A DNA stretch of 53,081 bases, from positions 1 through 53,081 of the forward strand of contig CAKMKL010000161.1 of assembly GCA_927443375.1 (NCBI GenBank). The letters run 5' to 3'. The notes beneath the pieces are model-generated. The model saw nothing but the letters and a program-made list of their open reading frames with translations, was not told the DNA's origin and did not search any database. Shown here one piece after another: positions 1-53,081 of this stretch. This DNA is from an uncultured Paenibacillus sp. (GTDB lineage Bacteria; Bacillota; Bacilli; Paenibacillales; Paenibacillaceae). The position numbers were made by a program, and so were the translations under genes. How positions within the stretch are numbered: the first letter of the stretch is position 1; the number at the start of each line of letters is the position of its first letter.

Positions 1-848
1 GCACTCTGACAGGCCAGTAAAGACTCCGCCTGTGCCTGCAGAATCTGCTGAAGATATGTGAAGACTCCGCTGTCCAGATACGGGCGCATCAGCTCCAGAT
101 ACTCCGGCAGTCCGAGCGTGAACCAGCCATTGCCGCGGCACCAGAAGGCTTCACTGAAATTATGCCGTTCGCCAAAATGCCAGCCGTGGAAGAACAGGCC
201 TGTTTTTTTGTCATACAGGTACTTAATATGCAGCAGCAGCTGATGCAGGGACGTTTGCCGCCACTGTGCATTGTCGTATTTCACGCCCATTTTTGCCGTG
301 AACAGAATAGCCATAAACAGCGTATCAATCCAGATTTCATTCTCATGGAGTGTAATTTCACTCTTGTCCGCACCTGTTGTCACATGCTGATAGCCTTGCT
401 CCAGTGTGCGGGGCAGGCCATTCATCAGCCAGTTTACCCATTCAAGACTCAGTTCCTCAGCTTCCGCCAGTTCCATCAGCGACAGCAGCGGGGCGGTCGT
501 ATTAATGTTCCGGCTGGGCAGTCCTTTCTCCAGCTGGCGGGCCATCCATGGCTTGGCATAAGCCGTATACCGGCCGTCACCGAAATGCCGCTCCAGCTTT
601 TGCAGCCCATATAGCCCCACGCCCTGCGGCCAGTCCCACTCCTCCATGCCGAAATCACGGGCAAAATAGCCCCGCCGTCCCGCGTCTCCCCCCAGGTTCT
701 GCAATTCAGCTTCGTTGTCCGGCCGGTCAAGCTTTAGCAGCTTTTCCGTTACACGGCTCAGCTTCCCCACCATTTCCTCCTTGTTCACCCGGCTGTTCAC
801 CATCTGTTGCCCCTCTCCTGCACCCGTCATGCCATACTCTCCTCTCAT
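1..848 (-). CDS. GH105-like unsaturated rhamnogalacturonyl hydrolase (YteR/YesR family), C-terminus cut off by window edge
   Basis: Manual reverse-complement translation: MRGEYGMTGAGEGQQMVNSRVNKEEMVGKLSRVTEKLL...RDFGMEEWDWPQGVGLYGLQKL...ENEIWIDTLFMAILFTAKMG...FHGWHFGERHNFSEAFWCRGNGWFTLGLPEYLEL. The WDWPQGVGLYG, WIDT and ARGNGW-type motifs fit GH105. Open at window start, so absent from the ORF track. Start may be 848, 830 or 803. Confidence 0.85.
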   Translation of the reverse strand, partial: MRGEYGMTGAGEGQQMVNSRVNKEEMVGKLSRVTEKLLKLDRPDNEAELQNLGGDAGRRGYFARDFGMEEWDWPQGVGLYGLQKLERHFGDGRYTAYAKPWMARQLEKGLPSRNINTTAPLLSLMELAEAEELSLEWVNWLMNGLPRTLEQGYQHVTTGADKSEITLHENEIWIDTLFMAILFTAKMGVKYDNAQWRQTSLHQLLLHIKYLYDKKTGLFFHGWHFGERHNFSEAFWCRGNGWFTLGLPEYLELMRPYLDSGVFTYLQQILQAQAESLLACQS

Positions 849-850
849 GT

Positions 851-3800
851 TCACACCTGCCGCAGCTTGATTCTAAAAGTCCTGATCTCGTAAGGCCGGA
901 TCTGGAAGGACAAGCCGTCCTCCCGCCACTCCCCCTGCGGCTCCTCCATTAAATTGCACTCCTGCCAGGATGCGATGGAGTAGGCGCTCTCTATGTGCAC
1001 CTGAGTCCGCGAACCGGCATATTCATGCAGGCGCAGTACAATATCGGCACCATCTTCCGAGCGCTTGACGGCATCGACCAGCACATGTCCGCCTCCGATG
1101 GAGAACAGGGGCTCGCCTTCCAGCTGTCCCGGTACAGCACGCAGGGGATTATTCAGCTCCCAGGCCTCCTGGACCACTCCGCCTTCTACAAAATCACCGG
1201 TATGCGGATATAGCGCATACGTAAAGCTGTGATGCCCCTGATCCTGCTCAGGATCGGGATGAACGGCCGATTTCAGCAGGGTCAGCCGCAGTACACTGTC
1301 TTTGATGTCATAACCGTATTTGCAGTCATTGAGCAGGGCTACGCCATATCCTTTCTCACTGACATCGGCCCACTGGTGGCCTACTGTTTCGAAACGGGCG
1401 TAATCCCAGCTCGTATTCCAGTGAGTCGGCCGTTTGACATTGCCGAACTGGATATCATAAGTCGCTTCCAGCGCATGGATATCGACCGGGAAGGCCGCCT
1501 TCACCAATTGGTTATGCCCCTGCCAGTCGATGACGGTCCGGAAATCTATTCTGGCCGTATCACGGTAGAAGATGATGTCCTGGGTAATCACTGAACGGTG
1601 ATACGCCCAGGCCATGCGCAGCACCGCCCGCAGCGGACCGTTCTCAGTCACCCTGCACTCCGTAAGCTGCGAGATCTCCGTCATCTTCTCCTGATAGAAG
1701 ATGTCGATGTCCCAGGCCTCATAATCCAGCGGCTTGTCTTCGAACACTTGAAGCACATTGCCGCGCTGTCCCGGCGCCAGAAGCTCACGGTCGTTACGCC
1801 GGTCACGTATCGAGATGAAATGGCCCTGGTCATTCCAGGCCGCCTCAACCAGCGGTGTGGTCAGCCGGCAGCCGGCAATCACCGCCAGCTGCCCCGCTTC
1901 CGAAGCCCGGGTATCCGCCGGCTCTGATACAAGCACCACTGTGCCAAGCGCAGGCACGTAAGGAACATACACCAGCCTGCCTCCGTCTTCCGTCGGCTGC
2001 TGCTCCAGCAGCTTCCCGGCACTGTCCCGGATAACAGCCGGGACGTCCGCTTCGCCCGCCAGTTCAACATAACGCGGGCGGTCCCAGGTCGAGCTGTTCA
2101 GCAGCGTGAAGGATTCCGCCCCTTCAGAACCGCCGCTACAGCTGCTGCCCTGAGGGCTACCGTAGCCGCCTTCTTCCCCGCCGCTGTTAATTAAAGCCAG
2201 CGACCGGGCCTCACCTTCCGCATATTCAAGGTCACTGTCCTCGTACACCTCTTTGATCGACGAACCCGGGATAATATCATGGAACTGGTTGCGCAGCAGG
2301 ATCTCCCATATCCCGCGCAGTTCCGCCGCAGGATAAGCCGTTGCTAGATCGCCGCGCCTCACACCTGTCAGCGTATGCAGCCACTCCGCATCGCGGAGCA
2401 GCAGCTCCAGGCGGCGGTTGTATTTTTTATTGTGTGCTTGTGAAGTGTAGGTGCCCCGGTGGCATTCGAAGTATAATTCGCCGTTCCAGGTATGCACCTG
2501 TGATTCAGCATCACGGATACGCTCATGCAGTCCGGTAAAATACTCCCCCGCACTGCCCGTCTGAAGCTTTGGCATCCCCGGAAGCTTATCGAAACGCCGC
2601 CGAAGCTCCAGCATCTCCCGCGTAGGCCCGCCGCCCCCGTCACCCCAGCCGTAAGCAAACAGCAGATGATCGTTGATCTCCTTATCCTGATACGAGTTCC
2701 AGATTCCGCGCAGCAGCGCAGCCGTCATCCGGCCGTTATACGTGTACGCATCCCCGTTCTTCTCCGACGTTGTGATGAAATGGGTGAGAACCTCCGAGCC
2801 ATCCATCCCCCGCCACCAGAAGGTATCATGCGGCATCCGGTTGAACTGGTTCCAGCTGATTTTGGTCGTCATGAAGGTGTCTATGCCCGACCTCCGCAGA
2901 ATCTGCGGCAGCGCCCAGCTGTAGCCGAATACATCCGGCAGCCACAGGTATTTGCTCTCGATTCCGAACTGCTCACGGAGATAGCGCTTGCCCGTCAGAA
3001 TCTGGCGGACCAGCGACTCGCCTGACGGAATATTGCAGTCCGCCTCCAGCCACATCGCCCCTTCCGCCTCCCAGCGTCCTTCCTTGATCCGCTCTGTGAT
3101 CCGCCCGAACAGCTCGGGATAATCACGCTCCAGATAGTCGTACAATTGCGGCTGTGTCTGCAGGAACTGATATTCCGGGAATTCCTCCATCAGCCGCAGC
3201 ACGGTCGAGAAGGAGCGTGCCGTTTTCTCCCGCGTATGCTTCAGCCGCCACAGCCAGGCGACATCAATATGGGTATGGCCCAGGGCCGTAATCGTGACAT
3301 CAAAGGTCCTCGGCATGGCCTCAACCGCCTGATTCAGGCTGGCATCTGCCCGGTACAGCGAGCGGATATGCGCTTCCGAGCCGGGCTCCGACCAGTCAAT
3401 TTCATTGAATGCGTCATTCAGCGCCTTTTTCAGCCACTGCTTCTCCGGCTGGTCGCTGCCGAGGTAACGGAAGGTATCCAATGCCGCCTGCGACATATAG
3501 AACAGATCATCAACCGTCTCATCCAGATAACCCAGCATCGCCTCACTGATCCGGTGCTCCTGAACAACGGGCGGCCCTCCGCCCTCCAGACCTGACCATA
3601 ACCGAAAGGCCAATTCCACAGTCTGTCCGCCTAATTCATCGCCAAAAATAACTTCCCTATGGTTATTATCCACACCCTGATAAGGCGCTCCGTTCACAAA
3701 CAGCAGTGATTCAAACCCGGAGTTGTTGAAGCTCCCCGACTTCCCGAAATCAAATCTGCCTGCGAGCTTAAAGCCCTCTTTTGCTTCGGGCAGTACCACC

Positions 3801-4018
3801 ACGGCACGCAGCCAGACATAACGGTCCCGCCCGCGCCAGTGCTCATGCAGCCTGATTGTGCCATCAAACACAACAGCTCCCGGATAAACACCATTAGCCC
3901 CGTCCTCATCCTCCGCAAGCTCCAGTTCCGTAAGCTCCAGAACCTTGAGGTATCTGTACTTTCCGAGTTCGGCCTGGCGCCGGATCAGCTTTTCTTCGGT
4001 CAAAAACATCCTCTTCAC
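851..4018 (-). CDS. Alpha-mannosidase, glycoside hydrolase family 38
   Basis: 1055 aa ORF; ALGHTHIDVAWLWRLKHTREKTARSFSTVLRLMEEFPEYQFLQTQPQLYDYL, WLEADCNIPSGESLVRQ, WLPDVFGYSWALPQIL are GH38 hallmarks. Confidence 0.95.
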   Translation of the reverse strand: MKRMFLTEEKLIRRQAELGKYRYLKVLELTELELAEDEDGANGVYPGAVVFDGTIRLHEHWRGRDRYVWLRAVVVLPEAKEGFKLAGRFDFGKSGSFNNSGFESLLFVNGAPYQGVDNNHREVIFGDELGGQTVELAFRLWSGLEGGGPPVVQEHRISEAMLGYLDETVDDLFYMSQAALDTFRYLGSDQPEKQWLKKALNDAFNEIDWSEPGSEAHIRSLYRADASLNQAVEAMPRTFDVTITALGHTHIDVAWLWRLKHTREKTARSFSTVLRLMEEFPEYQFLQTQPQLYDYLERDYPELFGRITERIKEGRWEAEGAMWLEADCNIPSGESLVRQILTGKRYLREQFGIESKYLWLPDVFGYSWALPQILRRSGIDTFMTTKISWNQFNRMPHDTFWWRGMDGSEVLTHFITTSEKNGDAYTYNGRMTAALLRGIWNSYQDKEINDHLLFAYGWGDGGGGPTREMLELRRRFDKLPGMPKLQTGSAGEYFTGLHERIRDAESQVHTWNGELYFECHRGTYTSQAHNKKYNRRLELLLRDAEWLHTLTGVRRGDLATAYPAAELRGIWEILLRNQFHDIIPGSSIKEVYEDSDLEYAEGEARSLALINSGGEEGGYGSPQGSSCSGGSEGAESFTLLNSSTWDRPRYVELAGEADVPAVIRDSAGKLLEQQPTEDGGRLVYVPYVPALGTVVLVSEPADTRASEAGQLAVIAGCRLTTPLVEAAWNDQGHFISIRDRRNDRELLAPGQRGNVLQVFEDKPLDYEAWDIDIFYQEKMTEISQLTECRVTENGPLRAVLRMAWAYHRSVITQDIIFYRDTARIDFRTVIDWQGHNQLVKAAFPVDIHALEATYDIQFGNVKRPTHWNTSWDYARFETVGHQWADVSEKGYGVALLNDCKYGYDIKDSVLRLTLLKSAVHPDPEQDQGHHSFTYALYPHTGDFVEGGVVQEAWELNNPLRAVPGQLEGEPLFSIGGGHVLVDAVKRSEDGADIVLRLHEYAGSRTQVHIESAYSIASWQECNLMEEPQGEWREDGLSFQIRPYEIRTFRIKLRQV

Positions 4019-4022
4019 CCCT

Positions 4023-4036
4023 TGTATCCGCTTTCA
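4023..4036 (-). promoter_or_regulatory. Candidate CcpA cre site upstream of the GH38 gene
   Basis: Minus-strand TGAAAGCGGATACA fits the TGNAANCGNWWNCA core; lies just upstream of the alpha-mannosidase start. Confidence 0.45.
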
Positions 4037-4167
4037 CACCGTCACTATAGCAAATCTCCGCGCCCAAAAACTATCCATTAATTGCTGTAATAAACCGCAT
4101 ACATTGCAATTTTTGCTTTTTCGGACCTATAATACATGTAAATTATAAAATAAGGCGGCGAGAGCAT

Positions 4168-5079
4168 ATGCTTGAAAGCGACCTGTTATATGAGCAAGGG
4201 TATAGCGTACGCATCAACACTCCGGCTGACCCGCTTTTTTACTATTTTGACTATGACCAGCGGTCCCACAACATCAATATGGAGTTTCAGCATGACCACG
4301 ATTTCTACGAAATTCATATTCTGCTCGATTCCAGAGCCACCCATATCATCGAAGGCAACGTACATGCCCTGCGGCAGTATGACATCGTTCTGCTCCGTCC
4401 GTTCCGGCTTCACATGACCCAGTATCCCGTTGGTCCGCCGCATAAACGGCTGATCATCAACTTTGCCGTGCCCACCAATACACCCGGTTTCGAAACCGCT
4501 TACAAAAATATCCTGCTCCCTTTCGGAGAAGAAGTGCCGATCTACCGGTTAACGGGGGAGCCGCGCAGCGCTGTATTCGCCCCCCTTAACGCCATCTTTA
4601 CCTTGTCACACGACGCTTCACCGCTGAGTCCGGTGTTGATTCACAGCCTGTTCCAGCAGTTTCTGTGCGCTTTAACCCAGCAGCGGGAGATGAACAGCTA
4701 TGTACTGGAGGAAATCGGGAACGCGACCATGCAAAAAATATATTCCATCACCGCCTGCATCCATAGCCGCTACAGCAGCGAGCTGACCCTGGATTCGATC
4801 TCCAGAGAGTTCTATATCAGCCCCTACTATTTGTCGCACCAGTTCAAAGCAGTCACCGGCTTTACCTTGACTGAATATATCCAGATGACCCGGGTCCGCA
4901 AAGCCCAGCAGCTGCTGATTCACACCCGGCACAAGATCTCCGCCATCGCCGAGCAGTGCGGCTTCAACAGCTTTTCGCAGTTCAACCGCATCTTCAATAA
5001 GCAGAGCGGCATGTCTCCGTCTGCCTTCCGCAAGCAGCAGGCTTCCTCCGGGGCATCCGCCCCCACACTGTCTTACTGA
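4168..5079 (+). CDS. AraC family transcriptional regulator
   Basis: N-terminal cupin-like region and C-terminal HTH_18 (LTLDSISREFYISPYYLSHQFKAVTGFTLTEYIQMTRVRKAQQLL...SQFNRIFNKQSGMSPSAFR). Confidence 0.92.
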   Translation: MLESDLLYEQGYSVRINTPADPLFYYFDYDQRSHNINMEFQHDHDFYEIHILLDSRATHIIEGNVHALRQYDIVLLRPFRLHMTQYPVGPPHKRLIINFAVPTNTPGFETAYKNILLPFGEEVPIYRLTGEPRSAVFAPLNAIFTLSHDASPLSPVLIHSLFQQFLCALTQQREMNSYVLEEIGNATMQKIYSITACIHSRYSSELTLDSISREFYISPYYLSHQFKAVTGFTLTEYIQMTRVRKAQQLLIHTRHKISAIAEQCGFNSFSQFNRIFNKQSGMSPSAFRKQQASSGASAPTLSY

Positions 5080-5111
5080 CAGATGGAGCACTGAAATGCG
5101 TGTGATAATGA

Positions 5112-5158
5112 AAGAAGCTTCTGAGCTGCCCAAAGGGCAAATCAGAAGCTTCTTTTCT
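5112..5158. terminator. Likely bidirectional rho-independent terminator
   Basis: Stem AAGAAGCTTCTGA / TCAGAAGCTTCTT followed by T-rich tract. Confidence 0.7.
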
Positions 5159-5163
5159 TATTA

Positions 5164-5247
5164 TGCGGTCGAGAGGACTCGAACCTCCACGGTATTGCTA
5201 CCACACGGACCTGAACCGTGCGCGTCTGCCAATTCCGCCACGACCGC
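5164..5247 (-). tRNA. tRNA-Leu (anticodon CAG)
   Basis: Minus strand GCGGTCGTGGCGGAATTGGCAGACGCGCACGGTTCAGGTCCGTGTGGTAGCAATACCGTGGAGGTTCGAGTCCTCTCGACCGCA: 7-bp acceptor stem, long variable arm, GGTTCGAGTCC T-arm, TTCAGGT anticodon loop. CCA not encoded. Confidence 0.95.
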
Positions 5248-5485
5248 AAAGTAATGTTTATTGCAGTGCAGGAATTAATATATCATGAATCCCGGGACTT
5301 CGCAAGCTTTTTTTATTTTCGAAATAAATTCTCTCCAATGAATGCCCCGCCGACCTGCAGCAGCACTAACTCAACTGAGGGTTGGATTTCCTGCTCTGAT
5401 CCCCCTCCTTCAATCGCTGTTCATTTTGCCGGATGGAATTATAATGAAATTACGACGTCGAATTCAAATTCGGGAGAAGAACAAT

Positions 5486-7270
5486 ATGATCAGCAGTGAA
5501 AAAGTAGGCAAGCGGATCGCCATGCTCCGCCGGGAAAAACAATTATCGCAGGAGCAGTTAGCGGAGCAGCTGCATGTCAGTGCCCAGGCGGTGTCCAAGT
5601 GGGAAACCGGCAAATCGCTGCCCGAAACAGCTACCCTGCCGCTGCTCTCCGGCATTCTGGGCCATTCGATCGACAGCATTCTGCTGCCGCAGGAGCTCGC
5701 GGTTCTGTCAGCAGTGTATACCGACGGATACGAACAGCAGGATGTCACCCATTTTGTTAACCAATTCATTACCGGCAGTAAGCTTACTTTGGCCATCAGC
5801 GATCAGAGCTTCCCGCAGTCCATTCATAGCGACCGCTGCAAGCTGCTTATCATCAAATACGAGACGCCCGCCGGTATCTACTCCACCTACGTGCTGAAGG
5901 ATCAGCACCTGGCGATCGACGTACATTCGAAAGGCTATACTCTTGGCAAAAGCGAGCTGGAGATTGTTCATGCCGCTTACGGCAATGAACATGCCAGCCG
6001 GGATGTGCTGGGGAAGATGAAGCACTATGCTTATTTTCAGTGGCCGCATTTTACGGTAGATCAGGAGTTCTTCCCTAGCGCAATGGGGCATGAGGGCAAT
6101 GAGTATCTGCTGCTCGTCTACCTGAATGCAGACGGAATTCATGCGCTCAGCTGCATGGAGGGGGAACAGGTCCACTACAGCCCTGACCGGATGAGGCTTT
6201 TTGCGGGCGGGTCTTCCCGTCAGCATTACATCGCAGAGAACGTAGGGCGCCTTGGTTTTGGCAAGGGAATGGATTGCTCGTGGGCAGGGGCGCTTTATAC
6301 CTCACTGTCCGCTATGGGTATAGATACCCGCTATGAGGAGGTTATGGGAGTTTCCGGAGCATGCTGGCGGGTGGCTTTTACACCGGTGTGGGACTACAGT
6401 TCAGCAGATGCTCTCGTCGCCTATGACTATGCCGCGCCAGCCTTCAGCGCTTATGGGCTTAAGGCCAGCTGGGCGAACCGGCTTACACCTGAGGAACGCA
6501 GACGGGAGAAGCTGCAAATCATGGAGAGCCTCCATAAACATCAGCTGCCGGTTGCTCTGAATCCAAGGGTCGCCCCCGAGTGGGGAGTCATTACGGGATA
6601 TCTAGATAACGGGGGCACCCTGCTGTGCCGCAGCTATTTTGATGACGAGACCTTTAGTGAGCTGCAGGAGGATCCGGAATTCCGGGAGGCTATGGAGATC
6701 AGCAAAGGGCATTTGTACGTAGACCATTGGCCGTATAAGCTGCTCTATATCGAAAAGCATGGCCCGGTCCGGCCGGTGCTGGACAGTCTGTATGCCTCCC
6801 TCCAGGTGAAGCTGGACTCTATGCAGGCTGGAGAGAATCATGGTTACCGGCTGGGATACAGCGCTTTGGCCGCCTGGGCGGAGGGCCTTCTTGATCACGC
6901 CTGGTACCAGGCAGCCGATGCTGAGACGTTTACACGCCGCTACAGCGTGAATCACTTCTGCCTGATGGCGCTGAATGATGCCCGGAGAAGCGCTGCCGCC
7001 TACTTGCAAGCCTCGCTGCCGCTTTTGCAGGACCCTGCCGCTTACGCGCTCTTGGGGGAAATAGTTGCCGTATATGAACAAATGTACACTCTGCTCGATC
7101 ATTTCTTCAGCCATATGAAGGAACCGGCTGCCCTGCAGCAGGCCCAGGCTTCCCCGAAGCAGCTGTGGGACCAGAGCCAGCGGGAGCAGCAGGCGGAGCT
7201 TCTGCAGACCGTGGCCTCGCTCGAACGCCGGGGCGATGAGCTGGCCGGGCGGCTGCTGGAGCATATCTGA
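5486..7270 (+). CDS. XRE-family HTH regulator with large C-terminal region (duplicated DUF3395-like segments and a BtrH/C39-like papain fold candidate)
   Basis: MISSEKVGKRIAMLRREKQLSQEQLAEQLHVSAQAVSKWETGKSLPE is HTH_3. Start taken at the in-frame ATG 5486 rather than ORF-track 5342. C-terminal GMDCSWAGALYTSLSAMGIDTRYEEVMGVSG resembles BtrH_N-type sequences. Confidence 0.85.
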   Translation: MISSEKVGKRIAMLRREKQLSQEQLAEQLHVSAQAVSKWETGKSLPETATLPLLSGILGHSIDSILLPQELAVLSAVYTDGYEQQDVTHFVNQFITGSKLTLAISDQSFPQSIHSDRCKLLIIKYETPAGIYSTYVLKDQHLAIDVHSKGYTLGKSELEIVHAAYGNEHASRDVLGKMKHYAYFQWPHFTVDQEFFPSAMGHEGNEYLLLVYLNADGIHALSCMEGEQVHYSPDRMRLFAGGSSRQHYIAENVGRLGFGKGMDCSWAGALYTSLSAMGIDTRYEEVMGVSGACWRVAFTPVWDYSSADALVAYDYAAPAFSAYGLKASWANRLTPEERRREKLQIMESLHKHQLPVALNPRVAPEWGVITGYLDNGGTLLCRSYFDDETFSELQEDPEFREAMEISKGHLYVDHWPYKLLYIEKHGPVRPVLDSLYASLQVKLDSMQAGENHGYRLGYSALAAWAEGLLDHAWYQAADAETFTRRYSVNHFCLMALNDARRSAAAYLQASLPLLQDPAAYALLGEIVAVYEQMYTLLDHFFSHMKEPAALQQAQASPKQLWDQSQREQQAELLQTVASLERRGDELAGRLLEHI

Positions 7271-7510
7271 TAACGGACTAATAAATAATTGCATTTACCG
7301 CAATAGAAAGGCTCCATATTCCAGGGTAAATCACCTTCTGCTGTATTTCGTACCGTAGATTTCTGGACTTCGGGTCAAAATCATCGGTTTCACCAAATTC
7401 TATTGTATAGAGTGCAGCAGATTCAGTATTACGTCTGATTTAAGGGGAATCTACTGTAGAAAGTGCAATACAATGCATATTTATAGGTTCAAGGAGTAAA
7501 TTCCCGGACA

Positions 7511-7559
7511 AAAGGGATGTTCCAAGCAGCCATCTTCCGGCTTATGAAACATCCCTTTC
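7511..7559. terminator. Hairpin, possible terminator
   Basis: AAAGGGATGTTCC ... GAAACATCCCTTT imperfect inverted repeat. Confidence 0.45.
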
Positions 7560-7690
7560 CTTGTGCGGTATTTAGTTCATATCAAAACTCATCAAAGCTT
7601 AACCTGCCGCTTCCACCGGACCGCCGCCAGGCTTTTTCACCGGACGCAGATTCGATCTCCATTGCAGTCCGCTATTCGCCCAGTTATGTA

Positions 7691-10048
7691 TCACTCCCTT
7701 GTGGAGGCAGCTGACGCATAGCTCATCATAAAATCTACCAGGGACGGGGCCGGCAGCGGTCTGCTGATGAAGTAGCCTTGAAGCTCATCGCTGCCAAGAT
7801 TGCACAGCAGGTCAAACTGTTCCTTCAGTTCCACACCTTCGGAAACAACACGCAGTCCGAGGTTGTGGCTGAGTTCGATGATCGCGCGGACCAGTGTATC
7901 GTCGGAAGCCCCTGGCTGAATACCGGCTACGAAGGAGCGGTCAATCTTGATAAGATCTACCGGGAAGGTCCGCAGGTAGCTCAGCGACGAGAAGCCGGTG
8001 CCAAAATCATCGAGCGAAATGCAAAAGCCCATGCTGCGAAGATCTGCGAGAGAGGTGATGATGGATTCGTCCGACATCAGCATCGTCTCGGTAATTTCCA
8101 GCTCCAGGCTATATGCTGTAAGCCCGTTGTCTGCCAGCGCCTCCTTCAATTGCTCCGGCAGACCGGGCTGCATAAGCTGCAGTCCCGAGATATTGACGGC
8201 TGCCTTTAGCCGGATGCCTTGATCCCGGAAGCTGCGCAGGTCTGCACAGACCTTGCGGAGCACCCAGTTGCCGATACCGAGGATCGATCCGCCGGCTTCC
8301 GCCAGCGGAATGAATTCAGCGGGTGAGACCGGCCCGAACGTTGGGCTTTTCCAGCGCAGCAGCGCCTCAACCTTGACGATATCTTTCTTCGATGCCGAGA
8401 GAATCGGCTGATAATACATCTCCAGCTCGCCGTTGTCGACGGCGGAGCGCAGCTGTCTCCCGATCACTTTTTTGCGGCTGAAAGCCTCTTCCAGCCTTTC
8501 CGAATAACGGAATATATTGTTCCGTCCGTTCTCCTTGACCTGGAACATCGCCAAATCGGCAGCCTTGACGAGAAGTTCGGCGTCCTCACCATTCTGCGGA
8601 TAGATGCTGACCCCGATACTCGCCGTACTATAAAATAACTGGCCGTTTAGCGTATGCGGTTCAGCCAGCACTTGCTGGATTTTGGCGATCTGGGCCTGAA
8701 TATCCTCTGTACCGGAAAAACGGGAGAGAAGAATCGTGAACTCATCCCCGCCAAGCCGGGACACCAGGTCATCCGGTCCGACTGCACCGGCTAGCCGGTC
8801 GGCAATCTGCTTGAGGACCGCATCCCCGAAGTCATGCCCCCAGGTGTCATTGACCGCTTTGAAATGATCGAGGTCGATGAACAGCAGAACAATCTGCCGG
8901 CCCTGGATTTTTGCCTTCTGAATAACCCGGTTCAGCGACTCAAAAAAGAATGCGCGGTTCGGCAGCTGGGTTAACGGGTCGACCATCGCCTGCCGGTGCA
9001 GCTCTTCCTGTGCAGTTTCGAGCGAGGATATCATCCGGTTGAACTCCACTTCTACCTCACTGAGTTCATCCCGTCCCCTGATATCGAGACGGATCGACAG
9101 ATCACGGCTTTTGCCGATCATCCGGATCCCGCGGACCAGCGCCGCCATCCGGGAGAGAATAGTACGTTTCACGAACAGCAGGCTGAGCAGGCATATACCC
9201 AGGGTAGAGATGACGAAGAACAGCGTGAAATTAGCCATCGCTTGTTTGCCGATTTCATAAATATGACGCGGCTGCTCTATGGATATCACGATTCCCGGAT
9301 TGCCGAACAGATCGTAGATAACGGCATGACCCTCCAGCCGGTTTTCGGGCAAATAACTCACCCATATGTTCTGCCCCCGGCTCTCCTTCAGCAGGTCACC
9401 AGAAGCCCTCTCAACGGTTATACCGGACGGACTAAGGGCACCGACCCGGCTGATCTCTGTATCGTCCAGCTTCCGGCCGGCCACTGCCATCCCGGCGACG
9501 GGACCTGTCATATCATTGTGGAGAACAGGCTGTAAGGTAATCAGCATGGGACCGTCATTCAAGAGGACCATTCCGGTGAAATGGTCCTCTGGATTCGTAA
9601 GAAGATCCCGCTGTTCCCGGATATCGTCAAAAAAGCTGACGATATCCGGCGTCACTGGTGCTACCGTCTCCCCGCTGGAATCATACAAGCCGCTATAGAC
9701 GAGACTTCCGCTCCGGTTGATCAGTGCCATAAGATCAAACCGGTTGCTCTGAAAAGTCCCCTCATCGTAATTGCTGAGAATATAGGAATTCTGCAGGTCC
9801 CCCGACGTTCGGGAGGAGACATACTCATAGGTCTCGTCCCATGTCGAATAATTGAGCATCGTCTCGTTCATACCCTGAAGCTCCGATTCGTAGGTCTGGA
9901 TGATATCGGACATGCGCCCTTCCAGCGCTTCCTGGTCTAACTCCGTGAACCGGTCCAGAAAAATCTCCTGCGAAATCACGTACGTGGAGGCGAGGGCGAG
10001 CAGAGAAATAGTTATAATAAACAGTACAATCTTGGTCCGCAGCTTCAT
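7691..10048 (-). CDS. Membrane c-di-GMP enzyme: CHASE4-like sensor, HAMP, GGDEF, EAL
   Basis: N-terminal TM, YSTWDETYEYV (CHASE4-like), RLGGDEFTILLSR (GGDEF), KVEALLRWKSP and DDFGTGFSSLSYLRTFPVDLIKIDRSFV (EAL). Confidence 0.95.
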   Translation of the reverse strand: MKLRTKIVLFIITISLLALASTYVISQEIFLDRFTELDQEALEGRMSDIIQTYESELQGMNETMLNYSTWDETYEYVSSRTSGDLQNSYILSNYDEGTFQSNRFDLMALINRSGSLVYSGLYDSSGETVAPVTPDIVSFFDDIREQRDLLTNPEDHFTGMVLLNDGPMLITLQPVLHNDMTGPVAGMAVAGRKLDDTEISRVGALSPSGITVERASGDLLKESRGQNIWVSYLPENRLEGHAVIYDLFGNPGIVISIEQPRHIYEIGKQAMANFTLFFVISTLGICLLSLLFVKRTILSRMAALVRGIRMIGKSRDLSIRLDIRGRDELSEVEVEFNRMISSLETAQEELHRQAMVDPLTQLPNRAFFFESLNRVIQKAKIQGRQIVLLFIDLDHFKAVNDTWGHDFGDAVLKQIADRLAGAVGPDDLVSRLGGDEFTILLSRFSGTEDIQAQIAKIQQVLAEPHTLNGQLFYSTASIGVSIYPQNGEDAELLVKAADLAMFQVKENGRNNIFRYSERLEEAFSRKKVIGRQLRSAVDNGELEMYYQPILSASKKDIVKVEALLRWKSPTFGPVSPAEFIPLAEAGGSILGIGNWVLRKVCADLRSFRDQGIRLKAAVNISGLQLMQPGLPEQLKEALADNGLTAYSLELEITETMLMSDESIITSLADLRSMGFCISLDDFGTGFSSLSYLRTFPVDLIKIDRSFVAGIQPGASDDTLVRAIIELSHNLGLRVVSEGVELKEQFDLLCNLGSDELQGYFISRPLPAPSLVDFMMSYASAASTRE

Positions 10049-10247
10049 GATAAATCTCCTAGGAAATCGATTATAAGATAGTAAAACTGACGAGCAGCGT
10101 AATCTCTCTCTTTACTAATATCGACGATTCCGCCCGGAATGTATAGACATGTAACGGAATAAACCTACATGCCGGACCAACCTCCTGAACTCCATGTGCA
10201 TTATCATAGAAGCCGGCGGATAATTAGGGGCCTGCTTAAGAGAAATG

Positions 10248-10269
10248 GCGACCCCGAAAGGGGTCGCCT
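10248..10269. terminator. Strong stem-loop, possible terminator for the GH51 gene
   Basis: Perfect 9-bp stem GGCGACCCC-GAAA-GGGGTCGCC with GNRA loop. Confidence 0.55.
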
Positions 10270-10320
10270 GATTCCATTTCCGGTAAATTACCGGAGGATA
10301 TACTAAAACTTATGGATAAC

Positions 10321-10348
10321 TTACGCCTTACGCCTTACGCCTTACGCC
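10321..10348. repeat. 7-bp tandem repeat (TTACGCC)x4 over the GH51 stop codon
   Basis: ttacgccttacgccttacgccttacgcc read directly; minus-strand unit GGCGTAA carries the stop TAA. Confidence 0.95.
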
Positions 10349-13300
10349 TTTAAATCCAGCACCAGCACATTGACTGAGTTCGCCGGCAGGTTAAGAATGA
10401 CTGTATCCTTCTCGAGTGCTATTGCGCGCTCCTGCGGAACAATTCTTTCATTATTCTTCTGATTGACGTTAGGCACATGGACCAGCGAGGCATTGCCGGT
10501 TAACGTAATCAGCTTTGCAGCAGATTCTACGTTCAGCTCCTGAAGCCTCAGCTCGGTCACCTTCGCTACATCATCCGGGTTAACCAGCTTCACATAAACA
10601 TGCTCCGTATCCTTGGTAACCGAGTTAAACACTTCGCTGTTGTAGGCCTCCAGCTTATAATCGAGAACCTTGCTTGCCGCCCGGCCGTCTGTATACGAGC
10701 AGATCAGATTGCTGCCATTCTCACCGCCATAGTTAACAGTAATCGTGTAGTCGGTGTTGTCAGCGAGGGCTTCATAGCTGGCCGCTCTCAGGTTGCCCGC
10801 CGCCGTACTGGAGGAGTAATCTCCGAGTGTATACGCCTCTACACCGTCCTTGAAGACCTTGACGCCGGTAGCATTGCCGCCATAGCCGATGGCGTACTCG
10901 AGGACATTTTTATGTTCTGCTGAAATATCCGTTAACCCCACACCAACGTAGAAACCGTCTTCGCCTGCGGCCTTCGAGGCAACAACCTCCACTGTATAGT
11001 CACTCCAGCTGTCGTTCAGGAGGTACAGACCGTTCCGGCCGCCGCTTTGCGCCTTCAGCACAAGACCTTCGCCGGCTTGTAGCGAGCTGCCTGCAGAACC
11101 CGGGATGACCTGCCAAGCCGGATTCAGTTCCCGGGTGAAGTCTTGCTCAAGCAGGACACTGCCGTCTTTGTTAGAAGTTACAGTCACCCGTTTCACCAGC
11201 ACCTCAGCATTGCCTGCGGCAATTTCAATCCCGCCATGCGGGACGAGTGCGGCAGGTTTGCCGTTTTTATATGTGGAGAAGGAGGTCGCCAGTACTTTAT
11301 TGCCCAGATATTTGGCGTAGAGCTGCTGCACATAATAGTTCGGCGTGAACCAGACGGTCTCATCATCAAACCAGATGCAGTCCGGGGTCCAGCGGTACGT
11401 GCCGTCCGTCAGCACTTTGTTGAACAGTGGCGCATAAGCGGCCAGCAGGACAACGTCAGCATTATTTTCAAAGCCCGTCATGACCGCAGCCTCGGCGACT
11501 GCACCGGCCAGCGTATTTTTATCTGTGGAAGCATATTCTCCGACGAATACCTTGGAGGTTTCCTTCCAGTCTATACTGCCATCTGCCTGATAAGCTCTAT
11601 AGTAGTAGTTATACCGGTCCGCATTCTTGAGCAGGTACTCGTTGGAACGGTAATAGTGCTCGTCTGCAATAGTATCCATGTAGTTCGGCTGATCTTTGTA
11701 CCAGGTCACCGTTTCTTGAATGACCTTCTGCCCGTCGGCAAAAGCGACCTCCGCCGAACCACTCAGATTACCGCTGAGGAATTTCCAGCCCTGCTGGTAG
11801 GCATCGTCATCCGCCTGTGCACCGACTGTAGAGATAATGTGCAGCGTATAGCCCGGATAGTTCCGTTCCATGTAAGCATCAATAGAGGTCTTGAACACTT
11901 CGAAGTTAGCAAAAAATTCCGTCCCCCAGTTCTCATTGCCGACGCCCAGGTAACGCAGGTCAAACGGAGCTTCATGGCCCATCTTCTTGCGCATGGCCGC
12001 CCACTCATTGTGCTCGAAGTCCATGCTGATGGCGAAGTCGATCAGATCCGTAAAGTTCTTAATATAGTAATCGCGGAGCTCCCCGCCTGCAGGGTGGGCA
12101 TAATCCGAACGGGCCTGGCACAGCACACCGCAGGCCATTACCGGAAGCGGAGTAGCATTCAGGTCTTCAGCCAGCTGGAAATATTCCATATAGCCCAGAC
12201 CCATGGTCATCATGTAGCCCCAGACGTTAAAATTCTCTTTGCGCAGCTCAATGTCGCCGATCGAATCCTTCCAGTCGTAGACATTCTCCCAGATGAAGGA
12301 GCCTTCCGAGATGCAGCCGCCCGGGAAACGCAGGAACTTCGGATGCATATCGACGAGCGCGTTCACCAGATCTTTTCTCAGCCTGTAGTTCGGGTTGCCA
12401 TTATAGTTGGAATGGGCCGACTGCGAACGCGGTTCTTCTCCCGCACCCCAGACATCACGCGGCATAAGCGAGACCATATCGATGGAGATCTCACCGCCGA
12501 AGGTCAGCGCCAGCTGGCCCAGAACTGTAGAAGAGCCCGTTAATACGATCCCCGGTTCCACCCCGTATTTCTTCCAGGTGTTCCCGCCTTCAACTTCTAC
12601 GGTGACAGCATCGCTGATTGCCTTGCCGTCCGTATCTTGAAGCTGGAGTGTAATTGTACCCGCCGACTCCGCCTTTGCCCAGATCGTGAAATCATACTTC
12701 TCGCCTGTCTTGACCGACATCGCACAGTGCTGGTTGGAATCGGCAAACCCGCGGTTACGGATCGTTGCTCCGTCCGCTACTGTCACGTAATAGGAGTTTA
12801 CGTCCTTATCGGTGATCCCGAAGAATTCATTTAAGCCGCCGTGATGCTGCAGAGCCATCTTATCTGTATCACCGGACCAGGCGAACAGCGGCTCCCGGTT
12901 CCGTCCGGTGGAGCAGCCGCATTCGCCGGAGGCATGGGAATAAGTATCAAAGGCAAAGGATTCGAACGAACGGTTCTGCACCAGCTCCGCATAGATTCCG
13001 CCATCGGCCGCATTATTAATGTCCTCATAGAATAGGCCGTACATCACTTCGCTGACATCCAGCACTTCCTGATTGCCATGAATGGTCAGCGTGTAAGGCG
13101 GCAGATGCTGCGGAAGCACCGAAACGGCAAAGCTTTTCTCAATCGAAACTGGTCCTCTGCTTAGTACAGCGGTAATCGTTACTGGCTGTGCTGAGTCTAT
13201 CTGCTGAATCTGCCCCTGATTAGACAGCACCGCAGGCTGGCTCGATGCCCAGGTTACGTTCACTTTTCCGCCCATTAGTGCTGACGGCAACGTCAGGTCT

Positions 13301-14082
13301 TCCGTAACAATTGAGGTCGGGAACGACAGATACTTGTCTCTGGCCAGCTTCACGATCTCTTCATCCGTTAAGGACTCGCACATCACTTCTATAACCTCGT
13401 CCATCGACAGCCCGGCCTTATATATCCGCAGATCGGAGAGCGATCCGGCAAAATCGGCATCGGCCTCATACTGCGAACGGCCAATAAAGTTCCGGCTGTA
13501 GTTATCTGCATCCGTAAACGAATCGAACCATCTGCGCAGCTGGGCGTAGTTGCCGCTGGAAGTCTGGCTGATCGAGCCGTCGGCCACCGCCTCCCCGTTC
13601 ACATACACCACAGGACCTGCGCTGCTTAAGGTGCCGCCTTGGGTTCCGAGTACAGACAAGGCAATGTGCATCCACTCGCCGCCGGCGAAGCCCCTGCCCG
13701 GATCAACAACCAGATCGCCGCCGGCCGACAGCGTTCCCCGCAGGTTACGGGTCAGGAACAGGTAAGGTCCTGCTTCCCCCTTGCCAAAGTCAAAAATTCG
13801 CTCCCAGACATTTGCGCCCTTGCCGAAGTGGACCCACGCCGCTACCGTCACGCCCGTGTTGTCGCTTACATCCTTAAGCAGATCAGCAGGCAGCTGGACG
13901 TAGGAAGTGCCGCTGGCCCCTCCCGCAAACGTTACAGCCATCCGGCCGTTTACCTCAGAGACTGCTGGTGCCGCTTGACCGGAAGCCACTCCATCCCGCC
14001 CCTGGCCGGAGCTGTCTTTACCGGTATGTGCCGCCTCCTCAAACTTGTAATGGGCAATGATCTGATCACGGAAATTAGTCAT
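10342..14082 (-). CDS. GH51-like alpha-L-arabinofuranosidase with N-terminal LamG-like domain and Ig-like module
   Basis: LSEVMYGLFYEDINNAADGGIYAELVQNRSFE, RFPGGCISEG, GVGNENWG, ADEHYYRS typical of GH51; N-terminal DQIIAHYKFEEAAHTGKDSSGQGRDG (LamG_3-like). No signal peptide visible. Confidence 0.9.
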   Translation of the reverse strand: MTNFRDQIIAHYKFEEAAHTGKDSSGQGRDGVASGQAAPAVSEVNGRMAVTFAGGASGTSYVQLPADLLKDVSDNTGVTVAAWVHFGKGANVWERIFDFGKGEAGPYLFLTRNLRGTLSAGGDLVVDPGRGFAGGEWMHIALSVLGTQGGTLSSAGPVVYVNGEAVADGSISQTSSGNYAQLRRWFDSFTDADNYSRNFIGRSQYEADADFAGSLSDLRIYKAGLSMDEVIEVMCESLTDEEIVKLARDKYLSFPTSIVTEDLTLPSALMGGKVNVTWASSQPAVLSNQGQIQQIDSAQPVTITAVLSRGPVSIEKSFAVSVLPQHLPPYTLTIHGNQEVLDVSEVMYGLFYEDINNAADGGIYAELVQNRSFESFAFDTYSHASGECGCSTGRNREPLFAWSGDTDKMALQHHGGLNEFFGITDKDVNSYYVTVADGATIRNRGFADSNQHCAMSVKTGEKYDFTIWAKAESAGTITLQLQDTDGKAISDAVTVEVEGGNTWKKYGVEPGIVLTGSSTVLGQLALTFGGEISIDMVSLMPRDVWGAGEEPRSQSAHSNYNGNPNYRLRKDLVNALVDMHPKFLRFPGGCISEGSFIWENVYDWKDSIGDIELRKENFNVWGYMMTMGLGYMEYFQLAEDLNATPLPVMACGVLCQARSDYAHPAGGELRDYYIKNFTDLIDFAISMDFEHNEWAAMRKKMGHEAPFDLRYLGVGNENWGTEFFANFEVFKTSIDAYMERNYPGYTLHIISTVGAQADDDAYQQGWKFLSGNLSGSAEVAFADGQKVIQETVTWYKDQPNYMDTIADEHYYRSNEYLLKNADRYNYYYRAYQADGSIDWKETSKVFVGEYASTDKNTLAGAVAEAAVMTGFENNADVVLLAAYAPLFNKVLTDGTYRWTPDCIWFDDETVWFTPNYYVQQLYAKYLGNKVLATSFSTYKNGKPAALVPHGGIEIAAGNAEVLVKRVTVTSNKDGSVLLEQDFTRELNPAWQVIPGSAGSSLQAGEGLVLKAQSGGRNGLYLLNDSWSDYTVEVVASKAAGEDGFYVGVGLTDISAEHKNVLEYAIGYGGNATGVKVFKDGVEAYTLGDYSSSTAAGNLRAASYEALADNTDYTITVNYGGENGSNLICSYTDGRAASKVLDYKLEAYNSEVFNSVTKDTEHVYVKLVNPDDVAKVTELRLQELNVESAAKLITLTGNASLVHVPNVNQKNNERIVPQERAIALEKDTVILNLPANSVNVLVLDLKA

Positions 14083-14286
14083 TATGGTCTCTCCCTGTCA
14101 TTTATTTAATATAAATATAAATCAATTCATAAATATAAATAGTATACTGATATACTACCCTAACCTGCGCACCTTTCTCAACTGTTAATTGTGAACACAT
14201 CGAATCAATTTTTTGTCCGGATAGCACAAGCCGTCTGTCATTCCCTGTGTACTATAGTAGTAAACAGGAAGGCGAGGTGATCCTTG

Positions 14287-14709
14287 ATGGGAAATTCAGC
14301 AAAGGTCCGTAAGCAGGCCAAACAGCTTAAAGGCCGCAAGGTCTGCATTACGCTGCAAAACGGCCAGACGTACGTAGGATGGATAACCGGCTGTGAAAAG
14401 GAGGCTGTGATCCTCTCCGCCGGGCCGCGCAACCGTTCCAAACCGGGAAGAACAGCCTCCCGCGCAGAGCGGGCGGAAGTGTCCGCGTTCATGCCGCTTC
14501 TGGGGCCGCTGCTTGGCGGCATGGGCGGCATGGGCGGAGCCGGCGGTGCCGGAAGTGCCGGAGGAGCAGGGCTGGGCGGCATCATGGGCGGCGGACTGCG
14601 TTTCTTCGGGATGATTCAGCGGGCAATGCCTGTCGTGAAGATGGGCTACGGCATGATCAAGCAGATCCGGCCGTTTATGGAGGGGCTTAAGGGACTCATG
14701 GGCAAATAA
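14287..14709 (+). CDS. Small glycine-rich protein with LSm-like N-terminus
   Basis: MGNSAKVRKQAKQLKGRKVCITLQNGQTYVGWITGCEKEAVILSAG...GGMGGMGGAGGAGSAGGAGLGGIMGGG. AGGTGA SD upstream; followed by a terminator. Confidence 0.75.
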   Translation: MGNSAKVRKQAKQLKGRKVCITLQNGQTYVGWITGCEKEAVILSAGPRNRSKPGRTASRAERAEVSAFMPLLGPLLGGMGGMGGAGGAGSAGGAGLGGIMGGGLRFFGMIQRAMPVVKMGYGMIKQIRPFMEGLKGLMGK

Positions 14710-14713
14710 CAGC

Positions 14714-14765
14714 AAAAGGACTGTTCCGTCCGCCATGACACCGGCGGTTTGGAACAGTCCTTTTT
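14714..14765 (+). terminator. Rho-independent terminator
   Basis: AAAAGGACTGTTCC ... GGAACAGTCCTTTTT. Confidence 0.85.
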
Positions 14766-14787
14766 GGGGCGGCAGCTATTATATTTA

Positions 14788-15387
14788 TTACTTCATATAC
14801 AAGTTAACAAGCTCATAGCATCTGTCTTTCGTGATACCTGATTGTACGGATACATATTCCAGCGGCTCCATGGTTCCGCCTTCAAACTTTAACGATGCTT
14901 CACCGGCGGTTTCGTCCCTGTAGGTAATCCAGGCTAACTGCTTTTCTTTGAGATCGGCCATTTCGCTTGCAGGCAGCTGCTGTTTGAGCTCTGTATAGAT
15001 CTCATTTAAAGCCTTATCCCAGCGTTGATACTCCTCCGTCGCAGCATCAATCATGGAGACCGTCGTTCCCTCATCATACAAGCTTTGCAGATCCTTAAGT
15101 CCGGCTTCTATAGCATCCAGCTTGGCGATATACTCCTGCTGTGTCCCGGTAACAGCCGGTGGCTGTCCGGCAGCTGGAGAAGCCGCGGGAGCAGTTGCTG
15201 GTTGTGCAGTTGCCTCGGGCTGGGCATTATCAGGTGCGGCAGTTGCCGGTGCCGTAGAAGCTGGTGCTGCGGTCTCTTGTACAGCTTGGCTTGCTTCAGC
15301 AGATGTGTTCTTGGTATCCGTGTTATTACTACAGCCGGCCAGTGCCAGACCGCTTACTAATATCGTCAAAAGCATTGCTTTTCTCAT
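14788..15387 (-). CDS. Lipoprotein with LprI/DUF1311-like C-terminal domain
   Basis: MRKAMLLTILVSGLALAGCSNN lipobox; Ala/Pro-rich linker; KEKQLAWITYRDETAGEASLKFEGGTMEPLEYVSVQSGITKDRCYEL resembles DUF1311. Start chosen at internal ATG. Confidence 0.8.
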   Translation of the reverse strand: MRKAMLLTILVSGLALAGCSNNTDTKNTSAEASQAVQETAAPASTAPATAAPDNAQPEATAQPATAPAASPAAGQPPAVTGTQQEYIAKLDAIEAGLKDLQSLYDEGTTVSMIDAATEEYQRWDKALNEIYTELKQQLPASEMADLKEKQLAWITYRDETAGEASLKFEGGTMEPLEYVSVQSGITKDRCYELVNLYMK

Positions 15388-15497
15388 ATCTGCTCTCAGC
15401 TCCCTTAGCGTTATGATCAAATGTCAGAGTACGTCCGCTATATCCTTAAGACGAAACTGGAGGCGGATTGTTGCCTTATCTTATTAATTACACAGAA

Positions 15498-15540
15498 AAG
15501 CCCCAAACATCCCGGACGAGGCCAGGGTGTCTTGGGGCTT
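15498..15540. terminator. Hairpin terminator
   Basis: AAGCCCCAA ... TTGGGGCTT. Confidence 0.6.
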
Positions 15541-15567
15541 GTCTTATCATCTCATGTGCGGGCTAAC

Positions 15568-18354
15568 CTAGACCTGCTTGAATTCAATCCATTCAATCTG
15601 CATGCCCGGCTTAATATGCTCGAACTTCATTTCATACAGGCCTGCTTCCAGCTCAGCCTTCACCAGCTTCAGCTGAATCCAATGGCCATCCGTCCCGTTC
15701 GTTTGAACGGTTGTCAGCACCTGGCCGTTAAGGGTCACGTTGCAGGCGCTCTGCGCCAGCTCGGTGTCCAGAGACATCACGCGGGCGAAGAGCCGGTACA
15801 CACCGGCCTGTTCAACCTTCATGAGCGTCCCTCCCTCAGCCGCCAGCTTAATCTGTCCTTGCCCGGACACGGATTGTGCCTGCTGCTCTGACAGTAAGGG
15901 ATTAGCGGTGAAAGCTTCCACATTCTCTTCAATCACCTGATCTCTGGAGAACACCGGTGCCTGCATAATGAACTCGCAGATATTGATGGCATTGCGCTGC
16001 AGCTCACCACGGGTAAGCGTACCGTCCGCCAGGGAGTTGATCGTATTATCGCCATAGGCATTGGTCTCTGCACCATAGTTGCTGACCACCATGTACAGGT
16101 CATTCTGGGCGCGGACCATCCAGTTCATAAACTTGCGGTCTGGAGCCCCTCCCTGAACAACATCGTTCATAACCGCCCACCAGTCGGTCATCACAATGCC
16201 TTGGAAGCCCCATTCCCCGCGCAGGATCGTGGTGTTGAGGTCGTAGTTGGACGCCGCCCAGTGACCGTTTACCGGGTTGTACGAGGTCATGATCGAGTTC
16301 GCACCGCCTTCTTTGACGGCGATTTCGAAGCCTTTCAGATAAATCTCGCGCAGCGCGCGTTCAGATACCACCGCATCGACCTTGCTGCGGTATTTCTCCT
16401 GGTTGTTGCAGGCAAAATGCTTCAGCGTAGCATTAGAGCCGCCTGTATGGATCCCGCGGGTGCAGGCAGCAGCGAATACTCCGGAGATTAGCGGATCCTC
16501 CGAGAAATATTCAAAGTTCCGCCCGTTCAGCGGGCTGCGGCGGATGTTAAGACCCGGTCCCAGCAGGGTGTCGATGTTGTTTCTCAGCAGCTCCTGGCCT
16601 TCCATGACGTACAGCTGTTCGACCAGCTCCGCATTCCAGGTTGCCGCAAGCAGTGTACCGATCGCTACCTGGGTAGCCTTCTGCCCGCTGTCCATACGGA
16701 TACCGGAAGGGCCGTCCGACGTACAGGCCACCGGAATCCCGTAGCTGAACAGCTGATCGCTCACGCCGCCGAAGGCCGAAGCCGTACCCGGCGTAACGAG
16801 CGGACTGCTCATGCCTTCGCCTCTCACCAGTGCAGCCAGATCCTCATCGCTCAGCTGGGCGATGAATGCCTCCATGCTGGCTTTGCCTTCATGCACATCG
16901 CGGAGCTTGTAGCCCTGATCACCGGTCTGCGGCAGCGTCTGCGGCAGATTAGTCTCAATGCGTTTCGCCATATCAACCTTCCGCTTCGGCACTTCCACAT
17001 AAGTCAGCTCATACGTGCCATCTGCCTTGCGGGCTCCCGGCATCATTCTTGTAAAGCTCTGGGTCGGCGCCATTGCCTCCTGCAGCTGCTCCACCACTTC
17101 AAGCGTCTCCAGAATGTAGCCTTCTTGTCCTTCAACCGCAATAGCCTGTACCTTCTTCACGCTGGTTCCCGCATATAGACGGTAAGTTCCGGCTTCCAGC
17201 ACATACGCGGATGGATGTCCCGTCACACCGGCATCATCATAAGACGCCATGGAATGGAGGGCGAAGCTGAGGGTAAGCCGCTCCGATTGACCCGGCTGAA
17301 GCAGCCCGGTCTTGCCGAAGGCCGCCAGCGCTTTGACCGGTTGGCCCAGTTTGCCCTGCGGCGCTTCATAATAGACCTGTACAACTTCTTTTCCGGCATA
17401 CTCACTGCCTGTATTGGTTACGGTTACGTCAATCGACGCATAAGTCTTGCCGTCTTTAGCTGACAGCTTCGCTTCTTCCGGCTCTACACTGAAGGTAGTA
17501 TACGACAGCCCGTAACCAAATTCATATTGAACCTTCTCGGGGCAGAACGTTTCAAAATAACGGTAGCCCACATAAATATCTTCCTGGTACAGGTTGGTGA
17601 ACTCATTTCCATAATTAACCGTCGACGGATAATCCCCGATAGAATACGCAATCGTATCGGTCAGCTTACCGCTCGGCGTTACGTCTCCGGCCAGGACGTC
17701 GGCAATCGCATTGCCGCCTTCCATACCGCCCTGCCAGGAATAGATAACACAAGGAATCGGGTTGGCATAGCTATCGTTGTTCAGCCAGCTCATATCGATA
17801 ATGTTCGACACGTTCAGCACGACAACGGTTTGCTCGAAATGAGCCGTAACCTGCTTCAGCATCGCTTTTTCTTCATCATTCAGCTGATAGCTGCCCGGCT
17901 CGTCGGCATTATCCTGGTCTTCTCCGGCTGTACGGCCGATGACAATGATCGCCTTCTCAGACCGGCTTCTGGCCTGCTGAACCAGCTCATCCGACAGCGG
18001 CATTTCCTTCTGGTGCCAAGGTTCTGCTGCCCAGCCGCCTCCGCCATTGTCAAACGGATTCTGCCCGATCCACTGCTCATAGACCGCCGCCAGCTCCTCG
18101 TTGACCTTAATATTCTTGTTACCGCGCAGCCCGTCCAGCAGATTCGTCGTATAGGCAACATTCACACTTCCGCCTGATCCTGTACCGCTGCGGTAATAGT
18201 TCACTTGGGTTCTGCCAAAAACTGAAGCGGTTTCGTTCTTGCGGAGCGGCAGTATATTCCCTTCATTTTTCAATAGGACTGCGCCTTCTGCAGCGACTAC
18301 TCTGCTAAATTCAGCAAAGCCTTCTAATGGAATTCCAATTTTATCTGTGCTCAA
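15568..18354 (-). CDS. GH3 beta-glucosidase-like enzyme, reversed domain order
   Basis: N-terminal EGAVLLKNEGNILPLRKNETASVFGR (GH3 C-domain signature), FnIII-like middle, then TIM-barrel motifs GIPVACTSDGPSGIR, LGPGLNIRRSPLNGRNFEYFSEDP, LKHFACNNQE, GIVMTDWWAV. Confidence 0.92.
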   Translation of the reverse strand: MSTDKIGIPLEGFAEFSRVVAAEGAVLLKNEGNILPLRKNETASVFGRTQVNYYRSGTGSGGSVNVAYTTNLLDGLRGNKNIKVNEELAAVYEQWIGQNPFDNGGGGWAAEPWHQKEMPLSDELVQQARSRSEKAIIVIGRTAGEDQDNADEPGSYQLNDEEKAMLKQVTAHFEQTVVVLNVSNIIDMSWLNNDSYANPIPCVIYSWQGGMEGGNAIADVLAGDVTPSGKLTDTIAYSIGDYPSTVNYGNEFTNLYQEDIYVGYRYFETFCPEKVQYEFGYGLSYTTFSVEPEEAKLSAKDGKTYASIDVTVTNTGSEYAGKEVVQVYYEAPQGKLGQPVKALAAFGKTGLLQPGQSERLTLSFALHSMASYDDAGVTGHPSAYVLEAGTYRLYAGTSVKKVQAIAVEGQEGYILETLEVVEQLQEAMAPTQSFTRMMPGARKADGTYELTYVEVPKRKVDMAKRIETNLPQTLPQTGDQGYKLRDVHEGKASMEAFIAQLSDEDLAALVRGEGMSSPLVTPGTASAFGGVSDQLFSYGIPVACTSDGPSGIRMDSGQKATQVAIGTLLAATWNAELVEQLYVMEGQELLRNNIDTLLGPGLNIRRSPLNGRNFEYFSEDPLISGVFAAACTRGIHTGGSNATLKHFACNNQEKYRSKVDAVVSERALREIYLKGFEIAVKEGGANSIMTSYNPVNGHWAASNYDLNTTILRGEWGFQGIVMTDWWAVMNDVVQGGAPDRKFMNWMVRAQNDLYMVVSNYGAETNAYGDNTINSLADGTLTRGELQRNAINICEFIMQAPVFSRDQVIEENVEAFTANPLLSEQQAQSVSGQGQIKLAAEGGTLMKVEQAGVYRLFARVMSLDTELAQSACNVTLNGQVLTTVQTNGTDGHWIQLKLVKAELEAGLYEMKFEHIKPGMQIEWIEFKQV

Positions 18355-18531
18355 GTTGCTTCCTCCCGTTTCTCATGTCGCTATCCATTGCAGGTTCTAT
18401 AGAAAGGCGGTACAGCCCTCCCGAAAATTCTAATTTTCCACGAACCTATGCATACCCCTACTATAAAGAATCCCCTTTCAAGAATCAAAGGTTTGATAGA
18501 ATTGCTGCAAAGTTTCTTCAAAAAACGGCTA

Positions 18532-18554
18532 AAGCCCGCTCGGAGAGCGGGCTT
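18532..18554 (-). terminator. Hairpin terminator downstream of small membrane protein
   Basis: AAGCCCGCTC GGA GAGCGGGCTT. Confidence 0.65.
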
Positions 18555-18583
18555 GTAAATGCAGTCCAGACGGTACGCTCTTA

Positions 18584-18754
18584 TTATTTGCGGCGGCTCT
18601 TCATCATCCGGTTGTACATGATCAGCGCAGCAATAATCATCCCGATCATCGCCACACTGCCTGCCGATTCCGGCGTCATCCCAAACATAAGACAAATGGT
18701 GTTTACCAGGGTCCTCGTCACCAGTGCGACCAAAATCAGCATAAGCGGCCGCAT
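18584..18754 (-). CDS. Small hydrophobic membrane protein (~56 aa)
   Basis: MRPLMLILVALVTRTLVNTICLMFGMTPESAGSVAMIGMIIAALIMYNRMMKSRRK; AGAGGA SD before this ATG; terminator downstream. Confidence 0.65.
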   Translation of the reverse strand: MRPLMLILVALVTRTLVNTICLMFGMTPESAGSVAMIGMIIAALIMYNRMMKSRRK

Positions 18755-18851
18755 GATATTATATCCTCTCATTTATGCAACACTCCCAGTCTATTTTTCA
18801 AAGCATACGGTGCTCATTCTATCCCTATTAGCTGCTATTATAGCATAATCA

Positions 18852-18865
18852 GGTATGCGGTTACA
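18852..18865 (-). promoter_or_regulatory. Weak cre-like site upstream of the SBP gene
   Basis: Minus-strand TGTAACCGCATACC, 13/14 to TGNAANCGNWWNCA. Confidence 0.2.
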
Positions 18866-19057
18866 TTTTTGCTTCACGGCTACTGCAGAGCGAAGGATGA
18901 AATAGAACGTTTTAATGCATTTCCGCAGAATACGGCCTGACAATTGAAAAGTTATGTTCCATATTCCCCGTTATTTTGTTACTTCTGGCGCTTTTCCAGA
19001 TCTGCTATTCTTGATTTGCAACGACAATACAAGATTCACACAGGGAGGTTGTCGATT

Positions 19058-20395
19058 ATGAAAAAGAAACGTTGGCTCACCGGATTTACATCGCTGGTTC
19101 TTCTCATGGGGCTGCTTGCGGGATGTTCCGGCAACGGCAGCAATACATCCGCTTCAAATAATGAAAGCGCTGGCAGCAGCACCGGTTCCGGCAAATCAAA
19201 AGATGCGGTTACACTCAAAATGTGGGGCGGCGTGCCGCCGGAATCCGGTCCGCAGGAGGTTATCGATAACTGGAACAAGGAGCATCCTGAGATTCAGGTA
19301 GAATATGTCCGCTTCGTGAATGACGACGACGGGAACCTTAAACTTGATACTGCTATGATTACGGGGCAGGATGTTGATTTATTCGTGAACTATACTATCT
19401 CCCACGCCGCAAAACGGGTAGATTCTAATCTGGCCCTCGATCTCGGCTCATTCAGTGATTACAATATCGATGATAAGATGGGTGCGGATGCGGACAGCTG
19501 GAAAATTGACGGCAAGTATTACGGTGTCCCTACGACGAAAAGCTCATACTTCATTGCACTCAACAAAGATGCGTTAGACGCCGCGAATCTGCCGGTCCCG
19601 AAGGATTGGACCTGGGATGAGCTCCGCGAATATGCGAAGAAGCTCCGAACCGGTTCTGGCTACGGATTCATTCAGAATATGGAGCCTTATGTTGATCCCA
19701 TTGATTCTGTGCTGTCCCAGGAAGGATACACCAAGGCGGACGGAAGCTCCAATCTGGATCATCCCCTCGTTAAAAAATGGCTGGAAACGCTGAATGCGAT
19801 GATGGCCGACGATAAGACCACACCGCCGCTCGGCGAGCAATTAACCTCTAAGATGCCGGTAGAACAGGTATTTCTTAGCGGGGAGGTGCCGATGCTCAAC
19901 ATCGGGGCCTGGCTGCTGAGAAGCTCCAACAACTTCACGGACTTCCCCCGTGATTTCAAAATCGCCTTCGCTCCTGTTCCCCGGCTTGCCGAGAATGCGG
20001 ACCATTATGTGACCCGCGGGGGTCTGGGTGACTATATCTCGATCAATGCCAAATCCAAACATCAGGAAGCAGCCTGGGAATTCCTGAAGTGGTATGCCGA
20101 CGGAGGCATGGCGCCTATGGCGGCGGGAGGAAGACTGCCGGCATCCAAGGATGCCAACCAGGAAGCAGCGCTGAAAAGTCTCTTAGGTGAAAAAAGCGAT
20201 ACCTATGATCTTGATTCTCTAATGTACGTCATGTTCGATAATACTACACCAACTTATGTGCGCAGCCTGCCGCAGGAGGTTATGGATCTGCGCTCCCAGG
20301 AGTATGAAAAGTATTTCCTTGGCTCACAATCGCTTGATCAGACCCTAAGTGCCATGGTAAGCCGGCATAATGACTATTTGAAACAGAACAAATAA
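19058..20395 (+). CDS. ABC transporter sugar-binding lipoprotein (extracellular solute-binding protein family 1)
   Basis: MKKKRWLTGFTSLVLLMGLLAGCSGNGSN lipobox after AGGGAGGT SD; VTLKMWGGVPPESGPQEVIDNWNKEHPEIQVEYVRF. Confidence 0.93.
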   Translation: MKKKRWLTGFTSLVLLMGLLAGCSGNGSNTSASNNESAGSSTGSGKSKDAVTLKMWGGVPPESGPQEVIDNWNKEHPEIQVEYVRFVNDDDGNLKLDTAMITGQDVDLFVNYTISHAAKRVDSNLALDLGSFSDYNIDDKMGADADSWKIDGKYYGVPTTKSSYFIALNKDALDAANLPVPKDWTWDELREYAKKLRTGSGYGFIQNMEPYVDPIDSVLSQEGYTKADGSSNLDHPLVKKWLETLNAMMADDKTTPPLGEQLTSKMPVEQVFLSGEVPMLNIGAWLLRSSNNFTDFPRDFKIAFAPVPRLAENADHYVTRGGLGDYISINAKSKHQEAAWEFLKWYADGGMAPMAAGGRLPASKDANQEAALKSLLGEKSDTYDLDSLMYVMFDNTTPTYVRSLPQEVMDLRSQEYEKYFLGSQSLDQTLSAMVSRHNDYLKQNK

Positions 20396-20429
20396 GGAGG
20401 ATTACCCTCACTCCAAAGGGGGAGAAACC

Positions 20430-21248
20430 ATGATCTATGGCCAGGCAGAGCTGCACAATGTAGAGGAACTTGTCAGCGTAGCAGGACGGCCCGGGCTGCT
20501 GATGCAGCGTGTGCCGGAAACCGTCCGCTCCGGACTGCTGGAGAAGGGGCGGGAGCAAATCCGCAGAGCCGCCGCTATTGAAGTCCGGTTTGCTTCAGCA
20601 GGCGGGGCCTCCATTACCTTGGCCAGCTATGGCGGTGCAAGCAAGGCTCAGGTGTTCTACGGCGGTTATTGGATGGAGGATTATGTGATCGGGGAAACAC
20701 CGCTGAGCATCCGCACGGGCGAACTGGAGCCGATGTTCCAGTTCAGGTCTCCCTGGCGGGAGCAAATTCCCCGGCAGTCCTTCGGTGCCATCTGGCGGAT
20801 TGTAATCCAGGGCTACGAGGTCCATCTGGTCGACTTGGCACAGGAGCAGCTCCGCCCCCCGCTACAGCATGAAGTACCGGCGCTCCGGTATTTGGCTTAC
20901 GGCACATCTATTACCTTCGGCCTCTCGGCTTCTTCCCCTGAGCTGTCCTATGTCAGCCAGACCGCCTGGAGGCTTGGAATGGATGCCGTTAATCTCGGCA
21001 TGCCCGGCACCGCCTATTGTGAGCAGGCAATCGCCGATCATATCGCTGCAAGGAGCGATTGGGATATCGCCTCTCTATGCCTGTCTGTCAACATGCTCAA
21101 CCAAGGCATCTCCGCCGAAGAATTCAGCGGGAGAGTGAAGGCGATGATTCATACCATCGCTTCTGCCCATCCGGCCAATTCCGGTATGATTCAAATCGGT
21201 GAAAGGCTTGCCGGATTCATGCGTCCACTGCTGGCTGACAGACTATAG
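20430..21248 (+). CDS. SGNH/GDSL-like hydrolase, apparently lacking part of the C-terminal catalytic domain
   Basis: LRYLAYGTSITFGLSASS (block I), VNLGMPGTAYCEQAIADHIA (block II), LSVNML (block III-like); ends abruptly with IASAHPANSGMIQIGERLAGFMRP. Confidence 0.75.
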   Translation: MIYGQAELHNVEELVSVAGRPGLLMQRVPETVRSGLLEKGREQIRRAAAIEVRFASAGGASITLASYGGASKAQVFYGGYWMEDYVIGETPLSIRTGELEPMFQFRSPWREQIPRQSFGAIWRIVIQGYEVHLVDLAQEQLRPPLQHEVPALRYLAYGTSITFGLSASSPELSYVSQTAWRLGMDAVNLGMPGTAYCEQAIADHIAARSDWDIASLCLSVNMLNQGISAEEFSGRVKAMIHTIASAHPANSGMIQIGERLAGFMRPLLADRL

Positions 21249-21256
21249 CTTAAATG

Positions 21257-21280
21257 GAGCGGGCATAGCCCGCTCTTTTT
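21257..21280 (+). terminator. Rho-independent terminator
   Basis: GAGCGGGC-ATA-GCCCGCTC-TTTTT. Confidence 0.9.
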
Positions 21281-21444
21281 ATATTGTCAAGGCACGCCGA
21301 TAGAACAAATCTCTGCTTTTTCTCCGTTTGGGAACCGTTTTTGCAACAAAACCATGCAATTTTAAATAACGGCTGTACAGATTTTTTAATATGGTATAAT
21401 TTGAAGCAAAGCATGCCCTTGAACCGTTTATCATACTGCAGCGC

Positions 21445-23235
21445 ATGGGGGGTCGCGTCCGGGTGTCCAGACTAATCCGTTTTCTGGTTCCTCAGAAGTT
21501 GAAATACCGTCTGTTTACTGCCTTTGTATGTTTGATTCTTCTGCCCTTCTCTGCCCTGAATCTGTATAATTTCCAGCGCATCGAGACCCTGGTCCAGAAA
21601 AAAACCAGCCAGCAGAGCCATTACCAGCTGGAGCAGATGTACCGCACACTGGAGGATCAGATCAGCATCGCTTTTAAGACCCTCATCTTTCTGCAGCAGA
21701 ACGACACGGTAAAGTCAGTGCTGATTCATCCCGAACAGCGCAATGAGCTGGAGAATAAACGGCTGATGGAGAACATCTTCAAAAATTTGAACAACAGCTT
21801 CTTTCTATATAATCCCTCGGTTTATTTTATGATTTTAGACCTAACTGAAAGCGTATACACTTCTTATCCGCCGAAGGATTCGCTCGTTTACAAGGACCTG
21901 CGCAATAATCCAGGGTTTAACAGAAGCCTGATGAACACAAGCTCTTACCACTGGGTTCCGAGTGACAGTAACTATGTGTTAAGGGATGTATCTACAAGCG
22001 CCTATCTGCTGTCCCTATACGCTTATTTGGAGGACACGCAGAATCAGACCTATGGAATGGCACGGATCAGCATCGACTATTCCTATTGGCTGCGGTCCAT
22101 TCACAAGAAGTCTGATCTGCAGCAGCAGTACTTTATGATCACCCGCTCGGGGGAAAATATATCCCAGTCCGTCCCGGACAGCGTGCTCGCGGAGGAAGTC
22201 AAATCCAGGATCGCCGAACATCCCGGGCAGCAGTATTTTATCGACAAGGCCTCAAATTCACTAATTAACTATATTTATGTAGAGTCGCTGGACTGGTATA
22301 TCGTCAACCGCATCCCCCTGTCTGTGCTGTTTGTTGAGATCGAGGGGCTGAAACAACGGTACTTCCTTACCTTCTTCGCCCTGACCGGAATCTTTCTGAT
22401 GATCACGCTGGTCATTTCTACGACCATTACCCGTCCTTTGTCCCATTTACAGAATAAAATGAAGGCGGCTGTGCAAAAAAACCTGAAAATCCGCCTGCCG
22501 GAGCATAAATTCAGCGGTGAGATTCTCGATTTGACCCGGAGCTTCAATACGATGCTGGACGACACCAACCTGCTGATTCAGAAGCTGAAGACGGAGGAGC
22601 GCCAGAAGGAAGCTGTGCATTTTCAAATGCTGCTGGCGCAGACGAATCCCCACTTCCTGCTGAATACGCTGAATACGATCAAATGGATGGCGATCCGCGA
22701 GAATAATGAGGACATTACGAACATGACCCTCTCCCTCGGCAGGCTGCTGGAAGCCAGCTTGAATACGGACAAGGATCTGATTCACCTGAAGGATGAGCTC
22801 GAGCTGGTGCAGGCCTACGTTCATATTCAGCAGTTCCGCTACCGCCATAAATTCGACGTGACCTATGATTATGAGGAAGACATCCTTTATGCGCTTGTGC
22901 CCAAGCTGAGTCTCCAGCCTCTGGTGGAGAACGCCATAGTTCACGGAATTACCGCACTGCCGGGTAACGGGCTCATCCAAATTGCGTTACGCCGCGACGG
23001 GTCTAAACTGATTGTAGAGATTAAGGACAACGGTGTCGGCATGGAGCAGGCTGGCCTGAACCGAACACAGGGCAAGCGTCCGGGTATCGGATTAACCAAT
23101 ATTAAAGAGCGGCTCCGCCTGCTGTTCCGCGGGGAGGGGTCGCTTGAGGTTCTCTCCTCCGCTGAAGGCGTAATGGTCCGGTTCACGATTCCGTTTCTGT
23201 TGTCTACCCCTTATGAAAATGGGCATCCGGCTTAA
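21445..23235 (+). CDS. YesM-type sensor histidine kinase
   Basis: Two TM segments, HAMP, AQTNPHFLLNTLNTIKWMAIRENN (His_kinase), GVGMEQAGL...GIGLTNIKERL (HATPase). Confidence 0.93.
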   Translation: MGGRVRVSRLIRFLVPQKLKYRLFTAFVCLILLPFSALNLYNFQRIETLVQKKTSQQSHYQLEQMYRTLEDQISIAFKTLIFLQQNDTVKSVLIHPEQRNELENKRLMENIFKNLNNSFFLYNPSVYFMILDLTESVYTSYPPKDSLVYKDLRNNPGFNRSLMNTSSYHWVPSDSNYVLRDVSTSAYLLSLYAYLEDTQNQTYGMARISIDYSYWLRSIHKKSDLQQQYFMITRSGENISQSVPDSVLAEEVKSRIAEHPGQQYFIDKASNSLINYIYVESLDWYIVNRIPLSVLFVEIEGLKQRYFLTFFALTGIFLMITLVISTTITRPLSHLQNKMKAAVQKNLKIRLPEHKFSGEILDLTRSFNTMLDDTNLLIQKLKTEERQKEAVHFQMLLAQTNPHFLLNTLNTIKWMAIRENNEDITNMTLSLGRLLEASLNTDKDLIHLKDELELVQAYVHIQQFRYRHKFDVTYDYEEDILYALVPKLSLQPLVENAIVHGITALPGNGLIQIALRRDGSKLIVEIKDNGVGMEQAGLNRTQGKRPGIGLTNIKERLRLLFRGEGSLEVLSSAEGVMVRFTIPFLLSTPYENGHPA

Positions 23236-23263
23236 TATCATGTACACCTAGGAGGTTATCTGC

Positions 23264-24061
23264 ATGTGGAAGGTACTGCTGGTCGAGGATGAGGTATTTG
23301 TGCGGGAATCAGTACGGGAGATCATCGCCTGGGAAGAGCTGGGCTTTACCGTCTGCGGAGAAGCGGGAAATGGCGCAGAAGCGCTGGATATGATCCGGCA
23401 GGATACGCCCGACCTGGTCATCAGCGATATCATCATGCCGGAAATGGATGGTGTGGAGCTGCTCCGAAGAACCCGGGAAGAGGGCTACACCTCCCGTTTT
23501 GTGATGCTTACCTGTATGAGCGACTTCGAATATGTCCGGCAGGCGATGGAATACGGTGCCTCCAACTATATTTTGAAGCTGTCCATGAGTGTTAATTCGC
23601 TGCGCGAGACGCTGCAGAAGATCAGCAAGGAACTCCCGAAAACCCGTGTAGCTAGTGGCAGGGATACCCGGAGCATGTCCGCCGAGCTGCCGCCCCCGCT
23701 TCCTGAGGAGGTTACCTCCCATCCGGAGATCCAGAAGATTCTGCAGTATCTGCATGCCAACTATGACCAGGATATTACCGTAAAATCGATGTCCCAGTAT
23801 GTCATGATGGCCGAGAATTATGTCAGCACGCTTTTCAAAAGGAAGACCGGGCAGACCCTGATCCATTACCTGCACCAAATCCGTGTCAATCAGGCGATAG
23901 AGTATCTTCTCCATTCCGACATGCCTGTATATGAGATCGGAAACCGGGTCGGATTCGTCAACGATAATTACTTCATCAAGATATTCAAGCGCCTCACCTC
24001 GCAGACGCCAAGCCAGTTCAGACAAGCGAAGAAAGGCAGGCAGCAGCCAATTGGTATATAG
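23264..24061 (+). CDS. YesN-type response regulator with AraC HTH output domain
   Basis: VLLVEDEVFVRESVREII...DLVISDIIMPEMDGVELL receiver; VNQAIEYLLHSDMPVYEIGNRVGFVNDNYFIKIFKRLTSQTPSQFRQ HTH_18. Short for a YesN. Confidence 0.93.
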   Translation: MWKVLLVEDEVFVRESVREIIAWEELGFTVCGEAGNGAEALDMIRQDTPDLVISDIIMPEMDGVELLRRTREEGYTSRFVMLTCMSDFEYVRQAMEYGASNYILKLSMSVNSLRETLQKISKELPKTRVASGRDTRSMSAELPPPLPEEVTSHPEIQKILQYLHANYDQDITVKSMSQYVMMAENYVSTLFKRKTGQTLIHYLHQIRVNQAIEYLLHSDMPVYEIGNRVGFVNDNYFIKIFKRLTSQTPSQFRQAKKGRQQPIGI

Positions 24062-24081
24062 CTCTCCGTTTCTCCTTCCAT

Positions 24082-24127
24082 AGGGATGTCCCAGTGGCCG
24101 TTGCGGCCGTCCGGGGCATCCCTTTTT
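24082..24127 (+). terminator. Hairpin terminator after response regulator
   Basis: AGGGATG ... CATCCCTTTTT with GGCCG/CGGCC inner stem. Confidence 0.7.
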
Positions 24128-24276
24128 GCATAGAACAAAACTACGGAGAAACCGCCCTTCCCCCAGGGAAAATGTATATTTCTGTAGCATGAAGTCATTG
24201 GTTTTGTTCCTTATCCCTCTTTCTCCCGCTTGGTATGCTTGAAGTGCAAGCAAAAGACCAAAAGGAGTGGGGCTAT

Positions 24277-25158
24277 GTGAAGGCATCTTGGATGAAACGG
24301 CAGCAGTATCTGGGCTATCTTTTTATCGGGCCAAATATGATTGGCGTGATTTTATTTTTTATAATACCTGCTGTCTATTCGTTTTACCTCATGTTTACAG
24401 ATTACAAGTTTATGAGTCCCAATACCAAATTTACCGGCATGGCCAATATTCAAAGAATGCTTGGCGATGACATTTTTTATACGGCAATCAAGAATACGCT
24501 GCTGTTCCTGCTCTCTGTGCCTGTCTCCATCGGGCTGGCTTTCCTTGTAGCCGTGATTTTGAACCGTTCCGTGTACTTGAAAAAGCTGCTCCGCGCTTTG
24601 TATTTCATGCCTTACATTACAAGCGGCGTCGCTGTTGCCTTCGTCTGGATGCTGCTGTTTCAGCCGAACAACGGACCAATCAACGGCATATTGCGTTCCA
24701 TCGGCATAAATAATCCGCCGGGCTGGTTATCCACTATGGATTCCTCCATGTATGCCATCGACATCATCTGGGTCTGGTTTATGCTCGGCTATAACATGAT
24801 CATCTATCTGGCCGCCCTGCAGGAAGTATCCGCCGAATTGTTGGAAGCCGCCAAAATTGACGGTGCCCGCACCTGGCAGACTGTACGCAGTATCCTGTGG
24901 CCGCTGGTCAGTCCAACGACATTTCTGCTGCTGATTACCGGACTGATTATGACGATTAAGCAGTTCGGAATCATTCAGGCGATCACCCAGGGCGGACCGG
25001 GGAACAGCACGACCGTGTTATCCCTGTTCATTTACCAGAATGCCTTCCGCTATTACGAAATGGGCTATGCCTCCGCCATATCCTGGGCCCTGTTCCTGAT
25101 TATTATGATTTTCACCGTCATTCAATGGCTGGGCCAGAAACGCTGGGTTCACTACTAA
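24277..25158 (+). CDS. ABC sugar transporter permease (MalF-like)
   Basis: GTG start after AAAGGAG; six TM; EAAKIDGARTWQTVRSILWPLVSPTTF EAA motif. Confidence 0.92.
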   Translation: MKASWMKRQQYLGYLFIGPNMIGVILFFIIPAVYSFYLMFTDYKFMSPNTKFTGMANIQRMLGDDIFYTAIKNTLLFLLSVPVSIGLAFLVAVILNRSVYLKKLLRALYFMPYITSGVAVAFVWMLLFQPNNGPINGILRSIGINNPPGWLSTMDSSMYAIDIIWVWFMLGYNMIIYLAALQEVSAELLEAAKIDGARTWQTVRSILWPLVSPTTFLLLITGLIMTIKQFGIIQAITQGGPGNSTTVLSLFIYQNAFRYYEMGYASAISWALFLIIMIFTVIQWLGQKRWVHY

Positions 25159-25171
25159 GGAGCTGAGAACA

Positions 25172-25999
25172 TTGAACAAAACCGTAGTCAATAAGAGTAT
25201 CGCCACGCTGATTATGCTGTTCTTCAGCATTGTGATGATCGTGCCCTTCCTATGGATGATCAGTACTTCCTTTAAAACCCCGGCGGAAGTATTCCAGTAC
25301 CCGATCCGGTGGATTCCCGCTCATTTCAATTGGAGCCATCATGTGAAGGTCTGGACGGGAGACAACAGCTTTGTGCTGTATTACCTGAATTCCCTGAAGG
25401 TTGCGGTGCTCAGCACCGTAGGCGCTGTCTGCCTGTCCGCGTTAGCCGCCTATGGATTTTCCAGAATAGAGTTCAAAGGCCGGAGTACCATGTTCCTGGT
25501 GTATTTATCCATGATGATGGTTCCCCCTCAGGTGCTGTTTGTGCCCAAATTCATCATGTTCGAGTGGGCCGGCATCTACAACACTCACTGGGCGCTTATT
25601 CTGCCCGGAATGTTCACCATCTTCGGGGTATTCATGATGCGGCAATTTTTCCTCTCCGTACCCCATGAGATTTCGGAAGCGGCTTTTATCGACGGCGCCG
25701 GACATTTCCGGATCTTCTCGCGGATTATTCTGCCGATGGCCAAGCCTTCCCTGGCTACCCTGGCAATCATCGACTTCTCATGGCACTGGAATGACTATGA
25801 GAATGCCCTCGTCTTTCTGATCGACCATGATCTGTTCACCGTTCCGCTTGGCCTGCAGAATTTCATTCTCGAGAATAACGTGGACTACAACGGAATGATG
25901 GCGGCAGCGACCGCCGGTATTATCCCGATGATCCTCGTATTCCTGATCGGGCAGAAATATATTATTGAAGGTGTGGCAAGCTCGGCAGTCAAAGGCTGA
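25172..25999 (+). CDS. ABC sugar transporter permease (MalG-like)
   Basis: TTG start; EAAFIDGAGHFRIFSRIILPMAKPSLAT EAA motif. Confidence 0.92.
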   Translation: MNKTVVNKSIATLIMLFFSIVMIVPFLWMISTSFKTPAEVFQYPIRWIPAHFNWSHHVKVWTGDNSFVLYYLNSLKVAVLSTVGAVCLSALAAYGFSRIEFKGRSTMFLVYLSMMMVPPQVLFVPKFIMFEWAGIYNTHWALILPGMFTIFGVFMMRQFFLSVPHEISEAAFIDGAGHFRIFSRIILPMAKPSLATLAIIDFSWHWNDYENALVFLIDHDLFTVPLGLQNFILENNVDYNGMMAAATAGIIPMILVFLIGQKYIIEGVASSAVKG

Positions 26000-26030
26000 T
26001 CAGCCTGCATGAAGGGAGAGCGAAACCGTT

Positions 26031-28286
26031 ATGAAAATGGAGTATGTACGCAGTGACGTTACGGTAGTGGGCGGAGGGCTGGCAGGGGTATGTGCCGCTG
26101 TTGCCGCCGCCCGCCTGGGCAAAAAGGTGGCATTAATTCAGAACCGTCCCGTTCTGGGCGGCAATTCCAGCAGCGAGGTGCGGGTATGGGTGTGCGGGGC
26201 GACCGCCCACGGCACGAACCGCTATGCCCGGGAGACGGGAATCATGGGCGAGCTGTTCGTGGAGAACCAGTACCGTAATCCGGACGGCAATCCTTATTTA
26301 TGGGACCTGGTTATTCTGGAAACCGTCCTCGCCGAACCCAATATTACCCTTTACCTCAATACCGATGTGCATGAAGTAGAGGCCGGAGGCGAAGAAGACG
26401 CGCGGCAGATACAGGCGGTTACCGGCTGGATGATGGGCTCGGAGCGGAGAATCCGCTTTGAGAGTCCGGTCTTCCTCGATTGTACGGGCGACGGCCTGAT
26501 CGGATTCCTGGCCGGGGCCAAATTCCGGATCGGCCGGGAAGCGCGGCATGAATATAATGAAGAATGGGCCCCGGAGACAGCTGACGGCATTACACTCGGC
26601 AGTACGCTGCTCTTCTATACCAAGGATGCCGGCCACCCCGTGAGATTCGTTCCGCCATCCTTCGCCAAGGATATTTCTCAGACGAACATCCCCCTGAAGC
26701 GGATCATCCGCAGCGGCGATTCGGGCTGCCACTACTGGTGGATCGAATGGGGCGGGGAGCTGGATATCGTACACGATAACGAACGGATCCGCGACGAGCT
26801 CTGGGCTGTCATCTACGGAATCTGGGATTACATCAAGAATTCCGGCCAATTCGATGCCGCGAACATGACCCTCGAATGGGTCGGCTCCCAGCCCGGCAAG
26901 CGGGAATACCGCCGCTTCACCGGAGATTATACACTGACCCAGAATGATATTATCAGCCAGAAGCTGTTTGAGGACCGGGTGGCCTTCGGCGGCTGGTCGA
27001 TTGATCTGCATCCGCCGCAGGGCATGTATGCGGCAGCCAGCGGCTCGAAGCATATGCATGCTGACGGCAACTACCATATCCCGCTGCGCAGCCTGTATTC
27101 GGCCAATGTGTCCAATCTGCTGTTTGCCGGGCGCAACATTAGCGCGACCCATGTCGCGTTCGGGACCACGAGAGTCATGGCTACCTGCGCCATCATGGGC
27201 GAGGCCGCCGGAACAGCCGCCGCACTCTGTGCCGATAAGGGAATCACACCCGCAGAGCTATCGCGGGAGCATACTCCGGCCCTGCAGCAGATGCTGCTGA
27301 AGCAGGATGCTTCGGTACTCGGTCTGCTCAACTCTGATGATGCCGACCTGGCCCGCCAGGCCAAGGTGTCCGCTTCCTCCTTCCTGTCCGGGATCTCCAT
27401 CGGGGCAGGCGAGGAAAGATATCCCCTGGAGCATGACATTGCCATGCTGCTTCCCGCTGATCCGGGGATAAGCGGAACCCTGGATTGGCTGCTGGATGCG
27501 GCACAGGATACGACGCTGAAGGTTGAATTCTGGAGCACCGGGCGGCCGGAAAATTACGTGCCAGCTGTACTGGAATATGAGACTGAAATATCTGTAGGCG
27601 CAGGAGACAGGCAATGGGTACCTGTCAGCCTGAACTGGTCACCGGCGGAGGCTCAAAATGCCTTTATCATCGTACGCAGGAATCCAGCCATTCAGCTGTA
27701 TCTTACCGCTAAGCCGCTCAGCGGACTGCTGGCCTTGGAGCGGGGGGCAGCTCCCGGGGTCTCCAAGGATTTGGAAGACCACGACAGCAGCCAGCCTGTG
27801 GTGGAATGGAGCACCAAACGCCTGGTCCGCAAGGTCTTTTGCCTGCGTACCTCCTTTCCTACCAGCGCCTACCGGCCGGAGCATGTAATAGACGGCTACC
27901 GGCGGCCGTATGGCGGACCGCATCTCTGGCTCTCGGAATCTCTTGAACAGGATACAGAGCCCTGGCTTGCCCTGGAATGGGCGGAGAAGCAGCAGATCCG
28001 GGAAATCCAGCTTATATTCAATGATGATGTGAATGAGGATCTGATCAATCTGCATCATCACCGGACCCCTTTCGAAGTGATTCCCGAACTGGTCCGCTGC
28101 TATCGTCTTGAATCGCTGGATAATACGGGAAACTGGGTGACCGTGCTTAGTGAGCAGAACAACCGGAAGCGGAAACGGGTTCATCTGCTGGAAGCCCCGC
28201 TTGAAACCCGGGCTGTCAGGGTAGTCGTTACAGCAACTAATGGTTCTCCTTATGCAGAAATTATTGAAGTCCGCGCCTATACTTAA
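26031..28286 (+). CDS. FAD-dependent oxidoreductase with C-terminal discoidin-like region
   Basis: VTVVGGGLAGVCAAVAAARLGKKVALIQNRPVLGGNSSSEVRV (GxGxxG Rossmann; FAD_oxidored-like); C-terminus HVIDGYRRPYGGPHLWLSE...RAVRVVVTATNGSPYAEIIEVRAY resembles F5/8 type C. Confidence 0.88.
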   Translation: MKMEYVRSDVTVVGGGLAGVCAAVAAARLGKKVALIQNRPVLGGNSSSEVRVWVCGATAHGTNRYARETGIMGELFVENQYRNPDGNPYLWDLVILETVLAEPNITLYLNTDVHEVEAGGEEDARQIQAVTGWMMGSERRIRFESPVFLDCTGDGLIGFLAGAKFRIGREARHEYNEEWAPETADGITLGSTLLFYTKDAGHPVRFVPPSFAKDISQTNIPLKRIIRSGDSGCHYWWIEWGGELDIVHDNERIRDELWAVIYGIWDYIKNSGQFDAANMTLEWVGSQPGKREYRRFTGDYTLTQNDIISQKLFEDRVAFGGWSIDLHPPQGMYAAASGSKHMHADGNYHIPLRSLYSANVSNLLFAGRNISATHVAFGTTRVMATCAIMGEAAGTAAALCADKGITPAELSREHTPALQQMLLKQDASVLGLLNSDDADLARQAKVSASSFLSGISIGAGEERYPLEHDIAMLLPADPGISGTLDWLLDAAQDTTLKVEFWSTGRPENYVPAVLEYETEISVGAGDRQWVPVSLNWSPAEAQNAFIIVRRNPAIQLYLTAKPLSGLLALERGAAPGVSKDLEDHDSSQPVVEWSTKRLVRKVFCLRTSFPTSAYRPEHVIDGYRRPYGGPHLWLSESLEQDTEPWLALEWAEKQQIREIQLIFNDDVNEDLINLHHHRTPFEVIPELVRCYRLESLDNTGNWVTVLSEQNNRKRKRVHLLEAPLETRAVRVVVTATNGSPYAEIIEVRAYT

Positions 28287-28438
28287 TATCCGGCGATAGC
28301 GCAGGCAAGAGCCTGCCGTTGCAACTTCTATAAACAGAAAGGAGCCTTCCGCTGAAGTCCGGCAAGGTTCCTTTTTTGCGCATAGAACACCGGAACGAAC
28401 CCGGCCAGGTTATCTCTGTCATCAGCCTCCGAAGGACT

Positions 28439-28467
28439 TTGACAGGAACATTTGTTCGGTATATACT
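28439..28467 (+). promoter_or_regulatory. SigA-type promoter with LexA/SOS-like box in the spacer
   Basis: TTGACA (28439-28444), 17-bp spacer, TATACT (28462-28467). Spacer starts with GGAACATTTGTTCG (28445-28458), close to the Bacillus SOS box CGAAC-N4-GTTCG. Confidence 0.8.
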
Positions 28468-28491
28468 TCTCCTTATGAGGAGTGTGTTTCC

Positions 28492-29808
28492 GTGGATATG
28501 ATGGAGAAACTTGAAATTTTAACAGCTTCGGCCAAATATGATGTAGCCTGCACCTCAAGCGGGGCAAGCCGTTCAGGACAGCCCGGAAGCCTGGGCAATG
28601 CGGTCAGCATGGGCATCTGCCACAGCTTCGCGGCAGACGGACGCTGCATTTCGCTGCTCAAGGTCCTTATGACTAACGGCTGCATTTATGACTGCGCCTA
28701 CTGCGTGAACCGCAAATCCAATCCTACACGGCGGGCTGCGTTTACACCCGAGGAGATTGCCAATCTTACGATGCAGTTCTACCGCCGCAATTACATAGAG
28801 GGCCTGTTCCTCAGCTCCGGCATTATGCGGAGTCCCGATTATACCACCGAGCAGCTGATTGCCGCCCTTGAGCTGCTGCGCAACGTCTATAATTTCAGAG
28901 GATACATCCATGTAAAAGCCATTCCCGGCGCAGACGATGTGCTGCTGTCCCGGCTCGGCCTGCTTGCCGACCGCATGAGCGTCAACATTGAGCTGCCCTC
29001 CCAGGAGAGTCTCAACAAGCTGGCTCCGGACAAGAGCAAACAATCCATTCTGAAGCCGATGGGCCTCATCAAAAATAAGATCACAGAGAACAGCTCGGAT
29101 CTTGTTAAATACAAGCATGCTCCCCGCTTCGCGCCTGCCGGGCAGAGCACCCAGATGATTGTCGGCGCCACGCCGGATACTGATTATCAGATTCTGAATC
29201 TTACGGAAGGCCTGTACCGGAAGTACGGGCTGAAGCGTATTTTCTACTCTGCCTACACCCCCGTAGTCGAGGATTCGCTCCTGCCCGCACTCGATACGAA
29301 ACCGCCGCTGCTGCGGGAGCACCGGCTCTATCAGGCGGATTGGCTGCTGCGTTTCTACGGCTTTGAAGCTAAGGAGCTGCTGGATGAAGCTACGCCGAAC
29401 TTCAACCCGCTGCTGGACCCGAAATGCAGCTGGGCCATCAACCACCGGGAGCAGTTCCCGGTGGAGATTAACCGCGCACCCTATGAGACGCTGCTGCGCG
29501 TGCCCGGCATCGGCGTAAGAAGCGCCCAGCGGATTCTCAAGGCGCGCAAGGCCGGAAGCCTGGATTTCTACGCGCTGAAGAAGCTCGGCGTGGTGCTCAA
29601 ACGCGCCCAGTTCTTCATTACCTGCAAAGGCAAACCGCTGGAGGGGCTAAAGGTGGGCGAGCATACCCTGCTTCGTTCGCTCATGTCCGGACAGGAGCTG
29701 GCCAAGTTCCAGCAGCCGGAGGTCGAGCAGTTGTCCTTCTTCGACGACAGCTATATGGCAGCCTTGCCGGAGGCAGGCACAGCGGCCACCTTCGGGAAAG
29801 GGGTCTAG
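28492..29808 (+). CDS. Putative DNA modification/repair radical SAM protein (TIGR03916-like) with helix-hairpin-helix
   Basis: GTG start after AGGAG; CIYDCAYC (CX3CX2C) cluster motif; C-terminal VPGIGVRSAQRILKARK HhH. Confidence 0.88.
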   Translation: MDMMEKLEILTASAKYDVACTSSGASRSGQPGSLGNAVSMGICHSFAADGRCISLLKVLMTNGCIYDCAYCVNRKSNPTRRAAFTPEEIANLTMQFYRRNYIEGLFLSSGIMRSPDYTTEQLIAALELLRNVYNFRGYIHVKAIPGADDVLLSRLGLLADRMSVNIELPSQESLNKLAPDKSKQSILKPMGLIKNKITENSSDLVKYKHAPRFAPAGQSTQMIVGATPDTDYQILNLTEGLYRKYGLKRIFYSAYTPVVEDSLLPALDTKPPLLREHRLYQADWLLRFYGFEAKELLDEATPNFNPLLDPKCSWAINHREQFPVEINRAPYETLLRVPGIGVRSAQRILKARKAGSLDFYALKKLGVVLKRAQFFITCKGKPLEGLKVGEHTLLRSLMSGQELAKFQQPEVEQLSFFDDSYMAALPEAGTAATFGKGV

Positions 29809-29813
29809 GCGTC

Positions 29814-30644
29814 ATGTTCAAGACAACCGCCTTGGCCTACACTTATGACGGCAGCTTTGAGGGCCTGCTATGCTGCGTGTTCGAGAGCTATGAGTGGAAA
29901 GAAACTCCGCTGGCCATCCACTCGGACGGCGACAGTCAAGGGCTGCTGCTGGAGTCCAAATGGATTGAAACCGACAGCGTCAAGGCCGGCCGGGTGCTGC
30001 GCTCCATCCCGCTGAAGATCTCTCCCGAGGCGGAGGAGCTGGTACGGCTTGGCTTCTGGTCTAATATCGCAGATAAAGAAATGCTGCTGCTGAACTTCCT
30101 GTATCTCGGCTTTGCCCATGGCCGCAAGGTCATGAACATGCTGGCCGATGATACGGTCAGTGCCTTGAACAAGGCGGTCCAGCAGCTCCGGCGGGAAGGG
30201 CATCATTATCTGGGCTTCGTGCGGTTCAGCGTATATGGTCCAATCATGGCGGCAGTGATTGAACCCCGGGGGTATATCCTTCCCGTCATTGAGGATCATT
30301 TCTGCGACCGGTTCCAGAATGAGAGCTTCATGATCTACGATAAGACCCATAGGATGGCGCTCCTCCACCAGCCCGGCCGGCAGGCCATCATTCCGCTGCA
30401 GGAATGGATTCCGCCCGAGCCGGACGAAGCGGAATCCGCCTACCGCCGCCTCTGGCAGGGATTCTACAACGCCATCGGAATCAAGGAGCGCAAGAACGAC
30501 CGGCTGCGGGCATCCCACATGCCGAAGCGCTACTGGAAGCAGCTGCCGGAGATGAACGGCAATGCTCCAGCCCTGCCGGCGCTCCCTGCCAGGCAGGAGC
30601 AGACTCCTAGGCGGCTGAAGAGCGGGCAGCGGGAATTGCAGTAA
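29814..30644 (+). CDS. TIGR03915/DUF4130-like putative DNA repair protein
   Basis: AYTYDGSFEGLLCCVFESYEWKETP; 5 bp after the radical SAM gene, the known arrangement of this pair. Confidence 0.85.
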   Translation: MFKTTALAYTYDGSFEGLLCCVFESYEWKETPLAIHSDGDSQGLLLESKWIETDSVKAGRVLRSIPLKISPEAEELVRLGFWSNIADKEMLLLNFLYLGFAHGRKVMNMLADDTVSALNKAVQQLRREGHHYLGFVRFSVYGPIMAAVIEPRGYILPVIEDHFCDRFQNESFMIYDKTHRMALLHQPGRQAIIPLQEWIPPEPDEAESAYRRLWQGFYNAIGIKERKNDRLRASHMPKRYWKQLPEMNGNAPALPALPARQEQTPRRLKSGQRELQ

Positions 30645-30701
30645 AAAAGACACCCCGATGGAGTGTCCTTGCGGCTGGAAGCTGCTCCCTGTCCCCTCAC
30701 C

Positions 30702-31112
30702 CTATTTTATAATCCGGTTCAGCTCCTCCGCCTTCTTCCTGCTGTCCGCTTTGGCATAGAAGTAGAACGCTATCGTATGCAGCACCACTGTCAACAACAG
30801 CATACCGGGCCACCAGGGGAGAATGAACTCATACATTTCGGTTGAATATAGCCAGACAGCCGCAGTGCTGCCTGTGATGGAGAGAACCGACGAAATAAGA
30901 ATGTTCCAGACCGGCCTGAACGTGAAATGATTCCACAGCGCATCGTACATTACCCCGAATACCGCAGCCGCTATAACTGCAATACCCGCGACCCGCCACA
31001 AATACTGCATGCTGATTAACTTATCGCCGTTAAAAACAGTTAACAGCAGCGTCACCCATAATGAAGTGACTGTAAATACCTGAAAGAACGAATGCTTTAA
31101 TTGATTGATCAT
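30702..31112 (-). CDS. DUF3021 family membrane protein
   Basis: Four hydrophobic segments; translationally coupled to upstream LytTR gene (ATGA overlap). Confidence 0.85.
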   Translation of the reverse strand: MINQLKHSFFQVFTVTSLWVTLLLTVFNGDKLISMQYLWRVAGIAVIAAAVFGVMYDALWNHFTFRPVWNILISSVLSITGSTAAVWLYSTEMYEFILPWWPGMLLLTVVLHTIAFYFYAKADSRKKAEELNRIIK

Positions 31113-31519
31113 GAGAGCTTCCCCCTAAAGTTTTTGATGTAAAAGCGGCTGACCAAATAGCTTGAACCATCTGTTAATACTACTTGGATCCGTGCATTAT
31201 CCGTGGATGAGAACTCCTTAATGTAGCTGGTGTTGATGATCGTCGTATTATTGATTTTCACAAAATGCGGCGACTCCAGGCTGCCCTCGATCCCCTTCAA
31301 CCGTTTGTTCAGCAGATATCTTTCACCGGTAATCACACGTACATTGCATATCCGGTCCTCGGATTCTATTACAGCAACGGAGCTGAGCAGAATCTGAACA
31401 TTGCGGTCGTTTTTAGGATGGATGACGACAAGCTTCTGTCCGGAGTGATGTATAGCCTCCCTAATCTGCCCCCAATGTTCTGCTTCTGCGGTTACCAGAA
31501 TCTGTTCGTTTTCTTGCAT
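31109..31519 (-). CDS. LytTR-family DNA-binding regulator
   Basis: VRVITGERYLLNKRLKGIEGSLESPHFVKINNTTIINTSYIKEFSS...SYLVSRFYIKNFRGKL. Confidence 0.92.
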   Translation of the reverse strand: MQENEQILVTAEAEHWGQIREAIHHSGQKLVVIHPKNDRNVQILLSSVAVIESEDRICNVRVITGERYLLNKRLKGIEGSLESPHFVKINNTTIINTSYIKEFSSTDNARIQVVLTDGSSYLVSRFYIKNFRGKLS

Positions 31520-31575
31520 GAATCAGCAATTTTGTTGCAATCCCCGTTCATCACCCGCTGTTACGGACATAAAAA

Positions 31576-31592
31576 AACACCCTTCCGGGTGT
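31576..31592 (-). terminator. Rho-independent terminator of aldo/keto reductase
   Basis: Minus strand AACACCCGGAAGGGTGTT followed by TTTTTT. Confidence 0.8.
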
Positions 31593-31616
31593 TACGGTGT
31601 ACTGCTAACTCTATGT

Positions 31617-32459
31617 TTACATCTCTTCATACGTTGCCGGGTCCTGCCCCCACAAACGGCCTTCCTCCCTGCCGAGTGCCGAGATCACCTTCATCTCTGC
31701 TTCCGACAGCTCGAAATCGAAGATCTCCAGATTCTCCTTCTGATGCGCAAGGGAACTCGCTCTGGGGATAGGGATGGCGCCAAGCTGAATATGCCAGCGC
31801 AGTATGGCTTGGGTCGGTGTTTTGCCGTGAGCTGCGGCGATGCTGCCAATCTGTTCATTCTCCAGCATGCTGTGGCCTCGGCCCAGCGGACTCCAGGATT
31901 CCGTGACAATGCCGTGTTCAGCATCCTTCGCAAGCTGCAACTCCTGATTAAATAACGGATGCAGCTCCACTTGATTGATGCTCGGGGCGACCCCGGTCTC
32001 TTTTATAATACGTTCATTATGCTCCGGCAGGAAATTGCAGACGCCGATGGAACGGATATAGCCACGCTTTTTCGCCTCGATCATCGCCTGCCAGGCTTCC
32101 ACATACTTACCAACCTTAGGATTCGGCCAATGAATCAGATACAGATCGTAGTAATCCAAGCCGCCTCTATATAATGATTCCTCTATCGTCTCCAGTGCTT
32201 CCTTGTAGGCATGATGACGGCCCGGCAGCTTCGAAGTAATCAGCAGCTCTTCCCTCGGCACCGCACTCTGGCGGACAGCTTGTCCGACCATGCCCTCATT
32301 CTCATAGTTGAACGCCGAATCAATCAGCCGGTACCCGGCATCAATGGCAGCAGTGAGCACCTTCACTCCCTCTGCCCCCTTAATAAAAGCGGTCCCAAAA
32401 CCTATAGCCGGCACCTTCAGGCCATCGTTCAACACCTTCTCCGGAATCTTCTGGCTCAT
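31617..32459 (-). CDS. Aldo/keto reductase
   Basis: VPAIGFGTAFIKG, GYRLIDSAFNYENEGMVGQAVRQS, LYLIHWPNP, GVCNFLPEH, PIPRASS. Confidence 0.95.
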   Translation of the reverse strand: MSQKIPEKVLNDGLKVPAIGFGTAFIKGAEGVKVLTAAIDAGYRLIDSAFNYENEGMVGQAVRQSAVPREELLITSKLPGRHHAYKEALETIEESLYRGGLDYYDLYLIHWPNPKVGKYVEAWQAMIEAKKRGYIRSIGVCNFLPEHNERIIKETGVAPSINQVELHPLFNQELQLAKDAEHGIVTESWSPLGRGHSMLENEQIGSIAAAHGKTPTQAILRWHIQLGAIPIPRASSLAHQKENLEIFDFELSEAEMKVISALGREEGRLWGQDPATYEEM

Positions 32460-32544
32460 CGTATTACCTCCTTAGCTAGGTTATTTTAACCATAGCACTT
32501 CGCGCCCCCTTAGGCAAAATACGATACGCCCATGATAAATAAAA

Positions 32545-32594
32545 AAGCAAGGCAAGGAAGCACGCTCCGAAGAACCGGCTCACCTGTCTTGCTT
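32545..32594 (-). terminator. Terminator on minus strand
   Basis: Minus strand AAGCAAG...CTTGCTTTTTT. Confidence 0.6.
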
Positions 32595-32606
32595 AACGAA
32601 TTCCAT

Positions 32607-32773
32607 CTAAAAATCCATCCAGAAAAATTGCGAAACCGCCAGAATCAGCCCGATACCATTCACGACGATAAAATTCCGTTTAATACAACCATAATAATGA
32701 GTGCAAGCCACCAATTCGCTGCCATGCCGATTCCAGCCTTTCTCCTCCGAATCTCTGTTCCAAAGATGCACAT
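32607..32773 (-). pseudogene. Small membrane protein interrupted by a 1-nt frameshift
   Basis: Frame 1 MCIFGTEIRRRKAGIGMAANWWLALIIMVVLNGILSS*; neighbouring frame FIVVNGIGLILAVSQFFWMDF*. Joining at the AAAA run (32670-32673) gives one hydrophobic protein; terminator follows. Confidence 0.5.
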
Positions 32774-32852
32774 TTCACTTCATTATACGAGAAATTCGCT
32801 TATACTGTTTGCAGTTGGCTCTCAGCATAAAATGTGATTAGGAGTGAGCGCG

Positions 32853-33096
32853 TTGTCCCAAAGTCTGTACCTAACCAATTATTGCGATAAAAGATGTTCC
32901 GTTCACTTCATTTAGCCGGTTTAGTGACAAAGACTTCGATGGTTACTACAAAAAAAGAATCCGCACGGAAGAGTGGCTCTACAGTTCATTTATAGCTTTA
33001 GGAGGGAAACCGCAAAGTGCACACCCCATTTATTTTGTGCTGGGGGAAAGTACCTATTTGAATCAATAGTTTGACAATGGGCTGCAAGCTAAATGA
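32853..33096 (+). pseudogene. Decayed small gene: frameshift plus internal TAG
   Basis: LSQSLYLTNYCDKRCS in one frame, then FTSFSRFSDKDFDGYYKKRIRTEEWLYSSFIALGGKPQSAHPIYFVLGESTYLNQ*FDNGLQAK* in the next. TAG at 33067-33069. Confidence 0.65.
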
Positions 33097-33168
33097 TTTG
33101 GTTCAAAAGAACCGATATATGCTATGAAATGATAAATATGTGAAGCAAGCAGATATTATTACTAAATA

Positions 33169-33204
33169 AAAAGGCAGGGCCCCGTTTCCGAAGGACTTGC
33201 CTTT
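33169..33204. terminator. Hairpin terminator
   Basis: AAAGGCAGGGCCC ... GGACTTGCCTTT. Confidence 0.45.
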
Positions 33205-33301
33205 GCTATATATCCGTCTGGTCACATTATTCGAACTGCCGGTGGAGCCGCCTAAGTGCAAAGAATCCATAGGTGTTGTGATAAGTCTTTCTTAGTATGT
33301 A

Positions 33302-34525
33302 TTATGGCTTTATCAATTCTTTAAGAATATCTTGATAAGGCTTAATGTTGAGCTCTTTCTTCACCTTGCCTACATCGTTGCTGAAATATGACATCCTGCC
33401 CATGGTGAAGATATCATTTTGGAAGGAGGCATGAACCCCATGTTTTTTAAGAATTGAAATTAATTCCTTCATACGATTGGGTATTTGCACTTCATTATAA
33501 TACTTATATTTTGTATAAATAAAACGGAAGGCTGCCCTATACTCCTTGTTATTCATGATGCTAGCATAAGTGGTCGGATAGTATTTTTTTGCATAAATCA
33601 GGTAAGAAAGTGTAAAATATTGAAATTCATAAAAAGCTTGTCCCCCTAGGGCATTATAGTAATCTACAAAATTTCGGGTTTTATAAGGCATAGAGACAAA
33701 ATAGGGGTAGACATCATAGACAGATCGATCCCCATAATAATAAGCTTCGAATTCGTCCAATAATCCATAAATACCATCTACGTTAGCAGATTGAGTGCTG
33801 TCCTCGCTCAAATAAAGGAACCAACGGAAAGATCTGTTTTCTTCTGGCACTATTTTATTAAGTTCCTCCGATCTAAAAATATCCTCTGGATTGAACTCCA
33901 AATTTAATAATGTTCCATTAATCAAGTGAGCGGAGTTTGTTGTACTATCGAAGTCACTTATACTAAACTGATTTTCATGCATTATTTCATGAACACCTAC
34001 TGAAATTGTATCGAATACGTTGTCTTTCTCCCAAGTTTTGATCAAACTAAGCTTGTCTCGATGACTGGATTCAACTCTTCTTTTTAGAATCAAATCAGAT
34101 GTAGGACTGTAATTTTCTATAGCATGAATCGCCTGCACTGAATATGTTTTATTATAAATTGTATCGGCCACGGTCTTATTTGAAACTGTTACAAAAGCTT
34201 GGGCATATACGTTTTGTCCTGTAACCTTTGCTGTTATAACGGCTTTTCCCTGACTAATACCTTTCACTGTACCATCCTTGGATACAGTAGCAACCGATGA
34301 CTTATTAGAAGACCATTCGATCTGAATTACTGATGTGGCAAAATTGTTAGCAGCTCTAATCTGCAGGTTAATCAGTTCATTTTTATCTAAAGCTAGGTTT
34401 ACCTTGTCCAGTTTGAGAACTGGTTGGCTATCCGACTTAGGAGCGGCAGAGACCAGGCAAGGCATAGTAATAAGTAATATGCATAATAAAGTAAATATAA
34501 ATACAAGTGCTTTTATGTTTTTCAT
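33302..34525 (-). CDS. Secreted protein with Big_2-like Ig domain and HEXXH motif (candidate zinc metalloprotease)
   Basis: Signal peptide MKNIKALVFIFTLLCILLITMPCLVSAA; IEWSSNKSSVATVSKDGTVKGISQGKAVITAKV (Big_2); VGVHEIMHENQF (33977-33991); later YGLLDEFEAYYYG. Confidence 0.7.
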   Translation of the reverse strand: MKNIKALVFIFTLLCILLITMPCLVSAAPKSDSQPVLKLDKVNLALDKNELINLQIRAANNFATSVIQIEWSSNKSSVATVSKDGTVKGISQGKAVITAKVTGQNVYAQAFVTVSNKTVADTIYNKTYSVQAIHAIENYSPTSDLILKRRVESSHRDKLSLIKTWEKDNVFDTISVGVHEIMHENQFSISDFDSTTNSAHLINGTLLNLEFNPEDIFRSEELNKIVPEENRSFRWFLYLSEDSTQSANVDGIYGLLDEFEAYYYGDRSVYDVYPYFVSMPYKTRNFVDYYNALGGQAFYEFQYFTLSYLIYAKKYYPTTYASIMNNKEYRAAFRFIYTKYKYYNEVQIPNRMKELISILKKHGVHASFQNDIFTMGRMSYFSNDVGKVKKELNIKPYQDILKELIKP

Positions 34526-34753
34526 AGTACCTCCATCAGATCCGGGTCGTACACAGATGAGATAAACATGAACCCAATTATTATATATATTATCTATTAA
34601 TCAACTCAACCTGTTTTATATGTAGTGTGCGGCACTTGAAGAGCTAAGCCTTTTATTTCAAAGATCATATCCTTAAATATGGAGTAAATTATCAGCTAAG
34701 TGAAGAACAATTGTTTAGAATTTTTAGAGAATAGTTATACTTATTGATCGGAT

Positions 34754-35548
34754 TTAAGAAATATTCCAAAGCATTTCTTTTATTTGAGAAGAGTCAATAT
34801 TTCTCTGGCTTTTGTTTTGACTTTGCTGCTCAAAATATTGAATTAATGCGCTATGCCCCTGGATAATTGTTTTATTCTTTGAATTATCTATATCTAGGAT
34901 CACTTCTTCATTCGAAAAGAATACAACTCCTTCGATCCAAGGAACTTGAGCAATACCTTTATCCTTAAGATATTGTTTGAGTTTGAAGACATGAGTGGAG
35001 ACCTGCTTAACTGGGCTGTAAAAACTTTTTGAATAAGGGGTGCCGTCTCTCCCAACCTTCTCCTGAATCCAATCTTTCTCTTCTGAATCGCCCCTAATCG
35101 TTCCATTCTGATTTTTATTTTCCACAATCCAAATACCGTTTTCACCAATTAATAAAAAGTCAAGTTGAGCTGTATTATCATTGTTTTTTATAAGTATATC
35201 CGGGATGATGGTAAAGGTATCTGGTAACGCACGGAGAATATGGAGGGTATTTAACTCTCCTTGTATTCCGCTTAATACAATATCGCTCGATTTCCTAACC
35301 AAATGTTCGTTTTTATTCATGACATCAGAATATCTATATACACCAAACATAATAAGCACAGCAGGTACTAGAAATAATAGAACAATGAATTGTGGCTGGA
35401 TTCTGGATAGTAACAACACCGCCATCGCTCCAGTTCCTAATCCCGCACCAATATACATTAATGGTTTCCGAACTAACCGCTTCAATTCATCTTTTGCAGC
35501 ATGATAATCCACAACAAGACTATTATCTTTTTCTCTTATGATTGCCAT
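34754..35548 (-). CDS. NERD (nuclease-related) domain membrane protein
   Basis: Two TM segments, then LDFLLIGENGIWIVENKNQNGTIRG...DWIQ...SPVKQVSTHVFKLKQYLKDKG. Confidence 0.88.
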   Translation of the reverse strand: MAIIREKDNSLVVDYHAAKDELKRLVRKPLMYIGAGLGTGAMAVLLLSRIQPQFIVLLFLVPAVLIMFGVYRYSDVMNKNEHLVRKSSDIVLSGIQGELNTLHILRALPDTFTIIPDILIKNNDNTAQLDFLLIGENGIWIVENKNQNGTIRGDSEEKDWIQEKVGRDGTPYSKSFYSPVKQVSTHVFKLKQYLKDKGIAQVPWIEGVVFFSNEEVILDIDNSKNKTIIQGHSALIQYFEQQSQNKSQRNIDSSQIKEMLWNIS

Positions 35549-35714
35549 TTTCCCATCAACTCCTCAAATTTATCCTACTTTACTCAAACAATCCATTGAT
35601 TGATTTATTATCATTTGTAATCTCTTATGTAAGATAGAATAGCATCCATTATTCGTACAGAACCCCTATATATTCTGGAGATATTAAACAGCTAAGAGTG
35701 CTCTCCCGGATCTT

Positions 35715-36365
35715 TTATAATTCACCTTTATTGTTTTTTGATTGATTGTATTTTTCTAAAATGCTCTTGTGGATTTTTGAGTTTGCTCCATAGGCGACGA
35801 AACAATCGCCATTTGTATAAACATAACCGATCACTGAACGATCCGTTTCCCAAGTATAAGTTTCCATTTCCGTTTTCGGTTCCTTTTGTTCTAATACTGG
35901 CTTACCGTATTTTTTAGTTAAATCGGAGCGTAGTTGGGCACGGGAAGATTCGTCATCCATATCATGAAAAGTGTAATTCGCACCTATCAATCCGAAGGTA
36001 TCCATTTCTACAAATTCCGGCATATCTTTATTTCTTTCTTTTGTTTCTTCCATTCCTTCTTCATTACTTCCTGGCAAAGCCTCAAAACTTTCAGATATCC
36101 CTTTTTTATCAAACGTTTGTTGGAAGGCGTACGACAGAGTCGCAGGGTGTCCATTCACTTCAATCTCTTTATCCATTTTAACAAACTGCTGATACGATGG
36201 ATCTAAGTCCTCAACTCCTAACACTTTTATACCCTTTGCCGCTTCATTTTCTAAAATACTTGCTTGATCAGTTCCCCATTCATAATCATTAAAATCATTA
36301 AACGTTTGGTTTCCACAACCAGAAAAAATAACTGAAGCTATTAACAACAAAACAACTCTTTTCAT
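35715..36365 (-). CDS. Hypothetical lipoprotein
   Basis: MKRVVLLLIASVIFSGCGNQ lipobox. Confidence 0.75.
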   Translation of the reverse strand: MKRVVLLLIASVIFSGCGNQTFNDFNDYEWGTDQASILENEAAKGIKVLGVEDLDPSYQQFVKMDKEIEVNGHPATLSYAFQQTFDKKGISESFEALPGSNEEGMEETKERNKDMPEFVEMDTFGLIGANYTFHDMDDESSRAQLRSDLTKKYGKPVLEQKEPKTEMETYTWETDRSVIGYVYTNGDCFVAYGANSKIHKSILEKYNQSKNNKGEL

Positions 36366-36571
36366 AAATACCCCCCCTGAAATCATCTTTTATTAATTTC
36401 CATTCGACATTATTCTACTACATAATCTATTTTATGTGGAAAAGTTTTCAAGTGACTTCTACTTGATTTGAATAATTTTAGAAGGAGTATGCTTTCCACT
36501 GAATGCGGCGGATCACCGGTTGTATAACCGGAGAAACCGCCGATTGTTTCTCTGCTTCTGGAGTCTTTTCC

Positions 36572-36877
36572 CTATTTATTTTCAATAATGTCATCGAAGA
36601 CCTGGTTCACAAAATCCATCTTCTCTTTGATTGTTTTATAATAGAATTTGTAGTATTCAGATAAGGTCACCTTGCCGTCCCTTAGCATCTTCTTTAAATC
36701 TTTGAGCACCTTATCGTACTGTTTGTCCGCCTCCTTCTCAAGCTGACTGGAACTGGCTCCTGGATTGGCGGATGCGGACGACTGAGTATAGGGATTGAGC
36801 AAAAGTCCTCCGACAATCAATCCGACCGCGAGCACTTTTCCTACCTTTAATTCTTTCCGTGATATTTGAACGTTCAT
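36572..36877 (-). CDS. Small exported/membrane-anchored hypothetical protein
   Basis: MNVQISRKELKVGKVLAVGLIVGGLLLNPYTQSSASA; GAGGAG SD upstream. Confidence 0.6.
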   Translation of the reverse strand: MNVQISRKELKVGKVLAVGLIVGGLLLNPYTQSSASANPGASSSQLEKEADKQYDKVLKDLKKMLRDGKVTLSEYYKFYYKTIKEKMDFVNQVFDDIIENK

Positions 36878-36988
36878 ATCTTCAACTCTCCTCATAATTT
36901 ATTAGGCAGCTTCTGTTTCTCGTTCGCCTGCTTCCTGTATTCATTATCCGATAATCTCCTATGCTTTTCTGTTTCCCGAAATACGAAA

Positions 36989-37029
36989 AAAGTGTGGAAA
37001 ATCCCACATTTCAGGATTGACCACACTTT
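36989..37029 (-). terminator. Terminator of cyclase gene
   Basis: Minus strand TAAAGTGTGG...CCACACTTTTTT. Confidence 0.7.
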
Positions 37030-37063
37030 AGTTTGAGAACATTCTCGGCTTAGCACATTGTTA

Positions 37064-38824
37064 TTACTTTTCAGATACTTCATATACCTGAACAGGTTCC
37101 GCTTTACCCTTAAGCTCGATTCGCCCGGCCATGGCTAGGGATACCAGACCTTGAACACGTTCTGCTGCGGTTTCACTGAGCAGAATCTGATGAGGCCGAG
37201 CCTTGGATTCTAGCCGGGCCGCTGTATTTACGGTGTCGCCAATGGCCGTATAATCCATCCGATAGGAAGATCCAATATTCCCGACGATTGCCTTCCCCGA
37301 ATGGATCCCTATTCCAAAGGAAAGAGGCACGCCGAATTCTATTTCCAGCTCAGCCAGGATCGGTAGCCCCTCCCTGCACAGAGACTGCGCGGATCGCACT
37401 GCTTGTTCCGTATGATTGTCCGCTGCGGTCGGCACGCCAAACAGAGCCATAACACCGTCCCCAATAAATTTGTCGATCATCCCACCGTGGCGGTACACGC
37501 AGTTCGTACACAGTTCCAGATACCGATTGAGAATTGTAACAACCTGCGGTGGTTCCAGCTTCTCGCATAACGAGGTAAAACCCCGAATATCTACAAACAT
37601 GACCGTAATGTCCTCCGATATTCCACTTACGGAGGGAAGGATTTCGCTCCCGACCAGTCGATTTGCAACCACTGGTGAAACGTATCGGCCAAACAAGGAG
37701 ATTACCCGGAGACGTTCTTTCCGTTCACGCATCACGTCTTCGACCATGAGTAAGATATACGCAGAAAGAACGGCAGCCGGGGGATATAGTAAAGGAAGTA
37801 CCACTCCAGTTATAAGATAGACAATAACCGCTCCAATCGCCGTTCCACCGGCAAGGAGAAGCAAAAGAAGGACCTTTCCTCTTCTTCCTGAGGCAACTGT
37901 AAAAGCTAGACTAGAAAGTAAGACTGCCGCGGCGATCCAACTCCATCCTGCCATCTTGTCTGCAAGTCGGTAGTATCCGCCGTCCAGCAAACTCTGGATG
38001 AAATTTGCATGGATCATTGTACCGTAGCTCTGCTCCCCGGAATACGACGTTGAAAAGGAATCAACAGGCATCGTCTCCGTATAAGCTCCTAAAATAACCA
38101 CACTATCTGTAAAGGTTCCTGGGGGGAAAGTACCCTCTACCACATCAATTAGCGATACCTGGCGGTAATTCCCGTTCTTCGGCTGTGCGTAGGAAAAAAA
38201 TAGGCCTCCATCCCGGTCGACCGGCAGAGGCTTATTGCCCCGGAGCCATTCGCCAGCTTCACTCTGCCGAATTTGTATTTCGGTTGGAAGCAGTGCATTG
38301 GCCAGCAACAGCCCGCCCGAAGGAATCCAGCCCCGATCATGATCCTTGACTGCAAGCAAGCCTTGACCGACATTCCCGTATTCACTCCGAAAATGAACAT
38401 GGCCGATCCGCTGAAATGGCACCTTCAGATCTAGCGGCATCAGACTTCCCTCGACCACCTCGCCTCCGACATATACACCGGAGTATCGGTTTATGACTTC
38501 CTCCAGTCTTTTGTTATCAGTCTTATCGTTGCTGCCGGTAAAAAGCACATCAATCCATACCGACTTCGCTCCATCCTGCATCATATGTTCGATCGCCGAG
38601 GCATATACTTCACGCTTCCAGCCGAGCATGTTTTTGTCCAGACGGCTCAACGTTTTGGCATCAATTCCCGCAATCACGATTCTGGAATCCAGTGGCCTGC
38701 TTTCCATTGTTAGCCGGTCTGAAGCCGTCCTTTCCAGGCGACCCCAAGCCGAATACTGATACAGGATGCCAAAGATCAGAATCAGCAGTGCTGCTCCTAC
38801 CCCTGATCGGATCCATTGCTTCAT
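37064..38824 (-). CDS. Adenylate/guanylate cyclase (class III) with CHASE2 sensor domain
   Basis: IVIAGIDAKTLSRLDK (CHASE2), three TM segments, VMFVDIRGFTSLCEKL, IDKFIGDGVMALFG, YTAIGDTVNTAARLES. Confidence 0.95.
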   Translation of the reverse strand: MKQWIRSGVGAALLILIFGILYQYSAWGRLERTASDRLTMESRPLDSRIVIAGIDAKTLSRLDKNMLGWKREVYASAIEHMMQDGAKSVWIDVLFTGSNDKTDNKRLEEVINRYSGVYVGGEVVEGSLMPLDLKVPFQRIGHVHFRSEYGNVGQGLLAVKDHDRGWIPSGGLLLANALLPTEIQIRQSEAGEWLRGNKPLPVDRDGGLFFSYAQPKNGNYRQVSLIDVVEGTFPPGTFTDSVVILGAYTETMPVDSFSTSYSGEQSYGTMIHANFIQSLLDGGYYRLADKMAGWSWIAAAVLLSSLAFTVASGRRGKVLLLLLLAGGTAIGAVIVYLITGVVLPLLYPPAAVLSAYILLMVEDVMRERKERLRVISLFGRYVSPVVANRLVGSEILPSVSGISEDITVMFVDIRGFTSLCEKLEPPQVVTILNRYLELCTNCVYRHGGMIDKFIGDGVMALFGVPTAADNHTEQAVRSAQSLCREGLPILAELEIEFGVPLSFGIGIHSGKAIVGNIGSSYRMDYTAIGDTVNTAARLESKARPHQILLSETAAERVQGLVSLAMAGRIELKGKAEPVQVYEVSEK

Positions 38825-38973
38825 TATTTTATACTCCCTACGTGTATCCCCCCCCGACTCTTACGACAGTCAGGGACGGCTGATATTCTAAAAAAAGGAT
38901 TTCTGCAGAATTCGACGAACTACTCTCTAAATAACCAGCGTATCTATTAGTATCCGTGAAAGAAGTGAGCCGA

Positions 38974-39657
38974 ATGAGTATATTATCATTTTTACACCGC
39001 AGTGTTCCTTTCTTTGCAGGTCTGAATGAGGAAGAATTGGCGCTTGTCACCCCTCTATTTACCAAACGCAGCTATAAAAAGAGTTCAATGATTTTCTTTG
39101 AAGGCGATCCGGGACATGATCTGTATATCGTGAAGAGCGGATCGGTCAAAATATACCGTAACAGTGACAACCGCGAGATCATTCTAAAGGTTTTCCGGGA
39201 AGGCGACATGTTGGGCGAAATGGCAATGTTAGAGGAAGACTCTCTTCGTTCCGCATCAGCCGAAGCTATGGAAGCAAGCGAACTTCTGATCATGAGGAAG
39301 CGAGACTTCATAGAACTGCTCACTTCACATTCCCAGCTCATGCTTCGCTTACTATCCATGTTTATGGATCGGCTTCGAAAGGCGGATGATCTTATTGAAA
39401 ATCTAACTTTCCTTGACGTGCGTTCCCGGGTCATCAAACTGCTGCTGGAGCTGTCTGAGCAATACGGACGTCCAAGCGACACCGGGACGGTTATTGATGT
39501 CAAAATGACTCATCAGCACCTTGCCAGCATGGCTGGCACTGGACGGGAAGCTGTAACCAAAGTATTCTCCGAACTCCAGAACAAGCAGCTCTTACAAATG
39601 GACCGAAGGTCAATAACGCTGACTTCGCCTGAACGGCTTAGAAGCTTCATTTACTAA
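38974..39657 (+). CDS. Crp/Fnr family transcriptional regulator
   Basis: cNMP-binding fold MIFFEGDPGHDLYIVKSGSVKIYR...GEMAMLEEDSLRSASAEA; HTH_Crp MTHQHLASMAGTGREAVTKVFSELQNKQLL. Confidence 0.95.
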   Translation: MSILSFLHRSVPFFAGLNEEELALVTPLFTKRSYKKSSMIFFEGDPGHDLYIVKSGSVKIYRNSDNREIILKVFREGDMLGEMAMLEEDSLRSASAEAMEASELLIMRKRDFIELLTSHSQLMLRLLSMFMDRLRKADDLIENLTFLDVRSRVIKLLLELSEQYGRPSDTGTVIDVKMTHQHLASMAGTGREAVTKVFSELQNKQLLQMDRRSITLTSPERLRSFIY

Positions 39658-40880
39658 CCCTGAATATCTACAAATTCGTAATCGGCCGGTTGTTGTCCGT
39701 TCCGGCGCATCAGTTCTTCAATCGGCAGTCCGCTCGCTCCATTAATAGGAATATACTCGCTGTATCCATCAGCAACTTCTCCACTCGCATTCAAAGGTTT
39801 CCAGCCGGCCACTTTTGGGTAGATGGAGAGGCCGAGCTCTGTCAACTGATCAAGGATACCGATCTCATCCTTGTTGATCAACTTAGGATCATGAATCCGA
39901 AAAATGACTGGCTTCGCCTGCAGGACGGCTGAGCTCCACTTAACCTCACCAGCATTGGTAAAGAAAGTGATCTCCTTTGGAAATTCCGATTGGATGGAGC
40001 GGTATAGTATACCAGACTTCTCATCCAGATAACCGCCTTTCATAGAAACGCTATAAATGTCCTTATCCGTCAATACATAGTCAAGGAGTCCCCGCGCTTC
40101 CGACGCCAGATCTTTCAACGCCTCCTCCAGTTGTTTGGCCAGATCTGATAGACGCTGATCAGCCGAAATACCCTCCCCGATTCGTTCTTGCAGATCCAGC
40201 AGCATCTGCTGTAAAAGCGGCCGATCCGCACTCTCCAATAGTTCATTCACGTTGAGCCCAGACTTCAAACTCTCTATGTTCTTGTTTTCTGTGCCGCTGA
40301 CCTCAAGCTGTTGAAACGGCTCAAGCCATGCGGTTTCTGCTCCCGCTTCAGCAGCCGTATTTGGTAGCTCAGCTTCAGAGCCTCCAGCCGCAAGTATGCC
40401 GTCCAGCAGAGCAATATAGGTAGATTCTCCGCTGCCAGCATCGACATAGAACAGGGTTCCTCTAACTGCAGCATTCACTTGGCGGGTCTCTGTTTCAAAA
40501 GTCTCCTCGCCAATAATCAGGTGTTTAACTTTAATCCAGACCTTGCCCATAGTGACATTCAGACGTACGCCACTACTGTCCGCTTGGTTGACGATTACCG
40601 AAGTTCCACTGCCAAGCGTCGTTTCCGTCCCGTTCTCGTAAACAATTCGGCAGGAGGCGTAATCCTCGGTTGTGACCTTATCGCCAGGCTGGAGACTATC
40701 CTGATTGCTCAATTTACGTGTTTCTCCTGACACGCTAAGAACACTGACACTGCCCTCGATCGATTCCACTCGAACGGAGAGCGGGTCTGCAGCGGGGGGT
40801 TGGGAACATCCGCCAAGCAGACCTGCCAGAAGAGAGATCAAAATGATCATTACAACAGGATAAAAAATTCGTTTATGCAC
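39654..40880 (-). CDS. FecR-domain lipoprotein
   Basis: LISLLAGLLGGCSQPP lipobox; SIEGSVSVLSVSGETRKLSNQDSLQPGDKVTTEDYASCRIVYENGTETTLGSGTSV. Confidence 0.88.
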   Translation of the reverse strand: MHKRIFYPVVMIILISLLAGLLGGCSQPPAADPLSVRVESIEGSVSVLSVSGETRKLSNQDSLQPGDKVTTEDYASCRIVYENGTETTLGSGTSVIVNQADSSGVRLNVTMGKVWIKVKHLIIGEETFETETRQVNAAVRGTLFYVDAGSGESTYIALLDGILAAGGSEAELPNTAAEAGAETAWLEPFQQLEVSGTENKNIESLKSGLNVNELLESADRPLLQQMLLDLQERIGEGISADQRLSDLAKQLEEALKDLASEARGLLDYVLTDKDIYSVSMKGGYLDEKSGILYRSIQSEFPKEITFFTNAGEVKWSSAVLQAKPVIFRIHDPKLINKDEIGILDQLTELGLSIYPKVAGWKPLNASGEVADGYSEYIPINGASGLPIEELMRRNGQQPADYEFVDIQG

Positions 40881-40914
40881 CGTTTCTCCTCCACTTTAAA
40901 CAAATGGCCTTAGT

Positions 40915-41637
40915 TTACGAAATACGAACGGAGACGACGATCATATTCCCTGTCTTTTTTGAAGCAACTCCCACATTAGGGTATAATTTATCGATCGAAT
41001 CAATGTTGATCATGGTGTTTCCATTAATTAGCTTAGCATCAGTTCCGAGGTTGACGGTACGCGTAACCCCTTGATAAGTCAGAGTGACTGTGTTTACTTT
41101 GCTATTCGTACGAAGCGAAGCGCCGGTAATCAAGGCCATATCTTTCAAGGAAATATACAATTCTCCCTCAGAGATCATAGGTTGGGCGCTAACGGCACCA
41201 TTTTGATTATTGATTTTAACAATGGTCCCTGATGTTACAGCAGGTTTAACTGATTTGAACGTTGCACTGCTTTTTACCTTATATGTACTAATATCAGCCG
41301 AACTTATAGTCTTAACGGTGAATGTCCATAGCTTGCTTTCTCCTGGCTTGAGCACAAGCTTCTCCAGATTGGCATCGTCTTGATAACTTGCTCCTTCAAA
41401 CAAGGTACCGTTTCGGTCATAAAAATCCAGCTGTAGCGTAGTGATGCCTTTCAGAGTCATATTTCCAGTGTTATGCAGTACTGTCCGATATACCAATTCG
41501 GTGTCCTTGTAGGTCAAAGATAAGCTATTGATGTGCAGAAGCGCTTCAGCTTGGGTGGCTGCTGAAGCTGCAGGAGCCATGGTAATCGTCAAAATAATTG
41601 TTAATAGTAATAATGTTAAATTCTTCAAATTCGTCAT
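40915..41637 (-). CDS. Exported protein with copper amine oxidase-like (stalk) domain
   Basis: Signal peptide; ISEGELYISLKDMALITGASLRTNSKVNTVTLTYQGVTRTVNLGTDAKLINGNTMINIDS. Confidence 0.8.
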   Translation of the reverse strand: MTNLKNLTLLLLTIILTITMAPAASAATQAEALLHINSLSLTYKDTELVYRTVLHNTGNMTLKGITTLQLDFYDRNGTLFEGASYQDDANLEKLVLKPGESKLWTFTVKTISSADISTYKVKSSATFKSVKPAVTSGTIVKINNQNGAVSAQPMISEGELYISLKDMALITGASLRTNSKVNTVTLTYQGVTRTVNLGTDAKLINGNTMINIDSIDKLYPNVGVASKKTGNMIVVSVRIS

Positions 41638-41890
41638 CTCCTATAGAGTTTTTGAAAAAATGAACTGGCTATACATCTATTATATCGGTACTTTTACCTA
41701 CTTTCTGTATCTTAGCCTACTCAGAAGTTGTGGATTTCACCACATTCAACAGTTCATTGGTCACGATGTACAGATTTTCCGTATTGGGATTCAGATACTG
41801 CATGCAGAAAGAACTTTTATGTATCGAGCTCTCTGATCCAATCACCCTAGCTTCAACCATCTATGCAGTTTCCGCTTCATGAAATATAGA

Positions 41891-41914
41891 AAAGCGACCC
41901 CTAAAGGTCGCTTT
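41891..41914. terminator. Hairpin terminator
   Basis: AAAGCGACC-CCTAAA-GGTCGCTTT. Confidence 0.75.
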
Positions 41915-41968
41915 CTGCTTTTGACTGGCCGATGGCCCTTCAATTGCCACTAAATTCTCGCAGCCATA

Positions 41969-44095
41969 CTATTTTAACTCAATGTAATACAGATTCGCAG
42001 TACTGTCCTTCGCAATGGTATGTGCACCCGCCGCAAGAGAAACCGTGGCAATACGGTTGGTGATGGGATAGCTTGTTCCGTCCACTTTTATCTGGGTTCC
42101 TTCGGCGTTAAACACTAATGTCAGGGTAGAAGCTTTCGTTGCAGTGAACGCGATGCTGGTTGAGCTCTCGATTTTCAGACATTGGGTTAGAGTCAGACCA
42201 TTATAGACGACCGTCCCCTTGCTGGTGGAGAGATTGCCTTGAATATTGAAGAAGTTGCTTGTTGTCCCCGACGTGGTGAAGTTGTGGACATAAGCTCCAG
42301 TGGCTGGAGTTGCTGTCGGTGCAGGCGTTGCGGCTGGTGTTGGAGTTGCTGTTGGTGCAGGCGTTGCAGTAGCTGTTGCAGTTGGAGTCGGTGTCGGGCT
42401 CGTTGGATTAGAGTTACCGCCTACCGATACAAGCCCGGTGGTGTAGCTTCTGATTGCGGACATCAGCGCAGTATTGAGCGCATAAGAGGCATCATCTACG
42501 GAATCATTGAAAGTCCAGGTGAAGTCTCCGCTGTCCAGGCGGCCGGCTTTTGCCGTAACAATCTGCTCTACTGCGCTTACGCTGTCAACGGCAGATGCAC
42601 TTACTCCCGTGTTAACTGTTGTATCGAAGTTGTTATAAGCGGTTCCGCCCGTTAATGCCTTGTATGAGCCCGGAACGGTTTCATTTCTCCCCGATGCCAG
42701 ATACGCATCAAAAGAAGTTGCGTTAGCCGGAGCTGTTCCGGTATTAGAGTTGGCATAAATCAGACTGGCTGCATCCGCAACAAGATTGTTGTAGGCTTTG
42801 ATCATCCCGCCATTTTCGCCTGAGAAGGTGCCCTCTTCTCCCAGAGCATCCGTGCCTTGCAGGGAAATCATCATTGGATATTTGGTATGTCTAAAATAGT
42901 TGGATTCGACAAAGGCGGAACCTCCGCTGGTAACACCAACGCCATATTTTGAGATGCCATCATAGAAGTTATTATAGATATGAACAGAGGCCACCCGGAT
43001 ACGCGGATGACGGGAGTCCGAATGATCGAACCAGTTATGATGGAAGGTAGCGAAGAATTCCGCCGGCTCGGTCAGCCCGACCAGCGAAGATTTTCCCGAA
43101 TCCCAGTAGTGGTTGTAAGAGATCGTGATGTACGACGAACCGTTCTTAAGGTCTGTGGAACCGTCACCCTTCGCCTGATCCGCATCCCCGCCTGCAGATC
43201 CGTAAAAAATATCATTGTTATGCACCCACACATTCGCATTCCCCGTATCCATCGACACGCCATCGTCCGGGAATAACATCAGCCCCAGGTTTCTTACTTC
43301 CACATTGCCGACATATCTCAGGAGCAGCCCCCAGCCATAGGCGTAAGCGTCCTCCCCGATCCCTTCAATTGTAATATTCATTTCTGAATAATTACTTTTA
43401 CCTTTGACCTGAAGATACCCGCTGCTGTTGAGCTGTCCGCTCAGATCTGAGGCCGTAACTTTGCCAATAATCCGGATGGCGAGCGGGGTGGTGTCGTAAC
43501 CTTTTTGTCTTAGTGTCAAAATCCCGCCCAGACCCACGCCGGTTTGTACGGCACCCGAGCTGCTGATTTTTACAGGAAGTGTTACGGTCTGTGCATTCTG
43601 GGAGGTGATATACAGAACTTGAGCGCCGCTTTTCAAGGTTCCATTCGCATTATATGCGCCAGAGCCTGTGCCAAATGGAGAGTTTGCCGAAAAAGCAAAT
43701 CCAGACCGGTCAAATGACGCTACAGATAACGTATCGGATACAGCACTTGTCGTCCCTCCCCCTGTCAACGTTGCCTCGACCTTCAGCACATAACTTCCGG
43801 CTGCCAGCCCCACTGCATCAGCTCTCCAATAGGAAGCGTATTTGCGGATCAATTCATTATGGATCTGCTGATACTGCGAGTCCGCTGCATTCGCCGGTTT
43901 AACATATACATTGTATCCTGCGGCATTACTAACCGGTGACCATTCTACATATGCGGTTTCATTCCACCCTCCACTGCCGGTGATCGTAAGGCCCGCAGCA
44001 TGTGCCACCGTATTCCCCCATCCGCCTGCTATTAAAGTTAGTGTCATCGAAAATAACAGCAGAATACCGGTTGCCTTTGCCGTCCACTTCTTCAT
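41969..44095 (-). CDS. Secreted pectate lyase (PL1) with FnIII-like N-terminus and C-terminal beta-domain
   Basis: MKKWTAKATGILLLFSMTLTLIAGGWGNTVAHAA signal; NVWVHNNDIFYGS, ISYNHYWDSGKSSLVG, FHHNWFDHSDSRHPRIR are PL1 hallmarks; Pro/Thr linker. Start after GGGAGGAAATGAA. Confidence 0.93.
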   Translation of the reverse strand: MKKWTAKATGILLLFSMTLTLIAGGWGNTVAHAAGLTITGSGGWNETAYVEWSPVSNAAGYNVYVKPANAADSQYQQIHNELIRKYASYWRADAVGLAAGSYVLKVEATLTGGGTTSAVSDTLSVASFDRSGFAFSANSPFGTGSGAYNANGTLKSGAQVLYITSQNAQTVTLPVKISSSGAVQTGVGLGGILTLRQKGYDTTPLAIRIIGKVTASDLSGQLNSSGYLQVKGKSNYSEMNITIEGIGEDAYAYGWGLLLRYVGNVEVRNLGLMLFPDDGVSMDTGNANVWVHNNDIFYGSAGGDADQAKGDGSTDLKNGSSYITISYNHYWDSGKSSLVGLTEPAEFFATFHHNWFDHSDSRHPRIRVASVHIYNNFYDGISKYGVGVTSGGSAFVESNYFRHTKYPMMISLQGTDALGEEGTFSGENGGMIKAYNNLVADAASLIYANSNTGTAPANATSFDAYLASGRNETVPGSYKALTGGTAYNNFDTTVNTGVSASAVDSVSAVEQIVTAKAGRLDSGDFTWTFNDSVDDASYALNTALMSAIRSYTTGLVSVGGNSNPTSPTPTPTATATATPAPTATPTPAATPAPTATPATGAYVHNFTTSGTTSNFFNIQGNLSTSKGTVVYNGLTLTQCLKIESSTSIAFTATKASTLTLVFNAEGTQIKVDGTSYPITNRIATVSLAAGAHTIAKDSTANLYYIELK
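42297..42408 (-). repeat. Degenerate tandem repeat coding Pro/Thr/Ala linker
   Basis: SPTPTPTATATATPAPTATPTPAATPAPTATPATG; repeated GGTGTTGGAGTTGCTGTTGGTGCAGGCGTTGC-like units. Confidence 0.7.
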
Positions 44096-44135
44096 TTCAT
44101 TTCCTCCCAATTGTTAATAGATGCAGATACACCTC

Positions 44136-44149
44136 TGTAACCGTTTGCA
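44136..44149 (+). promoter_or_regulatory. Candidate CcpA cre site upstream of pectate lyase
   Basis: TGTAACCGTTTGCA fits TGNAANCGNWWNCA at all defined positions; about 40 bp upstream of the start. Confidence 0.55.
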
Positions 44150-44360
44150 AAAGTCTGTGAGCTTCCTCTTGTCACCTCCCCATTTATCCGCTGATCCAGG
44201 CATCCCGAGCATATCAGACTTCAAAACGGTTCCTAAACAATCATTTACTCATATCGGAGCGCTTTATGCGGAATTCTGGGATAATGATTATATGACAGGA
44301 GAATGGTACTCTCCGGTGCGCTTTGCCGGGCTATACGGGCGGACTTGGGCGGGTGCCCAC

Positions 44361-44393
44361 AGCAAAAAGACACCGGTTAAGGTGTCTTTTGCT
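44361..44393. terminator. Hairpin terminator
   Basis: AAAAGACACC-GGTTAA-GGTGTCTTTT. Confidence 0.75.
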
Positions 44394-44453
44394 TTACTTC
44401 ATATGGAGCAGCTTACACTTTTAAAAACCCTGTCTCTTACAAGGGGGATTAAA

Positions 44454-45419
44454 CTATTCACTTGAAGCATACATCCAGCAATGTTGTTTCCGGTAGTTGG
44501 AGGGGGAGAGCGCGGTATGCTTTTTAAATATTCTCCAAAAATGCGTAGTGTTGTGGAAGCCGGTCCTCTCCATAATCTCCGCAACCGGAAGCAAGGTGTC
44601 TCTCAATAAAGTGGCGGCTATCTGCACGCGGTACTTGATCAAATAATCGATGACAGACAAATTGGTGAGCTGGGAGAACTGATGATTTAAGGTGGTCCGG
44701 TTCACATGAAACATTCGGCTTAATTCATTCAACGTTATTTTGTTCGAATAGTTTGTATGTAAATAAATCAAAATATCGTTTACCCTATCACAAGGTTCAG
44801 TATCTGCTGATTCTGATAGATTTTCCTCTTGATTAATCAGCTTTGAGAGGAGAATAAGCACTTCCAGTAAAAGCGAGCGGGAGCGGCAGGGCCAATTGAA
44901 GTCACTTTGGGCCACAAGTGTCTGGTTCATCTGCCCCAAGAGCTTAGAGATATGTTGAGCATTTGGAGTATCTATTGTTGAGATGCAGGGATATTCCAGG
45001 CTTCTCGTAATGAATGGCTGAAGCAGATAAAGGTCTTGCTCTTCAGTATCAGAGAAATCACCATGAGGATTGTGGACATTTTCGAAATTGAATTTGCTGT
45101 TCACAACTAATGGATCAAAATAAACGGACTTTATGGATATACCTGAAGATACGTTCAGTTCCACATGTTCATGTTCATTGATACACAGGATCACAGGCGA
45201 AGTAAAAGGCGTTTGCAAGCCTCCGCAGGATAAGATGCCTGACCCCTTCTCAATCAGCACTAGACTCCATCTGCCATAGCCCCGAGTATCTTCTATACAT
45301 GATCCATGTTCAGCAAAGTATAACGGAAGCCGATAGCCAGAATGCACTTCTCTACCGATTGTTACAAAATCCACAGCGTTCACCTCAGTTGTCCATTGTA
45401 AGTCGTTTACCAAATCCAT
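44454..45419 (-). CDS. AraC family transcriptional regulator
   Basis: ITLNELSRMFHVNRTTLNHQFSQLTNLSVIDYLIKYRVQIAATLLRDTLLPVAEIMERTGFHNTTHFWRIFKKHTALSPSNYRK. Confidence 0.92.
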   Translation of the reverse strand: MDLVNDLQWTTEVNAVDFVTIGREVHSGYRLPLYFAEHGSCIEDTRGYGRWSLVLIEKGSGILSCGGLQTPFTSPVILCINEHEHVELNVSSGISIKSVYFDPLVVNSKFNFENVHNPHGDFSDTEEQDLYLLQPFITRSLEYPCISTIDTPNAQHISKLLGQMNQTLVAQSDFNWPCRSRSLLLEVLILLSKLINQEENLSESADTEPCDRVNDILIYLHTNYSNKITLNELSRMFHVNRTTLNHQFSQLTNLSVIDYLIKYRVQIAATLLRDTLLPVAEIMERTGFHNTTHFWRIFKKHTALSPSNYRKQHCWMYASSE

Positions 45420-45579
45420 TTTATAACACTTTTGGGTTAACGGATAGACCTGTAGAATTTCAGAGTGTATTGCAAAACTTGTTTAAAAGCAAACAGCAAT
45501 TGCAGATACACCATTCTCGCTGCACAGGAGATTAGGTATGATGCCTCTGTAGCATAAATCGTTTGAGGGGAGTCATACT

Positions 45580-46470
45580 ATGAAATTTGAAAGAAGAAGT
45601 ACCGGAGTATTCGCTGTATTACTTTTGATTCTTATCTGCTGTGCTATGTTGGGGGGGTGTTCGAAATCTGACGCAACAGGTGGTACGCCTAATACGGATG
45701 CAGCCGCTGCAAAGGTATCATCTCCTGCACCCGCAAGCAGTGAACCTGGCACGGAAACTGCCGTCACCACCAGCGCACCGTCTTCTAAACCAACACAGAA
45801 TGGTCCCTTGACCATTAAATACGTGGGGAATTCATGCTTTTATTTAACCTTTCCTGATGGAACAACATTCTTGACCGACCCCTACCCGTCCAAATTAAAA
45901 GCATTTTTTGGTCCAGCTCCTGATATGGAGGTGAATGCCTACACAGTGTCCCATTATCATGATGATCATGTTCCGGATTTGAAGCAGCTTAAGGGAGATC
46001 CCCAAAGACTTGTCCCCGCCTTGATGAAAGAACCCATAAAAGTCGGCGAGGTAGAAGTAACCGGGTTTTCTTCCAAACATGTATCGAATTTAGGGGACAA
46101 CGAAATATTCGTATTTCGTTTTGGCGATTTCAAGATCGTACACATGGGGGAGACGGATAAGATAGAATTGCCAGAGGCGCTTGAGGCTGTGAAAGGTGCG
46201 GATGTTGTTTTGACATATGCGGGAGAATACGGCCCGGAAACACTGAAAAACACAGCTATTTTTCAATCGTTATATGATATGGATGTAAAGGTCATCATTC
46301 CACAACATTTCAGTAACAATCCAGAAGCGGTATTCTATGGAGAGCCGACCATTGATCAGATTCTGAAAGAAGTGCCGTCAGGTGTCGAAACGGTCAAGCT
46401 CGATGAACTGGTTGTGACGAAGGATATGAAAAAACAGTTTGTAGAGCTCACCCAAATGAATGCTAAATAA
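45580..46470 (+). CDS. MBL-fold metal-dependent hydrolase lipoprotein (UlaG-like)
   Basis: LLLILICCAMLGGCSKS lipobox; LTIKYVGNSCFYLTFPDGTTFLTDPYP, VSHYHDDHVPDL, MGETDK. Confidence 0.88.
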   Translation: MKFERRSTGVFAVLLLILICCAMLGGCSKSDATGGTPNTDAAAAKVSSPAPASSEPGTETAVTTSAPSSKPTQNGPLTIKYVGNSCFYLTFPDGTTFLTDPYPSKLKAFFGPAPDMEVNAYTVSHYHDDHVPDLKQLKGDPQRLVPALMKEPIKVGEVEVTGFSSKHVSNLGDNEIFVFRFGDFKIVHMGETDKIELPEALEAVKGADVVLTYAGEYGPETLKNTAIFQSLYDMDVKVIIPQHFSNNPEAVFYGEPTIDQILKEVPSGVETVKLDELVVTKDMKKQFVELTQMNAK

Positions 46471-46665
46471 TTGATGTGAACTAAAAAAAGATGACTTCTG
46501 ATGTATTTGTCAGGGTTGTCTTTTTTTATAGGCTTCAACGAGTGTAATCACAGTCTTGACGTCACTCCAGTAATAATAATGCCCCATCTCAATAGATTAT
46601 CGTATAATTGTTATAACAGTTGAACAGGACGATAAGGAGGCAAAACCATGGATAGGGTGACTAAA

Positions 46666-46911
46666 ATGGAACGGAAGATTACCAAATTCGGAAATAGTCT
46701 GGGTATAACCATGACGGATGCTTTCAAACAAATTGGCCTGGAGTTAGGCGATACGGTTCAAATCGAGATCCATCCCCATAGTGGAGAGATCGTTATCACA
46801 AAATCCACCAAGTTCACGTTGCCCGCAGGAATCAGTGAGGATTTCATGGATTGTCTGTCGGAGGTTATCAATGAATATGATGAGACCGTCCGTGAGAGCA
46901 GATTGGTGTGA
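46666..46911 (+). CDS. AbrB/MazE-like antitoxin (Doc partner), C-terminus probably altered by deletion
   Basis: MERKITKFGNSLGITMTDAFKQIGLELGDTVQIEIHPHSGEIVITKS AbrB-like fold. Confidence 0.8.
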   Translation: MERKITKFGNSLGITMTDAFKQIGLELGDTVQIEIHPHSGEIVITKSTKFTLPAGISEDFMDCLSEVINEYDETVRESRLV

Positions 46912-47219
46912 AGAATCCCGGCCTGCTGGAATCCGCCGTTCTTCGCGCCGGGTCATCCGCATTCGGTGATGATGCTTATCCTACTATTTTTGATAAAGCA
47001 GCTGCCCTCTTTGAATCTCTTGGTCAAAATCACCCGTCCCACAATGCCAACAAACGCACAGCATTTACCGCACTTGTAATCTTTTTGCGTTATAATGGTT
47101 TGGGCTTCAAGATGGAGAGCAAGCTAGCGGAAGACTTTACTGTTGATATGGTGAATCATAAATATAGTTTTGACGAGCTCGCAGCAATGATCCAGCAGCA
47201 TTGTGTGGAACGGGTATAG
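46908..47219 (+). pseudogene. N-terminally truncated Doc (Fic-fold, death-on-curing) toxin remnant
   Basis: NPGLLESAVLRAGSSAFGDDAYPTIFDKAAALFESLGQNHPSHNANKRTAFTALVIFLRYNG; in-frame sequence upstream of the nominal start reads *EQIGV, a plausible continuation of Doc. Confidence 0.7.
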
Positions 47220-47239
47220 ATAACTTATTTGATAAATTG

Positions 47240-47270
47240 AAAAAGACACCCTAGAGGTGTCTTTTGCTTT
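47240..47270. terminator. Hairpin terminator
   Basis: AAAAGACACC-CTAGA-GGTGTCTTTT. Confidence 0.75.
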
Positions 47271-47336
47271 ATCCCCTTTAGAACCGGGGCTCGATTCAGT
47301 ACAATCCGCCGCCCAATGAAGGACAGAGAAGCAGTG

Positions 47337-48077
47337 CTAATGTGCACCTAATATCTCCCTCGCCATTCGAATGGTCTCCTCATCGGGTGGCTTGATTTGA
47401 GCAAGAGGATATTTCATACCAAGCTGTTCGTACTTGTACTTTCCCATTTCATGATAAGGCAGGACCTCAACCCGCTCTACATTGCGCAAGGTTTTAATAA
47501 AGCCGGCCAGCTTCCGAAGATCCGCTTCATCATCAGTCAGTCCGGGAACAAGGACATGTCTGATCCAGACGGGGATATTAGTTTCTGAGAGAAAACGGGC
47601 AAAGTCGAGAATATGATCGTTCGGCTTACCGGTTAGATCGAGATGCTTTTGCGGGTCGATCTGCTTCAGGTCAAGCAGAACGAGGTCGGTATGCTGCATC
47701 AACAGCTGCAGCGTCTCAAAGAAATGGCCGCGGCGGCTAAAGCAACCGCCTGAAGAATCGATTGCAGTGTGAACACCGAGTTCTCGTTTTAGAGCCCGGA
47801 AAAGAGTAAGCAGAAAATCAGCCTGCAATAGAGGCTCTCCGCCACTAACCGTTACTCCGCCCCCAGAAAACTGCAGGAAGGGGAGATATCCGCGAATTTC
47901 CTCAACTAATTCCTGAACGGTTACCAGTTGCCCTTTCCCAATCGTCCAGGTATCGGGGTTGTGGCAATATTGGCAGCGCAGTAAGCATCCCTGCATAAAT
48001 ACAACGAACCGGATCCCCGGGCCATCTACCATACCGGAGGTTTCAATGGAATGAATGCGGCCTTCGTACTGCTCCAT
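47337..48077 (-). CDS. pflA: Pyruvate formate-lyase activating enzyme
   Basis: MEQYEGRIHSIETSGMVDGPGIRFVVFMQGCLLRCQYCHNPDTW radical SAM CX3CX2C; next to pflB. Confidence 0.95.
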   Translation of the reverse strand: MEQYEGRIHSIETSGMVDGPGIRFVVFMQGCLLRCQYCHNPDTWTIGKGQLVTVQELVEEIRGYLPFLQFSGGGVTVSGGEPLLQADFLLTLFRALKRELGVHTAIDSSGGCFSRRGHFFETLQLLMQHTDLVLLDLKQIDPQKHLDLTGKPNDHILDFARFLSETNIPVWIRHVLVPGLTDDEADLRKLAGFIKTLRNVERVEVLPYHEMGKYKYEQLGMKYPLAQIKPPDEETIRMAREILGAH

Positions 48078-48090
48078 AGCGTTTCCCCCG

Positions 48091-50319
48091 TCAGATTTTT
48101 TCGTGAAAGGTTCTGTTGATGACATCAAGCTGCTGCTCTCTCGTCAGTTTGATGAAATTAACCGCATAGCCTGACACTCGTATCGTGAGCTGCGGATACT
48201 CCTCTGGATGCTCCATCGCATCAAGCAAGGTTTTGGTGTCAAACACATTAATATTAAGATGATGGCCATCCTTGGCTGTATACCCGTCAAGCAGCGCGGT
48301 CAGATTACGAATCCGATCCTCTTCGTTCTTCCCAAGAGCGCCAGGAATAATCGAGAACGTATTCGATATGCCATCCAAAGCGTACTCATAAGGAATCTTC
48401 GCTACGGAGGCCAATGAAGCTATCGCACCTTTCCGGTCCCTGCCGTGCATCGGGTTCGCTCCCGGGGCAAATGGCTCGCCCTTCTTTCTCCCATCCGGGG
48501 TGTTCCCGGTCAACTTACCATATACCACATTGGATGTGATGGTCAGCACCGACATCGTGGTTCTAGCCTGTCTGTAGGTGGAGTGTTTCTTAAGCTTACG
48601 GTAGAACCGTTTGACGAGATCTACCGCAAGCTCATCCGCTCGGTTATCGTTATTTCCGTAAGCAGGATATTCGCCTTCAATTATATAGTCGACAGCAAGA
48701 CCGTTCTCATCCCGGACTGGACGAACATTTGCATATTTAATGGCACTGAGCGAGTCGGTTACGACCGAAAGGCCCGCAATCCCGGTTGCCATGGTCCGCA
48801 TCGTTTCCTGATCATGAAGCGCCATCTCGATACGCTCATAACAATACTTATCATGCATGTAGTGAATTACATTCAAGGTGTTGATATAGAGTTCCGCAAG
48901 CCATTCCATCACATGATCGAAAGCGGCCATCACTTCGTCAAAGTCCAGCTTGTCCGACAGAATCGGCCGAAATGGCGGGGCTATCTGTACCTTCATCTGC
49001 TCATCCATCCCGCCGTTAATCGCATACAGCAATGCTTTGGCCAGATTCGCCCGGGCGCCGAAATACTGCATCTGCTTACCGATCCGCATGGCGGACACAC
49101 AGCAGGCAATCCCGTAATCATCACCGAAATAAGTCCGCATTAAATCATCATTCTCATATTGAAGAGAGCTGGTCTGAATCGTCATGCGTGCACAATATTC
49201 CTTGAACTTCTGAGGGAGACGGTTGGACCATAGTACGGTCAAATTCGGTTCCGGCGATGGACCAAGCGTCTCGAGCGTATGCAAGAACCGGTAAGTATTC
49301 TTGGTCACTAACGGACGACCATCCAGGCCCATGCCTCCAAGGGACTCGGTGACCCATGTCGGATCGCCGCTGAACAGCGCGTTATATTCCGGTGTCCTTG
49401 CGAACTTTACCATACGCAGCTTCATGACAAAATGATCGACGAGCTCCTGCGCCCCTTGCTCCGTCAGCCTCTGCTGCTTCAGGTCACGCGCTATATAGAT
49501 GTCAAGAAAAGTGGAGGTGCGGCCAAGACTCATTGCAGCCCCGTTCTGCTCCTTAATCGCGGCAAGATACCCGAAATACAGCCATTGAAAAGCTTCCTGC
49601 GCGGTCTCCGCCGGCTTGGTAATATCGAATCCGTAGCTGGCCGCCATCTGCTTCAGCTCTGTAAGGGCACGCAGCTGCTCCGCGATTTCTTCACGTGCCC
49701 GGATGACATCCTCAGTCATCGTGCGTTCGTCGAAGAAGGAGAGCTCCTCCTTTTTGCTTTTGGCTAGAAAATCCGTGCCATATAAGGCAACCCGCCGGTA
49801 ATCGCCGATAATCCGTCCCCGGCCATACGCATCCGGAAGCCCTGTAATAATGCCGGCTTTTCTGGCTAGACTCATGGCAGGTGAATAGCCGTCAAATACG
49901 CCTTGATTATGAGTTTTCCGGTAAGTCGAGAAAATATGCTCGATTTCTGGATCCAGCTCATACCCGTAAGATTCACAAGCATTCTTAGCCATTCGGATCC
50001 CGCCGTAAGGCTGAAGGGCCCGCTTGAACGGCTTCTCCGTTTGCATACCCACGATGGCCTCAAGCTTCTTATTCAAATAGCCGGGGCCATGGGAAATAAT
50101 ACTGGAAACCACCTCAGTATCCATATCCAGAACTCCGCCCTGTTCACGTTCTTGCTTCGCGAGCTCCATGAACTGTTCCCAGAGCTGTTGCGTGGCTTCC
50201 GTGGAACCAGTCAGAAAAGACGCATCTCCTTCATAAGGCTCGTAATTGAGCTGAATAAACTGGCGGACATCAATCTCTTCCTGCCAGCTTCCTGATTTAA
50301 ACTCTTCCCATGCCTGCAT
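48091..50319 (-). CDS. pflB: Formate acetyltransferase (pyruvate formate-lyase)
   Basis: 742 aa; [35 protein letters not shown] (active-site CC); C-terminal [29 protein letters not shown] glycyl-radical loop. Confidence 0.97.
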
Positions 50320-50408
50320 TGTGATAATTCCTCCTTTATTACTTTGCCATGGGTTTATGGGCTGTGCTTAGTATGATCCTTCTTGACTAATCTAAAGGAG
50401 GTACATCA

Positions 50409-50477
50409 ATGGATACTATGGAGGATATCGCCACTTTTACACATGACCTAAACGGTAGAGACTGGAAACGGGGATAA
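50409..50477 (+). CDS. Short ORF (22 aa) with near-perfect Shine-Dalgarno upstream of adhE
   Basis: CTAAAGGAGGTACATCAATG; MDTMEDIATFTHDLNGRDWKRG*. Too short for the supplied track. Confidence 0.4.
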   Translation: MDTMEDIATFTHDLNGRDWKRG

Positions 50478-50556
50478 TATCACGAATGCAGGTAAAACTG
50501 TGTTTGTTAAAAAGGCTTGTATTAATTTCGCAACCTGAATCAAGCAGCACGAGTAG

Positions 50557-51822
50557 ATGCCAGGGAGGGGAAAAATGATGGCTGTCAAACAAAGCCAGGC
50601 AGAAAATAACGAAAGCATCACCGATAAAAAGCCTACCGCCCAGGAAGAGGTCAACCGTCTGGTTGCACGTGCCCGGGCTTCGCAAGAAGCGTACCTTTCT
50701 ATGGATCAGGAACAGATTGACCGCGTTGTACAAGCAATGGCACTCGCCGGACTGGACAAGCATATGCTGCTTGCCAAGATGGCCGTGGAAGAGACCGGAC
50801 GCGGCGTGTACGAAGATAAAATCACTAAGAACCTTTTTGCCTCAGAGTATATTTATAACAGCATCAAACACAACAAAACCGTTGGAATTATTGAGGAAAA
50901 TCTTTATGAGAATTATCAGCGGGTAGCTGAACCTGTTGGCATTATCGCCGGCGTAACACCTGTTACGAATCCGACCTCCACAACGATCTTTAAAACACTG
51001 ATTGCAACGAAGACGCGAAATCCTATTATTTTTGCTTTTCATCCTTCCGCGCAGAAATGCAGCAGCGAATCGGCAAAAATACTACTGGATGCAGCAGTAG
51101 CAGAAGGAGCGCCGCCACACTGTGTGCAGTGGATCGAGAATCCGTCGCTGGAAGCGACGCAGCTGCTCATGAACCATCCGGATGTAGCTCTGGTCCTGGC
51201 CACGGGCGGCTCTGCCATGGTAAAGGCTGCCTATAGTACGGGCAAGCCGGCACTTGGCGTCGGACCCGGAAATGTACCTTGCTTTATTGAAAAAACAGCC
51301 GATCTCAGACAAGCGGTCACCGATCTTATTCTTTCCAAAACATTCGATAACGGGATGATTTGTGCATCCGAGCAAGCCCTCATCATTGAGGAACCGGTAT
51401 ATGATCAGGTTCGCCAAATGATGATAGACAACGGGTGCTACTTTTTAGATAAATCGGAAACAGAGGCAGTCTCGGGTCTCGTGATCACCGGGGAGAAGTG
51501 TGCTGTTAATGGCGCTATTGTCGGTCAGCCAGCTTACAAAATTGCCGAGATGGCCGGTCTTCAGCTTCCTGAGCATACGAAAATTCTTGTTGCCGAATTA
51601 AAGGGTGTGGGAACGGACTTCCCGCTGTCTGCTGAGAAGCTGAGCCCGGTTCTGGCCTGCTATAAAGTAACCTCTGCCGAACAAGGCATTGACCGTGCAG
51701 CGGAAATCGTCACATTTGGCGGTTTGGGACACTCTTCTGTCATTCACTCTAAGGACAATAAAGTAATTGAGGCCTTCGCGGAACGGTTACAGACCGGTCG
51801 TGTGATTGTCAATTCTCCTTAA
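50557..51822 (+). pseudogene. adhE: AdhE aldehyde dehydrogenase half, terminated by in-frame TAA
   Basis: VAEPVGIIAGVTPVTNPTSTTIFKTLIATKTRNPIIFAFHPSAQKCS, TFDNGMICASEQALI; ends RLQTGRVIVNSP* where full-length AdhE continues. Confidence 0.9.
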
Positions 51823-51838
51823 ACACAGGGGGGCTATC

Positions 51839-53081
51839 GGTGATATTTACAACACCAATTTACCGTCACTTACTTTAGGCTGCGGATCCTACGGCAAAAA
51901 CTCAACCACCTCCAATGTAACTGCAGTGAACCTGATCAATATCAAACGTGTCGCCTACCGGAGGGTGAATATGCAGTGGTTCAAGATTCCGCCTAAGATC
52001 TACTTTGAAAAAGGATCGACGCAGTATCTCGAGAAAATGCCTAACATCTCCAAGGTGCTAATTGTTACTGATGCCATGATGGTTAAGCTCGGATATGTGG
52101 AAAAAATCGAATATTACCTGCGAAAACGCACCGAGCCAGTTTCTGTTGAGATTTTTGCCGATGTTGAGCCCGATCCGTCCGTAGAGACGGTTGAACGCGG
52201 AACCCGCATGATGGAGAACTTCCAGCCGGACTGCATCATTGCCCTGGGGGGCGGCTCGCCCATGGATGCGGCGAAGGCGATGTGGTTATTTTACGAATAC
52301 CCGGATACCAGCTTCCATTCGATCAAACAGAAATTCCTGGATATCCGTAAACGGGTCTATAAATATCCGCGGTTAGGCATTAAAGCCCAATTCGTCGCGA
52401 TCCCGACAACCTCAGGAACAGGCTCGGAAGTAACTTCATTTGCGGTCATCACGGATAAAAAAGAAGGACATACAAAATATCCGCTTGCGGATTACGAACT
52501 GACGCCGGACGTGGCGATCATTGATCCGGAGCTTGTCTATTCCCTGCCAAAGGCGGCGGTTGCAGACACCGGGATGGATGTGCTGACGCATGCGATTGAA
52601 GCCTACGTTTCCGTCATGGCCAGTGACTATACCGATGGACTTGCGCTACATGCCATAAGGCTCGTATTCCAGTACCTGGAGAAATCCTTCCATACGGCGG
52701 ACCCGGTTGCCCGTGAGAAAATGCATAATGCATCAACGATTGCAGGGATGGCTTTCGCCAATGCTTTCCTAGGCATCAATCACAGCTTGGCGCATAAATG
52801 GGGCGGTGAATACCATACGGCGCACGGGCGTACAAACGCCATTCTAATGCCGCATGTTATCCGGTATAATGCCCAGAAACCGTCAAAATTCGCTTCATTC
52901 CCGAAATATAACTATTTCATTGCTGATGAACGTTATGCAGAAATCGCCAGAATGCTCGGACTCCCTGCCAACACCACAGAAGAGGGGGTTAACAGCTTGA
53001 TTATGGCTATCCGCAAGCTGAACCAATCGCTTGGCATTCCCGAGAAATTCCAGGACCTTGGCTTCGCTCCGTCCGATTTCG
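51839..53081 (+). pseudogene. adhE: AdhE iron-dependent alcohol dehydrogenase half in a shifted frame, runs off window; internal ATG 51971
   Basis: Manual translation GDIYNTNLPSLTLGCGSYGKNSTTSNVTAVNLINIKRVAYRRVNMQWFKIPPKIYFEKGS...IIALGGGSPMDAAKAMW...IPTTSGTGSEVTSFAVITD...AFANAFLGINHSLAHKWGGEYHTAHGRTNAILMPHVIRYN. Frame is +1 relative to the ALDH half. Confidence 0.9.

Follow-up and report, generated by a model that had tools for sequence, protein, structure and literature searches.

An XRE-family regulator of Paenibacillus with a putative sensor module of the BtrH/AziU3 type that lacks the catalytic triad

Within the window (the whole stretch of DNA analyzed here, 53,081 nucleotides from an uncultured Paenibacillus sp.), one gene joins an XRE-type helix-turn-helix (HTH) domain to two middle domains and a C-terminal module of papain-like fold. 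The encoded protein is of a known kind, the one-component regulators with enzyme-derived sensors, here with a triad-less BtrH/AziU3-type module that belongs to a wider family without a name. Taken as a whole, we consider it reasonably probable that the protein is an autoregulated transcription regulator of this one-component type, in which the BtrH/AziU3-family module serves as the sensor. The parts of the gene are as follows.

5486 to 7270, + strand: XRE regulator gene, complete, 594 amino acids, the open reading frame of the original prediction
5486 to 5683, + strand: N-terminal XRE/Cro-type HTH, residues 1 to 66 (Pfam HTH_3, Foldseek)
5693 to 5920, + strand: middle domain copy 1, residues ~70 to 145, duplicate of copy 2, with predicted strands from 72-79 to 141-145
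5954 to 6193, + strand: middle domain copy 2, residues ~157 to 236, with the same strand/helix order (hhalign)
6227 to 6775, + strand: papain-like (BtrH_N/AziU3-like) domain, residues ~248 to 430 (hhalign, Foldseek)
6275 to 6277, + strand: Cys264, at the catalytic-Cys position, kept in the XRE clade and rare elsewhere
6578 to 6580, + strand: Glu365, at the catalytic-His position, conserved across the superfamily
6776 to 7258, + strand: C-terminal helical domain, residues ~431 to 591, in DUF4872-like position (hhalign)

The reading frame runs from an ATG at 5486 to a TGA at 7268-7270, is preceded by a ribosome site (GGGAG, 5472-5476), and its translation contains all peptides quoted in the original prediction. 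The source species is a Paenibacillus near P. auburnensis and P. ihuae, and the P. ihuae ortholog is 94% identical. The gene is present as a single copy in its own genome, where the one further match is a weak HTH, and a profile without the HTH matched 46 of 400 Paenibacillaceae genomes, about 40 of them with full-length XRE orthologs. A dN/dS of 0.12-0.20 for the whole gene indicates purifying selection, which is seen in all four parts. Beyond the HTH, searches of Pfam, NCBIfam and PDB sequences returned no known family for the protein or for 27 of its orthologs. In P. auburnensis, the ortholog (L003/L039, G030; 94% identical) carries an in-frame TAG at about the Gln111 codon, in the middle domain, which is either a natural null or a sequencing error. 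In a further two species (G770:C1:235682-237239 and G781:C227:756-2316), the ortholog is divided between two fragments or frames, which suggests that some lineages can do without the gene.

The gene is monocistronic in the window. Upstream, on the other strand, lies a tRNA-Leu(CAG) at 5163-5248, and a tRNA-Leu is also found nearby in several ortholog genomes; downstream follows a convergent gene at 7691-10048, which from its sequence we take to encode a GGDEF/EAL protein. A large protein encoded at 851-4018 (- strand), presumably a GH38-type alpha-mannosidase, is divergent from an AraC regulator gene at 4168-5079 (+ strand), and this pair is kept in 7 of the 18 compared neighborhoods. The neighborhood comparison revealed no neighbor or operon partner common to all orthologs, and none that names a pathway. 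A phage or defense origin was considered and rejected, as there was no phage match and PADLOC matches were confined to the HTH; the BFVD viral structure library likewise gave no match. Plasmid-borne homologs were set aside as well: the matches were confined to the HTH or the sigma-factor part, save for one ECF-type relative, which sits in a 2.7-Mb replicon of P. cellulosilyticus.

The N-terminal part of the original prediction, an XRE HTH followed by two similar segments, is supported by our analysis. Pfam HTH_3 matches residues 11-62 (E 1.3e-10; 41.6 bits versus a cut-off of 23), and the structural matches of the domain by Foldseek include the P22 c2 repressor and ImmR, placing the protein in the XRE family. 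The middle segments are a true tandem duplication of one domain: residues 68-145 and 152-236 align with an hhalign E value of 2.9e-7 over 75 columns (18 sequences each), compared with 0.14-0.53 for reversed or column-shuffled controls, and in the AlphaFold model (mean pLDDT 86) strands and helices follow the same predicted order in both. The proposed assignment of these segments to DUF3395 (DnaJ C11-like), instead, found no support in Pfam, the family search or the PDB profile search. The corresponding family, DnaJ-like_C11_C (PF11875), matched neither the whole protein nor any of six isolated segments, had no match in 21 genomes including that of the window, and a middle-region profile had no match in the PDB. 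The middle region is confined to the XRE clade, being missing from relatives of the AraC, ECF and solo types; its two domains would probably link the other parts or help the protein to dimerize.

The origin of the C-terminal module becomes apparent through its relatives. A profile of residues 70-594 reaches other Bacillota, in which the module sits on an AraC HTH or stands alone. When compared with Pfam, AraC-type relatives matched, below the cut-off and at the right place, Peptidase_C39_2 (E 0.019 and 0.051), Peptidase_C10 and BtrH_N (E 0.11, the best of any relative; the window protein itself has no BtrH_N match). Because of these hits, we assembled a reference set (the BtrH set) of ten BtrH_N proteins in which the triad is intact, taken from genomes related to that of the window. 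The combined module profile aligned to this set across both halves (hhalign E 4.7e-14, probability 98), with reversed or permuted (column-shuffled) controls at E 0.12-0.9. Each half is also recognized alone, the papain half at E 2.4e-7 and the helical half at E 3.7e-8, while a cross-control of one half versus the other gave E 0.45. Modules of the AraC, ECF and solo types each reached E 2e-13 to 2e-14 (reversed controls 0.26-0.38). The XRE clade alone gave E 0.002 against the BtrH set, and E 6e-20 to 2e-36 against AraC, ECF and solo modules (AraC 6.6e-33; ECF 6e-20); its placement in the BtrH/AziU3 superfamily therefore rests on this chain of relatives, together with the structural model.

That model, computed by AlphaFold for the module alone, has a pLDDT of 86 and a pTM of 0.87. 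Searching the PDB by Foldseek with either the full or the module model returned the chains of AziU3 as the sole significant matches; for the module model the E values are 7.4e-7 to 7.4e-6, with whole-molecule TM scores of 0.44-0.49 (0.46/0.49 for the best match) that lie just below 0.5. AziU3 was also recovered by the BtrH-set profile (E 2.8e-7), so that the evidence from fold and from profiles forms a closed loop. Both lines of evidence, for the papain-like and the helical half alike, place the module in the BtrH/AziU3 superfamily and bear out the earlier suggestion that an HTH is combined here with a papain fold of the BtrH/C39-like kind.

BtrH is the butirosin acyltransferase. Proteins with BtrH_N (PF14399) and DUF4872 (PF16169) share the two-domain order of the module, as reflected in the profile E value of 4.7e-14, and one ECF-type relative touches DUF4872 at E 0.028. 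In contrast to these proteins, in which Cys, His and Asp are invariant, the module does not keep the triad, stays below the Pfam cut-offs and is fused to transcription factors. AziU3 (PDB 7wuw, 8gs1) aligns with both the papain-like and the helical half, but it is a biosynthetic enzyme that works with a partner, AziU2, has no DNA-binding domain and is only 12-13% identical to the module. The complex of AziU3/U2 with bound substrate is mentioned in the AlphaFold 3 paper, which calls it a novel fold (PMC11168924). Peptidase C39-like proteins (PF13529; AraC-type relatives at E 0.019-0.05) belong to the same papain-like superfamily, in whose classification BtrH_N stands near C39 and C70 (PMC10318531); the module differs from them in falling below the cut-off, in lacking the catalytic His and in its extra helical domain.

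The module also departs from these enzymes at the catalytic positions. Cys16, His126 and Asp142 are invariant among the ten proteins of the BtrH set; in the alignment to this set, Cys264 falls on Cys16, Glu365 on His126 and Arg382 on Asp142, the Asp position being Arg382 or Ser383 in the window protein. Across all classes, 59 modules were compared: 50 of them have Glu at position 365, 5 have Asp, 4 have some other residue, and none has His. Cys at position 264 is found in all 10 XRE-clade modules and in three others only, with mostly T, I, N, S or D elsewhere. A joint alignment of XRE-type with AraC- and solo-type relatives gave the same picture, with Glu365 invariant (28/28) and Cys264 not conserved. 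Other positions are kept more widely: position 290 is Ser or Thr in 58 of the 59 modules, and in the helical domain Gly457 is invariant (59/59) and the position of Arg500 is Arg or Lys in 58. As judged from these alignments, the papain-type Cys-His-Asp triad is lost from the module family, together with the Cys-His pair of Peptidase C39 and C39_2, and the module is probably non-catalytic. The original prediction had proposed a catalytic Cys in GMDCSWAG with a His/Asp partner; the Cys is fixed only in the XRE clade, and the partners are not found. An HTH protein with a working BtrH/C39-type cysteine hydrolase or acyltransferase, to which the fold and the position of the Cys would point, is accordingly very improbable, since no XRE-clade member has either the His or the Asp of the triad.

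What is kept instead is an acidic residue at the His position. That it is conserved although the family has otherwise diverged to about 20% identity points to a retained binding or structural role, and we infer that the role of Glu365 is ligand binding. One could also imagine a trigger enzyme with an altered active site built on Cys264 (or Glu365), whose DNA binding would depend on turnover or on whether substrate is bound. Within 27 orthologs, D263, C264, S265 and W266 of GMDCSWAG are invariant, as are E365, W366, G367, V368 and I369 of PEWGVITGY, and the invariant D263-C264 of the XRE clade could reflect retained chemistry. Moreover, the fold is capable of chemistry other than peptide cleavage, as AziU3/U2 forms an aziridine by sulfate displacement (PMC12559475). 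However, AziU3 itself retains, in the profile alignment, the His and Asp positions where the module family has Glu and Arg/Ser, and the Cys is nearly absent outside the XRE clade; we thus regard a trigger enzyme as unlikely.

A non-catalytic, ligand-binding module would be in keeping with its distribution. When one and the same module is repeatedly fused to transcription factors of unrelated kinds, this is a classic sign of an input domain. A module profile search (E ≤ 1e-8) detected the module in 169 of 380 Paenibacillaceae genomes and, in a set sampled across the phylum, in 36 of 399; it is attached to XRE, AraC, ECF sigma-factor or WYL regulators, or its gene lies next to an AraC gene. The 49 loci that were inspected include 11 proteins with an AraC HTH, one WYL regulator (E 1.6e-16) and 18 proteins with a long N-terminal part (over 200 residues), which we labeled ECF; four of these 18 were tested and all carry Pfam sigma70 regions 2 and 4, the other 14 being labeled by length and locus. 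Solo modules adjoin or overlap AraC genes at four loci (L086, L095, L262 and L264). In a tree of the modules, the XRE clade forms one group if it is taken to include L085, in which the HTH is truncated or disrupted close to the end of a contig, and the labels change at least five times for AraC and at least twice for ECF on well-supported branches of what is a quick tree with some long branches. Of the original idea of a ligand-sensing one-component regulator with catalytic activity, the sensing half is thus strengthened by the four kinds of fusion, while the catalytic half fails for want of a His.

Several loci are of interest in their own right. In L264 (1790-3309), a short AraC HTH reading frame overlaps the module frame in another frame, a split or frameshifted form of the AraC fusion. 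ECF sigma factors with a papain-like C-terminal extension of ~330 residues occur in Paenibacillaceae (L236-L247, L250-L253, L255, L271), and our search of the open literature turned up no account of a group of this kind. Similarly, no report of an HTH-module fusion was found in the open literature, which, with subscription journals outside its scope, is weak evidence of novelty.

An alternative function for such a module is that of a protein-interaction or oligomerization scaffold, with regulation by a partner protein and not by a small ligand. AziU3 functions in complex with AziU2 (PDB 7wuw, 8gs1), and the extensions of ECF42 sigma factors are believed to work through protein contacts (PMC8999054). 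Moreover, one or two solo module genes directly adjoin the ECF-module genes in L244, L250 and L251, whose products perhaps form hetero-oligomers by analogy to AziU3/U2. In L086 (G390), an AraC gene is followed by three tandem module proteins of 398, 415 and 599 amino acids, the third with what by sequence impression we take to be a GNAT-like N-terminus. On the other hand, the window gene is monocistronic and lacks a conserved partner gene, and a polar residue, Glu365, is conserved at the relatives' active-site position, which makes a pure scaffold improbable to our minds.

For the DNA-binding half of the protein, the sequence upstream of the gene offers a candidate target.

5372 to 5384, no strand: IR1, inverted repeat CAACTGAGGGTTG, consensus CAACYNNNRGTTG, candidate operator, conserved upstream
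5440 to 5445, + strand: -10 box TATAAT of the XRE regulator gene, invariant in 18 orthologs, with a weak -35
5452 to 5460, no strand: IR2, inverted repeat ACGACGTCG, at the likely transcription start, identical in 17 of 18 orthologs

CAACYNNNRGTTG is present in all 18 aligned ortholog upstream regions. When 11 genomes were searched for IR1 followed by TATAAT at 45-75 nt, the pattern was found in each of them at the promoter of the XRE gene, with a nearly fixed span of 71-75 nt; there was one further match in one genome, and reversed-pattern controls gave 0-1 per genome. IR2 is almost as constant, the one deviating ortholog having a 1-nt insertion that preserves the repeat. However, the most distant XRE ortholog (L096, 38% identity) retains IR1, while IR2 is replaced by GAAGGCGCCTTC, a perfect palindrome at the same place after TATAAT. 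For this reason, we rejected IR2 as the conserved operator and prefer IR1, which, going by its conservation, is the likeliest candidate for the site at which the XRE protein would bind its own promoter. The strict 15-bp form of IR1 has 1-5 sites per genome where present. Nine further sites were inspected, and 8 of them lie inside unrelated genes; a wider regulon based on this strict site was therefore rejected. Such a near-private, conserved repeat suggests autoregulation, and its location upstream of the weak -35 is as compatible with activation or looping as with repression. Alternatively, IR1 could be bound by another regulator.

Taken together, these observations fit a regulator in which the XRE HTH would bind DNA, probably at IR1 in its own promoter, and the papain-fold module would use what was once the active-site cleft to bind a ligand, either a small molecule or a metabolite linked to a carrier or a peptide; ligand binding would then change the state of the attached DNA-binding part. 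Our best reading of the alignments is that the module is a pseudo-enzyme that senses a ligand on behalf of transcription factors. Since the substrates of BtrH and AziU3 are antibiotic intermediates derived from amino acids, our best guess by analogy is a putative natural-product-like ligand. It is tempting to go further, with somewhat less than even confidence, and to see here an undescribed, widespread sensory domain of the Bacillota, with Glu in place of His, that senses antibiotic-like or carrier-bound metabolites and was recruited several times independently as the input of XRE, AraC, WYL and ECF proteins. Parallels for such an arrangement exist in the MocR/GabR and Rob/GyrI-like regulators, in which an enzyme-derived or enzyme-like C-terminal sensor sits on an HTH, although folds and ligands differ. 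Among sigma factors, ECF41 and related groups carry SnoaL-like C-terminal extensions that control the sigma factor and are thought to respond to small molecules (PMC8999054). They share with the module family an enzyme-fold extension on a transcription factor; their fold, however, is unrelated, and the papain-like module is also found on XRE, AraC and WYL regulators.

A small number of folds accounts for most sensor domains of bacterial transcription factors. A sensor of papain fold, derived from biosynthetic enzymes and attached to four unrelated DNA-binding or sigma domains would represent a new input module. A common, testable mechanism would then cover hundreds of unannotated Paenibacillus regulators, including the ECF sigma factors with their large unnamed extension, and both halves of this hypothesis can be tested directly, one through Glu365 and the other through the near-private promoter repeat.
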